Assembly: GCF_001644225.1 (NCBI RefSeq)
Contig: NZ_LSTV01000004.1
Location: 62,001-126,000 of the forward strand
Length of the DNA stretch: 64,000 bases
From: Microbacterium oleivorans
GTDB taxonomy: Bacteria > Actinomycetota > Actinomycetes > Actinomycetales > Microbacteriaceae
Reading direction: 5' to 3'
Under the pieces are notes generated by a model. That model worked only from the letters and a program-made list of their open reading frames with translations. It was not told the origin of the DNA and did no database searches. The position numbers were made by a program, and so were the translations under genes. Positions 1-64,000 of the stretch are shown here, piece by piece (positions within the stretch are counted from its first letter, which is position 1; each line of letters opens with the position of its first letter).

Positions 1-1301
1 CACCACGGCGAGAACACGAACGCGTTGATCGACAGCGAGGCGATCAGCAGTGTGATGAACGCGACACGGACGAAGAAGTTCGTGAGCATCGAGAATTGCT
101 CGAACCAGCGCAGACGAAGGTTGGGGTGGAACGGCTGCCCCTTCGTGTCTCCTCGCTGACCGGGCCACATCAGCTCGATGGCGCCGTAGGTCCACTTCAC
201 CTGCTGCGCGTCGTACCCCTTGAGGGTCGTCATGCCACCGACATCCGCCCGGGCGAACGGGCTGATCTTCGTCAGGTACCCGGCCGACTTGATCTGCAGG
301 GAGAGCAGCGAGTCCTCGACCTCGGAGTCCTTGACCCACGGCGAGTTCTGGTGGTTCTCCTTCATGATGTCGCGGAGCGCGGTCGTCGAGAAGATCGAGA
401 ACTGCCCGCCGAGCACCGCCATGTTGCGGCCGCGCAGCAGGTTCTGCATGTTGAAGGCCGCGAACTGGGTGCGCTGACCGGCGATCAGCCACTTGGCGAT
501 GAAGCCCTTGATGGGGCGGTCGTCGATCGTGTAGATCGCCGAGATGCCGCCGATGCGCGAGTCCGACACGGCCTCGTTCTCGAGGTACTCGACCGCGCGG
601 CGGTCGGCGGTCGTGTCGCCGTCCACGCCGAGCAGGTAGTCGTACCCCTCGACGAGGGCGTAGCCGTAGTTGAGCGCGCCGACCTTCTTGTCGGGGTTCT
701 TGCCGATGTCGTGGACGAACACCTCGGTGAACTGCAGTCCGAGCTCGGTCTCGACCTCGTGCGGTCCCGAGAACTCCGACGCGATCTTCACCGTGTCATC
801 CGAGGTGTTGTTGACGACCACGTGGATGACGTCGGGCACGCGGCTCTGCTCGAGGAGCGACCGGATGACGTCGGCGATCGACTCCGCCTCGTTGTAGGCC
901 GGGATGATGCATCCGATCGTCGACCGGTGCACCGAGTGGTTCTCGAGCACCGAGGCGAAGTCATCGGCGAACTCGTCCACCGGGACGATCTCGCCGGGAC
1001 CGCCGGGCGACGCGGCATAACCGGCCGTTTCGGGGGCCGCCTGCCAGGAACCCTGCGGGGCGACGCCCTGCCATTGCGGAGCGGGCTGCTGCCACTGCGG
1101 CTGCGCCGACTGCGCCTGCTGCCACTGCGGCTGCTGCTGCGCCTGCTGCCATTGCGGCTGCTGCTGCGCCTGAGCCTGCCACGCGGGCTGCTGGCCCCAC
1201 TGCGGCTCCTGGCCCGGCCAGGCGCCGGCCGCCGGCTGCGCGCCCACCGGGGGCTGCGCGGGCTGCCAGCCCTGCGGGCCGGGGATGTACGGACTCGTCA
1301 C
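1..1301 (-). CDS. Family 2 glycosyltransferase, membrane-bound, with Gln/Pro/Trp repeat N-terminus (partial, C-terminus off window)
   Basis: Processive-type GT2 enzyme, expected to polymerise or transfer sugars from a nucleotide-sugar at the inner membrane face. The GTG start at 1301 follows a GAGG ribosome site; 433 codons are in the window and the gene runs off the left edge. Residues 1-100 are low complexity, with five PQW units in QQQPQWQQ-like repeats. The catalytic domain starts near residue 128 (IPAYNEAES). It has DGD at 227-229, an ED pair at 329-330 and QQVKW at 366-370, which matches the QxxRW signature of hyaluronan/cellulose/chitin synthase-like enzymes with Lys for Arg. A hydrophobic segment begins near residue 405. 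The gene lies 20 bp after a lipoprotein gene, probably in one operon with both lipoproteins. The sugar and polymer cannot be told from sequence. Confidence 0.85.
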   Translation of the reverse strand, partial: MTSPYIPGPQGWQPAQPPVGAQPAAGAWPGQEPQWGQQPAWQAQAQQQPQWQQAQQQPQWQQAQSAQPQWQQPAPQWQGVAPQGSWQAAPETAGYAASPGGPGEIVPVDEFADDFASVLENHSVHRSTIGCIIPAYNEAESIADVIRSLLEQSRVPDVIHVVVNNTSDDTVKIASEFSGPHEVETELGLQFTEVFVHDIGKNPDKKVGALNYGYALVEGYDYLLGVDGDTTADRRAVEYLENEAVSDSRIGGISAIYTIDDRPIKGFIAKWLIAGQRTQFAAFNMQNLLRGRNMAVLGGQFSIFSTTALRDIMKENHQNSPWVKDSEVEDSLLSLQIKSAGYLTKISPFARADVGGMTTLKGYDAQQVKWTYGAIELMWPGQRGDTKGQPFHPNLRLRWFEQFSMLTNFFVRVAFITLLIASLSINAFVFSPW

Positions 1302-1321
1302 GTCGGTTCCTCGAACTGGAT

Positions 1322-2155
1322 TCACGGAGTGGTGGGACCGCCGGACCCGGGGGTGGTGGTCCACCCGTCGGTGCCGGTGGTTCCCTGGGAGTCGTCGTTC
1401 GACGTGCCGTCGGTTGCGCCCCCCGTGGACCCGTCGGTCTCTGTCTCACGAGGATAGATCGCAATCGGGATGACGGGGTAGACCGTCTGCTGCACGAACG
1501 ATTTGTCGTCGTCGGCCGTCCCCTCGACCCAGACGTCGAGCGCGAACTGCAGCGTGATCCCGTAGGTGTCCGGCGGCAGCTGGTTGATCGTCGTCTCGGG
1601 GACGAGCAGACCGCCCTGGTAGCTGTTGATCAGCAGGCCCTTGCTCGAGCGGATCGTGTCGGTGGGCACGAGCGTGCGGGGGTCGGCGCTGAACTGGAAC
1701 GGCGAGCTCACCTGGTTCGAGGACTGCGCCGTCTGCGACGAGATCGACACGTTCGAGAGGAACACGCGACGCTTCTGCTTGAGCACCGCCTTCTCGTCGA
1801 CGCGGGTGTCCTTGACGTTGACCGCGAAGCCGAAGGTCTTCGCGTTGTCGGGGTACCACTCGCGGGTGCGCTTGGAGTCGACGGCCCAGAAGTCGAGGAT
1901 GATGTCGAGACCGTCGGCGATCTCGTACGTCATCTGCACCGAGCCGTCGTAGGTGAACTGCGAGTCGAACGGCATCTCCACCGTCCCGGTCGCGGGCGTC
2001 GCGTTCGGAGCGGGGGTGGCGGCGACGTTCTCGCTCGTCCCCGAGATGGAGTTGAAGGCTTCGACGACCTGAGCGCACCCCGAGAGCGACAGCGCAGCCG
2101 CGGCGGCCAGGGCGACGACGCCGAGCCGGCGACGGGCGGTGGGACGGATGGACAT
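1322..2155 (-). CDS. Putative lipoprotein of unknown function, likely partner of the adjacent glycosyltransferase
   Basis: 277-residue exported lipoprotein. The ATG at 2155 is chosen because GAGGT lies 8 bases upstream and the product then starts with a classic signal: Arg-rich start, hydrophobic core and lipobox LSGC with the lipidated Cys at residue 27. A longer frame upstream lacks these. After a Thr/Pro/Ala-rich spacer comes a beta-rich domain ending in YGITLQFALDVWVEG, then a Gly/Thr/Ser-rich tail. The next lipoprotein has the same late motif (YVTLQFTYDFLVQT), so the two look like distant paralogues. I do not recognise the family. Position between that gene and the glycosyltransferase suggests a role in envelope polysaccharide export or anchoring, by inference only. 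Confidence 0.75.
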   Translation of the reverse strand: MSIRPTARRRLGVVALAAAAALSLSGCAQVVEAFNSISGTSENVAATPAPNATPATGTVEMPFDSQFTYDGSVQMTYEIADGLDIILDFWAVDSKRTREWYPDNAKTFGFAVNVKDTRVDEKAVLKQKRRVFLSNVSISSQTAQSSNQVSSPFQFSADPRTLVPTDTIRSSKGLLINSYQGGLLVPETTINQLPPDTYGITLQFALDVWVEGTADDDKSFVQQTVYPVIPIAIYPRETETDGSTGGATDGTSNDDSQGTTGTDGWTTTPGSGGPTTP

Positions 2156-2316
2156 GCGCGAACCTCGTTCGGTGTGAAGGATGGAGGGCACCGGCGGCGG
2201 GGTTCGGGTCGCCGCCGCCAGTGCCACGTCTTCACCGTAGGGTCGGAAACCCTCGCTCACCGGTGACTTCGCGAAGCCTCGCGCTGGTCTTTACCGGACC
2301 TTGAGGTTCTTGAGGT

Positions 2317-2943
2317 TCAGCCGGATGCCGCCTGCTGCGCGATGGCGACGGTCACCGTGTCGGTCGCGGTCTGCTTCGCGTACTCGTCGGCCTTGGGCTT
2401 GGTCTGCACGAGGAAGTCGTAGGTGAACTGCAGAGTCACGTACGTCGCGCCCTCGGGAACCTGCCCGACGTTGAAGGTCTGCGAGTAGCTGTAGGGCTTC
2501 AGGACGAGGTAGCCGTTCTTCACGCTCGCCTCGTCGATCTGCGGGTCGAGCGCGGGGAAGGTCTCTTCGGCGTTGGCCGGCACGGCGAGCATGGTCGCCT
2601 TCTGCAGGTACACCTTCTGCCCGTCGTTGGGCGTGATGGTCGTCACGAGCGACAGGCTGACGGGCTTGACGGCGTTCGCCGTCCACCGGTCCATCCGCAG
2701 GTCGGACCAGTAGTTGACGGCGACGCTCACGGCGCCCGCCTTCAGGTCCCGCTGCGTGGACCCGCTCGAGAGGTCGTTCTCGACGGGCGGCGCGACCACG
2801 ACCGGCGGACTCGACACTGCGGCGGAGGCCGTCGGGGTCGGGCTCTGCAGGGCCCACGGGGACGGGCCGCATCCCGACAGCAGGGCAGCGCCGCCGACGA
2901 TCGCCGCAGCGGCGGCCAGACGCATGGTTCTCATCCGCATCAT
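2317..2943 (-). CDS. Putative lipoprotein, distant paralogue of the next gene
   Basis: 208-residue lipoprotein. Start ATG at 2943 follows a GGAGGGG ribosome site; an in-frame ATG directly after it is an alternative. The signal peptide ends in lipobox LSGC with Cys at residue 25. A Pro/Ser/Thr/Val spacer precedes a beta-rich domain of about 140 residues ending in YVTLQFTYDFLVQT, matching the end of the domain in the neighbour at 1322-2155. It is first in the apparent operon with that gene and the glycosyltransferase. A TAGACT -10-like hexamer lies at 2966-2971 on the minus strand with no good -35. Function unknown. Confidence 0.72.
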   Translation of the reverse strand: MMRMRTMRLAAAAAIVGGAALLSGCGPSPWALQSPTPTASAAVSSPPVVVAPPVENDLSSGSTQRDLKAGAVSVAVNYWSDLRMDRWTANAVKPVSLSLVTTITPNDGQKVYLQKATMLAVPANAEETFPALDPQIDEASVKNGYLVLKPYSYSQTFNVGQVPEGATYVTLQFTYDFLVQTKPKADEYAKQTATDTVTVAIAQQAASG

Positions 2944-3049
2944 GACCCCTCCCTGCGGTGCCGTCAGTCTACAAGTGCGGATGCCGCGGCCCGCCCGACG
3001 CGCATGTGTCGGAGTGCGACAGTGTTTACCTGTTCGAAACCCGCGTTAG

Positions 3050-3078
3050 TTGCCATTCCTGAGCAATTCCTGAATACT
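3050..3078 (+). promoter_or_regulatory. Candidate promoter of the small surface protein gene, with 11-bp-spaced direct repeat
   Basis: TTGCCA (3050-3055), a 17-base spacer and AATACT (3073-3078) fit a sigma70-type promoter. The octamer ATTCCTGA occurs twice in the spacer region (3055-3062 and 3066-3073), exactly one helical turn apart, which could be a regulator site. Start codon lies about 85 bases downstream. Confidence 0.4.
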
Positions 3079-3162
3079 GGCAGAGTCCAACCAACGGGGG
3101 GCGGTCGGTTGGATCTTCTTTTGCCGCTGCGCCCCGAACTCACGACGACCGAAAGAAGCACC

Positions 3163-3726
3163 ATGAAGCACAAGATCAGCAAGGCTGCGGCGGCTCTCGC
3201 CGTCGCCATCGCGGCGGTCTTCGCGGCTCCGGCCGTCGCGAGCGCCTACACTCCGACCCCCGCCGGCCCCGAGACCATCACGGTCACCCCCGGCGGCACG
3301 GCTCCCGTTCAGTTCACCGGCTTCGAGCCGGGCGAGCAGGTCACCTTCACCCTGACGGGTGAGGGCATCGGCGCCGACAACCTCGCCTTCGTGTCCTTTG
3401 CTGTGACCTCCACGTCTGTCACGAAGGACGCGAGCGAAGACGGCGCGGCCACGGCCACCGTCACCCTCCCCGACAACGCGACCGGTACCTACACCCTGGC
3501 CGCAGTTGGCGCTGAGAGCGGCGCCGCCGAGACCGTGACGATCGCGCTCGCGGCTGCATCCGGCGGCTCGGACAGCGACGGCGGCAGCGCCGGCGGACCC
3601 GCCCTCGGTGACACCGGTTTCGACGGTGACGCGCTCCTCGGCCTCTGGGTCGGCGGCGGCATCCTCGTCCTCGCCGGTGCGAGCATCGCGGTCGCGACCT
3701 CGGTCCGCCGCACGCGTCGGGCATAA
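3163..3726 (+). CDS. Small secreted protein with LGDTG sortase-like C-terminal anchor
   Basis: 187 residues. I take the ATG at 3163 because it gives a typical signal peptide: Lys-rich start, Ala-rich core and an ASA cleavage site before YTPTPAGPE. A longer upstream frame gives no signal peptide. The mature part is a Thr/Val/Gly-rich beta domain of about 100 residues (ETITVTPGGTAPVQFTGFEPGEQVTFTLTG is split by short loops), then a Gly/Ser/Asp linker. The end has LGDTGF, a hydrophobic stretch of about 22 residues and RRTRRA, the layout of a sortase substrate. LGDTG departs from LPxTG and resembles the relaxed motifs of actinobacterial class E/F substrates. It stands alone between convergent genes and ends before a strong hairpin. 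Binding target unknown. Confidence 0.75.
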   Translation: MKHKISKAAAALAVAIAAVFAAPAVASAYTPTPAGPETITVTPGGTAPVQFTGFEPGEQVTFTLTGEGIGADNLAFVSFAVTSTSVTKDASEDGAATATVTLPDNATGTYTLAAVGAESGAAETVTIALAAASGGSDSDGGSAGGPALGDTGFDGDALLGLWVGGGILVLAGASIAVATSVRRTRRA

Positions 3727-3749
3727 GGCACTCGCGAACCATCGCAAAT

Positions 3750-3785
3750 GGGAGAACCCCCGGGCCACGGTCCGGGGGTTCTCCC
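3750..3785. terminator. Hairpin terminator between convergent genes
   Basis: A 14-bp perfect stem (GGGAGAACCCCCGG pairing with its complement) with an 8-base loop, followed on the plus strand by GTTTCTC. It lies between the stop of the surface protein and the stop of truA and could serve both. Confidence 0.8.
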
Positions 3786-3805
3786 GTTTCTCGCGTCATC
3801 GGGGC

Positions 3806-4648
3806 TCAGTCGTCGACGGCGCCCAGTTCCCGTCGGGCCCGGGTCTGCTCCGCGCGCGCGGCCAGCAGATCATCCGCTGGGTAGCCGACTTCGGTGAGCG
3901 TCAGCCCGCGGGCGGCGAGCACCTTCACCTCGTTCGTGCGGACCAGCTCGTCGCGGATCTCGGCGACACGGTCCACTCCGATGCGCCCCTCCCCGACCGC
4001 GACGCAGGCGCCCACGAGCGCGCGCACCATGCTGTGGCAGAACGCATCCGCCTTCACCGAGGCGACGAGGACGCCGGACTCCTCACGGCGCCAGCCGTAC
4101 TCGAGCAGCGTCCGGATCGTGGTCGCCTCCTCGCGCGGTTTGCAGTAGGCGGCGAAGTCGTGCAGTCCGCGCAGGCTGCGGGCGGCGGCATCCATCGACG
4201 CCACATCGAGATGCGCCGCGACCCAGGTCGTGCGTCCGCGCTCGAGCGGGTCGTAGCCGGTCGTCCGGTCCGCGACGCGGTAGGCGTACCGCCGCCACAC
4301 GGCGGAGAAACGCGCGTCGAAGCCCTCGGGCGCCACGCTCACGCGGTGCACGGCCACATCCGGGTACGGACCGAGCACACCGTTGATGCGCGCCGCGAGC
4401 GCCTCGGGCTCCGGTCGCCGTCCCGACAGCAGCCGGCGCTCCTGCCCGTCGGTCAGGTCGAGGTGAGCCACCTGCGCCGAAGCGTGCACCCCGGCATCCG
4501 TCCGACCCGCGACCACGAGCCGCGGGTCTCCGCCGAGGATGCGGGCGATCGCCGCCTCGAGCGTCCCCTGCACGGTCCGCAGGCCCGGCTGCCGCGCCCA
4601 GCCTCGGAAGTCGGTGCCGTCGTAGGCGAGATCGATCCGCAGGCGCAC
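3806..4648 (-). CDS. truA: tRNA pseudouridine synthase A
   Basis: Converts uridines 38-40 in the tRNA anticodon arm to pseudouridine in the cytoplasm. The 280-residue product starts MRLRIDLAYDGTDFRGW and has the catalytic Asp at residue 51 in the signature GRTDAGVHA, with full family length. truA often follows rplQ in bacteria; here it lies about 4 kb downstream of rplQ, separated by an acyltransferase and stress/sugar kinase genes, so the usual cluster has been split. The gene starts 22 bp past the stop of the PfkB kinase, suggesting co-transcription. Confidence 0.95.
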   Translation of the reverse strand: MRLRIDLAYDGTDFRGWARQPGLRTVQGTLEAAIARILGGDPRLVVAGRTDAGVHASAQVAHLDLTDGQERRLLSGRRPEPEALAARINGVLGPYPDVAVHRVSVAPEGFDARFSAVWRRYAYRVADRTTGYDPLERGRTTWVAAHLDVASMDAAARSLRGLHDFAAYCKPREEATTIRTLLEYGWRREESGVLVASVKADAFCHSMVRALVGACVAVGEGRIGVDRVAEIRDELVRTNEVKVLAARGLTLTEVGYPADDLLAARAEQTRARRELGAVDD

Positions 4649-4670
4649 GGTGTCAGCCTATCCGCGCCGG

Positions 4671-5576
4671 TCAGACTGCCGCGTCGACCTCCGCGCGCGT
4701 GGGCGGGTTGGCGCCGGGCCGCGACACGGTGATCCCTGCCGTCACGACGGCGCGGCGGAGCGCGCGCGGCAAAGCGTCAGCGTCGCCCGCGAGCAGTCCG
4801 GGGTCGTCGACGAGGCTCGTGATGAGGCTCGCCATGAACGCGTCGCCCGCGCCGATCGTGTCGGCGACGTCGACGACGAGCGGCGCGACCTCGACGAGAC
4901 CCGACGGCCCGAGCGCGAGGGCGCCCTCGCCGCCGCGCGTCATCACGACGATCTGCGACCCCCGGGCGGCGATGGTCTCGAGCACGCGCGCGGCGGGCAC
5001 ACCCGGGTAGAGCGCCTCGGCATCCTCATCGCTCAGCTTCACCAGCGTCGCCGCCGCGAATGCCCGCTCGGCGACCGGCCGCGGGTCGGGTCCGACGAGC
5101 GCCGGCCGCACGTTCGGGTCGACCGTCACGACACGGCCCGCCTGCCGGGCGCGTTCGAGGGTCGCGAGCGCGACCTCTCCCCCGGGCTGCAGGAACAGCG
5201 CGATCGATCCGGAGTGGACGACGGATGCCGCCGCTGCCGCGTCCGCCGCCGCGTCGGCCTCGAGCGCCCACACGATGTCGAAGTCGTACTCGGCCGAGCC
5301 GTCGGCGCGCAGCCGGGCACGGGCGGTGGAGGTCGCGGCATCCGTCCAGGACGCCTCGTGGACGACCGCACCCGACGCGGTCACCTGATCGGCGATCCGC
5401 CGGCCGCGGTCGTCGCGGCCGAGGCGCGTCAGCAGGGTCGCCGGCACGTCCTGCCGCGCGATGCCGACGGCCACGTTCGCGGGACTGCCGCCGACGAACT
5501 CGGCGTCACCGCCGTCCCGCTCCACGATGTCGATGAGCGCTTCGCCGAGGACGAGGACGGCGTGCCGAGAGGTCAT
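4671..5576 (-). CDS. PfkB-family carbohydrate kinase (fructokinase-like)
   Basis: 301-residue ribokinase/PfkB-type sugar kinase, expected to use ATP to phosphorylate a sugar in the cytoplasm. Visible family features: N-terminal GEALIDIV, FVGGSPANVAVGIARQD substrate motif near residue 27, and the C-terminal signature DTIGAGDAFMASL with the catalytic Asp of GAGD. The pattern is closest to bacterial fructokinases, but sugar specificity cannot be fixed by reading. It lies between a universal stress protein and truA on the same strand. No sugar operon surrounds it. Confidence 0.85.
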   Translation of the reverse strand: MTSRHAVLVLGEALIDIVERDGGDAEFVGGSPANVAVGIARQDVPATLLTRLGRDDRGRRIADQVTASGAVVHEASWTDAATSTARARLRADGSAEYDFDIVWALEADAAADAAAAASVVHSGSIALFLQPGGEVALATLERARQAGRVVTVDPNVRPALVGPDPRPVAERAFAAATLVKLSDEDAEALYPGVPAARVLETIAARGSQIVVMTRGGEGALALGPSGLVEVAPLVVDVADTIGAGDAFMASLITSLVDDPGLLAGDADALPRALRRAVVTAGITVSRPGANPPTRAEVDAAV

Positions 5577-5618
5577 GCCCTCACTTTCGCACGTCGCCCG
5601 CGGGCGCGCACGTCGATG

Positions 5619-6461
5619 TCAGCGGACGACGGCGGTGATGGTCGGCAGGTGCGAGAGGAGCTCCTGACTGATCGACCCGAGCAGGAAGCGGGCGAGCGCA
5701 CCCCGGCCGTGGGTGCCGACGACGACCATGCGGGCGTCGGCGGCGATCCCGGCCAGCACCTGCGACGGATGACCGCGCTCGACGCGGCGGACGATGCGCA
5801 GGTCGGGGTAGCGCGACGACAGGCCGGCGACGGACAGCGCCAGCACCTCCTCGGCCGTGGACTGCATGTTCGCGAGGTAGAGGTCGGGGTAGACCTCCAT
5901 CGCGTTCCGCGGCGTGTGCACCGGCGTCCAGACGTTCACCGCGATGAGCGGCTCGCCGAGCCGGTCCGCCTCGGCGGCGGCGAACTCGATCGCGTGCTCG
6001 GACACCTCGGACCCGTCGATGCCGACGACGATCCCCATCCCCTCCCCGAGATCGCGGTCGGGGACGACCACGACGGGGCACTTCGCGCCCGCCGCGATCC
6101 GGATGCCGTGCACCCCGCGTGCCGGGCCGGTCCCCGGTCCCCGGTAGTCGCTGCCGATGACGAGGAGCGCGGCGTCCGCGGCGGCTTCGATCAGCTTGGT
6201 GACGGGGTTGCCGGATTCGACGCGGGTCGTGACCGGGACCCCGGCATCCGCCACCCGCGCCGCCTCGCCGTCGAGCAGACGCTGCGTCGCGGTCTGCGCC
6301 GCACCGAGCACCTCGGCCTCGCCGACGGCCCCGACCGCGCCGCCGACGACCGAGACCAGCTCGACCGCCTGCCGGCGCTGGGCGGCACGGGTCACGGCCC
6401 AGTCCACGGCACGGCGCGACACCGGGGCACCCGTGACTCCGATAATGATCTTTCCGGCCAT
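5619..6461 (-). CDS. Universal stress protein with two tandem USP domains
   Basis: 280 residues formed of two UspA-like domains, as in many actinobacterial stress proteins. The first runs from KIIIGVTGAPVSRRAVDW to the nucleotide motif VIGSDYRGPGTGPARGVHGIRIA (shown here in part as GSDYRG); the second from MGIVVGIDGSEVSEHA to VVGTHGRGALARFLLGS. Both keep the G-x2-G-x9-G(S/T) ATP-binding pattern or a near form of it. ATP binding and a role in dormancy or redox stress are family knowledge. Start ATG at 6461 follows an AAGGGACGTGC ribosome site. It is divergent from the acyltransferase gene. Confidence 0.88.
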   Translation of the reverse strand: MAGKIIIGVTGAPVSRRAVDWAVTRAAQRRQAVELVSVVGGAVGAVGEAEVLGAAQTATQRLLDGEAARVADAGVPVTTRVESGNPVTKLIEAAADAALLVIGSDYRGPGTGPARGVHGIRIAAGAKCPVVVVPDRDLGEGMGIVVGIDGSEVSEHAIEFAAAEADRLGEPLIAVNVWTPVHTPRNAMEVYPDLYLANMQSTAEEVLALSVAGLSSRYPDLRIVRRVERGHPSQVLAGIAADARMVVVGTHGRGALARFLLGSISQELLSHLPTITAVVR

Positions 6462-6654
6462 GCTGCACGTCCCTTCTGGGGGCGACGCGCCTGCCGGATC
6501 GCGGTGACGTCTGCGGGCGCTCGTCCGTGTCTCGGTGATGCCAACCTATCCCGGCCACGGGCGAGGCGGGAAGGGGCGGGCCCGTTCAGGATGCCGACCT
6601 AGACTGGATGCCGCGAATCGCCCGCTCGCCTCGAGACCCCTCCCCCGCTTCGAC

Positions 6655-8598
6655 ATGACTCGACCTTCTTCCGCGCGCCTGCCAGGCCTCGACGGACTCC
6701 GCGCCGTCGCGGTCCTGCTGGTCGTCGTGTACCACCTGTTCCCGGCGCTGCCCGCCGGGTTCCTCGGTGTCGACGTCTTCTTCGTGATCTCCGGGTTCCT
6801 CATCACGACCCTGCTCCTCCGCGAGCGCGACGAGCACGGTCGGATCGGCCTGCTGGACTTCTGGCGGCGGCGGGCTCGCCGCCTGCTGCCCGCGATCGGG
6901 GTCGTCGTCCTCGTGACCGCGTCGCTCGCCTGGATGGTGGGCGGCGACATCCTCGTGGGTCTCGGCGGTCAGCTGCTCGGTGCGACGACGTTCTCGTACA
7001 ACTGGGTGGCCGTCGCGAACGGGTCGTCCTATTTCGGCGGCGGTCTCGACTCCTCCGCGCCCGAACTGCTGCGGAACCTCTGGTCCCTCGCCGTCGAGGA
7101 GCAGTTCTACCTGCTCTGGCCGCTGCTACTGCCGCTCGTCCTGAGGCTGCGACGAGGCCGCGTGCCCGTCGCCGTCGGGTTGGCGGCGGCATCCGTCCTG
7201 GCCGCGGTGCTCCTCGCCGGCAGCGGCGCGACCCGCGTGTACTTCGGCACGGACACGCACGCCTTCGGTCTGCTGCTCGGCGTCGCCCTCGCCTTCTTGC
7301 GCCCGGCGGAGCGCCGCGGCGGCGTGCCTGCCGTGGTCGGCGGCGCGGCGATCGCCGGGGTCATCGGGCTCGCGTTCGTGACGCCGGGCGACGGGATCGA
7401 GACCTTCCCCGGGCTTCTCGTCGCGGCATCCGTCCTGACCGTCGTGGCGATCGCGTCAGCCGTGCGCGCGGGTTCGCGCCTCGGACAGGCGCTGGACGTC
7501 GCGCCGCTGCGCTGGATCGGCGAGCGGTCCTTCGGGATCTACCTCTGGCACTGGCCTCTCGTCGTCATCCTGACGGTCGCGACCACGCGCTCCTCCCCCG
7601 ACGTCGCCGTCCCGGTCGAGGTCGCGCTCCTCACCCTGGCGCTCACGCTGGTCGCCGCCGAGGTGTCGTTCCGCTTCATCGAGCAGCCGGTACGCCGGCT
7701 CGGGTTCCGCGCGTCGCTTCGGTCCGCCGGGCGCGCGTTCCGCGGCGGCCCCGTGCGACGCCTCACCGCCACGGCCGCGATGGCCGCAGGGCTCCTCGTC
7801 GTCGCCGGCACGACCGCGGCGGTCGCCGACGCGCCGACGATGGCCTCGAGCGAAGCGGCCGTCCGCGACGGACGCGCGGCCCTCGACGCGGCATCCTCCC
7901 GCTCGCATCACGCGACGCTGCCCGGCGCCGCCCTCCGCAGCGACGACGCCGTGCTGCGTCCGGAGTGCCCGTCCGCGCACCTCAGCGACGACGAGGGACT
8001 CTGCACCCCGCCGGACGGCCGCCCCGCACCGCCCGCCTCCGTCCGTGTCGCCGGAGCGCGCGTGACCCTCGTCGGCGACTCCGTGATGCTCGCGTCCGCC
8101 GGCGGCCTCCTCGACCGGATGCCGGGCGCCCAAGTCGACGCGAAGGTGTCCCGCTCGATGGGGGCCGGCGTCGCGATCGTCGACCGTCTCGCCGCGCGCG
8201 GACAGCTGCGCGACTACGTCGTCGTGGGTCTCGGCACGAACGGACCGGTGGACCCCGACGACCTCGCGCGCCTGAAGAAGGATGTCGGCCCTCACCGCAC
8301 GCTCGTGCTCGTGACCGCCCACGCGCCCCGCGACTGGATCCCGGGCGTCAACGAGGAGCTCGAGGCCTTCGCGCAGCACACCCCTGGGGTCGCGATCGCA
8401 GACTGGTCGGCGGCGATCAGCGGTCACGAAGACCTGCTGGCGGGCGACGGCATCCACCCCGGCGCCCGTGGCGGACAGCGCTACGCCGACGCCGTGGCCG
8501 ACGCGATCGACGGTGTCGAGAACAGCCGCGCGCAGCTGCGCTACCGCGTCGAGCTCGCCCAGTGGGCCGTCGCCCAGACCTTCGACGCCGCGCGCTGA
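6655..8598 (+). CDS. Membrane acyltransferase 3 with C-terminal SGNH domain (OafA/YrhL type)
   Basis: 647 residues. Residues 1-370 are an acyltransferase-3 domain with about ten membrane segments, beginning PGLDGLRAVAVLLVVVYH and including the R-x10-H type motif of the family. A periplasmic C-terminal part has SGNH hydrolase blocks: GDSVMLAS (block I Ser), GTNGP (block III) and DGIHPGARGG (Asp/His block V). Such proteins O-acetylate peptidoglycan or surface polysaccharide with the SGNH domain as final transferase. The ATG at 6655 is the first good start but lacks a clear Shine-Dalgarno; TAGACT at 6600-6605 could be its -10. Neighbours give no hint of the acceptor. Confidence 0.88.
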   Translation: MTRPSSARLPGLDGLRAVAVLLVVVYHLFPALPAGFLGVDVFFVISGFLITTLLLRERDEHGRIGLLDFWRRRARRLLPAIGVVVLVTASLAWMVGGDILVGLGGQLLGATTFSYNWVAVANGSSYFGGGLDSSAPELLRNLWSLAVEEQFYLLWPLLLPLVLRLRRGRVPVAVGLAAASVLAAVLLAGSGATRVYFGTDTHAFGLLLGVALAFLRPAERRGGVPAVVGGAAIAGVIGLAFVTPGDGIETFPGLLVAASVLTVVAIASAVRAGSRLGQALDVAPLRWIGERSFGIYLWHWPLVVILTVATTRSSPDVAVPVEVALLTLALTLVAAEVSFRFIEQPVRRLGFRASLRSAGRAFRGGPVRRLTATAAMAAGLLVVAGTTAAVADAPTMASSEAAVRDGRAALDAASSRSHHATLPGAALRSDDAVLRPECPSAHLSDDEGLCTPPDGRPAPPASVRVAGARVTLVGDSVMLASAGGLLDRMPGAQVDAKVSRSMGAGVAIVDRLAARGQLRDYVVVGLGTNGPVDPDDLARLKKDVGPHRTLVLVTAHAPRDWIPGVNEELEAFAQHTPGVAIADWSAAISGHEDLLAGDGIHPGARGGQRYADAVADAIDGVENSRAQLRYRVELAQWAVAQTFDAAR

Positions 8599-8653
8599 CC
8601 CTCTCAGGACCGCTCCCCGCCACCGCGCCCGCCGAGCGACGCCCCCTCCGCAT

Positions 8654-8732
8654 CCACATCATGTGCTCCGGACGAGGGCACACGTTCTGGACCGTGCACA
8701 GCGTGTGATGTCGTTGCGAGCACATGATGTGG
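8654..8732. repeat. 79-nt imperfect dyad with 15-bp perfect arms
   Basis: CCACATCATGTGCTC at 8654-8668 pairs perfectly with its complement at 8718-8732. On the same axis (8693) CACACG at 8679-8684 pairs with 8702-8707, and ACGA at 8672-8675 with 8711-8714, so the whole unit can fold as one long interrupted hairpin. It follows the acyltransferase stop by 55 bases, and lies before the rplQ terminator. It has no T-run, so it is not a classic terminator; a REP-like or miniature mobile element, or an mRNA 3' stabiliser, is possible. Confidence 0.7.
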
Positions 8733-8775
8733 CCAGGGAGGCGGCGGCCCGACGCCCCCGCGCGGGTACGAGAAA

Positions 8776-8803
8776 GGGCCCGCCCCGAAACGGGGGCGGG
8801 CCC
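8776..8803 (-). terminator. Terminator of the infA-rplQ ribosomal cluster
   Basis: GGGCCCGCCCC pairs with its complement over 11 bp with a 6-base loop, and on the minus strand is followed by a short T-rich run (TTTCTC). It lies 25 bases past the rplQ stop. Confidence 0.8.
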
Positions 8804-8828
8804 TCGAATTCCCTCCGGGGAGGGAGCC

Positions 8829-9398
8829 TTACTTGGCCTCGTCGGCCTTCTCGTCGTCGGACGCGACGGCGTCCTCGGCGGTGGCTTCGGCAGCAGCGCC
8901 CTCCTCGGGCGACTCGGCACCGGCGTCGGCGGCGTCCTCAGCGGGCCTCTCGACCTCGGTCTCCTCAGCAGCGGGCTCCTCGGCGGCCGGAGCAGCGGCG
9001 GCCGGAGCAGCCTTCTTCGACGACTTCGCCTTCGGCGTGACGGGCTCGAGGACGAGCTCGATCACGGCCATGGGCGCGTTGTCGCCCTTGCGGTTGCCGA
9101 CCTTCGTGATGCGGGTGTAGCCACCCTCACGCTCGGCGACCAGCGGCGCGATCTCGGCGAAGAGCTCGTGCACGACGGACTTGTCGCCGATGACCGACAG
9201 GACGCGACGGCGAGCGTGCAGGTCGCCGCGCTTGGCGAACGTCACCAGGCGCTCGGCGAACGGACGCAGGCGCTTGGCCTTGGTCTCGGTCGTGGTGATC
9301 GACTTGTGCGTGAACAGCGCGGCAGCGAGGTTCGCAAGCAGAAGACGCTCGTGGGCGGGGCCGCCACCGAGGCGGGCACCCTTCGTGGGCTTGGGCAT
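8829..9398 (-). CDS. rplQ: 50S ribosomal protein L17 with acidic C-terminal tail
   Basis: 189 residues. The first about 120 match L17 (start [20 protein letters not shown], then [18 protein letters not shown]). The remaining about 65 are an Ala/Glu-rich, low-complexity, acidic tail absent from short L17 proteins but common in actinobacteria. L17 sits near the exit tunnel of the large subunit. Last gene of the infA-rpmJ-rpsM-rpsK-rpoA-rplQ set; hairpin terminator follows. Confidence 0.97.
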
Positions 9399-9454
9399 GT
9401 CAATTACTCCTGGAAAGAAATTCAGTCAGTGGACCGGGGCGAACCGGAGTCCGC

Positions 9455-10444
9455 TCAGACGGTCTCGTCGTCGTAGCCGCCGTAGAAGTGCGCACCGTCG
9501 AACCCGGGGACCGAGTCCTTCAGCGACAGGCCGAGCGAGACGAGCTTGTCCTTGACCTCGTCGACCGACTTCTGACCGAAGTTGCGGATGTTCATGAGCT
9601 GCGTCTCCGAAAGGGCGACGAGCTCGGACACCGTGTTGATGCCCTCGCGCTTGAGGCAGTTGTACGAGCGGACCGACAGGTCGAGGTCCTCGATCGGCAT
9701 CGAGAGCTCGTTGGTCATGACCTCGGCGACCGGCGCGGGGCCGATCTCGATGCCCTCGGCCTCGACGTTCAGCTCGCGGGCGAGACCGAACAGCTCGACC
9801 AGCGTGCGACCGGCCGACGCGACGGCGTCGCGGGGGCTGATCGACGACTTGGTCTCGACGTCCAGGACGAGCTTGTCGAAGTCGGTGCGCTCACCGGCAC
9901 GGGTGGCGTCGACGCGGTAGCTGACCTTGAGGACGGGCGAGTAGATCGAGTCGATCGGGATCTGACCGGCCTCGGCGTACTCGTTGCGGTTCTGCGTGGC
10001 CGAGACGTAGCCGCGGCCGCGCTCGATCGTCAGCTCGAGCTCGAACTTCGCCGAGTCGTTGAGCGTCGCGATGACCAGGTCGGGGTTGTGGACCTCGACA
10101 CCCGCGGGAGCGGAGATGTCGGCGGCCGTGACCTCGCCGGCGCCCGTCTTGCGCAGGTACGCGGTGATGGGCTCGTCGCGCTCGCTGGAGACCACCAGCT
10201 GCTTGATGTTGAGGATGATCTCGGTGACATCCTCCTTGACACCCGGGACGGTGCTGAACTCGTGCAGCACGCCGTCGATGCGGATGCTGGTGACCGCGGC
10301 ACCCGGGATCGACGACAGCAGGCTGCGACGCAGCGCGTTGCCGATCGTGTAGCCGAAGCCCGGCTCGAGGGGCTCGATGACGAATCGGCTGCGGAAGTCG
10401 CCGACCTTCTCCTCGGTCAGAGTGGGACGCTGTGCAATGAGCAC
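9455..10444 (-). CDS. rpoA: DNA-directed RNA polymerase subunit alpha
   Basis: 329 residues with the N-terminal assembly domain ([20 protein letters not shown], near residue 30) and C-terminal DNA/activator-binding domain ([16 protein letters not shown], near 255; [13 protein letters not shown]), ending in an acidic, aromatic tail. Alpha dimers start assembly of the polymerase core with the beta and beta-prime genes at 37055-44469. In many bacteria rpsD lies directly upstream; here rpsK is the neighbour, with a 116-bp gap holding a hairpin. ATG with an AAAGGAACAC ribosome site. Confidence 0.98.
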
Positions 10445-10513
10445 TATGTGTTCCTTTCAGTCACGTGACCGCTATATGACACGTGCAGTTGGTGAAGTGT
10501 TGAGTTGTGACCG

Positions 10514-10552
10514 GGATGCCGGGGCACGACGCACGTCGCACCCCCGGCATCC
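10514..10552 (-). terminator. Hairpin between rpsK and rpoA, possible attenuator
   Basis: GGATGCCGGGG (10514-10524) pairs with CCCCGGCATCC (10542-10552), 11 bp, 17-base loop, directly after the rpsK stop. No T-run follows on the minus strand, so it may partly terminate or act as an mRNA-processing or stability element ahead of rpoA. It occupies the place where rpsD is found in other actinobacteria. Confidence 0.55.
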
Positions 10553-10560
10553 GTCGAGGA

Positions 10561-10959
10561 TCAGACGCGGCGGCGCTTCGGGGGGCGGCAGCCGTTGTGG
10601 GCCTGAGGCGTGACGTCCTGGATCGAACCGACCTCGAGGCCGGCGGCCGTCAGCGAACGGATCGCGGTCTCGCGGCCCGAGCCGGGGCCCTTGACGAAGA
10701 CGTCGACCTTCTTGACGCCGTGCTCCTGCGCCTGACGCGCAGCGGACTCGGCGGCCATACCGGCGGCGTACGGGGTCGACTTGCGCGAGCCCTTGAAGCC
10801 GACGCCACCCGAGGAGGCCCAGCTGATGACCGCACCCGAGGGGTCGGTGATCGAAACGATCGTGTTGTTGAACGTCGACTTGATGTGGGCCTGGCCCAGC
10901 GCGATGTTCTTCTTCTCCTTGCGGCGCGGCTTGCGCGCAGCGGACTTGGCCTGTGCCAT
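10561..10959 (-). CDS. rpsK: 30S ribosomal protein S11
   Basis: 132 residues, full length. Family features: basic N-terminus ([14 protein letters not shown]), [32 protein letters not shown] and the C-terminal end [18 protein letters not shown]. It lies on the platform of the small subunit near the E site. Starts 34 bp past the rpsM stop. Confidence 0.98.
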
Positions 10960-10993
10960 GTGAGTGTTCTCCTAAACCTGTGGCGGCCGCGCT

Positions 10994-11368
10994 TTAGCGC
11001 GCCTTCTTCTTGCCGGCGACGGTGCGCTTGGGACCCTTGCGGGTACGCGCGTTGGTCTTCGTGCGCTGGCCGCGCACGGGCAGGCCGCGACGGTGGCGGA
11101 TACCCTCGTACGAGCCGATCTCGACCTTGCGGCGGATGTCTGCGGCGACCTCGCGGCGCAGGTCACCCTCCACCTTGTAAGTGCCTTCGATGTGGTCGCG
11201 GAGAGCGACCAGCTGGTCGTCGGTGAGGTCCTTGACGCGGATCGACTCGTCGATGCCGGTCGAGCTGAGGATCTCGACGGAGCGGGTACGGCCGATGCCG
11301 TAGATGTAGGTGAGGGCGATCACCACGCGCTTGTCGCGCGGGATGTCAACGCCGGCAAGACGTGCCAT
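10994..11368 (-). CDS. rpsM: 30S ribosomal protein S13
   Basis: 124 residues, full length. N-terminal [14 protein letters not shown], the IYGIGRTRS helix and the basic C-terminal tail ([18 protein letters not shown]), which reaches the P-site tRNA. Start ATG with AGGAGACATCGC upstream. A 147-bp gap to rpmJ has a folded leader (see 11402-11463). Confidence 0.98.
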
Positions 11369-11401
11369 GCGATGTCTCCTAGGAGTAAGTGGAGGTGTGG
11401 A

Positions 11402-11463
11402 GCAGGATCGGTGCCCGGGCCTCCGACCCGAGGTGTCCCCCGCTGAGCGGGTTCTGATCCTGC
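11402..11463 (-). promoter_or_regulatory. Structured leader ahead of rpsM
   Basis: GCAGGATC at 11402-11409 pairs with GATCCTGC at 11456-11463, enclosing smaller GC-rich stems; a separate 8-bp hairpin with a GG loop lies at 11493-11510 just past rpmJ. Together they fold most of the rpmJ-rpsM gap. Ribosomal-protein autoregulation or attenuation is a possibility; the sequence alone shows only the pairing. Confidence 0.4.
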
Positions 11464-11516
11464 CGAGATGTGTTCAGTTGTGAGCCTGCGAGGCCGCGCC
11501 GGGGCGCGGCATCCCA

Positions 11517-11633
11517 TCAGCCCTGGCGCTGCTTGTGACGCGGGTTCGACTTGCAGATGACCATGACGCGACCGTGGCGGCGGATGACCTTGCAGTGGTC
11601 GCAGATGGGCTTGACGGAGGGGTTGACCTTCAT
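11517..11633 (-). CDS. rpmJ: 50S ribosomal protein L36
   Basis: 38 residues: [19 protein letters not shown] then a Val/Met core and [12 protein letters not shown]. Zinc-ribbon form, with ligands Cys11, Cys14 and Cys27 plus His33. Found by translating the minus strand between infA and rpsM. The usual infA-rpmJ-rpsM order supports it. Confidence 0.97.
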
Positions 11634-11699
11634 GATTTTCCTGATTCGCTGTCTTCGCCGACGCACACGGGTGTGCGGGGCGTTACTTCTCGACCGGTC

Positions 11700-11921
11700 T
11701 CAGCGGTAGCGGTAGACGATGCGACCGCGCGTGAGGTCGTAAGGCGAGAGCTCCACGACGACACGGTCTTCGGGGATGATGCGGATGTAGTTCTGCCGCA
11801 TCTTTCCGGAGATCGTGGCCAGGACCTTGTGACCGTTGCTCAGCTCGACGCGGAACATCGCGTTCGGCAGAGCCTCGGAGATCACACCCTCGATCTCGAT
11901 GACACCGTCTTTCTTCGCCAT
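11700..11921 (-). CDS. infA: Translation initiation factor IF-1
   Basis: 73 residues from the ATG at 11921: [20 protein letters not shown], then [20 protein letters not shown] and the end GRIVYRYR. Single OB-fold that blocks the A site during initiation. The length and N-terminus match the family; an upstream in-frame ATG would add an unrelated 25 residues and is rejected. First gene of this cluster. Confidence 0.98.
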
Positions 11922-12262
11922 ACGCTCGCTTACAGTTGGCAGACCGGTCGGTCTGCGGTGAGTGGGGATTGTGGTGACACGCCGAAACAGGCGCAACGCA
12001 CCAAAGATTTAGTGTACGTGATATCGGGGCGACCCGCCACTCGGCGTGTCGCCGCCGCGCGCTCAGCCCGCGATTGTTCTTCGCCGAGTCACCATCCACG
12101 TGCCGATTCACCATCCGATGGCACGCATCTCGCTGGTGATTCGACGCAGCGATGGTGATTCGACGCGCCCACGGCTTCCTGCACAGCCCGATGAATGCCG
12201 CGGACGTCCCCCGACGGCTGTTCCGCATGGCGCGGGCTTCGACGGGAGGCGAGGGTGGGCGG
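11922..12262. promoter_or_regulatory. Intergenic region: infA upstream sequence and left copy of the palindromic repeat
   Basis: Divergent region of about 340 bp. On the minus strand TACACT (revcomp of 12011-12016) may be the infA -10; no convincing -35 lies 16-18 bases before it. The part 12084-12165 is the nested palindrome described separately. A GGAGGCGAGGG ribosome site precedes the plus-strand gene at 12263. Confidence 0.35.
12084..12165. repeat. Nested palindromic repeat, left copy
   Basis: Four 9-12-base arms share one axis (sum of paired positions 24247): CGAGTCACCATC from 12085 pairs with GATGGTGATTCG ending 12162, and CGATTCACC (12104-12112) pairs with GGTGATTCG (12135-12143). The right copy at 13217-13297 has the same arms, spacing and total length, with substitutions that keep the pairing. 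Absence of target duplications and of a transposase argues for a REP/BIME-like unit. Confidence 0.75.
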
Positions 12263-13291
12263 ATGGACTTCGACGACGCCGCGTCCCGGATCGAGACGCG
12301 TCCCGCGCTCCTCCGAGCGGGGATGACCCGCCGCGACATCGCGACGCTGAGCCACGGAGATCTTCGGAAGCTCGCTCGGGGCGCGTTCGTCGCATCGGAG
12401 ACGTGGGATGCGGCGTGGCCCGCCGAACGCCATCTCCTGCAGGTGGCGGCCTATGAGCAGCGCCGGCGCGGCGGCGTCGTCTACTCCCACCTGACCGCTG
12501 CGCTGCTGCACGGACTGCCTCTCTGGGGCGCCCCGCCGACGCACGTGCACGTCTCCGACACGCAGCACAACGGGGCGGTCTCACGAGGTGCAACATACGT
12601 GTCCCGCCATCGATGCGCCGTACCCGACGTCGACGTGGTCTCATCGGGTGGCATCGTCCTCACCGCGCCCGCGCGCACCGTCGCGGACGTGCTGCGGACG
12701 ACGCCCCGCGAGACCGCGATCGCAATAGCGGATGCCGCGCTCCGCGCGGTCGCGTGGGACGCTCGGCAGCGGCTCTACGACGCCGATGCAGCCGAATATC
12801 TCCGCGCCGAGATCGCGCGACGGTTGGCCACAGGCGCTCGCGGGGTACGGCAGGCGCGCGAACTCCTGGAGCTCGCCGTCGGGCGCTCGGAGTCCGCGGG
12901 AGAAAGTGTGAGCCGCTTGCGCCTGCACGACCTGGGATTCCGGCGGATCAGGCTTCAGGTGCCGGTGGGGCCCTACTTCGTCGACTTCGGCCTCGATGAC
13001 GCCGCGGTGTGGGGCGAGTACGACGGCGAGGTGAAGTACCGCGACCTCGCCATGCGGCACGGGCGGGCCCTGGAGGATGTCCTGCGCGCGGAGAAGGAGC
13101 GGGAGGACTGGATTCGAGGGCTGACAGGGCGTCGCGTCATCCGCTGGACGACCGCCGACATCCGCTCCCCCGGCGGTCTGCGCTCGAAGCTCTACCGGTT
13201 CGACGTGTTCCCCACCCCGAATCACCGCCGAAACGCCGAATCACCACCCGAAGGCGCGCATTCGGGTGGTGACGGGGCAACCGAGTGGTGA
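12263..13291 (+). CDS. AbiEi-like winged-helix protein with DUF559/Vsr-like nuclease-type C-terminal domain
   Basis: 342 residues from the ATG at 12263 (ribosome site GAGGGTGGGC). The N-terminus (LLRAGMTRRDIATLSHGDLRKLARGAFV) resembles the AbiEi-type antitoxin winged helix; the middle YSHLTAALLHGLPLW is typical of this actinobacterial family. The C-terminal part has ESAGESVSRLRLHDLGF, VDFGLDD and EYDGEVKY, a spaced E/D/ExK set like DUF559 or Vsr-fold PD-(D/E)xK nucleases. No AbiEii nucleotidyltransferase toxin lies beside it, so a true type IV toxin-antitoxin pair is not shown. The last about 24 residues and the stop are encoded by the right copy of the flanking palindrome. Function unproven. 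Confidence 0.68.
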   Translation: MDFDDAASRIETRPALLRAGMTRRDIATLSHGDLRKLARGAFVASETWDAAWPAERHLLQVAAYEQRRRGGVVYSHLTAALLHGLPLWGAPPTHVHVSDTQHNGAVSRGATYVSRHRCAVPDVDVVSSGGIVLTAPARTVADVLRTTPRETAIAIADAALRAVAWDARQRLYDADAAEYLRAEIARRLATGARGVRQARELLELAVGRSESAGESVSRLRLHDLGFRRIRLQVPVGPYFVDFGLDDAAVWGEYDGEVKYRDLAMRHGRALEDVLRAEKEREDWIRGLTGRRVIRWTTADIRSPGGLRSKLYRFDVFPTPNHRRNAESPPEGAHSGGDGATEW

Positions 13292-13297
13292 CTCGGC
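13217..13297. repeat. Nested palindromic repeat, right copy, overlapping the AbiEi-like gene end
   Basis: CGAATCACC (13218-13226) pairs with GGTGACTCG (13287-13295), and CGAATCACC (13237-13245) pairs with GGTGACGGG (13268-13276), the latter imperfectly; both share one axis (sum 26513). Layout is the same as the left copy, 1.1 kb away. The gene stop TGA is at 13289-13291, inside the last arm. Confidence 0.75.
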
Positions 13298-13317
13298 GAG
13301 TAAGCGCCGCTTCGCGC

Positions 13318-13995
13318 TCAGCGAGCGGACAGTCGCGAGAGGATGTCGGCCTGCGGGTCGTACGTGACCGGGACGACCTCGTCGTTCACGACGAGCGTCG
13401 GTGTCCCGGTGGCGCCTTCGGGCAGCTCCTGCGACTGGGCGAAGCTCTTGTACTCGTGGTCCTTGATCGACTTCTCGAGCTCGGCGGTCACGTTCACGCC
13501 GGCATCCTTCGCGATCTGGATGAGCTCGTCGTCGGTCAGGCCCGGCGTCTGCTCCTGGGGCCGCTTGTCCCAGAGCGCACGGAAGAAGGCGTAGGCGTTG
13601 TCGGGGTCGGCTTCGGCCACGGCGTACATGGCGGATGCCGCACGGCTTGAGTACTCGGTGCCCTGCGACAGCCGGTCGAGGATCGTGACCGGGTGCACCT
13701 CGAGGGTGATGCTGCCGTCGTCGACGAGGCCCGAGATCGTCTTGCCCTCGGCCTCCTCGAACTGGCCGCAGTACGGGCACATGAAGTCCACGTACGTGGC
13801 GACGGTGTCGGGCCCGTCGCCGAAGGTGATCGCACCGGTCTCGCGGTTGATGCCGCTGGCCTGCGGGACCGGTCCGGGGTCCGACGCCTGCGAGTTCAGC
13901 ACAGCGACAACGGCGACGACACCCACCAGGACCGCCACCACCGCGACGCTGATCCAGATCGCGAACCAGTTGGTCTTACCCGTGGCCGTCGCCAT
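13318..13995 (-). CDS. Membrane-anchored DsbA-family thioredoxin-fold protein
   Basis: 225 residues from the ATG at 13995 (AGGAGG eight bases before). Residues 10-34 are a single membrane anchor; the outside part has a thioredoxin fold with CPYC at 73-76 (TYVDFMCPYCGQFE) and a cis-Pro loop (GATGTPTLVVND). This matches actinobacterial DsbA/MdbA-like oxidoreductases that form or rearrange disulfides in secreted proteins. It follows map by 13 bp on the same strand, so it may be the last gene of the secY-adk-map transcript. That fits a role in handling exported proteins. Confidence 0.85.
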   Translation of the reverse strand: MATATGKTNWFAIWISVAVVAVLVGVVAVVAVLNSQASDPGPVPQASGINRETGAITFGDGPDTVATYVDFMCPYCGQFEEAEGKTISGLVDDGSITLEVHPVTILDRLSQGTEYSSRAASAMYAVAEADPDNAYAFFRALWDKRPQEQTPGLTDDELIQIAKDAGVNVTAELEKSIKDHEYKSFAQSQELPEGATGTPTLVVNDEVVPVTYDPQADILSRLSAR

Positions 13996-14008
13996 GTGCG
14001 TGTCCTCC

Positions 14009-14842
14009 TCAGGAGATGGGGGTGGGGGTGATGCCGAAGGCCGCGAGTCCCGCGGCACCGCCGTCGGGGGCCGTCAGCACCCAGACACCTCCATCGTGCA
14101 CCGCGACGCTATGTTCCCAATGAGAGCCGTCCTGGCCGTCGACCGTGCTGACGGTCCAGTCGTCGTCCTCGACGAGGGTCGCTTCGTCCCCCGCGACGAT
14201 CATGGGCTCGATCGCGACGCACAGCCCCGGCCGCACCTCGGGTCCGAGGTCGGCGACGCGGTAGTTGAAGACCGTCGGGCCCTCGTGCATCTTGCGGCCG
14301 ATCCCGTGTCCGACGTAATCGCGGAGGATGCCGTAGCCCTCCCCCGACGCCTCGACGTAGGACTGCACGGCGTCGCCGATCTCGCCGACGCGCGAGGCCG
14401 AGGCGAGCGCGGCGATGCCGGCCCACAGCGAGCCCTCGGTCACGTCCGACAGTCGCTGACGACGTTCGACGAGCTCGGGACGGTCCGGGTCGGGCACGAC
14501 GATCGTGATCGCCGAGTCCCCGTTCCACCCTTCGAACTGCGCGCCGCAGTCGATCGAGACGATGTCCCCCGGCTGCAGGACCCGATCACCCGGGATGCCG
14601 TGGACGACCTCCTGGTTGACCGAGATGCACGTCGTGTGGTGGTAGCCGCGGACCAGCTGGAAGTTCGATTCCGCCCCGCGGGCGAGGATCGTGCGCTCGG
14701 CGATGGCATCGAGCTCCGCGGTCGTCGCACCCGCGCGAACCGCCGGACGCACGGCATCCAATGCCGCCGCGGTGATGAGACCCGGTTCGACCATTGCGCG
14801 CAGCTGCGCGGGCGTCTTGTAGATGGAGCGGCGGAAGACCAT
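14009..14842 (-). CDS. map: Methionine aminopeptidase, type I
   Basis: 277 residues. Removes the N-terminal Met from new proteins using two metal ions. All five metal ligands are visible: Asp98 (SIDCGA), Asp109 (NGDSAI), His179 (GHGIG), Glu212 (IEPM) and Glu243 (HWEHSVAV). Substrate His is in YHHTTCISVN. The start overlaps the adk stop as TGATG. Many actinobacteria carry a second map gene elsewhere. Confidence 0.96.
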   Translation of the reverse strand: MVFRRSIYKTPAQLRAMVEPGLITAAALDAVRPAVRAGATTAELDAIAERTILARGAESNFQLVRGYHHTTCISVNQEVVHGIPGDRVLQPGDIVSIDCGAQFEGWNGDSAITIVVPDPDRPELVERRQRLSDVTEGSLWAGIAALASASRVGEIGDAVQSYVEASGEGYGILRDYVGHGIGRKMHEGPTVFNYRVADLGPEVRPGLCVAIEPMIVAGDEATLVEDDDWTVSTVDGQDGSHWEHSVAVHDGGVWVLTAPDGGAAGLAAFGITPTPIS

Positions 14843-15435
14843 CAGGCGGTGATGCCGCGTGCCGCGAGGGCCGCCGTGATGCGCTCGGTGATCTCGTCGA
14901 GCGACCCGACGCCGTCGATCTCGTCGACGATGCCGCGCTCGCGGTACACGTCGAGGATCGGTGCGGTCTCGGACTCGTAGATCGACAGGCGCTTCGCGAT
15001 CGACTCCTCGTTGTCGTCGGCGCGGCCCTGCTCGGCCGCACGACGCGAGAGGCGGGCGATCGACTCGTCCCGCGGCACCGAGAGCTCGATGACCGCGGTG
15101 AGCGGTTCGCCCCGCTGCTCGAGGAAGCCGTCGAGGTGGCCGACCTGGGTCAGGTTGCGCGGGTAGCCGTCCAGCAGGAAGCCGTGCGCGGCATCCTGCT
15201 GCGACAGTCGGTCGCGGACGATCTCGCTCGTCAGCTCGTCGGGGACGAGCTCGCCGGCGTCGATGATCGCCTTCACCTTGAGCCCGAGGTCCGTGCCGTC
15301 CTTGACGTTCGCGCGGAAGACGTCGCCGGTCGAGACGGTGGGGATGCCGAGCCGTTCGGCGATGCGGGCCCCCTGCGTCCCCTTGCCCGAGCCCTGCGGG
15401 CCGATGATCAGGAGGCGGGCGGGGGTCTGCGTCAT
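14842..15435 (-). CDS. adk: Adenylate kinase
   Basis: 197 residues from the ATG at 15435. Interconverts ATP + AMP with 2 ADP. Walker A GPQGSGKGT is at residues 11-19, followed by the AMP-binding segment (STGDVFRANVKDGT) and DGYPRN. The lid is short (RRAAEQGRADDNEES) and lacks the four-Cys zinc domain of Gram-positive forms. The start overlaps the secY stop by ATGA, so the two are translationally coupled. Confidence 0.97.
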   Translation of the reverse strand: MTQTPARLLIIGPQGSGKGTQGARIAERLGIPTVSTGDVFRANVKDGTDLGLKVKAIIDAGELVPDELTSEIVRDRLSQQDAAHGFLLDGYPRNLTQVGHLDGFLEQRGEPLTAVIELSVPRDESIARLSRRAAEQGRADDNEESIAKRLSIYESETAPILDVYRERGIVDEIDGVGSLDEITERITAALAARGITA

Positions 15436-16757
15436 CGGAGGAGTCCTTCGTAGTGGCGCTGCTGGAGCTGGGCGTCGATCTGCTTCACCGTCTCGAGACC
15501 GACACCGACGATGATGAGGATCGACGCGCCACCGAACGGGAAGTTCTGGTTGGCGCCCACCGTCGCGAGGGCCAGGAGCGGGAGCAGGGCGATGAGGCCC
15601 AGGTAGATGGAACCCGGCAGGGTGATGCGGGTGAGGACGTAGTCGAGGTACTCCGCCGTGGGACGGCCCGCACGGATGCCGGGGATGAACCCGCCGTACT
15701 TCTTCATGTTGTCTGCGACCTCGACCGGGTTGAACGTGATCGCGACGTAGAAGTAGGTGAAGCCGATGATGAGCAGGAAGTACACCGCCATGTAGAGCGG
15801 GTGGTCGCCGTTGACGAAGTTCGCCTGGATCCACGACACCCAGCCGGGCACGCTGCCGTCCGCAGCGGGGTTCGCGTTGAACTGCGCGATGAGGGCCGGG
15901 ATGTACAGCAGCGACGACGCGAAGATGACGGGCACGACGCCGGCCATGTTGACCTTGATCGGGATGTACGTGTTGCTGCCGCCGAGCGTCCGGCGCCCGA
16001 CCATGCGCTTCGCGTACTGGACCGGGATGCGGCGCTGCGACTGCTCGACGAACACGACCAGCGCAACGGTCGCGATGCCGACGGCCAGGACGAGCAGGAA
16101 GATCTCGAAGCTGCGGGCGACCGCGATGCTCCACAGCGCCGACGGGAAGGTCGCCGCGATCGAGGTGAAGATGAGGAGCGACATACCGTTGCCGATGCCG
16201 CGCTCGGTGACGAGCTCGGCCATCCACATGATGAGGCCGGTGCCGGCGGTCAGTGTGACGATCATGAGCAGCTGCGCCCACCAGGCCTCGTCGGTGAGGA
16301 GCTGCTGGCACTCGGCCACGCCGGTGATGCCGAAGAGCTGACCCGAGCGGGCGACGGTGACGAGTGTGGTCGACTGCAGCAGCGCCAGCGCGATCGTCAG
16401 GTAGCGGGTGTACTGGGTGAGCTTGGCCTGGCCGGCCTGGCCCTCCTTGTACAGGGTCTCGAAGTGCGGGATCACCACGCGGAGAAGCTGCACGATGATC
16501 GTGCCGGTGATGTAGGGCATCACGCCGAGCGCGAAGATCGACAGCTGCAGCAGCGCGCCGCCCGAGAAGAGGTTCACGAGCGAGAGCAGGCCCTCGGTCG
16601 ACCCGGACTGGTCGAGGCAGGTCTTCACGTTCGGGAAGTCCACGAACGGAGCCGGGATGTGCGCGCCGAACCGGTAGATGGCGATGATGCCGAGCGTGAA
16701 ACCGATCTTCCGACGGAGATCCGGAGTGCGGAAGACCCGCGCGATGGCGCTGAACAA
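15432..16757 (-). CDS. secY: Protein translocase channel subunit SecY
   Basis: 441 residues with ten membrane segments, starting MFSAIARVFRTPDLRRKI. Family marks include FSGGALLQLSIFALGVMPYI, GIGNGMSLLIF, and the cytoplasmic loop QSQRRIPVQYAKRMVGRR; the C-terminal loop has IPGIRAGRPTAEYLD. SecYEG exports unfolded proteins, including the lipoproteins in this window. A hairpin separates it from rplO, and no promoter is obvious in that 100-bp gap. Ribosome site GGAGG lies before the ATG. Confidence 0.97.
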   Translation of the reverse strand: MFSAIARVFRTPDLRRKIGFTLGIIAIYRFGAHIPAPFVDFPNVKTCLDQSGSTEGLLSLVNLFSGGALLQLSIFALGVMPYITGTIIVQLLRVVIPHFETLYKEGQAGQAKLTQYTRYLTIALALLQSTTLVTVARSGQLFGITGVAECQQLLTDEAWWAQLLMIVTLTAGTGLIMWMAELVTERGIGNGMSLLIFTSIAATFPSALWSIAVARSFEIFLLVLAVGIATVALVVFVEQSQRRIPVQYAKRMVGRRTLGGSNTYIPIKVNMAGVVPVIFASSLLYIPALIAQFNANPAADGSVPGWVSWIQANFVNGDHPLYMAVYFLLIIGFTYFYVAITFNPVEVADNMKKYGGFIPGIRAGRPTAEYLDYVLTRITLPGSIYLGLIALLPLLALATVGANQNFPFGGASILIIVGVGLETVKQIDAQLQQRHYEGLLR

Positions 16758-16819
16758 AGGGATTTCCTCCAGTGGGATGCCGGGCGCGCCGGAGCACGCC
16801 GCATTCCAACATACGGCAA

Positions 16820-16849
16820 CAGGGGCCGGAGGTTATCCTCCGGCCCCTG
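16820..16849 (-). terminator. Hairpin between rplO and secY
   Basis: CAGGGGCCGGAGG (16820-16832) pairs with its complement (16837-16849), 13 bp with loop TTAT, directly after the rplO stop. There is no T-run, so it may only partly stop transcription from the spc operon into secY. Confidence 0.65.
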
Positions 16850-16857
16850 GCACGTGA

Positions 16858-17418
16858 TTACTTGATCGAGCCGCCGGCGGCAACGATCTTCTGCTCGGCC
16901 GAACCCGAGACCTTGTCGACGGAGACCGTCAGCGCGACCGAGATGTCGCCGGTGCCGAGCACCTTGACCTTCTCGTTCTTGCGCACGGCGCCCTTGGCGA
17001 CGAGGTCCGTCACGGTGACGTCGCCACCGTTGGGGTACAGCTCCGCGAGCTTGTCGAGGTTGACCACCTGGTACTCGACGCGGAACGGGTTCTTGAACCC
17101 GCGCAGCTTCGGCGTACGCATGTGGAGGGGCATCTGCCCACCCTCGAAGCCCACCTTGACCTGGTAACGAGCCTTCGTACCCTTGGTACCGCGGCCCGAC
17201 GTCTTACCCTTCGAGCCCTCACCGCGACCGACACGGGTCTTCGCGACGTTGGCACCGGGGACCGGACGCAGGTGGTGGACCTTCAGCACGCCGGGGCGCG
17301 CCGCATCCTTCTTCGGGGCAGCCTTGTCGGCAGCGGGCCCAGCCGCAGCCTTCCGGGTTGCCGGCTTCTTGGCCTTGGGCTCGACGGCCTCGACCGTCTC
17401 GTCCTTCTTCTCAGCCAT
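16858..17418 (-). CDS. rplO: 50S ribosomal protein L15 with N-terminal Lys/Ala extension
   Basis: 186 residues. Residues 1-43 are Lys/Ala/Glu-rich low complexity; L15 proper begins at [20 protein letters not shown] and continues with [18 protein letters not shown]15 stabilises 23S rRNA. ATG overlaps the rpmD stop as TGATG. The extension is longer than in most bacteria. Confidence 0.97.
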
Positions 17419-17606
17419 CAGTCGATCTCCTCAACCTTCACGAGGTGCGCGACGGTCTTGATGTACCCGCGCGTCTGCGCGTCATCGGGACGAACGACGG
17501 AGTCGTTGATCCGCTTCAGACCGAGCGAACGCAGCGTGTCACGCTGGTTCTGCTTCTCGCTCACCTTGGACTTGACCTGGGTCACCTTCAGACGAGCAGC
17601 CATCAT
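17418..17606 (-). CDS. rpmD: 50S ribosomal protein L30
   Basis: 62 residues; core [20 protein letters not shown], then [14 protein letters not shown]. Two adjacent ATGs (17606 and 17603) are possible starts; the first overlaps the rpsE stop as ATGA. L30 is absent in some bacterial lineages but standard here. Confidence 0.95.
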
Positions 17607-18289
17607 GCACCCACCTTTGCAGCCTTGGCGGCGTCAGCCTCGGCACGGACCAGACGCGCGGGGGCGACCTGGTCGAAGTCGAGACCACGACGCGCAGCGA
17701 CGGCGCGCGGCTCCTCGAGCTGCTTCAGCGCTGCGACGGTCGCGTGCACGATGTTGATCGTGTTCGACGAACCCAGCGACTTCGACAGCACATCGTGGAT
17801 GCCGGCGCACTCGAGGACGGCGCGGACCGGACCACCGGCGATGACACCGGTACCGGCAGCGGCCGGACGCAGCAGCACGACACCGGCAGCAGCCTCACCC
17901 TGGACGGGGTGCGGGATGCTGGAGGCGACACGCGGCACGCGGAAGAAGTTGCGCTTGGCCTCTTCGACACCCTTCGAGATGGCGAGGGGGACCTCACGCG
18001 CCTTGCCGTAGCCGACACCGACGAGACCGTTGCCGTCACCCACGACGACGAGCGCCGTGAAGCTGAAGCGACGACCGCCCTTGACGACCTTCGACACGCG
18101 GTTGATCGTGACGACGCGCTCCAGGAACTGGTTGTCGCCGCGGTCGCGCGAGTTGCGGTCGCGGGTCTGGCTGCGCTCGCGGCCACCGCGGCGCGGCTCG
18201 CGCTCGCGCTCGGCGGGCGCCTCGGCCGTAGCCGCAGCCGCAGCGGGCTGCTCGGTCGCGGTCACTTCGTTCTCCTTGTTCTCGGTCAC
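17603..18289 (-). CDS. rpsE: 30S ribosomal protein S5 with charged N-terminal extension
   Basis: 228 residues. The S5 core begins near residue 54 ([20 protein letters not shown]), with [12 protein letters not shown] and [12 protein letters not shown]. Before it is an Ala/Glu then Arg-rich stretch ([18 protein letters not shown]) not found in short S5 proteins. S5 helps decoding accuracy and is the target for spectinomycin resistance changes; the loop KVVKGGRR is wild-type in look. Start overlaps rplR stop. Confidence 0.97.
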
Positions 18290-18645
18290 AGGTTCAGACC
18301 TCCTTCGCGAGCGCCGTCGGCGATCGCAGCGACGCGGCCCGCGTAGCGGTTGCCGCCGCGGTCGAACACGACCGTCTCGATGCCGGCAGCCTTCGCACGC
18401 TCAGCGACGAGCTCGCCGACCTTGCGGGCCTTGGCGGTCTTGTCACCATCGAACGTGCGCAGGTCGGCCTCGAGGGTGGAGGCCGATGCGACGGTGAAGC
18501 CCTTGCTGTCGTCGACCAGCTGGACGAAGACGTGGCGGGCGGAACGGGTCACGACGAGACGCGGACGCGCCTCGGTGCCCACGATCTTCTTGCGAAGACG
18601 GGCGTGACGACGCGAACGTGCGTCGGACTTCGACTTGAGAGCCAT
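18286..18645 (-). CDS. rplR: 50S ribosomal protein L18
   Basis: 119 residues, full length: [31 protein letters not shown], and the 5S rRNA-binding end [25 protein letters not shown]. Overlaps rpsE by ATGA and lies 2 bp from rplF. Confidence 0.97.
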
Positions 18646-18647
18646 GG

Positions 18648-19184
18648 TTACTTACCACTCTTTCCGGCCTTGCGGCGAACGACCTCGCCCGCGTACCGCA
18701 CACCCTTGCCCTTATAGGGCTCCGGCTTGCGGATCTTGCGGATGTTGGCGGCTGCCTCGCCGACGGCCTGCTTCGAGATACCGGCGACGGTGAGCTTGTT
18801 GTTGCCCTCGACGGTGAGCGTGATGCCCTCCGGCGCCTCGACCAGGACGGGGTGCGAGAAGCCGAGTGCGAACTCGACCGCCGTGCCCTTCTGAGCGACG
18901 CGGTAACCGGTGCCGACGACCTCGAGGCCCTTGGTGTAGCCCTGGGTCACGCCGATGATGTTGTTGTTGATGAGGGTGCGGGTGAGCCCGTGGAGAGCAC
19001 GCGACTCGCGCTCGTCGTCGGGGCGGGAGACCAGGACCTGGTTCTCCTCGACCTTGACCTCGATGGGCTGTGCCACGGTGAGGTTCAGCTCGCCCTTGGG
19101 GCCCTTGACGGCGACGTCCTGGCCGGAGACCGTGACGGTCACACCGGCGGGGATGTCGATGGGAAGACGTCCAATACGCGACAT
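18648..19184 (-). CDS. rplF: 50S ribosomal protein L6
   Basis: 178 residues, [17 protein letters not shown] then the two L6 repeats and the C-terminal signature [14 protein letters not shown]. Lies at the base of the L7/L12 stalk near the sarcin-ricin loop. Six bp past the rpsH stop. Confidence 0.98.
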
Positions 19185-19190
19185 GTCAGA

Positions 19191-19589
19191 TCACCACACG
19201 TAGGCGAGGACTTCCCCGCCGACGCCCTTCTGCTCGGCCTGGCGGTCCGTGAGGAGGCCAGAGGAGGTGGACAGGATCGCGACCCCGAGGCCACCGAGGA
19301 CCTTGGGAAGCTCGTTCGACTTCGCGTACACGCGGAGACCGGGCTTGGAGACGCGCTTGATGCCGGCGATCGACCGCTCGCGGTTCGGGCCGTACTTCAG
19401 GGTCAGGGTGAGGGTCTGGCCGACACGGGCGTCGGAGACCTCCCAGCCGGAGATGTAGCCCTCCTGCTGGAGGATCTCGGCGATGTGCGTCTTGAGCTTC
19501 GAGCTCGGCAGCGCGACGGTGTCGTGGTGCGCGGAGTTCGCGTTGCGCAGACGGGTCAGCATGTCTGCGACCGGGTCTGTCATCGTCAT
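19191..19589 (-). CDS. rpsH: 30S ribosomal protein S8
   Basis: 132 residues: [18 protein letters not shown] at the start, SRPG-like [24 protein letters not shown] in the centre and GEVLAYVW at the end. S8 is an early 16S rRNA binder and, in enterics, the translational repressor of the spc operon. Ribosome site AAAGGAAC. Preceded by a 134-bp gap lacking the S14 gene. Confidence 0.98.
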
Positions 19590-19673
19590 AAGTGTGTTCC
19601 TTTAGTCATGAGGTTTCGACTGCCGTTACACGACAGGCGACCTTCTATGAATGAGCGATATTCAGTTGTGCAG

Positions 19674-19709
19674 TCGTTCGGCCCCGGAGCACGCCCCGAG
19701 GCCGAACGA
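19674..19709 (-). promoter_or_regulatory. Hairpin in the rplE-rpsH gap where rpsN/rpsZ is missing
   Basis: TCGTTCGGCC (19674-19683) pairs with GGCCGAACGA (19700-19709), 10 bp, 16-base loop, just after the rplE stop. No T-run follows. It may be an RNA-processing, attenuation or S8-binding element; S8 control is only a guess from the neighbouring gene. Confidence 0.45.
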
Positions 19710-19723
19710 TCGATCTTATCGGA

Positions 19724-20314
19724 TCACGCCTGAGCGTCCGCCGACTTGAACGGGAAGCCCAGGTGCTTGAGCAGCGCCCGACCCTCGTCATCCGTCTTCG
19801 CCGTCGTGACGATGGTGATGTCGAAACCGCGGACGCGGTCGATCTTGTCCTGGTTGATCTCGTGGAACACGGACTGCTCCTGGAGACCGAAGGTGTAGTT
19901 GCCGTTGCCGTCGAACTGCGTCGCCGACAGTCCGCGGAAGTCGCGGATGCGGGGCAGGGCGAGGTTGACGAGACGGTCGACGAACTCCCACGCACGGTCA
20001 CCGCGGAGGGTGACGTGGGCACCGATGGCCTGGCCCTCACGCAGCTTGAACTGCGCGATGGACTTGCGGGCCTTGGTGACGACCGGCTTCTGGCCGGTGA
20101 TCTTGGTGAGGTCGTCGACCGCACCATCGATCACCTTGCTGTCGCGCGCAGCCTCACCGACACCGGTGTTGACGACGACCTTCACGAGACCGGGGATCTG
20201 CATGACGTTGGCGTAGCCGAACTCGTCCTGCAGAGCCTTCTTGATCTCGGTCTGGTACTTCTGCTTCAGGCGGGGCTGGATCTTGCCAGCCTCCGCGGCA
20301 GTTGCGTTGCTCAT
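19724..20314 (-). CDS. rplE: 50S ribosomal protein L5
   Basis: 196 residues with a short N-terminal extension ([16 protein letters not shown]), then [34 protein letters not shown] and [16 protein letters not shown]. Binds 5S rRNA with L18. Start 2 bp from rplX. Confidence 0.98.
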
Positions 20315-20316
20315 GT

Positions 20317-20676
20317 TCAGAGGTCCTTGCCGCTCTTCTTGGCGTAGCGGACGCGGACGGTGCGCTTGACGCCGTCCTTCGTCTGCTCCTCGACGCGGTG
20401 GCCGACACGGGTCGGCTTCTTGGTCGACGGGTCGACCAGCGCCACGTTGGAGATGTGGATCGGGGCTTCCATCGTCTCGATGCCGCCCGTCTTGGTGCCG
20501 CGCTGCGACTGGCCGACGCGGGTGTGCTTGGTGACGTAGTTCACGCCCTCCACCACGACGCGGTTCTGCTCGACGAGGACCTCGAGGACCTTGCCCTGCT
20601 TGCCGCGGTCGCCGCCCTTGTCCTGCTTGCGGCCACTGATGACCTGAACCAGGTCACCCTTCTTGATGTGCGCCAT
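20317..20676 (-). CDS. rplX: 50S ribosomal protein L24
   Basis: 119 residues with the KOW motif at the N-terminus ([21 protein letters not shown]) and [12 protein letters not shown]. Early assembly protein of the large subunit. It follows rplN by 2 bp. Confidence 0.97.
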
Positions 20677-20678
20677 GA

Positions 20679-21047
20679 TCAGATGACCTCCGGTGCCAGC
20701 GAGACGATCTTCATGAACTTCTTGTCGCGAAGCTCACGACCGACCGGGCCGAAGATGCGGGTGCCGCGGGGCTCCCCGTCGTTCTTCAGGATGACGGCGG
20801 CGTTCTCGTCGAACTTGATGTACGAACCGTCGGGACGACGGGTCGACTTGACGGTGCGGACGATGACGGCCTTGACCACATCGCCCTTCTTGACGTTGCC
20901 GCCCGGGATCGCGTCCTTGACGGTCGCCACGATGACATCCCCGACACCGGCGTAACGGCGGTTGGAACCACCGAGGACGCGGATCGTGAGGAGCTCCTTG
21001 GCGCCGGTGTTGTCGGCGACCTTGAGGCGAGACTCGTTCTGGATCAT
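20679..21047 (-). CDS. rplN: 50S ribosomal protein L14
   Basis: 122 residues, exactly family length: [20 protein letters not shown], the [12 protein letters not shown] signature and the end [13 protein letters not shown]. First gene of the spc part; only 3 bp separate it from rpsQ, so S10 and spc appear to be one transcription unit here. Confidence 0.98.
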
Positions 21048-21050
21048 TGC

Positions 21051-21386
21051 TTACTTCGCCTTCTCGAGAATCTCGACCAGGCGCCAGCGCTTGGTGGCGC
21101 TGAGCGGACGGGTCTCGTTGATGAGGACGAGGTCGCCGATGCCGGCGGTGTTCTGCTCGTCGTGAGCCTTCACCTTCGACGTGCGGCGGATGACCTTGCC
21201 GTAGAGGGGGTGCTTCACGCGGTCCTCGACCTCGACGACGATCGTCTTGTCCATCTTGTCGCTGACGACGTAGCCGCGGCGGGCCTTGCGGTACCCACGG
21301 GCGTTGACGTCGCGGACGTCGTGCTCGGCCGACTCGTGACCAGCGGTCACGGGCGCCGTAGCGGCATCCTTCTTCTCAGCCATCAC
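21051..21386 (-). CDS. rpsQ: 30S ribosomal protein S17
   Basis: 111 residues; S17 core from [20 protein letters not shown] with [13 protein letters not shown] and [13 protein letters not shown], after an about 30-residue extension rich in Ala, Glu and Asp. Two ATGs in tandem; the first overlaps the rpmC stop. Confidence 0.97.
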
Positions 21387-21696
21387 TCGGCCTCTTCCTT
21401 CGCGGCCTCAGCGGACTCGTCCGCCTTCTTGGCCTTGCTCTTCTTCGCCTTGGTGGCCGTCTCGACCGGGGCGGGGGTGGCACGGATGCCGAGCTCCCGC
21501 TCGCGGATGACGGTGTAGAGCCGCGCGATGTCGCGCTTGACCGCACGGATGCGGCCGTGGCTCTCGAGCTGGCCGGTGGCCGACTGGAAGCGCAGGTTGA
21601 ACAGCTCTTCCTTGGCCTTGCGCAGCTCCTCCACGAGGCGCTGGTCTTCGAACGTGTCCAGCTCGCTCGGGGCGAGCGTCTTGGTGCCGACGGCCA

Positions 21697-21697
<1 letters not shown>
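21383..21697 (-). CDS. rpmC: 50S ribosomal protein L29 with Ala/Lys/Glu tail
   Basis: 104 residues from the ATG at 21697, which overlaps the rplP stop (TAATG). L29 core [18 protein letters not shown] and [18 protein letters not shown], then about 30 residues of Lys/Ala/Glu repeats ([16 protein letters not shown]). Located by the tunnel exit beside L23. Confidence 0.96.
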
Positions 21698-22115
<418 letters not shown>

Positions 22116-22116
<1 letters not shown>

Positions 22117-22871
22117 CAGGCAGACGCTCCTTCTGCGACGGGGGCCTCGCTGCGCGGGCCACGACGACGGTCGCCACCGCGGTCGTCACGACGTGACTTC
22201 GGCGCGTTGGCCTGCTCGCGAGCGAGCTCCTTGTTGGTGAGGTCGCCCTTGTAGATCCAGACCTTCACGCCGATGCGGCCGAAGGTGGTCTTCGCCTCGT
22301 AGAAGCCGTAGTCGATGTTCGCGCGGAGGGTGTGCAGGGGCACACGGCCTTCGCGGTAGAACTCCGACCGGCTCATCTCGGCGCCGCCGAGGCGGCCGGA
22401 GACCTGGATGCGGACGCCCTTGGCGCCGGCGCGCTGCGCACCCTGCAGACCCTTGCGCATCGCGCGGCGGAAGGCCACACGGGCGGAGAGCTGCTCGGCG
22501 ATACCCTGCGCGACCAGCTGAGCGTCGGCCTCGGGGTTCTTGACCTCGAGGATGTTCAGCTGGATCTGCTTGCCGGTGAGCTTCTCGAGGTCGGCGCGGA
22601 TGCGCTCGGCCTCGGCGCCGCGGCGGCCGATCACGATGCCCGGGCGGGCGGTGTGGATGTCGACGCGGACGCGGTCACGCGTGCGCTCGATCTCGATGTT
22701 GCTCACGCCGGCACGGTCGAGCGACGTCGTCAGGAGGCGACGGATCTTGACGTCCTCCGCCACGTAGTCGGCGTAGCGCTGCCCGGGCTTGGTGGAGTCC
22801 GAGAACCAACGCGACACGTGGTCGGTGGTGATGCCGAGGCGGAAGCCGTACGGGTTGACCTTCTGTCCCAT
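22116..22871 (-). CDS. rpsC: 30S ribosomal protein S3
   Basis: 251 residues: [20 protein letters not shown] domain with [19 protein letters not shown], and the C-terminal domain [17 protein letters not shown]. Ends in a charged, Arg/Asp-rich tail. Lines the mRNA entry channel. Overlaps rplV by one base. Confidence 0.98.
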
Positions 22872-23269
22872 TACTTGCTCGCCTTCTTGGTCTGGGCAGC
22901 CGGGGCGGACTCGGCGACCTCGGGGGTCGAGAGCACGACCGTGATGTGGCTGGTGCGCTTCTTGATCTGGAACGCGCGACCCTGGGCGCGGGGCTGGAAA
23001 CGCTTGAGCGTCGTGCCCTCGTCCACGTACGCGTTCTTCACGTACAGGTCCTGCTCGTCCAGGAACTCGTTGTCCTTGTCGGCCTTCACACGAGCATTCG
23101 CGACCGCAGCGGCCACGAGCTTGTAGATGGGCTCGCTGGCACCCTGGGGAGCGAACTTCAGGATGGCGAGAGCCTCCTGAGCCTGCTTGCCCTTGATGAG
23201 CGCGACGACACGACGAGCCTTCTGAGGGGTCACGCGGATGTGCTTCACGCGTGCGATGGATTCCACCAC
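22871..23269 (-). CDS. rplV: 50S ribosomal protein L22
   Basis: 132 residues with a GTG start at 23269 after GAGGAGTAAAA; a second GTG follows at once. Core [17 protein letters not shown], the exit-tunnel hairpin [16 protein letters not shown] (wild-type in look for macrolide sites) and a short Ala/Lys tail. Confidence 0.97.
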
Positions 23270-23309
23270 TTTTACTCCTCCTCTTCCTCTCTCTGAGAGC
23301 GTCGCCGCG

Positions 23310-23591
23310 TCAGCGGCGACGGCCCTTCTTGTCGTCCTTCTCGTGGCCGCGGAAGGTGCGGGTGGGCGCGAACTCGCCCAGCTTGTGACCGACCATGGTC
23401 TCGGACACGAACACGGGGATGTGCTTGCGTCCGTCGTGCACGGCGATCGTGTGACCCAGCATGGCCGGGATGATCATCGAACGACGCGACCAGGTCTTGA
23501 TGACGTTCTTGGTACCGGCTTCGTTCTGCGAGACGACCTTGCGAAGCAGGTGCTCGTCGACGAAGGGGCCCTTCTTAAGGCTGCGAGGCAT
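23310..23591 (-). CDS. rpsS: 30S ribosomal protein S19
   Basis: 93 residues: [36 protein letters not shown] and [16 protein letters not shown]. Sits in the small-subunit head with S13. Confidence 0.98.
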
Positions 23592-23603
23592 CTTCCTCTA
23601 CTC

Positions 23604-24443
<840 letters not shown>

Positions 24444-24467
24444 GTCTCTAGTCCTCTATCCCAGCTG

Positions 24468-24767
24468 TCAGCCGACGGCCGTGAAGATGTCGATGGTGCC
24501 CGACTTCAGGCTCACGATGGCGCGCTTGGTGTCCTTGCGCTTACCGGTGCCGAAACGGGTGCGGCGGGACTTGCCCGGGCGGTTGAGCGTGTTCACCGAC
24601 GCGACCTTGACGCCGAAGATCTTCTCGATGGCGAGCTTGATCTCGGTCTTGGTGGCGCGCGGGTCCACGAGGAACGTGTACTTGCCCTCGTCGATGAGCC
24701 CGTAGCTCTTCTCGGAGACGACCGGCTTCAGGATGATGTCGCGCGGGTCCTTGTTGACGGCGGTCAT
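24468..24767 (-). CDS. rplW: 50S ribosomal protein L23
   Basis: 99 residues: [38 protein letters not shown] and [19 protein letters not shown]. Docking site for trigger factor and SRP at the tunnel exit. ATGA overlap with rplD. Confidence 0.97.
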
Positions 24768-25426
24768 GCCGAGACCTCCTCGGTGGAGCCGGCCTTCGCA
24801 GCGACGAACGCGTCGTAGGCGGCCTTGGTGAAGACGATGTCGTCGGAGACGAGCACGTCGTAGGCGTTGAGCTGGTCGAACGTGAGCACGTGGACGTACG
24901 CGAGGTTGCGGACGCTCTTGACGCTCAGCTCGTCATCACGCGTGATGACGACCATGACGTTCTTCGTCGGCGCGAGCTGAGCCAGAACCGCGGCAGCAGC
25001 CTTCGTCGAGGGCGCACCCTCGATGCCGAACGAGTCGATGACGTGCAGACGCCCGCCGCGAGCCCGGTCGCTGAGCGCGCCCAGGAGGGCGGCGGCGACC
25101 ATCTTCTTGGGGGTGCGCTGCGAGTAGTTGCGCGGCTTCGGTCCGTGGACGATGCCACCACCGGTCATGTGCGGCGCGCGGATCGAGCCCTGACGGGCGT
25201 TACCCGTGCCCTTCTGCTTGAAGGGCTTGCGGCCGGCACCGGAGACCTCACCGCGACGCTTGGTCGAGTGGGTGCCCTGGCGAGCCGCCGCGAGCTGCGC
25301 GACGACGACCTGGTGGATGAGGGGGATGTTCGTCTTGACGTCGAACAGCGCGGCGGGCAGCTCCACGGAGCCGGCCTTCTTGCCGTCTGCCTTCACGACG
25401 TCGAGCGCGAGAGTCGAGTCAGCCAT
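24764..25426 (-). CDS. rplD: 50S ribosomal protein L4
   Basis: 220 residues with the tunnel loop region [20 protein letters not shown] followed by [15 protein letters not shown]. In E. coli L4 represses the S10 operon; a long leader upstream of rpsJ here leaves room for similar control, but no L4 site can be shown. Starts 2 bp from rplC. Confidence 0.97.
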
Positions 25427-25428
25427 GT

Positions 25429-26088
25429 TCAGGCACCCTTCACTGCGTTGCGGACGTAGACGATGCGGCCACGAGCACCGGGGACGGCGCCCTTGACGAG
25501 CAGCAGACCCTTCTCGGCGTCGACGGCGTGCACCGTGAGGTTGAGGACGGTCACGCGCTCGCCACCCATACGGCCGGCCATGCGCATGCCCTTGAAGACG
25601 CGGCTCGGGGTCGACGAGGCGCCGATCGAACCGGGCTTGCGGTGGTTGCGGTGCGCACCGTGCGAAGCGGAGACGCCCTTGAAGTTGTGACGCTTCATGA
25701 CACCGGCGAAGCCCTTGCCCTTGCTGGTGCCGACGACGTCGACCAGCTGGCCGGCCTCGAAGGTGGCGTCGACGGTGAGCTCCTGACCGAGTGAGTAGTC
25801 AGCGGCATCCGCCGTGCGCACCTCCGTGAGGTGACGACGCGGGGTCACACCGGCAGCCTCGAAGTGGGCCGTCTGCGGCTTGTTGACCTTGCGGGGGTCG
25901 ATCTGGCCGTAAGCGATCTGCACGGCGTTGTAGCCGTCACGCTCGGGCGTGCGCACCTGGGTCACCACGTTGGGGGCGACTTCGATGACGGTGACGGGAA
26001 CGACCTTGCCGTTCTCGTCCCAGACCTGGGTCATGCCGAGCTTGGTGCCCAGCAGGCCCTTGGAAACCTTGGAGTTGATGTCAGCCAT
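25429..26088 (-). CDS. rplC: 50S ribosomal protein L3
   Basis: 219 residues: [19 protein letters not shown] at the start and [19 protein letters not shown] in the loop reaching the peptidyl-transferase centre. Early assembly protein. 11 bp from rpsJ. Confidence 0.98.
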
Positions 26089-26099
26089 GATGATCGACC

Positions 26100-26408
26100 T
26101 CAGAGCTTGATCTCGATGTTGACGTCGGCCGGGAGGTCGAGACGCATCAGCGAGTCGACGGCCTTGGGCGTCGGGTCGATGATGTCGATGAGGCGCTTGT
26201 GGGTGCGCATCTCGAAGTGCTCGCGGCTGTCCTTGTACTTGTGCGGCGAACGGATGACTGCGATCACGTTCTTCTCGGTCGGAAGGGGCACGGGGCCCAC
26301 GACCGTCGCGCCCGCACGGGTCACGGTGTCGACGATTTTGCGTGCCGACGAGTCGATGACCTCGTGGTCATACGACTTCAGGCGAATGCGGATCTTCTGT
26401 CCCGCCAT
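26100..26408 (-). CDS. rpsJ: 30S ribosomal protein S10
   Basis: 102 residues from the ATG at 26408: [38 protein letters not shown] and [13 protein letters not shown]. Also NusE, part of antitermination complexes. An upstream in-frame ATG would add a non-family 24 residues and is rejected. First gene of the S10 operon, after a leader of about 280 bases. Confidence 0.98.
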
Positions 26409-26696
26409 TGTCTGCTCACTCTCTTTCTCGCGTCGTACCTCGAGGGCATTGGACGCACGGGGCGCTTGCGCGCCGGGCACTTCTCCCCGCCCGGAGGTGG
26501 GGGATCCGTCACCGCTGTTCTGATGTCAGTCCGCAGGAGACCTGCGGCATCCGCTTCCCCTCGCACGCACGCGTGCGCATCCGTTTCCGGAGTGGGTGTG
26601 GGGATGTGATGTTCTGCTGCCCGCGGCCTAGGCTTCTCGCCTATGCACTGCCCTGGCAGTGATCCCGCGCAGAGCGCAGGAATGTGGAACCTGTAC
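26409..26696 (-). promoter_or_regulatory. Long 5' leader of the S10 operon
   Basis: About 280 untranslated bases lie between the promoter at 26697-26725 and the rpsJ start. They hold a 7-bp hairpin CCGCAGG/CCTGCGG at 26531-26547 and other short GC stems. No small gene with a convincing ribosome site was found. Such length suggests leader control of ribosomal protein synthesis; this is inference. Confidence 0.45.
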
Positions 26697-26725
26697 AGTC
26701 TACGTGCCGTTCGGGCGTGTCGCAA
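26697..26725 (-). promoter_or_regulatory. Promoter of the S10 operon
   Basis: On the minus strand TTGCGA (26720-26725), a 17-base spacer and TAGACT (26697-26702) match a housekeeping sigma promoter at 4 of 6 positions each, in the right place upstream of rpsJ. Confidence 0.6.
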
Positions 26726-26782
26726 ACCCGGGCGTGTCGCGCCGCCGGGTACGCTCCCCCACCGCCCTCGCCGGGCACAGCA

Positions 26783-26814
26783 GAGGGGCCGGATGCCGCG
26801 GCATCCGACCCCTC
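26783..26814 (-). terminator. Hairpin after the small charged protein gene
   Basis: GAGGGG (26783-26788) and the palindrome GGATGCCGCGGCATCC (26791-26806) with CCCCTC (26809-26814) share one axis, a 14-bp stem with one two-base bulge on each side. It separates the small gene from the S10 promoter. No T-run. Confidence 0.6.
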
Positions 26815-26821
26815 GCAGAGA

Positions 26822-27037
26822 TCACTCGTTCCCGATACGCCGATCCACGTTGTCGCGGACCTCGTCGACCTTCGCGTCGACCGAGTCGGGAGCGACCTTC
26901 TTCACGAACTCGGCCGCGGCGTCGAGGACCTTGTCGCTGACGTCCTCGGCCTTGTCCGACTTCAGGTTCCGGTCGATCTCCTCCTTGTGCTGCTCGAGGA
27001 ACTGCTTGCCCTTGCCCACCACATCGTCGATACCCAT
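26822..27037 (-). CDS. Small charged helical protein, MT0933/Rv0909 antitoxin-like
   Basis: 71 residues, starting MGIDDVVGKGKQFLEQHKEE and continuing with KVLDAAAEFVKKVAPDSVD, about 40 percent charged and predicted mostly helical by eye. The MGI(D/L)D start and amphipathic Lys/Glu/Asp pattern fit the MT0933-type antitoxin family of actinobacteria, though general stress proteins (CsbD-like) look similar. No toxin gene lies next to it. It sits between tuf and the S10 operon with its own GGAAGGGATCCC ribosome site and a hairpin after it. Role unknown. Confidence 0.65.
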   Translation of the reverse strand: MGIDDVVGKGKQFLEQHKEEIDRNLKSDKAEDVSDKVLDAAAEFVKKVAPDSVDAKVDEVRDNVDRRIGNE

Positions 27038-27127
27038 GGGATCCCTTCCGTCTCGGACCGCGGATGCCGCGGCGCGGTCAGTCTAGGACCGCCCCCACCC
27101 GATCGCACCCCCTTGCAGGAACGACAA

Positions 27128-27155
27128 AGGGGCCGGGCCCGAAGGCCCGACCCCT
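27128..27155 (-). terminator. tuf terminator with UUCG tetraloop
   Basis: A 12-bp stem with one mismatch (27128-27139 with 27144-27155). On the minus strand the loop reads TTCG closed by C-G, the extra-stable tetraloop, and TTTGTCGTT follows. It lies 20 bases after the tuf stop. Confidence 0.85.
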
Positions 27156-27174
27156 GCCGGTGAGTCCGAAGGAC

Positions 27175-28368
27175 TTACTTGATGATCTTCGTGACGGTAC
27201 CGGCACCGACGGTGCGGCCACCCTCACGGATCGCGAAGCCGAGGCCGTCCTCCATGGCGATGGGCTGGATGAGCTCCACCGTCATGTCCGTGGTGTCACC
27301 GGGCATGACCATCTCGGTGCCCTCGGGCAGCGTGATGACGCCGGTCACGTCCGTGGTACGGAAGTAGAACTGCGGGCGGTAGTTCGTGTAGAAGGGGTTG
27401 TGACGGCCACCCTCCTCCTTCGAGAGGATGTAGGCAGTGCCCTCGAAGTTGGTGTGCGGCGTAACCGAACCCGGCTTCACGACGACCTGGCCACGCTCGA
27501 CGTCGTCGCGCTTGAGACCACGGAGGAGCAGACCACAGTTCTCGCCGGCCCAGGCCTCGTCGAGCTGCTTGTGGAACATCTCGATACCCGTGACCGTGGT
27601 CTTCTGCGTCGGGCGGATGCCGACGATCTCGACCTCGGAGTTGATGGCGAGGGTGCCACGCTCGGCGCGACCGGTGACGACCGTGCCACGACCGGTGATC
27701 GTGAAGACGTCCTCGATCGGCATGAGGAAGGGCTTGTCCTTGTCGCGGACCGGGTCGGGGATCGACTCGTCGGCGGCGTCCATCAGGTCGAGGATCGACT
27801 GGACCCAGGTCTCGTCGCCCTCGAGAGCCTTGAGGCCCGAGACGCGGACGACCGGAGCGTCGTCGCCGGGGAAGCCCTGGCTGGACAGCAGCTCGCGGAC
27901 CTCGAGCTCGACGAGCTCCAGGATCTCCTCGTCGTCGACCATGTCCGACTTGTTCAGCGCGACCATCAGGTAGGGAACGCCGACCTGCTTGGCGAGCAGA
28001 ACGTGCTCACGCGTCTGAGCCATCGGGCCGTCGGTGGCGGCGACCACGAGGATCGCGCCGTCCATCTGAGCGGCACCGGTGATCATGTTCTTGATGTAGT
28101 CAGCGTGACCCGGGGCGTCGACGTGTGCGTAGTGACGCTTCGGGGTCTCGTACTCGACGTGCGAGATGTTGATCGTGATACCACGCTGGCGCTCTTCGGG
28201 AGCGGAGTCGATCGACGCGAAGTCACGCTGCACGTTGGTGGCCGACGGGAACTTGTCGGCGAGCACCTTCGAGATGGCAGCGGTGAGCGTGGTCTTGCCG
28301 TGGTCGACGTGACCGATCGTTCCGATGTTGACGTGCGGCTTGGTCCGCTCGAACTTGGCCTTGGCCAC
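27175..28368 (-). CDS. tuf: Elongation factor Tu
   Basis: 397 residues with a GTG start at 28368 after CTGAGGAGGACC. GTPase motifs are all present: G1 GHVDHGKT, G2 in [13 protein letters not shown]3 DAPGH, G4 NKSD. Carries aminoacyl-tRNA to the ribosome. The elfamycin-site regions look normal. It follows fusA with a hairpin between, so it probably also has its own promoter; TACACT (revcomp of 28442-28447) is a candidate -10 without a clear -35. Confidence 0.98.
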
Positions 28369-28473
28369 TGGGTCCTCCTCAGGACTGTCGTGTAGTCATC
28401 CGGGCGCTGGATTGCGACCGGGTTTCTACGGGGATGTTGTCAGTGTAGTTGACGTGACGATATTCAGTTTGGG

Positions 28474-28504
28474 CGGATGCCGGGGGCCGGGCCCCCGGCA
28501 TCCG
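28474..28504 (-). terminator. Perfect palindrome between fusA and tuf
   Basis: CGGATGCCGGGGGCC (28474-28488) pairs with its complement (28490-28504) around one centre base, 15 bp, 11 bases after the fusA stop. It could end or reduce the rpsL-rpsG-fusA transcript before tuf. No T-run. Confidence 0.7.
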
Positions 28505-28515
28505 AAGAACGAGTG

Positions 28516-30630
28516 TTACTCGCCCTTGGTCTTCTGGACGATCTCGTCGGCCACCGCGCGCGGGACCTCGGAGTAGCTGTCGAACTCCATCGCGTAGACC
28601 GCGCGGCCCGAAGTCTTCGAGCGCAGGTCACCGATGTAGCCGAACATCTCCGACAGGGGGACGAGGGCGCGGACGATCTTGATACCCGCTCCGTCCTCCA
28701 TCGACTGGATCTGGCCACGACGCGAGTTCAGGTCGCCGATGACGTCGCCCATGTACTCCTCGGGAGTACGGACCTCGACGGCCATCAGCGGCTCGAGCAG
28801 CACGGGGCTGGCCTTGCGGACAGCCTCCTTGAAGCCCATCGAACCCGCGATCTTGAATGCCATCTCGGACGAGTCGACGTCGTGCGACGCGCCGTCCATG
28901 AGGATCGCCTTCACGCCCACCATGGGGAAGCCGGCGAGCACACCGACCTGCATGGCGTCCTGGAAGCCCTGGTTGGTCGGCTCGATGTACTCGCGCGGGA
29001 TGCGGCCACCGGTGACCTTGTTCTCGAACTCGTAGGTCTTGTCGGCCGTGACCTCGAGGGGCTCGAGCGCGAACTGGATCTTCGCGAACTGACCCGAACC
29101 ACCGGTCTGCTTCTTGTGCGTGTAGTCGTAACGCTCGACGGTCTTCTTGATCGTCTCGCGGTACGCGACCTGCGGCTTGCCGACGTTCGCCTCGACGCGG
29201 AACTCGCGCTTCATGCGGTCGACGAGGATGTCGAGGTGCAGCTCGCCCATGCCCTTGATGACCGTCTGACCGGTCTCGGGGTTGAGCTCGGTGCGGAAGG
29301 TCGGGTCCTCCTCGGCCAGCTTCTGGATGGCGACACCCAGCTTCTCCTGGTCGGCCTTGGTCTTCGGCTCGATCGCGACCTCGATGACGGGCTCGGGGAA
29401 CGTCATCGACTCGAGGACGACGGGCTCGCTCGGGTCGGCGAGGGTGTCACCGGTGGTGGTGTCCTTCAGACCGATGACCGCGTAGATGTTGCCCGCGGTG
29501 ACCGCGTCGACCGGGTTCTCCTTGTTGGCGTGCATCTGGAAGATCTTCCCGATGCGCTCCTTCTTGCCCTTGGTCGAGTTGATGACCTGCGCACCCGAGT
29601 CGAGCTGACCCGAGTAGACGCGGATGTAGGTCAGGCGACCGAAGAACGGGTGCACGGCGACCTTGAAGGCCAGCGCGGCGAACGGGTCGTTGGCGTCGGG
29701 GTGACGCTCGATGACCTTCTCCTCGTCCTTCGGGTCGTGCGCCTCGATGGCGGGCACGTCGAGGGGCGACGGCAGGTAGTCGACGACCGCGTCGAGCATC
29801 GGCTGGACACCGCGGTTCTTGAACGCGGAGCCGCAGAGCACGGGGTAGAGCTCGCCGGCGACCGTCATCTTGCGGATGGCGCCCTTGATCTCGGCGATCG
29901 TGAGCTCCTCACCGCCGAAGAACTTCTCGAGGAGCTCCTCGTCGCTCTCCGCGACGGTCTCCAGCAGCTGCTGGCGGTACTCCTCGGCGCGGTCCTTGAG
30001 GTCGGCGGGGATCTCCTGCACCTCGTACTTGGCGCCCATGGTCACGTCACCCTTGGCGTCGCCGGGCCACACCAGTGCACGCATCTCGACGAGGTCGATG
30101 ACGCCGACGAAGTCGTTCTCGGCACCGATGGGCAGCTGCAGCACGAGCGGCTTGGCGCCGAGGCGCTTCACGATCGTGTCGACGGTGAAGTAGAAGTCCG
30201 CGCCCAGCTTGTCCATCTTGTTGACGAAGCAGATGCGGGGCACGTCGTACTTGTCGGCCTGACGCCACACGGTCTCGGACTGGGGCTCGACGCCCTCCTT
30301 GCCGTCGAAGACGGCGACGGCACCGTCGAGGACGCGGAGCGAGCGCTCCACCTCGACCGTGAAGTCGACGTGACCGGGGGTGTCGATGATGTTGATCTGG
30401 TTCTTGTTCCAGAAGCAGGTGACGGCGGCCGACGTGATCGTGATGCCGCGCTCCTTCTCCTGCTCCATCCAGTCGGTGGTCGAGGCGCCGTCGTGGGTTT
30501 CGCCCAGCTTGTGGTTGACACCCGTGTAGAAGAGGATGCGCTCGGTCGTCGTCGTCTTGCCGGCATCGATGTGCGCCATGATGCCGATGTTGCGGACCTT
30601 GTTGAGGTCGGTGAGCACTTCTTGTGCCAC
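28516..30630 (-). CDS. fusA: Elongation factor G
   Basis: 704 residues, five-domain translocase with a GTG start at 30630 after AAGGACACCCC. GTPase motifs: AHIDAGKTT near residue 20, the switch region [18 protein letters not shown] and NKMDK. Domain IV begins [11 protein letters not shown]. Drives tRNA-mRNA translocation and ribosome recycling. Part of the str operon with rpsL, rpsG and perhaps tuf. Confidence 0.98.
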
Positions 30631-30707
30631 GGGGTGTCCTTACGTGTAGTGACGGATGTCGCGGGGCGACCGGCCGGGGGTGACCCGGCCGGCCGCCGAG
30701 GTGCTGA

Positions 30708-31178
30708 TTACCAGCGGTAGTGCGCGAAGGCGCGGTTCGACTCGGCCATCTTGTGGGTGTCCTCGCGGCGCTTCACCGCGGCACCGAGGCCGTTCGAGGC
30801 ATCCAGGATCTCGTTCTGGAGGCGCTCGGTCATGGTCTTCTCACGGCGACCCTTCGCGTACGAGACGAGCCAGCGCAGCGCGAGCGTGTTCGCGCGGTGC
30901 GGCTTGACCTCGACGGGAACCTGGTAGGTCGAGCCACCGACGCGGCGGCTCTTCACCTCGAGGGTGGGGCGGACGTTGTCGAGCGCCTTCTTGAGCGTCG
31001 CGACGGCGTCCTGGCCGTTCTTCGCCTCGACACCCTTGAGGGCGTTGTAGACGATGGCCTCGGCGATGGACTTCTTGCCGTCGACGAGGATCTTGTTCAC
31101 CAGCTGGGTGACGATCGGAGCACCGTAGACCGGGTCGTTGACGACGACGCGGCGGGGTGCGGGTCCCTTACGAGGCAT
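30708..31178 (-). CDS. rpsG: 30S ribosomal protein S7
   Basis: 156 residues: [36 protein letters not shown] and [12 protein letters not shown]. Organises the small-subunit head. Five bp past the rpsL stop. Confidence 0.98.
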
Positions 31179-31183
31179 CTAGC

Positions 31184-31552
31184 TCAACCCTTCTTGGCGC
31201 CGTAGCGGCTGCGAGCCTGCTTACGGTTCTTGACAGCCTGGGTGTCCAGGGCGCCGCGGACGATCTTGTAACGCACACCGGGGAGGTCCTTCACACGACC
31301 ACCGCGGACGAGCACGAGCGAGTGCTCCTGCAGGTTGTGGCCCTCACCGGGGATGTAGGCGGTGACCTCGGTCCCGTTGCGGAGCTTCACACGGGCGACC
31401 TTGCGCATCGCCGAGTTCGGCTTCTTGGGGGTGGTCGTGTACACGCGGGTGCAGACACCCGCCTGCTGCGGGTTCGCCTTCAGGGCGGGCGCCTTGGTCT
31501 TCGAGACCTTGGGCGAGCGACCCTTGCGAACCAACTGCTGAATGGTTGGCAC
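31184..31552 (-). CDS. rpsL: 30S ribosomal protein S12
   Basis: 122 residues with a GTG start at 31552 after [21 protein letters not shown] at the N-terminus. The streptomycin-sensitive residues look wild type: Lys in [10 protein letters not shown] (E. coli Lys43) and Lys in [11 protein letters not shown] (Lys88). An open frame upstream of the GTG has no ribosomal-protein sequence. First gene of the str operon. Confidence 0.98.
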
Positions 31553-31856
31553 GTTCTCTCCTTGTCGATCTGCGCGCGGCTCGCGCCGGGCACAGGTGCT
31601 GCACGGTGACAGCGTTCGTGGTTTCACCACAGATCCATCTGCACGCCGCGACCGCGACGAACGGGAGTGATGGATATGCCGTGGGGGTGGCCTGTTCGCA
31701 GGCCCTGTCCCTGGTGCGCTCGCCTCGCCTGTCCCGTACCGAGGCACGTCGCATGGCGCGCGTGTGCGCACACCCGATCAATGATACGCGGGATGACGAA
31801 GTCGGGTCAAACGAGGGCGGACTTCACCGCGAGTGCTCAGGTGAGGTAGCCGCCGG
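31553..31856 (-). promoter_or_regulatory. str operon promoter and leader
   Basis: On the minus strand TTGACC (31805-31810), an 18-base spacer and TATCAT (31781-31786) match the housekeeping consensus at five of six positions each, the best promoter in the window along with that of rpoB. A leader of about 220 bases follows before rpsL. No separate gene is seen in it. Confidence 0.7.
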
Positions 31857-33257
31857 TCAGGAACCGGCATCCGTCCGCTGCAGTCGGAGCGCCGCATCGC
31901 CGAGGAGGAACCGATCGGCGACCTCCGCCGCCCCGCCCGGCTCGACCTCGACGTCCGTGCCGAGGGGACTGGGCAGCAGGATGCCGTTCGTCGAGCCCAG
32001 ATCCACGATGCGCCACACCTCGCCGCGCCGCTCGAGGCGGGCATGGGTCTTCGACACGGTCCGCGTCGGGTCGGCGATCGCAAGGAGCTGGGCACGCGGA
32101 TGCGCGGGGTCGGCGACGGGGTTGCGCCCCAGGATGACGACGTCGCCCGACAGGTCGGCGGTGGAGCCGTCCGGGAGGACGAGTTCCCACCGAGAGTGTC
32201 CCCGACGCACGACGACGGTGCGCTCGAGGTCCTCGCCCCGCGGCGCGGGGGCCGATTCCTGCTGCTCGCGCTCCTGCGCGGAGACCGAGGAGCTCGCCGA
32301 CACGGGAGCACCCGCGGCCGGCGAGCCGGGGATGGCGGACACCTCGCCGGTCAGCTCGGGGAAGACGTCGCGTTCGTCGCGGTCGGCGCCGAACGCCGGC
32401 GGGCGCAGACGCGTGACGGGCGCCTCGTCGCGCCCCGGCACCGACGAGATGATCCCCGGCGCGGCGGCGACGGGAGGGCTCGCGTCGCGGGGCGCGTGAG
32501 GTGCGGCCTGCGGAGGGAACGGCGCCTGCGGCGCGGTCGTGGACGTGTCGGCGACTTCCGGCAGCGCGCTGCCGGAAGTCATCGTCGGCGTCGGAGCGGT
32601 CGGGTCGGGCTGCTCCCCCGTCGCCCCCGGATCGGCGCCGAGCGTCGACGCATCGGCGGGAGCCGCCGCGGAGGCCTGCGGGGCCCACGGCTGGGGCGCG
32701 ACGGGTGAGGCCGGGGCGGCCGCGGGACCGGGCCGCGCATCGTCACCCGGCGCGGCGGCCGGCGCGGGGAAGGGCGGCGGCGGCAACGGCGCGCCGAAGT
32801 CCGTTCCGAGCGATCCGAACGGCGCGTAGGGAGGCGACGCGGGCCGCGCCTCCGGATCGGGATGCCGAGTGGCGGGGCGCGCGCCCCGCCACTCGGCAGG
32901 ACCGAACCCCACGATCGTCGCCCAGACCGGGAACAGGAGCGCCCCGACGACGGTCATCCCGCCGCCGTAACCGAAACCGGGGTTCAGCCGGTGCACGGTC
33001 AGGATCAGGAGGATCCAGACGGCGATCGGGCCGACACCCGGCACGAGGACGAGGAGGGCGAGCCACATCGAGAACCCGCCCCAGCGCAGCAGCACGGCGA
33101 TGTTGAGGAGGGGCACCCATGCACGCCAGGGCTCCTCGCCCATCTTCCGGAAGGCGGCCGAGAGTGCCAGGGCGACCCACACGTACACTGCCGCGCCGAG
33201 GACGAAGGCGAGCAGTCCCAGGACGACACCCGCACCGCTGTCGACACCCGTGATCAT
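31857..33257 (-). CDS. Membrane protein with Pro/Ala linker and C-terminal FHA domain
   Basis: 466 residues. Residues 1-125 have about four membrane segments with FRKMGEEPWRAWVPLLNI and RLNPGFGYG, the pattern of DUF5684-like small membrane domains. A Pro/Ala-rich linker of about 230 residues follows. The C-terminal about 100 residues are an FHA domain: VILGRNP, the phosphothreonine-contact SKTHARLE and DLGSTNGI. FHA domains bind phosphothreonine, often as targets of Ser/Thr kinases such as PknA/B, so a membrane signalling or cell-envelope scaffold is likely. No kinase is nearby. It lies just beyond the str promoter on the same strand, so it may run into the str operon. Confidence 0.8.
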   Translation of the reverse strand: MITGVDSGAGVVLGLLAFVLGAAVYVWVALALSAAFRKMGEEPWRAWVPLLNIAVLLRWGGFSMWLALLVLVPGVGPIAVWILLILTVHRLNPGFGYGGGMTVVGALLFPVWATIVGFGPAEWRGARPATRHPDPEARPASPPYAPFGSLGTDFGAPLPPPPFPAPAAAPGDDARPGPAAAPASPVAPQPWAPQASAAAPADASTLGADPGATGEQPDPTAPTPTMTSGSALPEVADTSTTAPQAPFPPQAAPHAPRDASPPVAAAPGIISSVPGRDEAPVTRLRPPAFGADRDERDVFPELTGEVSAIPGSPAAGAPVSASSSVSAQEREQQESAPAPRGEDLERTVVVRRGHSRWELVLPDGSTADLSGDVVILGRNPVADPAHPRAQLLAIADPTRTVSKTHARLERRGEVWRIVDLGSTNGILLPSPLGTDVEVEPGGAAEVADRFLLGDAALRLQRTDAGS

Positions 33258-33310
33258 CCCCCCACCCTAAGTGAGCAGGACCGGCCCCCGCGGAAGGGAG
33301 CGGAGCCGCA

Positions 33311-33970
33311 TCAGACCCCGGGAAGACCGTCGCCCGAATCGAACGGTGCGTCGAGCGACCGGGTCAACTCGTCGAGCAGTGCCGCGATCTGCGGCTCGAC
33401 GTACTGGGCCACGGCCGTCTGGATCCGGAGGCGATGCCGCAGCAGGATCGTGCAGACCTCGCGCCCCACCATGCTCGCGTACTCGTCGGCGAGGCGGACC
33501 TCCTGGCGGAGCGCCGCCTTCGCGTCCTCGGTGAGCGGAGGGAGCGCGGGCACCGCGGCATCCGCTTCATCCGCCAGACCCGCGATCGTGAACAGGAAGG
33601 GGGCGCCGGGGACGGGATCCGGGTCCATCGGCAGGCCGTCGAACTCCGGCTCGAGCCCCTCGGCGGGCCGGTAGGTGCGGGACCGGTTGCGGTCGGCCTG
33701 CTGGTCGAGCTCGGCCTGCAGCATCGGGAGGTTGCGTGCCGTGTAGTGCGCGACGGCGTTGTCGACGATCGTCTTGATCCGGGTCGACAGACCGTGCTGC
33801 ACCCCGTGCGGCACATCGGACCCGAGACCCGCCGCCGAGAGGACGGGAGACCCGAGGCACCGCCGGCAGGGAGCGACCCGGCCGCGGTGCGTGGCCGGCT
33901 CCCAGCGCGGCAACCAGCGCAGCCAGGCCTCGACGGCCTGGTCCACCTGCGTCTCGAGCGAGCGCTCCAC
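33311..33970 (-). CDS. Conserved hypothetical protein with CxxC motif
   Basis: 219 residues from a GTG at 33970. A GTG at 34039, overlapping the upstream stop as GTGA, is an alternative; I prefer the shorter form because codons between them use many A/T third positions, unlike the rest of the gene. It has a CRRC pair near residue 35 (HRGRVAPCRRCLGSP), a charged helical centre and no membrane segment. I do not recognise the family. It is in line with two membrane protein genes on the same strand. Confidence 0.6.
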   Translation of the reverse strand: MERSLETQVDQAVEAWLRWLPRWEPATHRGRVAPCRRCLGSPVLSAAGLGSDVPHGVQHGLSTRIKTIVDNAVAHYTARNLPMLQAELDQQADRNRSRTYRPAEGLEPEFDGLPMDPDPVPGAPFLFTIAGLADEADAAVPALPPLTEDAKAALRQEVRLADEYASMVGREVCTILLRHRLRIQTAVAQYVEPQIAALLDELTRSLDAPFDSGDGLPGV

Positions 33971-34035
33971 GGCTCCATTGTCGCGGAGATCCGCGCCGAT
34001 CGGGGCATTTCCGCCGTGCCGGATGACGTCGCCCG

Positions 34036-34503
34036 TCACTCCTCGTCGTCGGCGCGCTCCCACGGCCACTGCGGTCTGCTCGCCCGCGTGCGCCCGAGCG
34101 CGATCCCGGCCCACGCCGCGACGGCCGCGGTCACCGCCAGGACGAGGAGGTACCACGACACCGCGAAATCGCCGACGGCACCGACCGACACCGCGGGATC
34201 CGCCCCCGTCAGGATGCCGCCGGCCGCGATCCCGACGAGATAGGCGGCCACCGTCGCGGCCGCCACCCAGAGCGCCCCGACGTAGCGGCCGCGGCGGATC
34301 GCTCCGTATCCGGTGGCCGCGAAGACGAGGGCCGCGAGCAGCATCGCCGTGATCCCGGCGCCCTGGCCGAGCGCCGGCTCGGCGAGGACGTCGGTGTCGG
34401 TCAGCAGGCTCGTGAAGCCGAAGGCGAAGATCGCGAGCGCCGCGAATCCGATCGTCGCGAAGAACGCGGCGATCGGCGGTGCGACACCGGCGGACGGCGA
34501 CAC
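34036..34503 (-). CDS. Small integral membrane protein, unknown function
   Basis: 155 residues with four predicted membrane segments (residues about 10-30, 48-66, 76-98 and 115-137) and a charged end ERADDEE. The GTG at 34503 is the likely start, with only a weak ribosome site; it begins 16 bases after the previous gene's stop. No family recognised. Co-directional with its neighbours, so likely co-transcribed. Confidence 0.65.
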   Translation of the reverse strand: MSPSAGVAPPIAAFFATIGFAALAIFAFGFTSLLTDTDVLAEPALGQGAGITAMLLAALVFAATGYGAIRRGRYVGALWVAAATVAAYLVGIAAGGILTGADPAVSVGAVGDFAVSWYLLVLAVTAAVAAWAGIALGRTRASRPQWPWERADDEE

Positions 34504-34519
34504 CTGCCGCGGCCGCCTG

Positions 34520-35617
34520 TCAGTACTGCTGGAGCTGCGGGCCGGCCTCGAGAGTGCGCTCGTACTCGCGCCGGGCCTCGTCGTTGAGCTCGGTCACCCG
34601 ACGACCGCGACGCGCGACCCAGGCACCGAACCACACCGTGATCTCACGACCGAGGACGAACGCGATGACGGCGAGCGGGGCGAGGAGCTGCTCCCCCACG
34701 AGCTGGGCAGCCTGAGACGGCGCGATCGACCAGAACGGTGCCTGGAAGAGCTGGCCGAGCAGGTGACCGCCGTAGGCTGCGCCGCCCACGAGCAGGCCGA
34801 AGACCACCCACAGACCCCAACGACCGCGGTTGATGAAGGCGCCGAGGATCCAGAAGCCCAGGAAGAACACCGCCACCGGCACCCAGAACGCCCAGGTGGT
34901 GAGGATCTCGAGGGTGCGGCTGCCGAGGTCCGCGAGCGCGATCGGCTCGTCGAGCGCTGCGAGGCCGAGCGTGGCGGCCAGGTAGAGGAGCGCGAACACC
35001 AGCGCGGCGACGAGACCGATGGCGCCGGCGGCACCGCGGTTGCCGCGTGCGCGCGGTGCCTCGGGGGCCTGCACGAAGATCGGCTGCTGCGAGTAGACCG
35101 CTGTGGGCGCGCCTGTGGCGGCGGGCTCGCTCGAGGTCACCGTCGTCGGGGTCTGGTCGGCGTGCGAGTAGGCCGCCGTGGCGACGGCCGGGGCCGCCGC
35201 AGCAGCGGCGGGAGCCGCGGTCGTGGCGGGCTCCGGGGCGTCGTCGTGGCGTGCGGGCGCGTCGACGACGTCGGTGTGGGCGGTGGATGCCTCGGAGTCC
35301 GTCTCCGTCGCCGCCGGACGGTACAGCGGCTCGCTCTCGACGGCGGAGGCCGTCACGGGCGCGTCGGGCTCGCTGTACTTGCCGTAGTCGATCGACAGGT
35401 CCGAACCGCGGTCGGTCGCGGAGAAGTCCGCGTCACCGCGCGGGCGGTCCTCGGTGGTGCGCGAGGCGGCCTCGGCCTCGGCGAGACTGTCGTTGGCGCT
35501 GCCGACGACGTGGTCGACGTCGCGGGGCTCGCCGGTGGACGTGGGCTCCTCGACGGGCTCGCCGTAGGCAGGCTCGCGCGTCGGTTCGTTCCGCTCGCCG
35601 AACTGGGGGTCGCTCAT
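34520..35617 (-). CDS. Membrane protein with long acidic Ala/Thr-rich N-terminal region
   Basis: 365 residues from the ATG at 35617, with GAGGAGTG about ten bases upstream. Residues 1-190 are disordered, acidic and rich in Glu, Asp, Thr and Ala; residues about 195-330 have four membrane segments (GAIGLVAALVFALLYLAAT is the first) and the end is charged (RREYERTLEAGPQLQQY). Function unknown. The layout resembles cell-division or envelope-associated actinobacterial membrane proteins, without a motif to prove it. Confidence 0.65.
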   Translation of the reverse strand: MSDPQFGERNEPTREPAYGEPVEEPTSTGEPRDVDHVVGSANDSLAEAEAASRTTEDRPRGDADFSATDRGSDLSIDYGKYSEPDAPVTASAVESEPLYRPAATETDSEASTAHTDVVDAPARHDDAPEPATTAAPAAAAAAPAVATAAYSHADQTPTTVTSSEPAATGAPTAVYSQQPIFVQAPEAPRARGNRGAAGAIGLVAALVFALLYLAATLGLAALDEPIALADLGSRTLEILTTWAFWVPVAVFFLGFWILGAFINRGRWGLWVVFGLLVGGAAYGGHLLGQLFQAPFWSIAPSQAAQLVGEQLLAPLAVIAFVLGREITVWFGAWVARRGRRVTELNDEARREYERTLEAGPQLQQY

Positions 35618-35748
35618 GGCGGTGTCACTCCTCACGCGGAGGCGTGCGCCACCGCTGCAGCGAGCGTATCGTCGGCGCCCGCACCCGCCGCGGAGGCGCC
35701 CCGACGTGTCTCGACGCCGTGTCCGGGTCGAGACGTATCGTGGACCCC

Positions 35749-36357
35749 ATGTCGAGCCGACGCCCCCGCATCCGCCGTGCGCTCGTCGGCGCCCTCGCCG
35801 CCCTCACCCTCGCGGGCGCCGTGACGGCCTGTGCCCCCGAGCCCGACGCGGTGCCGCCCGCGCCGACGGATGCGGCATCCGGAACCCCCAGCCCGACCGT
35901 CACCCCCGTCGCCATCGCGGAGTTCCCGTTCGGCCCGTCGACCTCGACCACGCCGCTGCCGAAGGACTGCGAGAGCATCCTGACCCCCGGCATCCTGGAC
36001 ACCCTGCAGGGCATCCCGCTCAACGCACCGGGCATTGGCGGCGGCATCCGACCCGACAGCAGCCGCGTGTGCGTGTGGGCCGACCCCGGCGCGAGCCGCA
36101 CGAGCCTCGTCACCGTCGTGGGCTACTCGCCCGAGCGCGAGGCGCGCGATGCGCTCTACCTGCTCGGCGTCGACGAGGGCTACACCTGCTACGAGCCGGA
36201 CGAGGGACTGCGGTGCGAGAAGAGCGGCACCGACGAGCTGGGGCTCCCCGTCGGACGCACCGTGTACTGGCGCGACGGCGTGGCGATCGACACGCAGTAC
36301 TCGAACCTCGCACCCCAGGGGTACACGGCGGCGATCGTCCGGTCGATCTGGGGCTGA
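35749..36357 (+). CDS. Putative lipoprotein, paired with a related convergent protein
   Basis: 202 residues from the ATG at 35749. Arg-rich signal peptide, lipobox VTAC with Cys28, then a Thr/Pro spacer and a domain with four Cys (CESILTPG, VCVWAD, GYTCYEPDEGLRCEKSG). The pattern suggests disulfides in an exported domain. TATCGT at 35736-35741 lies eight bases before the ATG with no ribosome site, so a leaderless message is possible. The domain resembles that of the convergent gene at 36362-36955. Function unknown. Confidence 0.75.
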   Translation: MSSRRPRIRRALVGALAALTLAGAVTACAPEPDAVPPAPTDAASGTPSPTVTPVAIAEFPFGPSTSTTPLPKDCESILTPGILDTLQGIPLNAPGIGGGIRPDSSRVCVWADPGASRTSLVTVVGYSPEREARDALYLLGVDEGYTCYEPDEGLRCEKSGTDELGLPVGRTVYWRDGVAIDTQYSNLAPQGYTAAIVRSIWG

Positions 36358-36367
36358 GCGCTCAGCC
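36352..36367. terminator. 16-bp palindrome spanning both convergent stop codons
   Basis: GGCTGAGCGCTCAGCC reads the same on both strands and holds the stop of the plus gene (36355-36357) and that of the minus gene (36362-36364). As RNA it would form a short hairpin in either message; as a terminator it is weak because the loop is tight and there is no T-run. Confidence 0.4.
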
Positions 36368-36955
36368 TGCGCGTGACCAGACCGCGGCGGCGACGCCGTC
36401 CGCGTACTGGGTCGGATGCCACGCCTGCTGCGACGTCGACACCCACTGCCCGCCGCCGGCCTCGATCGTCTCGAGCAGGTCGCCCTCGGTGCGCGAGCAG
36501 CGCACGCGGTCACCCTCGGGGGCGCACTCGAACCCGAGCGGCGGCAACGCAGCCGTCGCGATGGCCCCGGCATCCGGCGGCACGGTCGCGACCGTCGTGG
36601 AGATCTCTCCCCGTCCCGAGGTCCAGGTGCACGTGACGAGAACCTGCGGCTCGAGAGCGGCGACGAGGTCGGCGGCCGACGACACCGGCGCGTCCGTCGA
36701 GGCGACCATCTCGGCACCCTCGGTCCACCGGAGACCGGCCCACGCCGCCTCGTTGTAGAGGTCGCGGCAGCCGAGAGGGGCGGAGGTCGCCGCAGCGGAT
36801 GCCGTGGGTTGCGGCACCCCCGCGGCCTCGGAGATCCATCGCGAGGCGGCGGGGAACATCGGCACGGCGAGGACCAGCAGCGTCACGACGATCGCCGCGC
36901 TCACGACGCCGACGAACCACGCGAAGCCGGCGTTGCGTCCTCCCACCCCTGCCAT
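36362..36955 (-). CDS. Membrane-anchored exported protein, related to the convergent lipoprotein
   Basis: 197 residues with one N-terminal membrane segment (residues 12-35), then an outside domain with Cys pattern CRDLYNEAAW, VTCTWTSG and GFECAPEGDRVRCSRTEGD. The last of these matches GYTCYEPDEGLRCEKSG in the facing gene, and both end with a TQY/AA.VRS-type stretch, so they share a fold. Function unknown. Confidence 0.7.
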   Translation of the reverse strand: MAGVGGRNAGFAWFVGVVSAAIVVTLLVLAVPMFPAASRWISEAAGVPQPTASAAATSAPLGCRDLYNEAAWAGLRWTEGAEMVASTDAPVSSAADLVAALEPQVLVTCTWTSGRGEISTTVATVPPDAGAIATAALPPLGFECAPEGDRVRCSRTEGDLLETIEAGGGQWVSTSQQAWHPTQYADGVAAAVWSRAG

Positions 36956-37001
36956 GCCCCCAGGGTAGCCCCCCCGGCCCGGCCGATCCGCGCCGACGAC
37001 G

Positions 37002-37035
37002 CCGAAGGCCCCTGGGAGATCCCAGGGGCCTTCGG
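37002..37035 (-). terminator. rpoBC operon terminator
   Basis: CCGAAGGCCCCTGGG (37002-37016) pairs with its complement (37021-37035), 15 bp with a four-base loop, 20 bases past the rpoC stop. No T-run on either strand. Confidence 0.7.
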
Positions 37036-37054
37036 TCAGACGATCACGCCTCGA

Positions 37055-40930
<3,876 letters not shown>

Positions 40931-40971
40931 TGATTCTCCTGTGTCGGAATTCTGTTCGTTGCCGGTGCGGG

Positions 40972-43900
40972 TCAGATCTCGTCGATCGACGTCGACTCGA
41001 ACCGGGTGGAGATGTTGATGCCGAGCTCCTCCGCTGCGCGGAAGGCCTCGTCGTCACTGTCGCGCAGGTTGACCTCGGTGCCGTCGGCCGAGAGGACCTC
41101 GACGTTCAGGCAGAGGGACTGCATCTCCTTCATGAGGACCTTGAACGACTCCGGGATGCCGGGCTCCTGGATGTTCTCGCCCTTGACGATGGCTTCGTAG
41201 ACCTTGACGCGTCCCACGATGTCGTCGGACTTGATCGTCAGCAGCTCCTGCAGTGCGTATGCGGCACCGTAGGCCTCGAGCGCCCAGACCTCCATCTCAC
41301 CGAAGCGCTGGCCACCGAACTGGGCCTTACCGCCGAGCGGCTGCTGGGTGATCATCGAGTAGGGGCCCGTCGAGCGTGCGTGGATCTTGTCGTCGACGAG
41401 GTGGTGCAGCTTCAGGATGTACATGTAGCCGACCGAGATCGGAGCCGGGAACGGCTCGCCGGAGCGACCGTCGAACAGCTTCGCCTTGCCCGAGCTGTCG
41501 ATGAGACGCTCGCCGTCGCGGGTGGGGTTCGTCGAGTCGAGCAGACCCGCGATCTCCTCCTCGAACGCACCGTCGAACACCGGGGTCGCGACCTTCGTGC
41601 CGGGCGCGGCCTCGCGGGCCTGCTCGGGCAGCTTCGCGGCCCACTCGGGCGAACCGTCGACCTTCCAGCCCTGCTTGGCGACCCAGCCGAGGTGGGTCTC
41701 GAGGACCTGACCGAAGTTCATTCGACCGGGGATGCCGAGGGGGTTCAGGACGACGTCGACCGGGGTGCCGTCGGCGAGGAAGGGCATGTCCTCGACGGGC
41801 AGGATCTTCGCGATGACACCCTTGTTGCCGTGGCGGCCGGCGAGCTTGTCACCGGCGGTGATCTTGCGCTTCTGGGCGATGTAGACCACGACGCGGCGGT
41901 TGACGCCCGAGCCGAGCTCGTCGTCGCCGTCCTCGGCGTTGAACTCCTTGACGGCGATGATCGTGCCCTGCTCACCGTGGGGCACCTTCAGCGAGGTGTC
42001 ACGGACTTCGCGGCTCTTCTCGTTGAAGATCGCGCGGAGCAGGCGCTCCTCGGCCGACAGCTCGGTCTCACCCTTGGGCGTGACCTTGCCGACGAGGATG
42101 TCGCCGGGGCGAACCTCGGCGCCGATGCGGATGATGCCGCGCTCGTCGAGGTCCTTCAGCAGGTCGGGGCTGACGTTGGGGAGGTCACGGGTGATCTCCT
42201 CCTTGCCGAGCTTGGTGTCGCGCGCGTCGACCTCGTACTCCTCGATGTGGATCGAGGAGAGCGTGTCGTTCTTCACGAGCTCCTGGCTGAGGATGATGGC
42301 GTCCTCGAAGTTGTGACCCTCCCACGTCATGAAGGCGACGAGGAGGTTCTTGCCGAGGGCGAGCTCGCCGTTCTCCGTGGCGGGGCCGTCGGCGATGACC
42401 TCGCCGACCTCGACGCGGTCGCCGGCCGAGACCACGACGCGCTGGTTGTACGAGGTGCCCTGGTTGGAGCGGTCGAACTTGCGCAGGAAGTAGTCCTGCG
42501 TGCCGCCCTCGTCGAGCTGGACGGTGACGACGTCGGCCGAGACCTCGGAGACGACACCGGCCTTCTCGGCGGTGAGGACGTCACCGGCGTCGATGGCCGC
42601 GTAGCCCTCCATACCCGTACCGACGATCGGCGACTCGCTGCGCAGCAGCGGGACGGCCTGACGCTGCATGTTCGCACCCATGAGGGCGCGGTTCGCGTCG
42701 TCGTGCTCGAGGAAGGGGATGAGGGAGGTCGCGACCGACACCATCTGGCGCGGCGAGACATCCATGTAGCCGATCTCGTCGACCGGGAACAGGTCGACCT
42801 CGCCACCCTGACCGCGACGGGCGAGGATGCGGTCGTTGACGAACGTGCCGTCGGCGTTGAGCTCGACACCGGCCTGCGCGACGACGTAGTCCGCTTCTTC
42901 GGCGGCGGTCAGGTAGTCGATCTGGTCGGTGACCTTGTTGCCCACGACACGGCGGTACGGCGTCTCGATGAAACCGAACGCGTTGATGCGCGCGAACGAT
43001 GCGAGCGAACCGATGAGGCCGATGTTCGGGCCTTCCGGGGTCTCGATCGGGCACATGCGGCCGTAGTGGGAGGGGTGGACGTCACGGACCTCGACGCCGG
43101 CACGCTCACGCGAGAGACCACCGGGGCCGAGCGCCGAGAGGCGACGCTTGTGGGTCAGACCCGCGAGGGGGTTGTTCTGGTCCATGAACTGCGACAGCTG
43201 CGAGGTCCCGAAGAACTCCTTGATCGCGGCCACGACGGGGCGGACGTTGATCAGGGTCTGCGGCGTGATCGCCTCGATGTCCTGCGTGGTCATGCGCTCG
43301 CGGACGACGCGCTCCATGCGGGACAGACCGGTGCGGACCTGGTTCTGGATGAGCTCGCCGACGGCGCGGATGCGACGGTTGCCGAAGTTGTCGATGTCGT
43401 CGACGTCGAGGCGGATCTCGGCGGGCTTGCCGGCGCGGACACCGTCGTAGCTGACGTCACCGCGGTGCAGGCGGACGAGGTACTTGATCGTCGCGACGAT
43501 GTCCTCGACGGTCAGGACCGAGTCGCTGAGCGGCTTGTCGATGCCGAGCTTCTGGTTGATCTTGTACCGACCGACCTTGGCCAGGTCGTAGCGCTTCGGG
43601 TTGAAGTAGAAGTTGTCCAGCAGCGCGCGGGCGGCCTCGGCGGCGACCTGCTCGCCCGGACGGAGCTTGCGGTAGATGTCGCGGAGCGCGTCCTCCTTGG
43701 TGAGGATCGTGTCCTTCTCGAGGGTCTCCTCGATCGAGCTGAAGCCCGCGAACTCCTGCATGATGTCTTCGCTCGACAGGCCCAGGGCCTTGAGGAAGAC
43801 GGTGACGGACTGCTTGCGCTTGCGGTCGATGCGCACGCCCACCTGGTCGCGCTTGTCGATCTCGAACTCGAGCCAGGCGCCGCGGCTCGGGATGACGCGC

Positions 43901-44469
43901 GCCGAGACGATGTCCTTGTCGGAGGTCTTGTCGGGCGTCTTGTCGAAGTAGACACCCGGCGAACGCACGAGCTGCGAGACGACGACGCGCTCGGTGCCGT
44001 TGATGATGAAGGTGCCCTTGGCGGTCTGGAGCGGGAAGTCGCCCATGAAGACCGTCTGCGTCTTGATCTCACCGGTGAGGTGGTTCATGAACTCGGCCTC
44101 GACGTAGAGCGGGGCGGCGTAGGTCTTGCCGCGCTCCTTGCACTCCTCGATGGAGTACTTCTCGGGCTCGAGGTAGGGGTTGGTGAACGAGAGCTGCATC
44201 GTCTCGCCGAGGTCCTCGATCGGCGAGATCTCCTCGAAGATCTCCTCGAGGCCGCTGATCTCGGGCACATCGGTGCGGCCGGCGGCCTGCGCCTCGGCGA
44301 CGCGTGCCTTCCACGCCTCGTTGCCGACGAGCCAGTCGAACGACTCGGTCTGCAACGCCAGAAGGTCGGGGACCGTCAGCGTGTCGGAGATCTTGGCGAA
44401 CGAGAGGCGGGATGCCCCGCGGCCGTTCTTGGTGGTGGTGGTGGAAGTTGCGTTGCGCGCAGCAGCCAA
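40972..44469 (-). CDS. rpoB: DNA-directed RNA polymerase subunit beta
   Basis: 1165 residues. It uses a TTG start at 44469 after a strong GGAGG site. The rifampicin region reads [15 protein letters not shown] then [14 protein letters not shown], with the Asp, His and Ser that change in resistant strains (516, 526, 531 in E. coli numbering) all unchanged, so sensitivity is expected. The C-terminus carries the [18 protein letters not shown] switch. Transcribed from the promoter at 44630-44658. Confidence 0.98.
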
Positions 44470-44629
44470 GGGAATTACCTCCGTGAGCCCGGGGAGGGCT
44501 GGTTTTCCTTGTCGTCAGGTGGAGTACTCCCGCATCCGACACCTGCGGCGCGCGCCGACGGGAACCGTCGGGGGCGCAGGCACAAGCCGACCACCATATG
44601 AGGGCAAGTAGAGGGGAGCGCAACTACCC

Positions 44630-44658
44630 ACTATAGGACGGACGACGCGCCGTGTCCA
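44630..44658 (-). promoter_or_regulatory. rpoBC promoter
   Basis: On the minus strand TGGACA (44653-44658), a 17-base spacer and TATAGT (44630-44635) are near-consensus (five of six each). A leader of about 155 bases runs to the TTG start of rpoB. Confidence 0.75.
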
Positions 44659-44700
44659 GTCGGATCGTTGACGACTTTCGGATGCTGCGGTATAACTCGC

Positions 44701-44755
44701 GCCGCTCAGACCCCCGGCTCCGCCGCTCAGACCCCCGGCTCCGCCGCTCAGACCC
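44701..44755. repeat. 21-bp tandem repeat, 2.6 copies, at a gene end
   Basis: Unit GCCGCTCAGACCCCCGGCTC plus one C, perfect at 44701-44721 and 44722-44742, then 13 bases at 44743-44755. The partial copy holds the stop of the lipoprotein gene (44748-44750), so the unit copies that gene's end. Likely slippage or segment duplication. Confidence 0.85.
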
Positions 44756-45353
44756 ACTGCCAGGTCGCGAGGACGGACATCGCGAGCGCGTCGCGATCCT
44801 CCTGCGGCACGTCGACGCTCGAGGAGAAGGTGACGATGTAGGTCTGCCCGGCGTCGACGAGGTAGTACTGGTCGATCACGTACGGGACCTCCCCCGTCGA
44901 CACGGTCGCCGTGAGGTGCGCGGACTCGGAGCCCGCCGCGGTCACTCGGTCGAGGGTCTGCACGTCGGTGGCGCCCGCATCCTCGAGTTCGTCGATGCCG
45001 CTCTGCTCGACCTGGTCGGAGGTGACCTCGCCGCCGGGCGAGACGAGGATGTTGACGTTGTCGGGGTAGTCGTCGTCGTCCTGGAGGTCGGCGGCGAACG
45101 TCGTGGGGTCGAATCCGTCGGGGGCGCCGTCGGGGAAGCCCCAGCCGTCGGGGAGGCGGAACGTGTACTCGTCGGTCGCGACCTCCGTGCCGGTGGCGGG
45201 GGCGAACTCGACGGCCTCCGTCTGCTGCGGCGAGACCTCCTGCGTTTCCGCGGGCGGCGCGGACTCGGCGGTGCATCCGGTCAACCCCACCGCGGCCGTC
45301 GACCCCAGGGCGGCGGCGAACGCGAGGGCGACGGAGGCGCGACGGGACGACAT
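44748..45353 (-). CDS. Putative lipoprotein, LpqN/PsbP-like fold
   Basis: 201 residues. Signal peptide with lipobox LTGC (Cys27), an Ala/Glu/Thr spacer and a domain starting YTFRLPDGWGFPDGAP and ending YIVTFSSSVDVPQEDR..VLATWQW. The P-x-GW start and final W are seen in DUF1795/LpqN-like exported proteins of actinobacteria. Role unknown. Separate from rpoB by its promoter region. Confidence 0.7.
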   Translation of the reverse strand: MSSRRASVALAFAAALGSTAAVGLTGCTAESAPPAETQEVSPQQTEAVEFAPATGTEVATDEYTFRLPDGWGFPDGAPDGFDPTTFAADLQDDDDYPDNVNILVSPGGEVTSDQVEQSGIDELEDAGATDVQTLDRVTAAGSESAHLTATVSTGEVPYVIDQYYLVDAGQTYIVTFSSSVDVPQEDRDALAMSVLATWQWV

Positions 45354-45380
45354 GCGGCCGACCCTACGCGTCGGCGGCGA

Positions 45381-46928
45381 TCACCGCCGAGGGCTTGCGC
45401 TGCGGAGCCGAAGGTGAGAACCGGGCCGGGCCTGGGCGAGCGCCGCGCGCCCCGCGGCGGTCACCACGCCGATCACGGGGTACCCGCCGGTCACCGGTCC
45501 GTCCGGCCCGAGGACGACCGGCAGACCGTCCGGCGGCACCTGGACGGCGCCGGGCAGCATCCCCTCGCTCGCGAGCTCCCGGGAGGCGGCATCCGCCGTC
45601 CGCGCCAGCGGGGGACCGTCGAGACGGATGCCGACACGGTCGGCACGGGCGCCGACGCCCCACGTCGTCTCGAGGAACGCCCGCCGCGCCGCCGGGGTGA
45701 ACCAGTCGGCGCGGGGACCGGCGGCGACGGGGACGTCGATGACGGTCGGCGGCGGCGTCCACGGCCACAGGTCGACGGGTGGGACGGGATGCGGGGCGGC
45801 ATCCGCCGTCGCGATCCCGTCACCCGCGCGCAGCGGTGCGGGTCCGAGGCCCGCGAGCGTGTCGGTCGCGATCGATCCGACGACGGGATGCCCGGCGACG
45901 CCGCCGCGGATCGCGAGCAGGGCGCGGACCCCGGCGCGGAAGATGCCGATCGACAGGTCGGTGCCGGCGGACCAGAGCACCGGGCGGTACGGGTCGACCT
46001 CGCGTCCGGCGACGTGGACGCTTCCCCACGCCCCGGTGACGGCGATCCAGAGATCTCGGGTCGCGGTCGCGCGGAAGCCGCCCAGGGTCACCTCGATCGC
46101 GGCGGCGCCCGGGGCGTTGCCGACGAGCCGGTTCGCGGCGGCGAGCGCCGGGCGGTCGGCGGCGCCGGAGCGTGCGACGCCGTCGGCGAGCGCGTCGGGG
46201 CGACCGGCATCCTGCACCGTCGCGAACGGGCCCGGGTCCTGCACGACGGCGGCCGGGCGCTCGACCGGAAGGACGGCGGTGGCGGAGCCCGCGGTGACCG
46301 CAGCGGCGGCGACGCGGCGGAACCGCACGCGGGTGCCGGGGCGCAGGAGCACGGGGGTGTCGGCGAGCGGGTCGAACAGGGGCGCGGCGGTCGTCCCGAT
46401 GAGCTGCCAGCCGCCGGGGGTCTCGCGCGGGTAGGCGCCCGTGAACTCCCCCGCGAGGGCGACGGACCCCTGCGGCACCTGTGCGCGGGGGGTCGCGCGG
46501 CGGGGCACGTCGATGCGCCAGTCCGCGCTGACGAGGTACCCGAATCCGGGGGCGAACCCCGTGAAGGCGACCGTCCAGCGCGCCGCGAGGTGGCGCGCGA
46601 CGAGCTCCCCGGCGCCGATGCCGAGCAGCGTCGCCGTCTCGTCGAGGTCGGGGCCGTCGTAGACGACGGGGATCTCGATCTCCTCCGCAGGCGCCGGTTC
46701 ACCGGGCGCGGCGGGCGCACCGGCGGCATCCACTCCCTCGATCCACCGGCGCGCGGCCGCGAGCGGGAGGACGGCCGGGTCGACGTGGATGAGCACCGTC
46801 CGCGCGGCGGGGACGAGATCGCGCACCCCGCGGGGCCGGCTCGCTACCAGGGCGGCGTGGAGCCCGAGCACCTCGGCGAGCGCGTCGACCTCGACGAGCA
46901 GCGCGCTGTCGCCGAACGGGCGGATCAC
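45381..46928 (-). CDS. pxpBC: 5-oxoprolinase subunits B and C fused in one protein
   Basis: 515 residues. Residues 1-205 match PxpB/KipI (FGDSALLVEVD; FTGFAPGFGYL at 123-132; PRRATPRAQVPQGSVALAG). Residues about 226-505 match PxpC/KipA (FATVQDAGRPDALADGV; RSGAADRPALAAANRLVGN; a RAGDGI loop). With PxpA these subunits hydrolyse ATP and open 5-oxoproline to glutamate. The two parts are usually separate genes; here a short linker joins them. Start GTG at 46928 overlaps the pxpA stop as GTGA (a GTG directly before it is also possible). A similar split/fused form is known as biotin-dependent carboxyltransferase or urea amidolyase-like annotation, so names in databases may differ. Confidence 0.85.
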   Translation of the reverse strand: MIRPFGDSALLVEVDALAEVLGLHAALVASRPRGVRDLVPAARTVLIHVDPAVLPLAAARRWIEGVDAAGAPAAPGEPAPAEEIEIPVVYDGPDLDETATLLGIGAGELVARHLAARWTVAFTGFAPGFGYLVSADWRIDVPRRATPRAQVPQGSVALAGEFTGAYPRETPGGWQLIGTTAAPLFDPLADTPVLLRPGTRVRFRRVAAAAVTAGSATAVLPVERPAAVVQDPGPFATVQDAGRPDALADGVARSGAADRPALAAANRLVGNAPGAAAIEVTLGGFRATATRDLWIAVTGAWGSVHVAGREVDPYRPVLWSAGTDLSIGIFRAGVRALLAIRGGVAGHPVVGSIATDTLAGLGPAPLRAGDGIATADAAPHPVPPVDLWPWTPPPTVIDVPVAAGPRADWFTPAARRAFLETTWGVGARADRVGIRLDGPPLARTADAASRELASEGMLPGAVQVPPDGLPVVLGPDGPVTGGYPVIGVVTAAGRAALAQARPGSHLRLRSASPRR

Positions 46929-47680
46929 CACGGCGCGCGCACCCCGACCCCCGCGGCGTCGAGCGCCGCGCGCACGGCCCGCGCCATCGCGACCGAACCC
47001 GGGGTGTCGCCGTGGAGGCAGAGGGATGCCACGTCGACGGCGAGGACCGAGCCGTCCACGGCCTCGACACCGCCGCCCGTCGCGAGGCGCACGGCGCGCG
47101 CGGCGACGACCTCGGCGTCGTGCAGCAGGGCGCCCGGGTCGGTGCGCGGCACGAGGGCGCCGCTCGGCAGGTACCCGCGGTCGAGGAAGGCCTCGAGGAG
47201 GAACGGGATGCCGCGGCTCGCGGCCGCGCCGGCGATCGCCCCCGGCATCCCGAGCAGCGGCAGCGCGCGGCCGAGGTCCGCGGCCACGTCGGCGACGGCG
47301 TCGGCGACCGCCTCCGCCGTCTGCGGATCGGCGGAGACCGCGTGGTAGAGCGCCCCGTGCGGCTTGACGTAGCGGAGGTCCGCACCGGCCGACACGAGGG
47401 CGGCGATCTGCGTCCGCACCTGGTCGCGGAGGACCTCGGGCGGGACGGCGAGCCGCACGCGCCCGAACCCGGCACGGTCGACGAATGACGGGTGCGCCCC
47501 CACGGCGACGCCCTGCGCCGCCGCCCGGCGGACGGCATCCCGCATCGAATCGGCGTCGCCCGCGTGACCGCCGCACGCGACGGAAGCGCTGGAGACGACG
47601 GCGAACATCGCCTCGTCGTCGGCCGTCGGCATGCCGTCGACGGTCTCGCCGAGGTCCGCGTTGAGGTCGATCGCCGCCAT
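46925..47680 (-). CDS. pxpA: 5-oxoprolinase subunit A (LamB/YcsF family)
   Basis: 251 residues: MAAIDLNADLGETVDG, SVACGGHAGDADSM, VGAHPSFVDRAGFGR and YVKPHGALYH, then SLCLHGDTPGSVAMA. These are the family's metal/substrate motifs. It supplies the amidohydrolase-like part of the 5-oxoproline (pyroglutamate) enzyme. It is first in a two-gene operon with the fused PxpB-PxpC, overlapping by four bases. Confidence 0.92.
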   Translation of the reverse strand: MAAIDLNADLGETVDGMPTADDEAMFAVVSSASVACGGHAGDADSMRDAVRRAAAQGVAVGAHPSFVDRAGFGRVRLAVPPEVLRDQVRTQIAALVSAGADLRYVKPHGALYHAVSADPQTAEAVADAVADVAADLGRALPLLGMPGAIAGAAASRGIPFLLEAFLDRGYLPSGALVPRTDPGALLHDAEVVAARAVRLATGGGVEAVDGSVLAVDVASLCLHGDTPGSVAMARAVRAALDAAGVGVRAPW

Positions 47681-47693
47681 GAGGCAACGCTAG

Positions 47694-48647
<954 letters not shown>

Positions 48648-48656
48648 GCTCCGCAC

Positions 48657-48692
48657 ACGGCGTCCGGGACGGGGTTCCGTCCCGGACGCCGT
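48657..48692 (+). terminator. Strong terminator after the hydrolase gene
   Basis: A 16-bp perfect stem (ACGGCGTCCGGGACGG with its complement) with loop GGTT, followed by TTCTC, ten bases past the stop. Confidence 0.85.
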
Positions 48693-48760
48693 TTCTCGAT
48701 CCGATGGTGGAAGCGGCGGACGGGTCGTGCCACGATGAGGGCACGAGCGAGGGGGTCGCG

Positions 48761-49282
48761 ATGACGGATGCCGCAGTGCAGGAGACGTCGACGGGCAAGA
48801 GCATGGTCATCGATCACGGGATGAGGTGGCGCCTCGCCCGCGACCACCAGCGGACCAAACAGACGGGGCTGTGGGTCGGCGGCATCCTGATCGTGCTGGT
48901 CTACGGCTTCGGGCTGTTCGCGCTCAACGGGAACGTCCGCTCGCTGGTCATGGCCGCGTTCTGGGGCCTATTGATCGCGATCGGCTTCGTCGCGATCCGC
49001 CACCTGGGGACGCAGAAGCTCACCCGCGTCATCGAGGGGCTCTACCCCGCCGGCGACCGGCTGACCGTCGCCGTCACCGAGTCCGGCCTGACCGTGACCA
49101 CGTCGGCCACGAGCCTGACGGTCGCGGCATCCGCTCTGTGGCGCATCTCGACGGGGCCGCACTCGGTCAGGGTGCGGGTCAACGGACTGACCGGACCGGC
49201 CATCATCCTGCCGCGCGAACTGTTGGACGACGCCGACATCGCGCGACTGCGCGCCATGGCGCCCCGCATCCGTCAGGGCTGA
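48761..49282 (+). CDS. YcxB-like membrane protein
   Basis: 173 residues from the ATG at 48761 with GAGGGGG upstream. Two membrane segments at residues about 38-60 and 64-80, then a C-terminal domain TESGLTVTT..LTVAASALWRIS..IILPRELL that matches the YcxB-like family pattern. Function of the family is unknown. Convergent with the methyltransferase gene. Confidence 0.7.
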   Translation: MTDAAVQETSTGKSMVIDHGMRWRLARDHQRTKQTGLWVGGILIVLVYGFGLFALNGNVRSLVMAAFWGLLIAIGFVAIRHLGTQKLTRVIEGLYPAGDRLTVAVTESGLTVTTSATSLTVAASALWRISTGPHSVRVRVNGLTGPAIILPRELLDDADIARLRAMAPRIRQG

Positions 49283-49305
49283 CGCGCCGGGGTCGGGGCA
49301 CCGGA

Positions 49306-50253
49306 TCAGCCGACGACGACCGCCCCGGGCATGCGGGTACGCATGACGGCGAGCGCGTCGGGGCTGTGGTCGACGAGGACGGCGTCGCGGCCGAGCGCGT
49401 CGGCGACGGCGCCCGTCGTCCCCGAGCCCGCGAACAGGTCGAGCACGCGATCCCCCGGCCGACTCGACGCCTGCACGATCCGCCGCAGGATCCCCTCGGG
49501 CTTCTGCGTCGGGTAGCCCGTCTTCTCGCGCCCCGACGTGGGGACGATCGTGTGCCACCAGACGTCCGTCGGCAGCTTGCCGCGCGCCGCCTTCTCGGGG
49601 GTCACGAGGCCCGGAGCCATGTAGGGCTCTCGGTCGACGGCATCCGAGTCGAAGAAGTAGGCGGACGGGTCCTTCACGTACACGAGGATCGTGTCGTGCT
49701 TGCTCGGCCAGCGCTTGCGGGACTTCGCGCCGTAGTCGTAGGCCCAGATCAGCTCATTGAGGAAGCAGTCCCGGCCGAAGACGGCGTCGAGCATGACCTT
49801 CGCGTAGTGGGCCTCGCGGTAATCGAGGTGCAGGTACAGGGTGCCGTCGTCCTGCAGCAGCCGCCACGCCTCGCGCAGCCGCGGCTCGAGGAAGCCCCAG
49901 TAGTCGTCGAAGCGGTCGTCGTACAGCCGCAGTGCGCCCCGCGTGCGGGCGTAGGACGTGCCGCGGAAGCCGCCCTTGACGGGGCCCGCCGGCGGGACGG
50001 GAGCGTCCGGGTCGGGCACGAGGTGTGCGGTGTTCAGTCCCGACCGGGCAGGCCCGGCGCCCGGGGCGCGCGGATCCGGGGATGCCGACGCCGCGGCATC
50101 CGCTCGGGACTGAATACGGAGCGCGGACTCGATCGCCCGCTCCTGCGTGCGGCCGGTGTTGAACGGCGGGTCGAGGTAGACGAGCGCGAAGGAGGCGTCC
50201 GGCAGGCGCCGGGCGACCTCGAGGTTGTCGCCGAGATGGATCTCGACGGTCAC
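49306..50253 (-). CDS. Site-specific DNA methyltransferase (N4/N6, beta-class order)
   Basis: 315 residues from the GTG at 50253. Motif IV DPPF is at 28-31 and motif I FAGSG at 274-278, with TQKPEGILRRI at 249-259. This order (IV before I) and TQKP are marks of beta-class amino-methyltransferases, which include CcrM-like and many restriction-system enzymes. A variable insert follows motif IV (residues 50-85). No restriction enzyme or specificity gene is adjacent, so it looks like a solitary enzyme. Its start overlaps the lipoate ligase stop by GTGA. The methylated sequence cannot be read from the protein. Confidence 0.88.
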   Translation of the reverse strand: MTVEIHLGDNLEVARRLPDASFALVYLDPPFNTGRTQERAIESALRIQSRADAAASASPDPRAPGAGPARSGLNTAHLVPDPDAPVPPAGPVKGGFRGTSYARTRGALRLYDDRFDDYWGFLEPRLREAWRLLQDDGTLYLHLDYREAHYAKVMLDAVFGRDCFLNELIWAYDYGAKSRKRWPSKHDTILVYVKDPSAYFFDSDAVDREPYMAPGLVTPEKAARGKLPTDVWWHTIVPTSGREKTGYPTQKPEGILRRIVQASSRPGDRVLDLFAGSGTTGAVADALGRDAVLVDHSPDALAVMRTRMPGAVVVG

Positions 50254-51299
50254 GGGACGCGGCGCAGCCAGGCGTCCGTCGAGAACTTCGACTCGACGAG
50301 CGCCTCGGCCTCGGCGTATTCCTCCTCGGAGATCGCGCCCGGCTTCGCGCCGTACAGCGACGTGAACGTCTCCTTGAAGCGCTCGATGATCTCGGCGCGC
50401 GGCAGCCCGGTCTGGCTGCGCAGCGGGTCGACGCGCTTCGCGGCAGACGCCGTGCCCTTGTCCGAGAGCTTCTCGCGACCGATGCGCAGGACCTCGGTCA
50501 GGACCTGACCGTCCATGTCGTAGCTGAGGGTCGCGTGGTGCAGCACTCCCCCGTTGGCGAGGCGCTTCTGCGCCGCACCGCCGATCTTGCCCTTCGACGA
50601 GGCGATGTCGTTGAGTGGCTGGTAGGTCGCGTCGATGCCGAGCGAGCGCAGCGCGTGCAGCACCCAGTCGTCGAGGAACGCATACGAGTCCGCGAAGGTC
50701 ATCCCCGCGACGAGGGATGCCGGCACGTACAGCGAGTACGTGACGATCGAGTTCGCGGCCATGAGCATCGCACCGCCACCCGAGATGCGACGGACGACCT
50801 GGAAGCCGTGCTTGGCGGCTCCCTCGGGATCGACCTCGTTCCGGTACGACTGGAACGACCCGATGACGACGGCGGACTCGTTCCACTCCCAGATGCGCAG
50901 GGTCGGCGTGCGGCGCCCGTCGCCGACGCGCGTCGTGAGCACCTCGTCGAGGGCGAGGTTCATCGCCGGCGAGACCGCCTTCTCGTGGACGACCTCCCAC
51001 TCGAACTCGTTCCAGCCGGGAGCGACGATGAGGGCGCGGCGCACCGCCGTGGCGACCGACTCCGGGGTGAAGCCGAGCAGCTGCGCACCCTCGGGCAGTG
51101 CGCCGCGGACGGCGGCGGCGATGGTCGCGACGTCGGCTTCGGTCGGGAGGCCCGTCACGGCCGCATCGATGTCGGCGAGCGCGTCGTCGGGCTCGAGGAA
51201 GAAGTCGCCCGCCAGGTGGAAGTCCGCGATGCGGCCGTCGGCCACCTCGAGATCGACCACGACCAGCTTGCCGCCAGGGACCTTGTACTCGCCGTGCAT
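50250..51299 (-). CDS. Lipoate-protein ligase family protein
   Basis: 349 residues from the ATG at 51299. Unusual order: residues 1-90 (EYKVPGGKLVVVDLEVADG..FLEPDDALADID) look like the accessory lipoate-ligase domain that is C-terminal in E. coli LplA, then the catalytic LplA/BirA fold: NLALDEVL, RIWEWNESAVVIG, VVRRISGGGAM and the likely binding Lys in SKGKIGGAAQKR. Expected to attach lipoate or a related acyl group to E2/GcvH domains. Four bases downstream of the hydrolase gene start region; same strand as the methyltransferase. Confidence 0.85.
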   Translation of the reverse strand: MHGEYKVPGGKLVVVDLEVADGRIADFHLAGDFFLEPDDALADIDAAVTGLPTEADVATIAAAVRGALPEGAQLLGFTPESVATAVRRALIVAPGWNEFEWEVVHEKAVSPAMNLALDEVLTTRVGDGRRTPTLRIWEWNESAVVIGSFQSYRNEVDPEGAAKHGFQVVRRISGGGAMLMAANSIVTYSLYVPASLVAGMTFADSYAFLDDWVLHALRSLGIDATYQPLNDIASSKGKIGGAAQKRLANGGVLHHATLSYDMDGQVLTEVLRIGREKLSDKGTASAAKRVDPLRSQTGLPRAEIIERFKETFTSLYGAKPGAISEEEYAEAEALVESKFSTDAWLRRVP

Positions 51300-51303
51300 G
51301 GTC

Positions 51304-52200
51304 CTATTCTCCCGTCTCCGCAGCGGCATCGGCGCCGGGAGCGGATGCCGCGTCCCGCCGCGCGATGCGCGCGTCCAGCCACGCGAGCAGGTCGGCGCGC
51401 GCCTCGGCGGCGCAGTGTTCGTTGAAGATCTCGTGCCGCGCGTCGGGGTAGACGAGGGTTGTGACGTCGGTGAGTCCCGACCGGGTGCGGTAGGCGTCGG
51501 CGAGGCGGTGGACGCTCCGCGGGCCGCCGACGGGGTCGTCGCGCCCGACCATGAGGAGGACGGGCAGATCGACCCCGAGGTCGCGCTTCGGCTTGCCGAG
51601 GAGGCGCACGGTGTCGGCGGGGCCGAACAGTGTCGGCAGCGGGACCGTCGTCGTGAGCGGGTCGTCGAGGAACGCGCGGCCGACCGCGGCATCCGTCGAC
51701 AGCCATTCGACACCGGTCGCGTCGGCACCCGCCCAGCGCTTGTTGAGGGGCGCGGCGTTGAGGGCGCCCGGCCACAGGAGCGACGACCCGGAGAGGACCA
51801 GCGCGTCGTAGGCGCGCGGGTCGGCGTTCACGAGCTTCTGCGCGAGGAACGACCCCCACGAGTGCCCGAGGAGCACGAGCGGCAGGTCGGGGTGGCGGCC
51901 GCGGATGATGCCGGTGAACTGCTGGCACGCGGCGATCGCGGCGCGGAGGCCCCCCGGGCCCAGGCGGCCGAGACGGGAGTGGTCGCCGTCGTGCTGACGC
52001 AGGCCGGTGCGGCCGTGGCCGCGGTGGTCGTCGGCGTAGACGGTGAACCCGTCGGCGGTGAGCGCCGCGATGAGGGCGGCGTAGCGGCCGGCGTGCTCGC
52101 CGACGCCGTGGAGCAGTTGGACGACGCCCCGCGGCGTCCCCTCGGCGGGGTGGACGTCGTAGACGATCGCGATGCCGTGTGCATCGATGAACTCGGGCAT
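51304..52200 (-). CDS. Alpha/beta hydrolase, monoacylglycerol-lipase-like
   Basis: 298 residues. LLHGVGEHAGRYAAL oxyanion region, YADDHRGHGRT, nucleophile Ser114 in GHSWG, acid Asp in MVGRDDPVGG and His in DARHEIFNE. The HGxGEHxxRY and GHGxS-like patterns are those of lysophospholipases/monoacylglycerol lipases. No signal peptide, so cytoplasmic. First gene of the run with lipoate ligase and methyltransferase; divergent from marR. Confidence 0.85.
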   Translation of the reverse strand: MPEFIDAHGIAIVYDVHPAEGTPRGVVQLLHGVGEHAGRYAALIAALTADGFTVYADDHRGHGRTGLRQHDGDHSRLGRLGPGGLRAAIAACQQFTGIIRGRHPDLPLVLLGHSWGSFLAQKLVNADPRAYDALVLSGSSLLWPGALNAAPLNKRWAGADATGVEWLSTDAAVGRAFLDDPLTTTVPLPTLFGPADTVRLLGKPKRDLGVDLPVLLMVGRDDPVGGPRSVHRLADAYRTRSGLTDVTTLVYPDARHEIFNEHCAAEARADLLAWLDARIARRDAASAPGADAAAETGE

Positions 52201-52242
52201 GGCTCGAATCCTAGGGCCGGTCGGATGCCGCGCTCCGAGCCG

Positions 52243-52271
52243 TTAGCCAGACTAATGAGCTATGCTAATGA
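52243..52271. promoter_or_regulatory. marR promoter and operator candidate
   Basis: In a locally AT-rich spot, TTAGC (52243-52247) mirrors GCTAA (52264-52268), and CTAATGA is directly repeated at 52252-52258 and 52265-52271. TATGCT (52261-52266) fits a -10 placed nine bases before the marR ATG, which has no ribosome site, so the message may be leaderless. Such sites usually bind the MarR product. Confidence 0.5.
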
Positions 52272-52274
52272 AAC

Positions 52275-52721
52275 ATGAGCGACGCGACCGGTGACCAGAC
52301 CCAGGACCTCGCTCACGCGGCATCCGATTTCCGCATGGCGACCTTCCGGCTCGCGCGGCGCCTGCGCTCGCAGCGCGCGGTCGACACGATGAGCGACGGC
52401 CAGTTCGCCGTGCTCGCGGCACTCAAGGTCCACGGTCCGCACACGCTCGGCGAGCTCGCGGAACGCGAGCGGGTGTCGGCGCCCTCGATGAACCGCACCG
52501 TCAACTGCCTCGAGGAACTCGGCTACCTCAGCCGCACACCCGACGAGAACGATCGCCGCAAGGTGGTCATCGCGCTCACCGACAGCGGACGGGAGGTCGT
52601 CGTCGAGACGGTCCGGCGGCGCGACTCCTGGCTGGAGCACGCCTTCGAGGACCTCACCGCCGCGCAGCGGGCGACCCTCGCGAAGGCCGCCGCGATCATG
52701 CAGGAGGTGGCCGAGCGATGA
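52275..52721 (+). CDS. MarR-family transcriptional regulator
   Basis: 148 residues with a winged helix: LAALKVHGPHTLGELAERERVSAPSMNRTVNCLEELGYLSR (helix-turn-helix) then DENDRRKVVIALTDSG (wing). Probably represses itself and the MFS gene, whose ATG overlaps its stop (ATGA). The ligand would be a drug-like or aromatic compound by family knowledge. Confidence 0.9.
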   Translation: MSDATGDQTQDLAHAASDFRMATFRLARRLRSQRAVDTMSDGQFAVLAALKVHGPHTLGELAERERVSAPSMNRTVNCLEELGYLSRTPDENDRRKVVIALTDSGREVVVETVRRRDSWLEHAFEDLTAAQRATLAKAAAIMQEVAER

Positions 52722-54091
52722 GTTCCGCGATGTTCCGCTCCTTCTCCGTCTTCAACTACCGCGTCTGGTTCATCGGCGCCCTCGTGTCGAACGTGGGCGC
52801 GTGGATGCAGGCGACGGCGCTCAGCTGGGTCGTGCTGACGCAGCTCACCGACAACGACGCGACCGCCATGGGTGTCACGATGGCGCTGCAGTTCGCGCCG
52901 CCCCTGCTGCTCGTGGGCGTGACCGGGCTCGTCGCCGACCGCTTCGACCGCCGCAAGCTGCTTTTCGTGACACAGGGCTCGCTCATGGTGCTCGGGCTCA
53001 CGATCGGCGTGCTGCTCCTGCTCGGCGCGATGAACCTGTGGACGATGTACGCCTTCGCGTTCGCGCTCGGCGTCGTCGCCGCTTTCGACAACCCGACCCG
53101 GCAGGCGTTCGTCTCCGACCTCGTGGCGCGCGAGAACGCCTCGAACGCGGTCGCCTTGAACGCGGCATCCTTCAACACCGCCCGCATGATCGGACCCGCC
53201 GTCGCCGGTCTCGTCATCGTCGCCGTCGGCACCGGCTGGGTGTTCCTCGTCAACGCGCTGACGTTCCTCGCGATGCTCGTCGCGCTGCTGCTCATCCGCC
53301 CCGCGGAGCTCGCCCCGAGGCCGAAGCTGCGGAGCGCCGCGCGGATGGCCGACGGGCTGCGCTACGTCGGCGGCCGACCCGACCTGGTCGTGACGTTCAT
53401 CATGGTGTTCCTGCTCGGCGCGTTCGGCATGAACTTCCCGATCCTCGCCTCGACCATGGCTCTCGAGTTCGGCCAGAACGCCGACGGCTACGGCGTGCTC
53501 AGCTCGATCCTCGCGATCGGGTCGCTCGCCGGCGCCCTGCTCGCGGCGCGACGCGACCGCGCCCGGCTGCGCCTGGTCATCGGCGGACTCGGGCTGTTCG
53601 CGATCGCCTCGGTGCTCTCGGCCGCGATGCCCGTCTACCTCGCCTACGCCGCGACCCTCATGTTCATCGGGTTCGCGACGGTGACGACCCTTACCACGGC
53701 GAACGGTTACGTGCAGACGACGACCGAGCCTGCCCTGCGCGGACGCGTGCTCGCGCTCTACATGGCGATCCTCATGGGCGGCACGCCCTTCGGCGCCCCC
53801 ATCGTCGGCTGGGTGGCCGACGCGTTCGGACCGCGCGCTGCGATCCTGCTCGGCGCCGCGGCGGCCCTGGTCGCCTTCTGCGTCGGCGGCGGCTGGCTGC
53901 TGTTCTCGGGACGTCTGCACCGCCACGAGACGCGCCGCTTCGCGATGACGATCGACGAGACCCGGCCGATCAGCGTCGTCGCGCCCGAGGAGTTCAGTGA
54001 CGAGGTCGCCGCGACCACGCCGATCCGACTCCCCGAGGACGGCGACGTCGTCCCCGGGCGAGCGGATGCCGCGACACGACGCGGACGCTGA
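52718..54091 (+). CDS. MFS efflux transporter
   Basis: 457 residues with about 12 membrane segments, N-terminal FNYRVWFIGALVSNVGAWMQ and loop DRFDRRKLL, resembling the MFS_3/EntS-type drug and siderophore exporters. The cytoplasmic tail of about 50 residues is charged. Coupled to the MarR gene, so a resistance or efflux operon is likely. Substrate unknown. Confidence 0.88.
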   Translation: MSSAMFRSFSVFNYRVWFIGALVSNVGAWMQATALSWVVLTQLTDNDATAMGVTMALQFAPPLLLVGVTGLVADRFDRRKLLFVTQGSLMVLGLTIGVLLLLGAMNLWTMYAFAFALGVVAAFDNPTRQAFVSDLVARENASNAVALNAASFNTARMIGPAVAGLVIVAVGTGWVFLVNALTFLAMLVALLLIRPAELAPRPKLRSAARMADGLRYVGGRPDLVVTFIMVFLLGAFGMNFPILASTMALEFGQNADGYGVLSSILAIGSLAGALLAARRDRARLRLVIGGLGLFAIASVLSAAMPVYLAYAATLMFIGFATVTTLTTANGYVQTTTEPALRGRVLALYMAILMGGTPFGAPIVGWVADAFGPRAAILLGAAAALVAFCVGGGWLLFSGRLHRHETRRFAMTIDETRPISVVAPEEFSDEVAATTPIRLPEDGDVVPGRADAATRRGR

Positions 54092-54259
54092 GACCGGGAG
54101 CGCCCCGGTGACGGCCGTTCCGGGGACCCGAGGTGCCGGGTCGGCGCGGGCTGGGCGACAGGACGGGTCCCCGGAGCGGGTTCCCGAAGCGCGGGCGGCG
54201 GGTCGCCGACGCGCGAGGCGCAGGAATGACGGATGCCGGGACGCCGGCGACGGCGGGGG

Positions 54260-56671
54260 TCAGACGCCGACGACCGAGGTCCTGACCGCGTCGTAGCCGA
54301 CCGCCGCGGCAGTCACGACGACCTCGCCCGGCCCGTCGACCCGGACGACGGCGAGCAGCCGCCCGTCGTAGGTCATGTAGGCCGACGCGCCGAACGACTC
54401 CTCCGTGAGTGCGCGGCCCGAGCCGAGACCCGCGAGCGCACCCGGACCCGAGACGGAGACCTCGACGGGGAGGTCGCGGTCGGCGACGGCGATGCCGTCG
54501 TCGTCCGCGAGGGTGATCGCGACGAACGCGAGCCCGCCGACCGCGACGTCGTCGCGTTCGGCGTGCGCCCGCAGGCGAGGGGTGCCGGCCGTGCGCAGGA
54601 CGTGGCGACCGGTCTCACGGCCGTCGCGGCGCGCGACGGCCACGAGCTCGCCGGGGCGGAACGCGGTCTCGAAGCGCGCGACGAACGCCTTCTCCGCGCC
54701 CACCGGCGCCGAGCCGAGGCTCTCGCCGTCGAGGAGCAGTTCGACCTCGTCGGCATCCGCGTACACGTCGACCGTGACGGGCGCGCCGGGTGCGGCATCC
54801 CAGCTCCACGTCGACACGGTGTCGGTCCACGACCACGGCGTCGTCGCGGTGGGGCGGCCGTGGTGCTGCGGGCGATGCACGGCGATGTAGGGGTCGGTCC
54901 GCAGACCGTAGACGATCTCGCGGTAGTACGAGATCGTCCGCCGATAGCCGGTGATGTCGAGGTCGCCCGACTCGGCGAGCCGGTACGGGAAGGGGCCCGC
55001 GGTGCCCGTGTCGGCGTAGCCGGGCTCGTCGGCGTAGTCGACGCGGCCGATGCCGGCCTCGCCCAGGTAGTCCCAGCCCGTCCAGGTGAAGTCGCCGATG
55101 ACGTGCGGCAGCTCCTCGACGAGCCCCCACATGACGTCGATGCGCGCCGGGAAGGTTTCGGACCCGACGATGACGCGGTTCGGGTGGTCGACGGCATCCT
55201 GCCGGTACCGGGAGTCGGCGTAGTTGAAGCCGACGACGTCGAGCACCGCGGCGGACTCCTCGATCGACGCGCTCACGAGCGGCGAGGCGTTCATGAGCCC
55301 CATCTGGTCGCCCATATTCGCCATCATCGTGTTGGCGTCCTCGACCTGCTCGCGGGCCTCGGCCATACGCGGCAGGTTGGCGATGATGCCGTTGATGCCG
55401 TTCGTCACGAAGCGGGTGGGATCCGCCGCGCGCACGGCTTCGGCGAGTCGCCGACTCCACGTCGACCCGATCGGCGTGCCGAGCTCGAGGATCTCATTCC
55501 CGATCGAGTACATGATGACGCTGGGGTGGTTGCGGTCCTTCTCGACCAGTGAGCGGATGTCGCGCTCCCAGCGCTCCGGGAAGGTGATCGTGGCGTCGAA
55601 CGGCGCCTTCGCCCGCGTCCAGGCGTCGGCGAGCTCGTCCATGACGAGCACACCGTGCCGGTCGCACGCGTCGAGCATCGCGCGGCTCATCGGATTGTGG
55701 GCGCTCCGCAGCGCGTTGAAGCCGGCCTCCTTCAGCAGGCGGACTCGCCGATCCTCGGCGTCGTCGTGCGTTGCCGCACCGAGCACGCCGTTGTCGTGAT
55801 GCACGCAGGCGCCGCGCAGCATCACCGGCAGCCCGTTGATGCGAAGGCCCCGCACGGGGTCGACCTGCAGGGTGCGGATGCCGAAGGTCGTCGACTCCCC
55901 GTCGAGAACCGCACCGGCGGCATCCGTCACGGTCGTCCGCACGGAGTACAGGTGCGGGTGATCGGGGTGCCAGCGCGCCGGGGCGGCAACGGTGAGGCGA
56001 GCGCGGGCGACGGCATCCGTCCCGGGGAGAACGGTCACGGGAGACGTGCCGGAGGCGACCGTCTCGCCGTCGGGTGCCACGATCTCCCAGCGCACGCGCG
56101 TCTCGCGAGTGTGCCGTGCGGCGTTACGGACCGTCACGGCGACCTCGACCACGGCACGGTCGTCGTCGACGTCGGGCATCGTGACGACCACGCCGTGCGT
56201 GGGGATGTGCACCGGGTCGGCGACGACGAGGTGGACGGGACGGTAGATGCCGGCGCCGCTGTACCACCGGCTGTCGCGGTGCGCGCGGGCCTCGACGGTC
56301 AGGCGGTTCGTCTCGCCGAAGCGTAGGTAGGGGTCGAGCTCGGCGGTGAAGCCGGCGTAGCCGTTCGCCTCGTGGACGACGACCTCGCCGTTCAGGAACA
56401 CGACGGCGTCACGGTAGACGCCCTCGAACTCAAGGCGGACGGTCTTCTCCCGCCACGATTCGGGGACGTCGAGCTCGCGGACGTACTCGAACGCGCCCCC
56501 GGGTGTGTAGCCGGAGTGAACGCCCTGGACCTCGTCGGCGGAGCGCGGCAGATCGCGCAGCGCGTCGTGAGGGAGGACGACCGGCACGGGGCCGTGACCC
56601 TCGGCGGGGGACTCGAAGGGGCCGAGTTTGGGACCCGCGGTCCAGCCGTCCCGGAGGAGGATGCGGGTCAC
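54260..56671 (-). CDS. Glycoside hydrolase family 2 (beta-galactosidase-like)
   Basis: 803 residues from the GTG at 56671, which overlaps the TetR stop as GTGA. Jelly-roll domain (GGAFEYVRELDVPESW), immunoglobulin-like domain, TIM barrel with acid/base Glu393 (IGNEI) and nucleophile Glu505 (VGSETFP), then a DUF4982-like and an Ig-like end. Hydrolyses terminal beta-glycosides, most likely beta-galactoside or -glucuronide; the sub-specificity is open. No signal peptide, so cytoplasmic, in line with the divergent ABC importer. Translationally coupled to its likely regulator. Confidence 0.9.
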   Translation of the reverse strand: MTRILLRDGWTAGPKLGPFESPAEGHGPVPVVLPHDALRDLPRSADEVQGVHSGYTPGGAFEYVRELDVPESWREKTVRLEFEGVYRDAVVFLNGEVVVHEANGYAGFTAELDPYLRFGETNRLTVEARAHRDSRWYSGAGIYRPVHLVVADPVHIPTHGVVVTMPDVDDDRAVVEVAVTVRNAARHTRETRVRWEIVAPDGETVASGTSPVTVLPGTDAVARARLTVAAPARWHPDHPHLYSVRTTVTDAAGAVLDGESTTFGIRTLQVDPVRGLRINGLPVMLRGACVHHDNGVLGAATHDDAEDRRVRLLKEAGFNALRSAHNPMSRAMLDACDRHGVLVMDELADAWTRAKAPFDATITFPERWERDIRSLVEKDRNHPSVIMYSIGNEILELGTPIGSTWSRRLAEAVRAADPTRFVTNGINGIIANLPRMAEAREQVEDANTMMANMGDQMGLMNASPLVSASIEESAAVLDVVGFNYADSRYRQDAVDHPNRVIVGSETFPARIDVMWGLVEELPHVIGDFTWTGWDYLGEAGIGRVDYADEPGYADTGTAGPFPYRLAESGDLDITGYRRTISYYREIVYGLRTDPYIAVHRPQHHGRPTATTPWSWTDTVSTWSWDAAPGAPVTVDVYADADEVELLLDGESLGSAPVGAEKAFVARFETAFRPGELVAVARRDGRETGRHVLRTAGTPRLRAHAERDDVAVGGLAFVAITLADDDGIAVADRDLPVEVSVSGPGALAGLGSGRALTEESFGASAYMTYDGRLLAVVRVDGPGEVVVTAAAVGYDAVRTSVVGV

Positions 56672-57348
56672 GACGGGTTCTCGGCGGCGTCGCCCGCAGC
56701 CGGAGTCTCGTCGACGTCCCAGTCGATGTCGGCGAACGTCGCGAATAGGGCCTGCAGCTCCTCGGCCATGTCGAGCACGGAGCGATCGAGCAGCCACTGG
56801 ACCTGCAGACCGTCCATCATCGCGATGATCGTGACGGCCGCGCGCCGCGGCGTCATCCCGCGTCGCAGTCGACCCTCGGTCTCGAGGACCGTGAGAGCGC
56901 GCTCGATGTTCCCGCGGGTGAACTCGTAGCGACGGACGAAGTAGGCGTGCGCGGGGTGATCCGGCGCCGTCGCCTCGGCCGACAAGGTCGCGTACAGCTC
57001 CACGACACCGGGGATGGAGGCGTTGTAGCGCGCGAGGTCGATCAGTCCGCGGAGAACGGCGGCCCCGTCGTCGGAGCCGATCGGAACCATGGCCCGGGCG
57101 CGGTCGTCGCGCTCCTCGAGGACCGCCTCGAGCAGGGCGCTCTTGTTGCGGAAATGGTGCAGGAGACCGGCCTCGCTCATCCCGACGCGCAGGGCGATCT
57201 CGCGCAGGGAGCCCGACCGGTAGCCCGAGCCCGAGAACACTTCGAGGGCGGCGTCGAGGATCGCCTGTCGTGTCGCCTCGGTCTTGGCGTAGGTGCCGCG
57301 GCGGCGCCCCTGCGCCGTCGCGATGGTGTCCGTGTTCGTCATCCTCAT
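56668..57348 (-). CDS. TetR-family transcriptional regulator
   Basis: 226 residues with the TetR helix-turn-helix: TRQAILDAALEVFSGSGYRS then LREIALRVGMSEAGLLHHF. The C-terminal ligand domain is not specific. ATG at 57348 with AAGGA six bases ahead. It controls probably both GH2 and the divergent ABC operon, through the AT-rich intergenic region. Confidence 0.9.
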   Translation of the reverse strand: MRMTNTDTIATAQGRRRGTYAKTEATRQAILDAALEVFSGSGYRSGSLREIALRVGMSEAGLLHHFRNKSALLEAVLEERDDRARAMVPIGSDDGAAVLRGLIDLARYNASIPGVVELYATLSAEATAPDHPAHAYFVRRYEFTRGNIERALTVLETEGRLRRGMTPRRAAVTIIAMMDGLQVQWLLDRSVLDMAEELQALFATFADIDWDVDETPAAGDAAENPS

Positions 57349-57386
57349 CGATTCCTTGAAATCGCTCCCGTGAGCGATCGTTCGGG

Positions 57387-57449
57387 CTAGTTTGCACGGT
57401 TTGGTAACGAAAACCTAGCGATAACTAGATTTTTGTTTTGAAAACCTAG
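57387..57449. promoter_or_regulatory. Operator candidate between the TetR gene and the ABC operon
   Basis: An AT-rich, CTAG-rich island in GC-rich DNA. GAAAACCTAG occurs at 57409-57418 and 57440-57449, exactly 31 bases (about three turns) apart. CTAGATTTT (57425-57433) mirrors AAAACCTAG (57441-57449), a 25-bp imperfect palindrome. CTAGTTT at 57387-57393 may be a further half-site. TTGAAA at 57438-57443 could be a -35, but no good -10 is found at the right distance. Confidence 0.6.
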
Positions 57450-57526
57450 TCCTCGTTCGGATTTGCTGCTAGCGTCCGTCGGCAGAGCGATCCGCAGGGG
57501 TATCGCCACCCGAAATGAGGACAAAG

Positions 57527-59059
57527 ATGTTCCGATGGAAGGCCACAGCAGCCGTCGCCGTCGTCGCAGCACTCGCACTGACCGGATGCGCCGGCGGCGG
57601 AGAGACGACGAACTCCAGCGGAGAGGGTGGGAAGGCTGACCGCCTGACCCTCATCTCGATCGCAGCCCCGACGAGCTACGACATCGGCGCCGGCGCCGAG
57701 TGGGGCAACCGCAGCGAGTTCTTCGAGGCGGTCTTCGACACGCTGCTGCGCAAGGACTCCTCGGGCGAGATCCAGCCCAACCTCGCCACGAAGTGGGAGT
57801 ACAACGAGGACAAGACCGTCCTGACCCTCACGCTCCGCGACGACGCGACCTTCACCGACGGCACCGCGGTCGATGCGGATGCGGTCGTCGGCAGCCTCGA
57901 GCGCTTCCGCGACGGCACCTCCCCGCAGGCGGCCACGCTCGCCGGTAAGGAGTTCGCCGCCGTCGACGCGACGACCGTCACCATCACGCAGGACGCTCCG
58001 GACCCGTCGCTCGAGAACCTCCTCTCGATCGCTCCCGGCCTCGTCCAGGCCCCGTCGAGCTTCGACGACGAGAACTCGGCGACCACTCCGGTCGGCTCGG
58101 GCCCCTACATCCTCGACAGCGCGTCGAGCGTCACCGGCACCACGTACAACTACACGGCGAACCCGGACTACTGGAACAAGGACGCCGTCAAGTACGAGAA
58201 CCTCACCATCAACGTGATGGAGGACGTCACCGCCGTCCTCAACGCCATCAAGGCGGGCGAGGCGAACGGCGCGAAGATCGCCGACAACAACACCATCTCC
58301 GAGGTCGAGGGCGCCGGCTGGACGATCGAGTCGAACGAGCTCGACTTCCAGGGTCTGCTCCTGCTCGACCGCGCCGGCACGATGGCCCCCGAGCTGGCCG
58401 ACGTGAAGGTCCGCCAGGCCATCAACATGGCGTTCGACCGCGAGGCGCTGCTGCAGTCGCTGCAGAGCGGCTACGGCACCGTCACCGAGCAGGTCTTCCC
58501 GGCGACCTCCGTCGCCTACGACGAGGCGCTCGACAGCACCTACCCGTACGACCCGGATGCCGCCAAGGCGCTGCTCTCCGAGGCCGGATACCCGAACGGG
58601 TTCACGCTGAACATGATGTCGACGCCGGCCTTCCAGCAGACGTTCGACCTCGTCGCGCAGCAGCTCGCCGACATCGGGGTCACGGTGAAGTACACCGACC
58701 CCGGCACGGGCAACTTCATCACGGACATGCTCGCCCCGAAGTACCCGGCGACGTGGATGGCGCTGGAGCAGAACCCCGACTGGCAGCTCATCAACTTCAT
58801 GATCGCGCCGAACGCCACCTTTAACCCGTTCAAGTACCAGGACGACACCGTCGACGGCTACATCTCGACGATCCAGAACGGCACCGAGGACGAGGCGACC
58901 GCCGCGCTGAAGGAGCTCAACACCTACATCGTCGACCAGGCCTGGTTCGCGCCGTTCTACCGCGTCCAGGGTTCGTTCGCGACCGACGCGAACACGAACC
59001 TCGAATTCTGGCCGACCAACGCCTACCCGTCGATCTTCGACTTCTCGCCGAAGAACTGA
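57527..59059 (+). CDS. ABC transporter substrate-binding lipoprotein, family 5
   Basis: 510 residues from the ATG at 57527, chosen because GAGGA lies six bases before; an ATG at 57515 lacks one. Signal with lipobox LTGC (Cys21). Family-5 (DppA/OppA/NikA-type) marks: LATKWEYNEDKTVLTLTLRD, DADAVVGSLERF, GSGPYIL and VRQAINMAFDRE. Many actinobacterial members bind oligosaccharides rather than peptides, and the flanking glycosidases support a sugar here. A hairpin follows before the permease. Confidence 0.9.
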   Translation: MFRWKATAAVAVVAALALTGCAGGGETTNSSGEGGKADRLTLISIAAPTSYDIGAGAEWGNRSEFFEAVFDTLLRKDSSGEIQPNLATKWEYNEDKTVLTLTLRDDATFTDGTAVDADAVVGSLERFRDGTSPQAATLAGKEFAAVDATTVTITQDAPDPSLENLLSIAPGLVQAPSSFDDENSATTPVGSGPYILDSASSVTGTTYNYTANPDYWNKDAVKYENLTINVMEDVTAVLNAIKAGEANGAKIADNNTISEVEGAGWTIESNELDFQGLLLLDRAGTMAPELADVKVRQAINMAFDREALLQSLQSGYGTVTEQVFPATSVAYDEALDSTYPYDPDAAKALLSEAGYPNGFTLNMMSTPAFQQTFDLVAQQLADIGVTVKYTDPGTGNFITDMLAPKYPATWMALEQNPDWQLINFMIAPNATFNPFKYQDDTVDGYISTIQNGTEDEATAALKELNTYIVDQAWFAPFYRVQGSFATDANTNLEFWPTNAYPSIFDFSPKN

Positions 59060-59065
59060 TCGATC

Positions 59066-59099
59066 CGTCAGGTGGCGGCGTCCGCGCCGCCACCTGACG
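59066..59099 (+). promoter_or_regulatory. Intra-operon hairpin after the binding-protein gene
   Basis: CGTCAGGTGGCGGCG pairs perfectly with its complement over 15 bp with loop TCCG, between binding protein and permease. Such hairpins often stabilise the binding-protein part of the message or reduce read-through, giving more binding protein than permease. Confidence 0.65.
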
Positions 59100-59119
59100 A
59101 CCATCCCGGGAAGGTCATC

Positions 59120-60061
59120 ATGCTGTCATTCATCATCAGACGCGTCGTGTCCGGCGTCGTCCTCGTGGCGGTCATCTCCGCCGTCGCCTTCCTCCTGCTG
59201 TACGCGGGTGGCGGCGACATCGCCCGCCGCATCCTCGGCGAGAACGCGACGGCCGAGACCGTCGCGAAGAAGACCGAGGAGCTGGGTCTGAACCGTCCGC
59301 TGCTCACGCAGTACACCGACTGGCTGATGTCGGCCGTCTCGGGCAACCTCGGCCGCAGCTGGTTCACCGGCGAGCTCGTCAGCGTCAGTGTCGCGAACCG
59401 CCTCGCCGTCACGCTCTCGCTCGTCATCGGAGCAACCCTCATCTCGGCGGTCATCGCCATCGTGATCGGTGTGCTCGCGGCTCGCCGCGGCGGCGCGATC
59501 GACGGCACCGTCCAGTTCCTCTCGCTCGTCGGCTTCGCGGTGCCGGGCTTCCTCATCGCCCTAATCCTCGTGTCGATCTTCGCCGTCAACCTGCACTGGT
59601 TCAAGGCGACCGGATACGTGCCGATCGCTACTTCCTTCAGTGGCTGGATCGCCTCGGTGACCCTGCCGATCATCGCCCTGTCGATCGGGGCCATCGCGTC
59701 GGTCGCCGTGCAGGTGCGCGGGTCGGTCATCGACGCGACGTCCCGCGACTACGTCCGCACCCTCCGCGCCCGCGGCCTCAGCGAGCGCTCCGTCATCTAC
59801 AAGCACGTTCTCCGCAACGCCGGCGGGCCTGCGCTCGCGGTCCTCGCCCTGCAGTTCGTCGGACTCCTCGGTGGCGCGGTCGTCGTGGAGCAGATCTTCT
59901 CGATCCCCGGCATGGGGCAGCTCAGCGTCCGATCGACGTCGCTCGGCGACATCCCCGTCGTCATGGGGCTCGTGATCACGTTCGCGATCCTCGTCGTCGT
60001 CGTCAACCTCCTGATCGACCTCGCGCAGGCCGCTCTGAACCCGAAGGTGAGGCTCTCGTGA
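59120..60061 (+). CDS. ABC transporter permease, DppB-like
   Basis: 313 residues from the ATG at 59120 (GGGAAGGTC). About six membrane segments; the EAA loop reads YVRTLRARGLSERSVIYKHVLRNA. N-terminus FIIRRVVSGVVLV is typical for DppB-type permeases. The stop overlaps the next GTG as GTGA. Imports the ligand of the binding protein. Confidence 0.92.
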   Translation: MLSFIIRRVVSGVVLVAVISAVAFLLLYAGGGDIARRILGENATAETVAKKTEELGLNRPLLTQYTDWLMSAVSGNLGRSWFTGELVSVSVANRLAVTLSLVIGATLISAVIAIVIGVLAARRGGAIDGTVQFLSLVGFAVPGFLIALILVSIFAVNLHWFKATGYVPIATSFSGWIASVTLPIIALSIGAIASVAVQVRGSVIDATSRDYVRTLRARGLSERSVIYKHVLRNAGGPALAVLALQFVGLLGGAVVVEQIFSIPGMGQLSVRSTSLGDIPVVMGLVITFAILVVVVNLLIDLAQAALNPKVRLS

Positions 60062-61925
60062 GCGAAGCAGCTCCCGTCACTCCCGTCCTGCCGAACGTAG
60101 CTCCCGTGCGCATGAACCTCGCGCGTCGACTCCTGAAGCGACCCGTGGGCGTCGGCGCCGCCGTCTTCCTCCTGCTGATCGCCGTCCTCGCCGTGATCGG
60201 CGGCGCGATCGCACCGCTCGACCCGACCTATGCCGACATCCGAGCCGTCCTCGCGCCGCCCAGTGCCGAGCACCTGCTCGGCACCGACGGCAGCGGACGC
60301 GACGTCTGGTCGCGCCTGCTCTTCGCGACGCAGACGAGCGTGCTCGCCGCGCTGCTGGCCGTCGCCGTGGCGATCGTCATCGGCGTCGTCAGCGGTCTGA
60401 TCGCCGGCTACTACCAGGGCTGGTTCAACACGGTCGCCACCTGGGTCACCGAACTGAACATGGCCCTCCCCGGCATCGTCGTCCTGCTCGCCGCCCGCGC
60501 CGTGGTGGGGCCGTCGGTCTGGACCGCGATGTTCATCTTCGGCATCCTGCTCGCCCCGTCGTTCTTCCGGCTCGTCTACGCCGCTGTCACCGCCGTCCGC
60601 GGTGAGCTGTACGTCGACGCGGCGCGGGTGTCCGGGCTCAGCGACACCCGCATCATCGGCCGGCACGTCCTGTCGGTCGTGCGGGCACCGATCATCATCC
60701 AGGCGGCGATCATCGCCGGCATCGCCCTCGCGATCCAGTCGGGACTCGAGTTCCTTGGCCTCGGCGACGTCAACACCCCGACGTGGGGCTCGATGCTCAC
60801 CGACGGATTCAAGAACATCGCCCGCACACCGTTCCTGCTCATCTGGCCCTCGCTCGCGATCGCCCTCACCTGCATCGCGCTGACCCTCCTGGCCAACGTC
60901 ATGCGCGACGAGCTCGAGCGCACCGTCTCGGTCCGCCGCAAGCGCCGCCGGGCCGTCACCACGGCCACGGGCTCGGTCGCGGCCGTCACCACGTCGGTGT
61001 CGACGAGCGGCGGCGAGCCCATCGAGGATCCGGACGAGCTCCCCGTCATCGAGAACCAGGGTGTCATCCGGCACGCGGAGGATGCCCGCAGCAAGGCGAC
61101 GGAGAAGGTGCTCGAGGTCCGCGACCTGCGGGTCGGCTACGACCAGCCCGACGGGTCGCACATCGAGGTCGTCCACGGCGTCTCGCTCGACATCCGCAAG
61201 GGCGAGGTGCACGGCCTCATCGGCGAGTCCGGCTCGGGCAAGACCCAGACCGCCTTCGCCGTCCTCGGCCTCCTCCCCCGCGGCGGCCACGTCACGGGCG
61301 GCTCGATCATGTACGAAGGCACCGAACTGGCGGATGCGTCGGAGCGCACGTACGCGGGCATCCGCGGCAAGCGCATCGGCTACATCCCACAGGAGCCGAT
61401 GAGCAACCTCGACCCGTCGTTCACGATCGGCAGCCAGCTCGTCGAACCGCTGCGCAAGCACCTCGGACTGTCGAAGAAGGACGCGACGGAGCGCTCGCTG
61501 GACCTGCTGGCGCGGGTCGGGATCCCGCAGCCCAAGCGGACGTTCGACGCCTACCCCTTCGAGGTCTCGGGCGGTATGGCGCAGCGCGTGCTCATCGCCG
61601 GCGCCGTCTCGACCGACCCCGACCTGATCGTGGCGGACGAACCGACCACCGCGCTCGACGTGACGGTGCAGGCCGAGGTCCTCGACCTGCTGCGCGACCT
61701 GCAGGCCGAGCGCAACATGGCCATGCTGCTCGTCACGCACAACTTCGGTGTCGTCGCCGACCTCTGCGACCGCGTCACGGTCATGCAGAACGGTGTGTTC
61801 GTCGAGCAGGGTCCGGTGCGCAGCATCTTCCACCAGGCACGCCACCCGTACACCCAGGCGCTCCTGGACGCGATCCTCGACGAGGGTCCCGCCCGGGCGC
61901 CGCTGGCCACGAAGGGAGCACGGGC

Positions 61926-61929
<4 letters not shown>
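60058..61929 (+). CDS. Fusion of DppC-like permease and DppD-like ATPase
   Basis: 623 residues, GTG start. Residues 1-300 form the second permease (DPTYADIRAVLAPPSAEH; GTDGSGRDVWSRLL; EAA loop YVDAARVSGLSDTRIIGRHVL). A linker of about 50 residues, Arg/Thr/Ser then Glu/Asp-rich, leads to the ATPase from about residue 348: Walker A GESGSGKT at 389-396, signature VSGGMAQR, Walker B LIVADEPTT. Members of this family are usually separate proteins, though such fusions occur in actinobacteria. The reading frame is clean with no internal stop, so it is not a sequencing artefact by itself. Overlaps both neighbours by four bases. Confidence 0.9.
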
Positions 61930-62783
<854 letters not shown>

Positions 62784-62852
62784 TCGGATGCCGGCGCGCG
62801 GACGCTCGCGCGCCCGCATCCCCCACCTTTTCTTCTACTGCAAGGAAGCACC

Positions 62853-64000
62853 GTGACTGACACGACGACGTCGACCGCGTCCACCGACCACCTCCGCCCC
62901 CTCCTCGAGAAGCTCTCGCTCGAGCAGAAGGCGGCCCTCGTCCAGGGCGCGGACTTCTGGACGACGGTGCCGCTGCCCGAGATCGGGCTGCGGGCGATGA
63001 CCCTGTCGGACGGTCCCGCCGGTGTCCGCGGCCCGCGCTGGGACGAGCGCGACCCGTCGCTGAACATGCCCTCGGGGTCGGCCCTGGCGGCATCCTGGGA
63101 CGTCGACCTCGCCCACCGCTACGGTGCCGCTGCCGCCGCGGAGGCCCGCCGCAAGGGTGTCGACGTCGTCCTCGGTCCGACCATCAACCTGCACCGCTCA
63201 CCGCTGGGTGGTCGCCACTTCGAGTGCTTCTCGGAGGACCCCGAGCTCTCCGCGGGCCTCGGCGCCGCGTACGTCCGCGGCCTGCAGGACAACGGCGTCG
63301 CCGCCACCCCCAAGCACTACGTCGCGAACGACTCCGAGACCGACCGCTTCACCGTCGACGTCCAGGTCGACGAGCGCACGCTGCGGGAGCTCTACCTCGC
63401 GCCGTTCGAGCGCACCGTCGAGGCCGGGACCTGGAGCATCATGAGCTCCTACAACTCGGTCGACGGCGTCACGATGACCGAGAACGACCTGCTCGAGAGG
63501 CCGCTGAACAGCGAGTGGGAATTCGACGGCGTCGTGATCAGCGACTGGACCGCCGTCCGCTCGCTGGACGCCGTCCCCGCCGCGCAGGACCTCGCCATGC
63601 CCGGGCCGGCACCGGCCTGGGCGGGCCTCGCCGACGCCGTGCGCGACGGTCGCCTCGACGAGGCCGATCTCGACCGCAAGGTGCTGCGGATGCTGCTGCT
63701 CGCCGAGCGCGTCGGCGCCCTTGAGGGCTCGGCCCCGGTCGAACCGGCATCCGTCGACGGCATCGCCTTCGTCCGCGAGGCCGCCGTCGAAGGGTCCGTC
63801 CTGCTCCGCAACGAGGGTGTCCTGCCGCTGGATGCCGCGGCTCTCCGCCGCGTCGCGGTGATCGGCCAGAACGCACGCGACGCCCGCACGCAGGGCGGCG
63901 GTTCGGCCACCGTCCTGCCCGAGAAGACCGTCTCGCCGCTCGACGGCCTCCGCGAGGCGCTTCCGGGGGCCGACGTCGTCTACGAGATCGGCGCGGTCGT
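62853..64000 (+). CDS. Glycoside hydrolase family 3 (beta-glucosidase-like), partial
   Basis: GTG at 62853 with AAGGA six bases upstream; 382 residues lie in the window and the gene continues off the right edge. GH3 N-terminal barrel: LSLEQKAALVQGADFW, LSDGPAGVRG, the NLHRSPLGGR-FECFSEDP block, KHYVANDSET and nucleophile Asp231 in VISDW. The start of the second GH3 domain follows (EGSVLLRNEGVLPL). No signal peptide, so it hydrolyses imported beta-glucosides or xylosides. Last visible gene of the ABC operon, 69 bp after the ATPase. Confidence 0.92.
   Translation, partial: MTDTTTSTASTDHLRPLLEKLSLEQKAALVQGADFWTTVPLPEIGLRAMTLSDGPAGVRGPRWDERDPSLNMPSGSALAASWDVDLAHRYGAAAAAEARRKGVDVVLGPTINLHRSPLGGRHFECFSEDPELSAGLGAAYVRGLQDNGVAATPKHYVANDSETDRFTVDVQVDERTLRELYLAPFERTVEAGTWSIMSSYNSVDGVTMTENDLLERPLNSEWEFDGVVISDWTAVRSLDAVPAAQDLAMPGPAPAWAGLADAVRDGRLDEADLDRKVLRMLLLAERVGALEGSAPVEPASVDGIAFVREAAVEGSVLLRNEGVLPLDAAALRRVAVIGQNARDARTQGGGSATVLPEKTVSPLDGLREALPGADVVYEIGAV

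What the first reader, a model, noticed from the sequence alone, without database searches (positions are those of the whole stretch)
1..2943. Glycosyltransferase with PQW-repeat head and two sibling lipoproteins
A GT2 synthase with five PQW units in a Gln-rich N-terminus sits in an apparent operon with two lipoproteins that share a late TLQF motif. This combination does not match an exopolysaccharide system I can name. The repeats could bind carbohydrate or protein partners, and the lipoproteins could guide the polymer out.
Basis: partly seen in the sequence, partly recalled or inferred. Interest (0 to 1): 0.55.

Follow-up and report, generated by a model that had tools for sequence, protein, structure and literature searches.

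The report
Unnamed actinobacterial exopolysaccharide synthase gene set
The three genes are part of a conserved but apparently undescribed gene set of actinobacteria that probably builds and exports a cellulose-like surface polymer, with two related lipoproteins as likely outside partners of the polymer-making enzyme.

Summary
A GT2 glycosyltransferase with five PQW units, lipoprotein A and lipoprotein B lie in line on the minus strand; the GT2 gene runs 418 bases past the left edge. (1) Co-occurrence: around 69 GT2 homologues from named actinobacterial records, lipoprotein B is found in 63, A in 45, an OmpR-family regulator in 65 and a GH6 glycosidase in 59 (51 loci with full flanks: 50, 33, 50, 50). 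In a second family (unnamed, f33) GT2 has an A-type lipoprotein and the regulator in 9 of 9 loci, GH6 in 8. (2) Fold: A and B are deep paralogues (profile comparison E 7e-10), both predicted Ig/arrestin-like beta-sandwiches. The PQW head is confined to 7 of 70 sequences, variable and predicted cytosolic, so not the core. Best reading: a synthase-dependent exopolysaccharide system working like CslA-GlxA-CslZ or Bcs/Ccs systems, with GH6 as trimming hydrolase and the lipoproteins in the place of GlxA/BcsB; neither of those domains was found in the genome. Product (beta-1,4-glycan) and lipoprotein role are inferred. New variant of a known kind.

The parts
1..1301 (-). GT2 family polysaccharide synthase-like gene (572 aa; runs 418 bases past the left window edge, G000:C4:61583-63301)
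   Evidence: Pfam PF00535/PF13632/PF13641; VDGDT, DSEVEDSLLSLQIKSAG and QQVKW at 95% identity or more per column in 68 aligned sequences, own included; hydrophobic stretches only after the catalytic domain, from aa 402
1071..1205 (-). PQW-containing, Gln/Pro/Trp-rich N-terminal head of GT2 (aa 33-77), lineage-specific
   Evidence: five PQW; W- and Q-rich heads in 7 of 70 sequences, with 0 to 5 PQW each
1322..2155 (-). lipoprotein A (277 aa), predicted Ig/arrestin-like beta-sandwich with low-confidence tails
2317..2943 (-). lipoprotein B (208 aa), sibling of A; Cys-Gly-x-x-Pro-Trp at the lipobox conserved at 90% or more per column
3163..3726 (+). possible cell-wall surface protein (N-terminal and C-terminal hydrophobic stretches, LGDTG-like motif, Arg tail), divergent from lipoprotein B; neighbour, membership uncertain
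   Evidence: paralogue of the protein at L004:11055-11612; relatives in 16 of 69 named loci; LGDTG read by eye

Best explanation
A synthase-dependent exopolysaccharide system of Actinomycetes. Shown by sequence: GT2 has a catalytic domain with processive-synthase-like motifs (VDGDT, E-D, QxxKW) followed by hydrophobic membrane stretches; two paralogous lipoproteins with like predicted beta-sandwich folds are its steady partners; a GH6 with a predicted membrane anchor and conserved acidic motifs and an OmpR-family response regulator lie beside it. Inferred: GT2 polymerises a sugar nucleotide inside the cell and passes the chain through its own membrane helices; lipoproteins A and B, anchored on the outer leaflet, dock at the exit and receive or guide the chain (the place held by BcsB, GlxA or CcsB elsewhere); GH6, which acts on beta-1,4-glycans in known members, trims or releases the chain, so the product is most likely a beta-1,4-linked, cellulose-like glycan; the regulator, with the PAS histidine kinase and degenerate GGDEF membrane protein nearby, controls it. 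The PQW head is a fast-changing, probably disordered cytosolic tail that may tune clustering of the synthase.
For: Families: GT2, GH6, regulator; HK, GGDEF-like, sugar transferase. 51 full-flank named loci: lipoprotein B 50, GH6 50, regulator 50, A 33, HK 41, against 26, 12, 18 and 22 for the unrelated neighbours truA, pfkB, UspA and OafA; all 69 loci: 63, 59, 65, 45, 51 against 33, 13, 21 and 27. In f33: A 9 of 9, regulator 9, GH6 8, these four neighbours 0 of 9. 199 genomes of the family: strong B in 25 and strong A in 9, every one among the 30 with strong GT2, although A is not beside GT2 in 8 of those 9. Class sample of 296: all 15 GT2-positive genomes (E 1e-40 or better) hold a relative of A or B. 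GH6 keeps the RDC, EPD and GESDG motifs in 60 aligned sequences and is the only GH6 found in the genome. GH6 and beta-1,4-glycans, and the CslA-GlxA-CslZ parallel: PMC9040799 and PMC11022532, passages. GT2 with B but no such regulator or GH6 in the stretches held of L157 and L194, so GT2 and lipoprotein are the tightest core.
Against: No product, mutant or interaction data exist here. QxxKW replaces the usual QxxRW (the R form is recalled). The closest NCBIfam model, PgaC_IcaA, scores 52 bits against a cut-off of 422, and the solved relatives found by profile are two chondroitin synthase entries at E 3e-4 over 67 positions, so GT2 need not make a glucan. The lipoprotein fold is a common sandwich (best Z 10 and 11) and says nothing about sugar binding. 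GT2 was not folded with the lipoproteins. GH6 was not found in 10 of 69 named loci; 9 of these are loci cut short on at least one side, L157 is not. G097 and G159 have GT2 (48-49% identity) with no lipoprotein in the 16 kb held. B was not found in any f33 locus (0 of 9). Weak, mostly partial B or A matches (E 1e-6 to 1e-3) occur in GT2-negative genomes too. The set is patchy: lipoprotein B is found in 63 of 149 genomes of the genus.
Confidence: 0.6

Rival explanations
1. The lipoproteins are sensors or accessory factors of the neighbouring two-component system and only indirectly linked to GT2: they would bind the histidine kinase outside the cell and report envelope stress.
For: The regulator is in 50 of 51 full-flank loci and the PAS kinase in 41 of 51. 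The best NCBIfam model of the regulator is MtrA, though below cut-off (152.6 against 300 bits); that the lipoprotein LpqB acts on MtrAB is recalled, not read here.
Against: In L157 (Microlunatus) and L194 (unnamed, f13) GT2 and lipoprotein B are neighbours with no regulator of this type in the stretch held. In f33 lipoprotein A follows GT2 directly while the regulator is on the other strand, and the kinase is within reach in only 3 of 9 loci.
Confidence: 0.2
2. GT2 makes a different glycan, for example a GlcNAc- or galactose-containing polymer or a wall-attached glycan; GH6 is a wall remodeller that opens a passage through peptidoglycan. This shares the synthase part of the best explanation and differs in the product.
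For: PgaC/IcaA is the nearest NCBIfam model; Streptomyces CslZ is said to act on peptidoglycan and alpha-chitin as well as cellulose (PMC11022532, PMC9040799 passages).
Against: GH6 enzymes are said to cleave beta-1,4 bonds (PMC9040799 passage); one GH6 was found in the genome and it is here.
Confidence: 0.35
3. GT2 is a lipid-carrier glycosyltransferase of a conventional Wzx/Wzy-type cluster: a Bac_transf sugar transferase and a DUF4012 protein lie 4 to 10 kb to the left.
For: PF02397 and PF13196 proteins at L004:4526-6313 and 9158-10960.
Against: The sugar transferase is within reach in 0 of 69 named loci (1 of 9 in f33) and DUF4012 in 31 of 69 (0 of 9), whereas GH6, regulator and lipoprotein are near-constant. 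GT2 has the E-D and QxxKW motifs and C-terminal hydrophobic stretches; that single-sugar lipid transferases usually lack QxxRW is recalled.
Confidence: 0.12

Closest known systems
CslA-GlxA-CslZ (LpmP) system of Streptomyces (PMC11022532, PMC9040799; passages seen)
   Same: Actinobacterial GT2-type membrane synthase, an extracytoplasmic partner, and a GH6 hydrolase on the other strand
   Different: No PF09118 domain in the window's genome, while 66 of 296 genomes of the class have one (that GlxA bears this domain is recalled); two paralogous beta-sandwich lipoproteins instead; a regulator and often a kinase in the locus
Bcs cellulose synthase (BcsA-BcsB-BcsZ)
   Same: GT2 synthase, extracytoplasmic partner, cognate glucanase (layout as told in PMC11022532 and PMC7710045 passages)
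   Different: No BcsB match in the genome; the control rang in E. coli and B. subtilis. GH6 instead of GH8. No PilZ domain among the matches of GT2
Ccs cellulose synthase of Clostridia (CcsZABHI, PMC7710045, passages seen)
   Same: Gram-positive synthase with a membrane-anchored outside partner of predicted beta fold (CcsB) and cognate hydrolase
   Different: CcsZ is GH5; CcsB has two membrane helices and a CBM11-like domain; CcsA has PilZ; no MBOAT/DHHW pair was searched for here
B. subtilis ydaJKLMN exopolysaccharide operon (PMC7064775, passages seen)
   Same: Putative synthase with a membrane protein bearing a degenerate GGDEF domain in the same locus
   Different: YdaK keeps an I-site; none was seen by eye in the window genome's GGDEF-like protein (sequence printed); a BcsB-like partner (recalled as YdaN; BcsB rings in B. 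subtilis) rather than lipoproteins

Membership tests
GT2 processive beta-glycosyltransferases | GT2 domain with DxD, E/T-E-D and QxxRW motifs and membrane helices | tested here: inconclusive
   GT2 Pfam hits; VDGDT, DSEVEDSLL and QQVKW conserved in 68 sequences, but with K in place of R; hydrophobic stretches after aa 402. Motif roles recalled; processivity itself untested
CslA-GlxA-CslZ cellulose synthase | GH6 hydrolase beside the synthase gene | tested here: met
   PF01341 E 1.2e-53; GH6 in 59 of 69 named loci
CslA-GlxA-CslZ cellulose synthase | radical copper oxidase GlxA as partner | tested here: not met
   PF09118: 0 in own genome, 66 of 296 genomes of the class positive; that GlxA bears PF09118 is recalled
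Bcs cellulose synthase | BcsB subunit | tested here: not met
   PF03170: 0 in own genome, controls positive in 2 of 14
Bcs cellulose synthase | PilZ c-di-GMP domain on the synthase | tested here: not met
   no PilZ among Pfam matches at E up to 1
Poly-N-acetylglucosamine synthase PgaC/IcaA | score above NCBIfam TIGR03937 cut-off | tested here: not met
   52.4 against 422.3 bits
GH6 glycosidases | Pfam family score and conserved catalytic Asp motifs | tested here: met
   183 bits over cut-off 27; RDC, EPD and GESDG motifs conserved in 60 sequences; residue roles recalled
Lipoprotein A/B as a known Pfam or NCBIfam family | match over a curated cut-off | tested here: not met
   none over cut-off for P0002 and P0003; in 62 B sequences 3 weak Pfam families, each in 1 member; the other A sequences were not scanned
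Arrestin/ApaG-type sandwich proteins | homology beyond a common Ig-like fold | tested here: inconclusive
   best VIA rows 3ugx_B Z 10.0 (A, rmsd 3.3, 129 aligned) and 11.2 (B, rmsd 3.0, 128 aligned), 10 and 6% identity

The most novel reading that the evidence does not exclude
The lipoprotein pair is a new class of extracytoplasmic partner of a polysaccharide synthase: Ig/arrestin-like lipoproteins that replace BcsB/GlxA and are needed for chain export. They would define a further Gram-positive cellulose-like secretion system, common in Microbacterium and present in a second actinobacterial family, in which different lineages keep A, B or both beside the same synthase.
Probability: 0.4. Interest if true: 0.68.

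Novelty: new variant of a known kind. Interest (0 to 1): 0.5.

Why it matters
Microbacterium and its relatives are common environmental and plant-associated bacteria (general knowledge), and I found no paper in the held library that describes this gene set. A conserved synthase set with a new lipoprotein partner would give a testable route to one of their surface polymers, and a second actinobacterial solution to moving a glycan chain from the membrane through a thick wall without GlxA or BcsB.

Tried and rejected
PQW repeats as a carbohydrate-binding module: rejected, because W- and Q-rich heads occur in 7 of 70 sequences, PQW itself varies from 0 to 5 among them, and the head precedes a domain expected in the cytosol.

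The three-gene operon as the conserved unit: rejected. In Glaciihabitans, Plantibacter, Lacisediminihabitans and Cryobacterium loci B is divergent from GT2 and A is not in the locus (the Glaciihabitans locus L161 shows no B at all); three Microbacterium loci (L124, L132, L166) also have B on the opposite strand. Eight A homologues lie away from GT2 in their genomes (another contig in seven, about 1 Mb away in one); in the four such loci examined (L084, L085, L086, L088) the neighbours look like housekeeping genes (judged by eye).

TLQF motif as sole proof of kinship: too weak alone (BLASTP E 0.004); replaced by profiles (the aligned columns include the signal peptide, and the A alignment has low diversity, Neff 2) and a tree with A and B on two sides of a 100/100 split (20 of 59 inner branches open, midpoint root, long branches flagged as possibly misplaced).

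Sequence search of solved structures with the lipoprotein profiles: none for A; for B only matches at E 0.1 or above. Foldseek alone gave low TM scores by query (0.44 or less in the rows shown).

PF09118 hits in GT2-positive genomes G467, G495 and G350 are on contigs other than the GT2 contig.

Literature: no paper in the held library joined the terms (0 each); two searches listed 4 and 1 papers, of which I opened PMC10384088 (passages): it names a bcsA in one Microbacterium strain that I could not tie to this GT2. One search (DUF4012) listed 3 papers, not opened.

Rows dropped: two Bacteroidota loci (L168, L169; 24-25% identity) from all counts of 69; lipoprotein A of L136 and L108 and B of L114; B of L152 from A2 (same coordinates as in L163, the second copy of that strain); GT2 of L153 and L159, and RR of L112, L116, L130, L135, L165, as short; heads of L153 and L159 could not be seen; A3 holds 31 of the 65 GT2 rows; the tree used picked loci, 63 rows. 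The 30, 25 and 9 strong genomes are those with E below about 1e-130, 1e-30 and 1e-20 among the 33, 34 and 18 listed; its p-values do not correct for kinship. The 69 named loci include two copies from one strain (L152, L163) and several near-identical strains.
Full report
What is there. The window is G000:C4:62001-126000 of a 2.97-Mb genome; the closest named relatives of the locus are Microbacterium oleivorans and other Microbacterium. GT2 starts at window 1301 on the minus strand and ends 418 bases left of the window. Lipoprotein A (1322-2155) and B (2317-2943) lie upstream on the same strand. Left of the window, in locus L004, come an OmpR-family response regulator (13437-14477, +), a GH6 glycosidase with an N-terminal hydrophobic stretch (12342-13352, +), an endonuclease/exonuclease/phosphatase protein, a small secreted protein, a DUF4012 protein, a degenerate GGDEF membrane protein, a PAS histidine kinase and a Bac_transf sugar transferase.

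The head. PQW occurs five times in a head rich in Q, P, A and W (2 of 20,000 shuffles reach five). W- and Q-rich heads occur in 7 of 70 sequences (own, L099-L103, L162), with 5, 0, 1, 0, 1, 2 and 3 PQW; two further heads could not be seen. Other Microbacterium have short heads, some of them Tyr-rich (L125, L126, L130), and strong conservation begins just before the catalytic domain. No hydrophobic stretch precedes the catalytic domain. The head is therefore most likely a disordered cytosolic tail under weak constraint (inference).

The synthase. In 68 aligned sequences, own included, the motifs VDGDT, DSEVEDSLLSLQIKSAG and AQQVKW are conserved at 95% or more per column. K replaces the R of the usual QxxRW (the R form is recalled). 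GT2 is far below the cut-off of every NCBIfam model it matches, PgaC/IcaA being the nearest, and sequence searches found no close relative of known structure. It looks like an uncharacterised GT2 subfamily.

The lipoproteins. Profiles of 44 A and 62 B sequences align over 200 columns (hhalign probability 96.5, E 7e-10). AlphaFold2 models (A: mean pLDDT 69, 14 of the 18 ten-residue blocks between 61 and 240 above 85; B: mean 85) show a like order of strands, and both have the same best structural match, one lobe of visual arrestin (3ugx_B, Z 10.0 and 11.2). The fold is common and shows no function. In a tree of 63 picked rows A and B fall on two sides of a 100/100 split; the A side holds the Microbacterium A proteins, the unlinked A proteins of other genera and the lipoproteins next to GT2 in family f33.

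Co-occurrence. Of 71 loci from one scan of genome contigs, 69 are actinobacterial. In these 69, profiles find B in 63, A in 45, GH6 in 59 and the regulator in 65; in the 51 with full flanks 50, 33, 50 and 50. The window's unrelated neighbours truA, pfkB, UspA and OafA are within reach in 26, 12, 18 and 22 of 51; the genus is partly syntenic, so linkage within Microbacterium alone would be weaker evidence. Two things go beyond synteny. First, order and direction change while membership stays: B is divergent from GT2 in Plantibacter, Glaciihabitans, Cryobacterium and Lacisediminihabitans. Second, the set recurs in family f33: GT2 next to an A-type lipoprotein in 9 of 9 loci, with the regulator in 9 and GH6 in 8 (the ninth locus ends at a contig end), none of the four unrelated neighbours, and no B.

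Unlinked co-occurrence. In 199 genomes of the family, strong A (9) and strong B (25) occur only among the 30 genomes with strong GT2; A is not beside GT2 in 8 of the 9. Hypergeometric p is 1e-8 for A and 4e-27 for B by genome, and 3e-4 and 5e-14 by genus, without correction for kinship. Three of the 30 GT2 genomes have neither in strong form: G040 has a weak B-like gene beside GT2, G097 and G159 none in the stretch held. The weaker matches listed (9 genomes each) include GT2-negative genomes; most are short matches near the signal-peptide end. In a class sample of 296, all 15 GT2-positive genomes hold a relative of A or B; in G546 two B-type genes lie far from GT2; four GT2-negative genomes have partial B matches at E 3e-4 to 1e-3. 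In the genus itself B is patchy, 63 of 149 genomes (GT2 was not searched in that sample).

How it most likely works. GT2 would polymerise inside and export through its own helices; the lipoproteins, on the outer leaflet, would receive the chain; GH6 would trim it; the kinase, regulator and degenerate GGDEF protein would control it. Shown here: families, motifs, predicted anchors, predicted fold and association. Inferred: every functional step. The parallel is CslA-GlxA-CslZ of Streptomyces, where cslZ, coding for a GH6 protein, is divergently transcribed in the cslA-glxA cluster and CslA-GlxA make cellulose in vitro (passages of PMC11022532 and PMC9040799). A GlxA-type domain was not found here (0 in own genome, 66 of 296 in the class), nor BcsB. 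So it works like these systems but is not a member of them.

Additional genes. In two Microbacterium loci read in full (L106, L117) a kinase and two membrane proteins, one of them GGDEF-like, stand between GT2, A and B (the Pfam scan covered the two L106 membrane proteins, the kinase was recognised by its likeness to the scanned one of L004); wide gaps suggest the same in others (GT2-A gap over 900 bases in 20 of 46). The kinase is within reach in 51 of 69 named loci and 3 of 9 f33 loci; the GGDEF-like protein in 37 of 69 and 0 of 9 by tblastn, although a GGDEF protein beside GT2 in f33 locus L200 scores above the Pfam cut-off. DUF4012 (31 of 69) and the sugar transferase (0 of 69) are loosely or not linked.

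Verdict. I rate it a new variant of a known kind, of moderate interest.

Noticed in passing
window 3163-3726 and L004:11055-11612: Two paralogous small secreted proteins (37% identity over 116 columns) with a C-terminal hydrophobic stretch and basic tail; the window one has an LGDTG motif that looks like a sortase signal (by eye). They flank the cluster.
   Followed up: partly
window 6535-8598: An OafA/YrhL-like acyltransferase with a C-terminal SGNH-like part (named by eye, not scanned) near the cluster; relatives within reach of GT2 in 27 of 69 named loci. It could acetylate the polymer.
   Followed up: partly
L004:13437-14477: The response regulator carries a long Pro/His/Gln-rich linker with short tandem repeats between receiver and DNA-binding domains; the linker is poorly conserved among homologues.
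   Followed up: no
L152 and L163; G009: Lacisediminihabitans changchengi has the locus on two separate contigs; G009 also has two copies near the two ends of one contig, which may be an assembly overlap.
   Followed up: no
L125, L126, L130 (GT2 N-termini): Other Microbacterium have Tyr-rich (PQY, APGY) heads where the M. oleivorans clade has Trp-rich ones, perhaps a repeated gain of aromatic low-complexity tails on the synthase.
   Followed up: no
L004:7996-9126: Membrane protein with a weak GGDEF match (E 0.053) whose active-site motif seems replaced (SRTQV at that place, by eye), possibly a c-di-GMP receptor or a relic.
   Followed up: partly
L153: The GT2 match of Microbacterium sp. B19 is split into two frames, so the gene looks broken or mis-sequenced there.
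   Followed up: no
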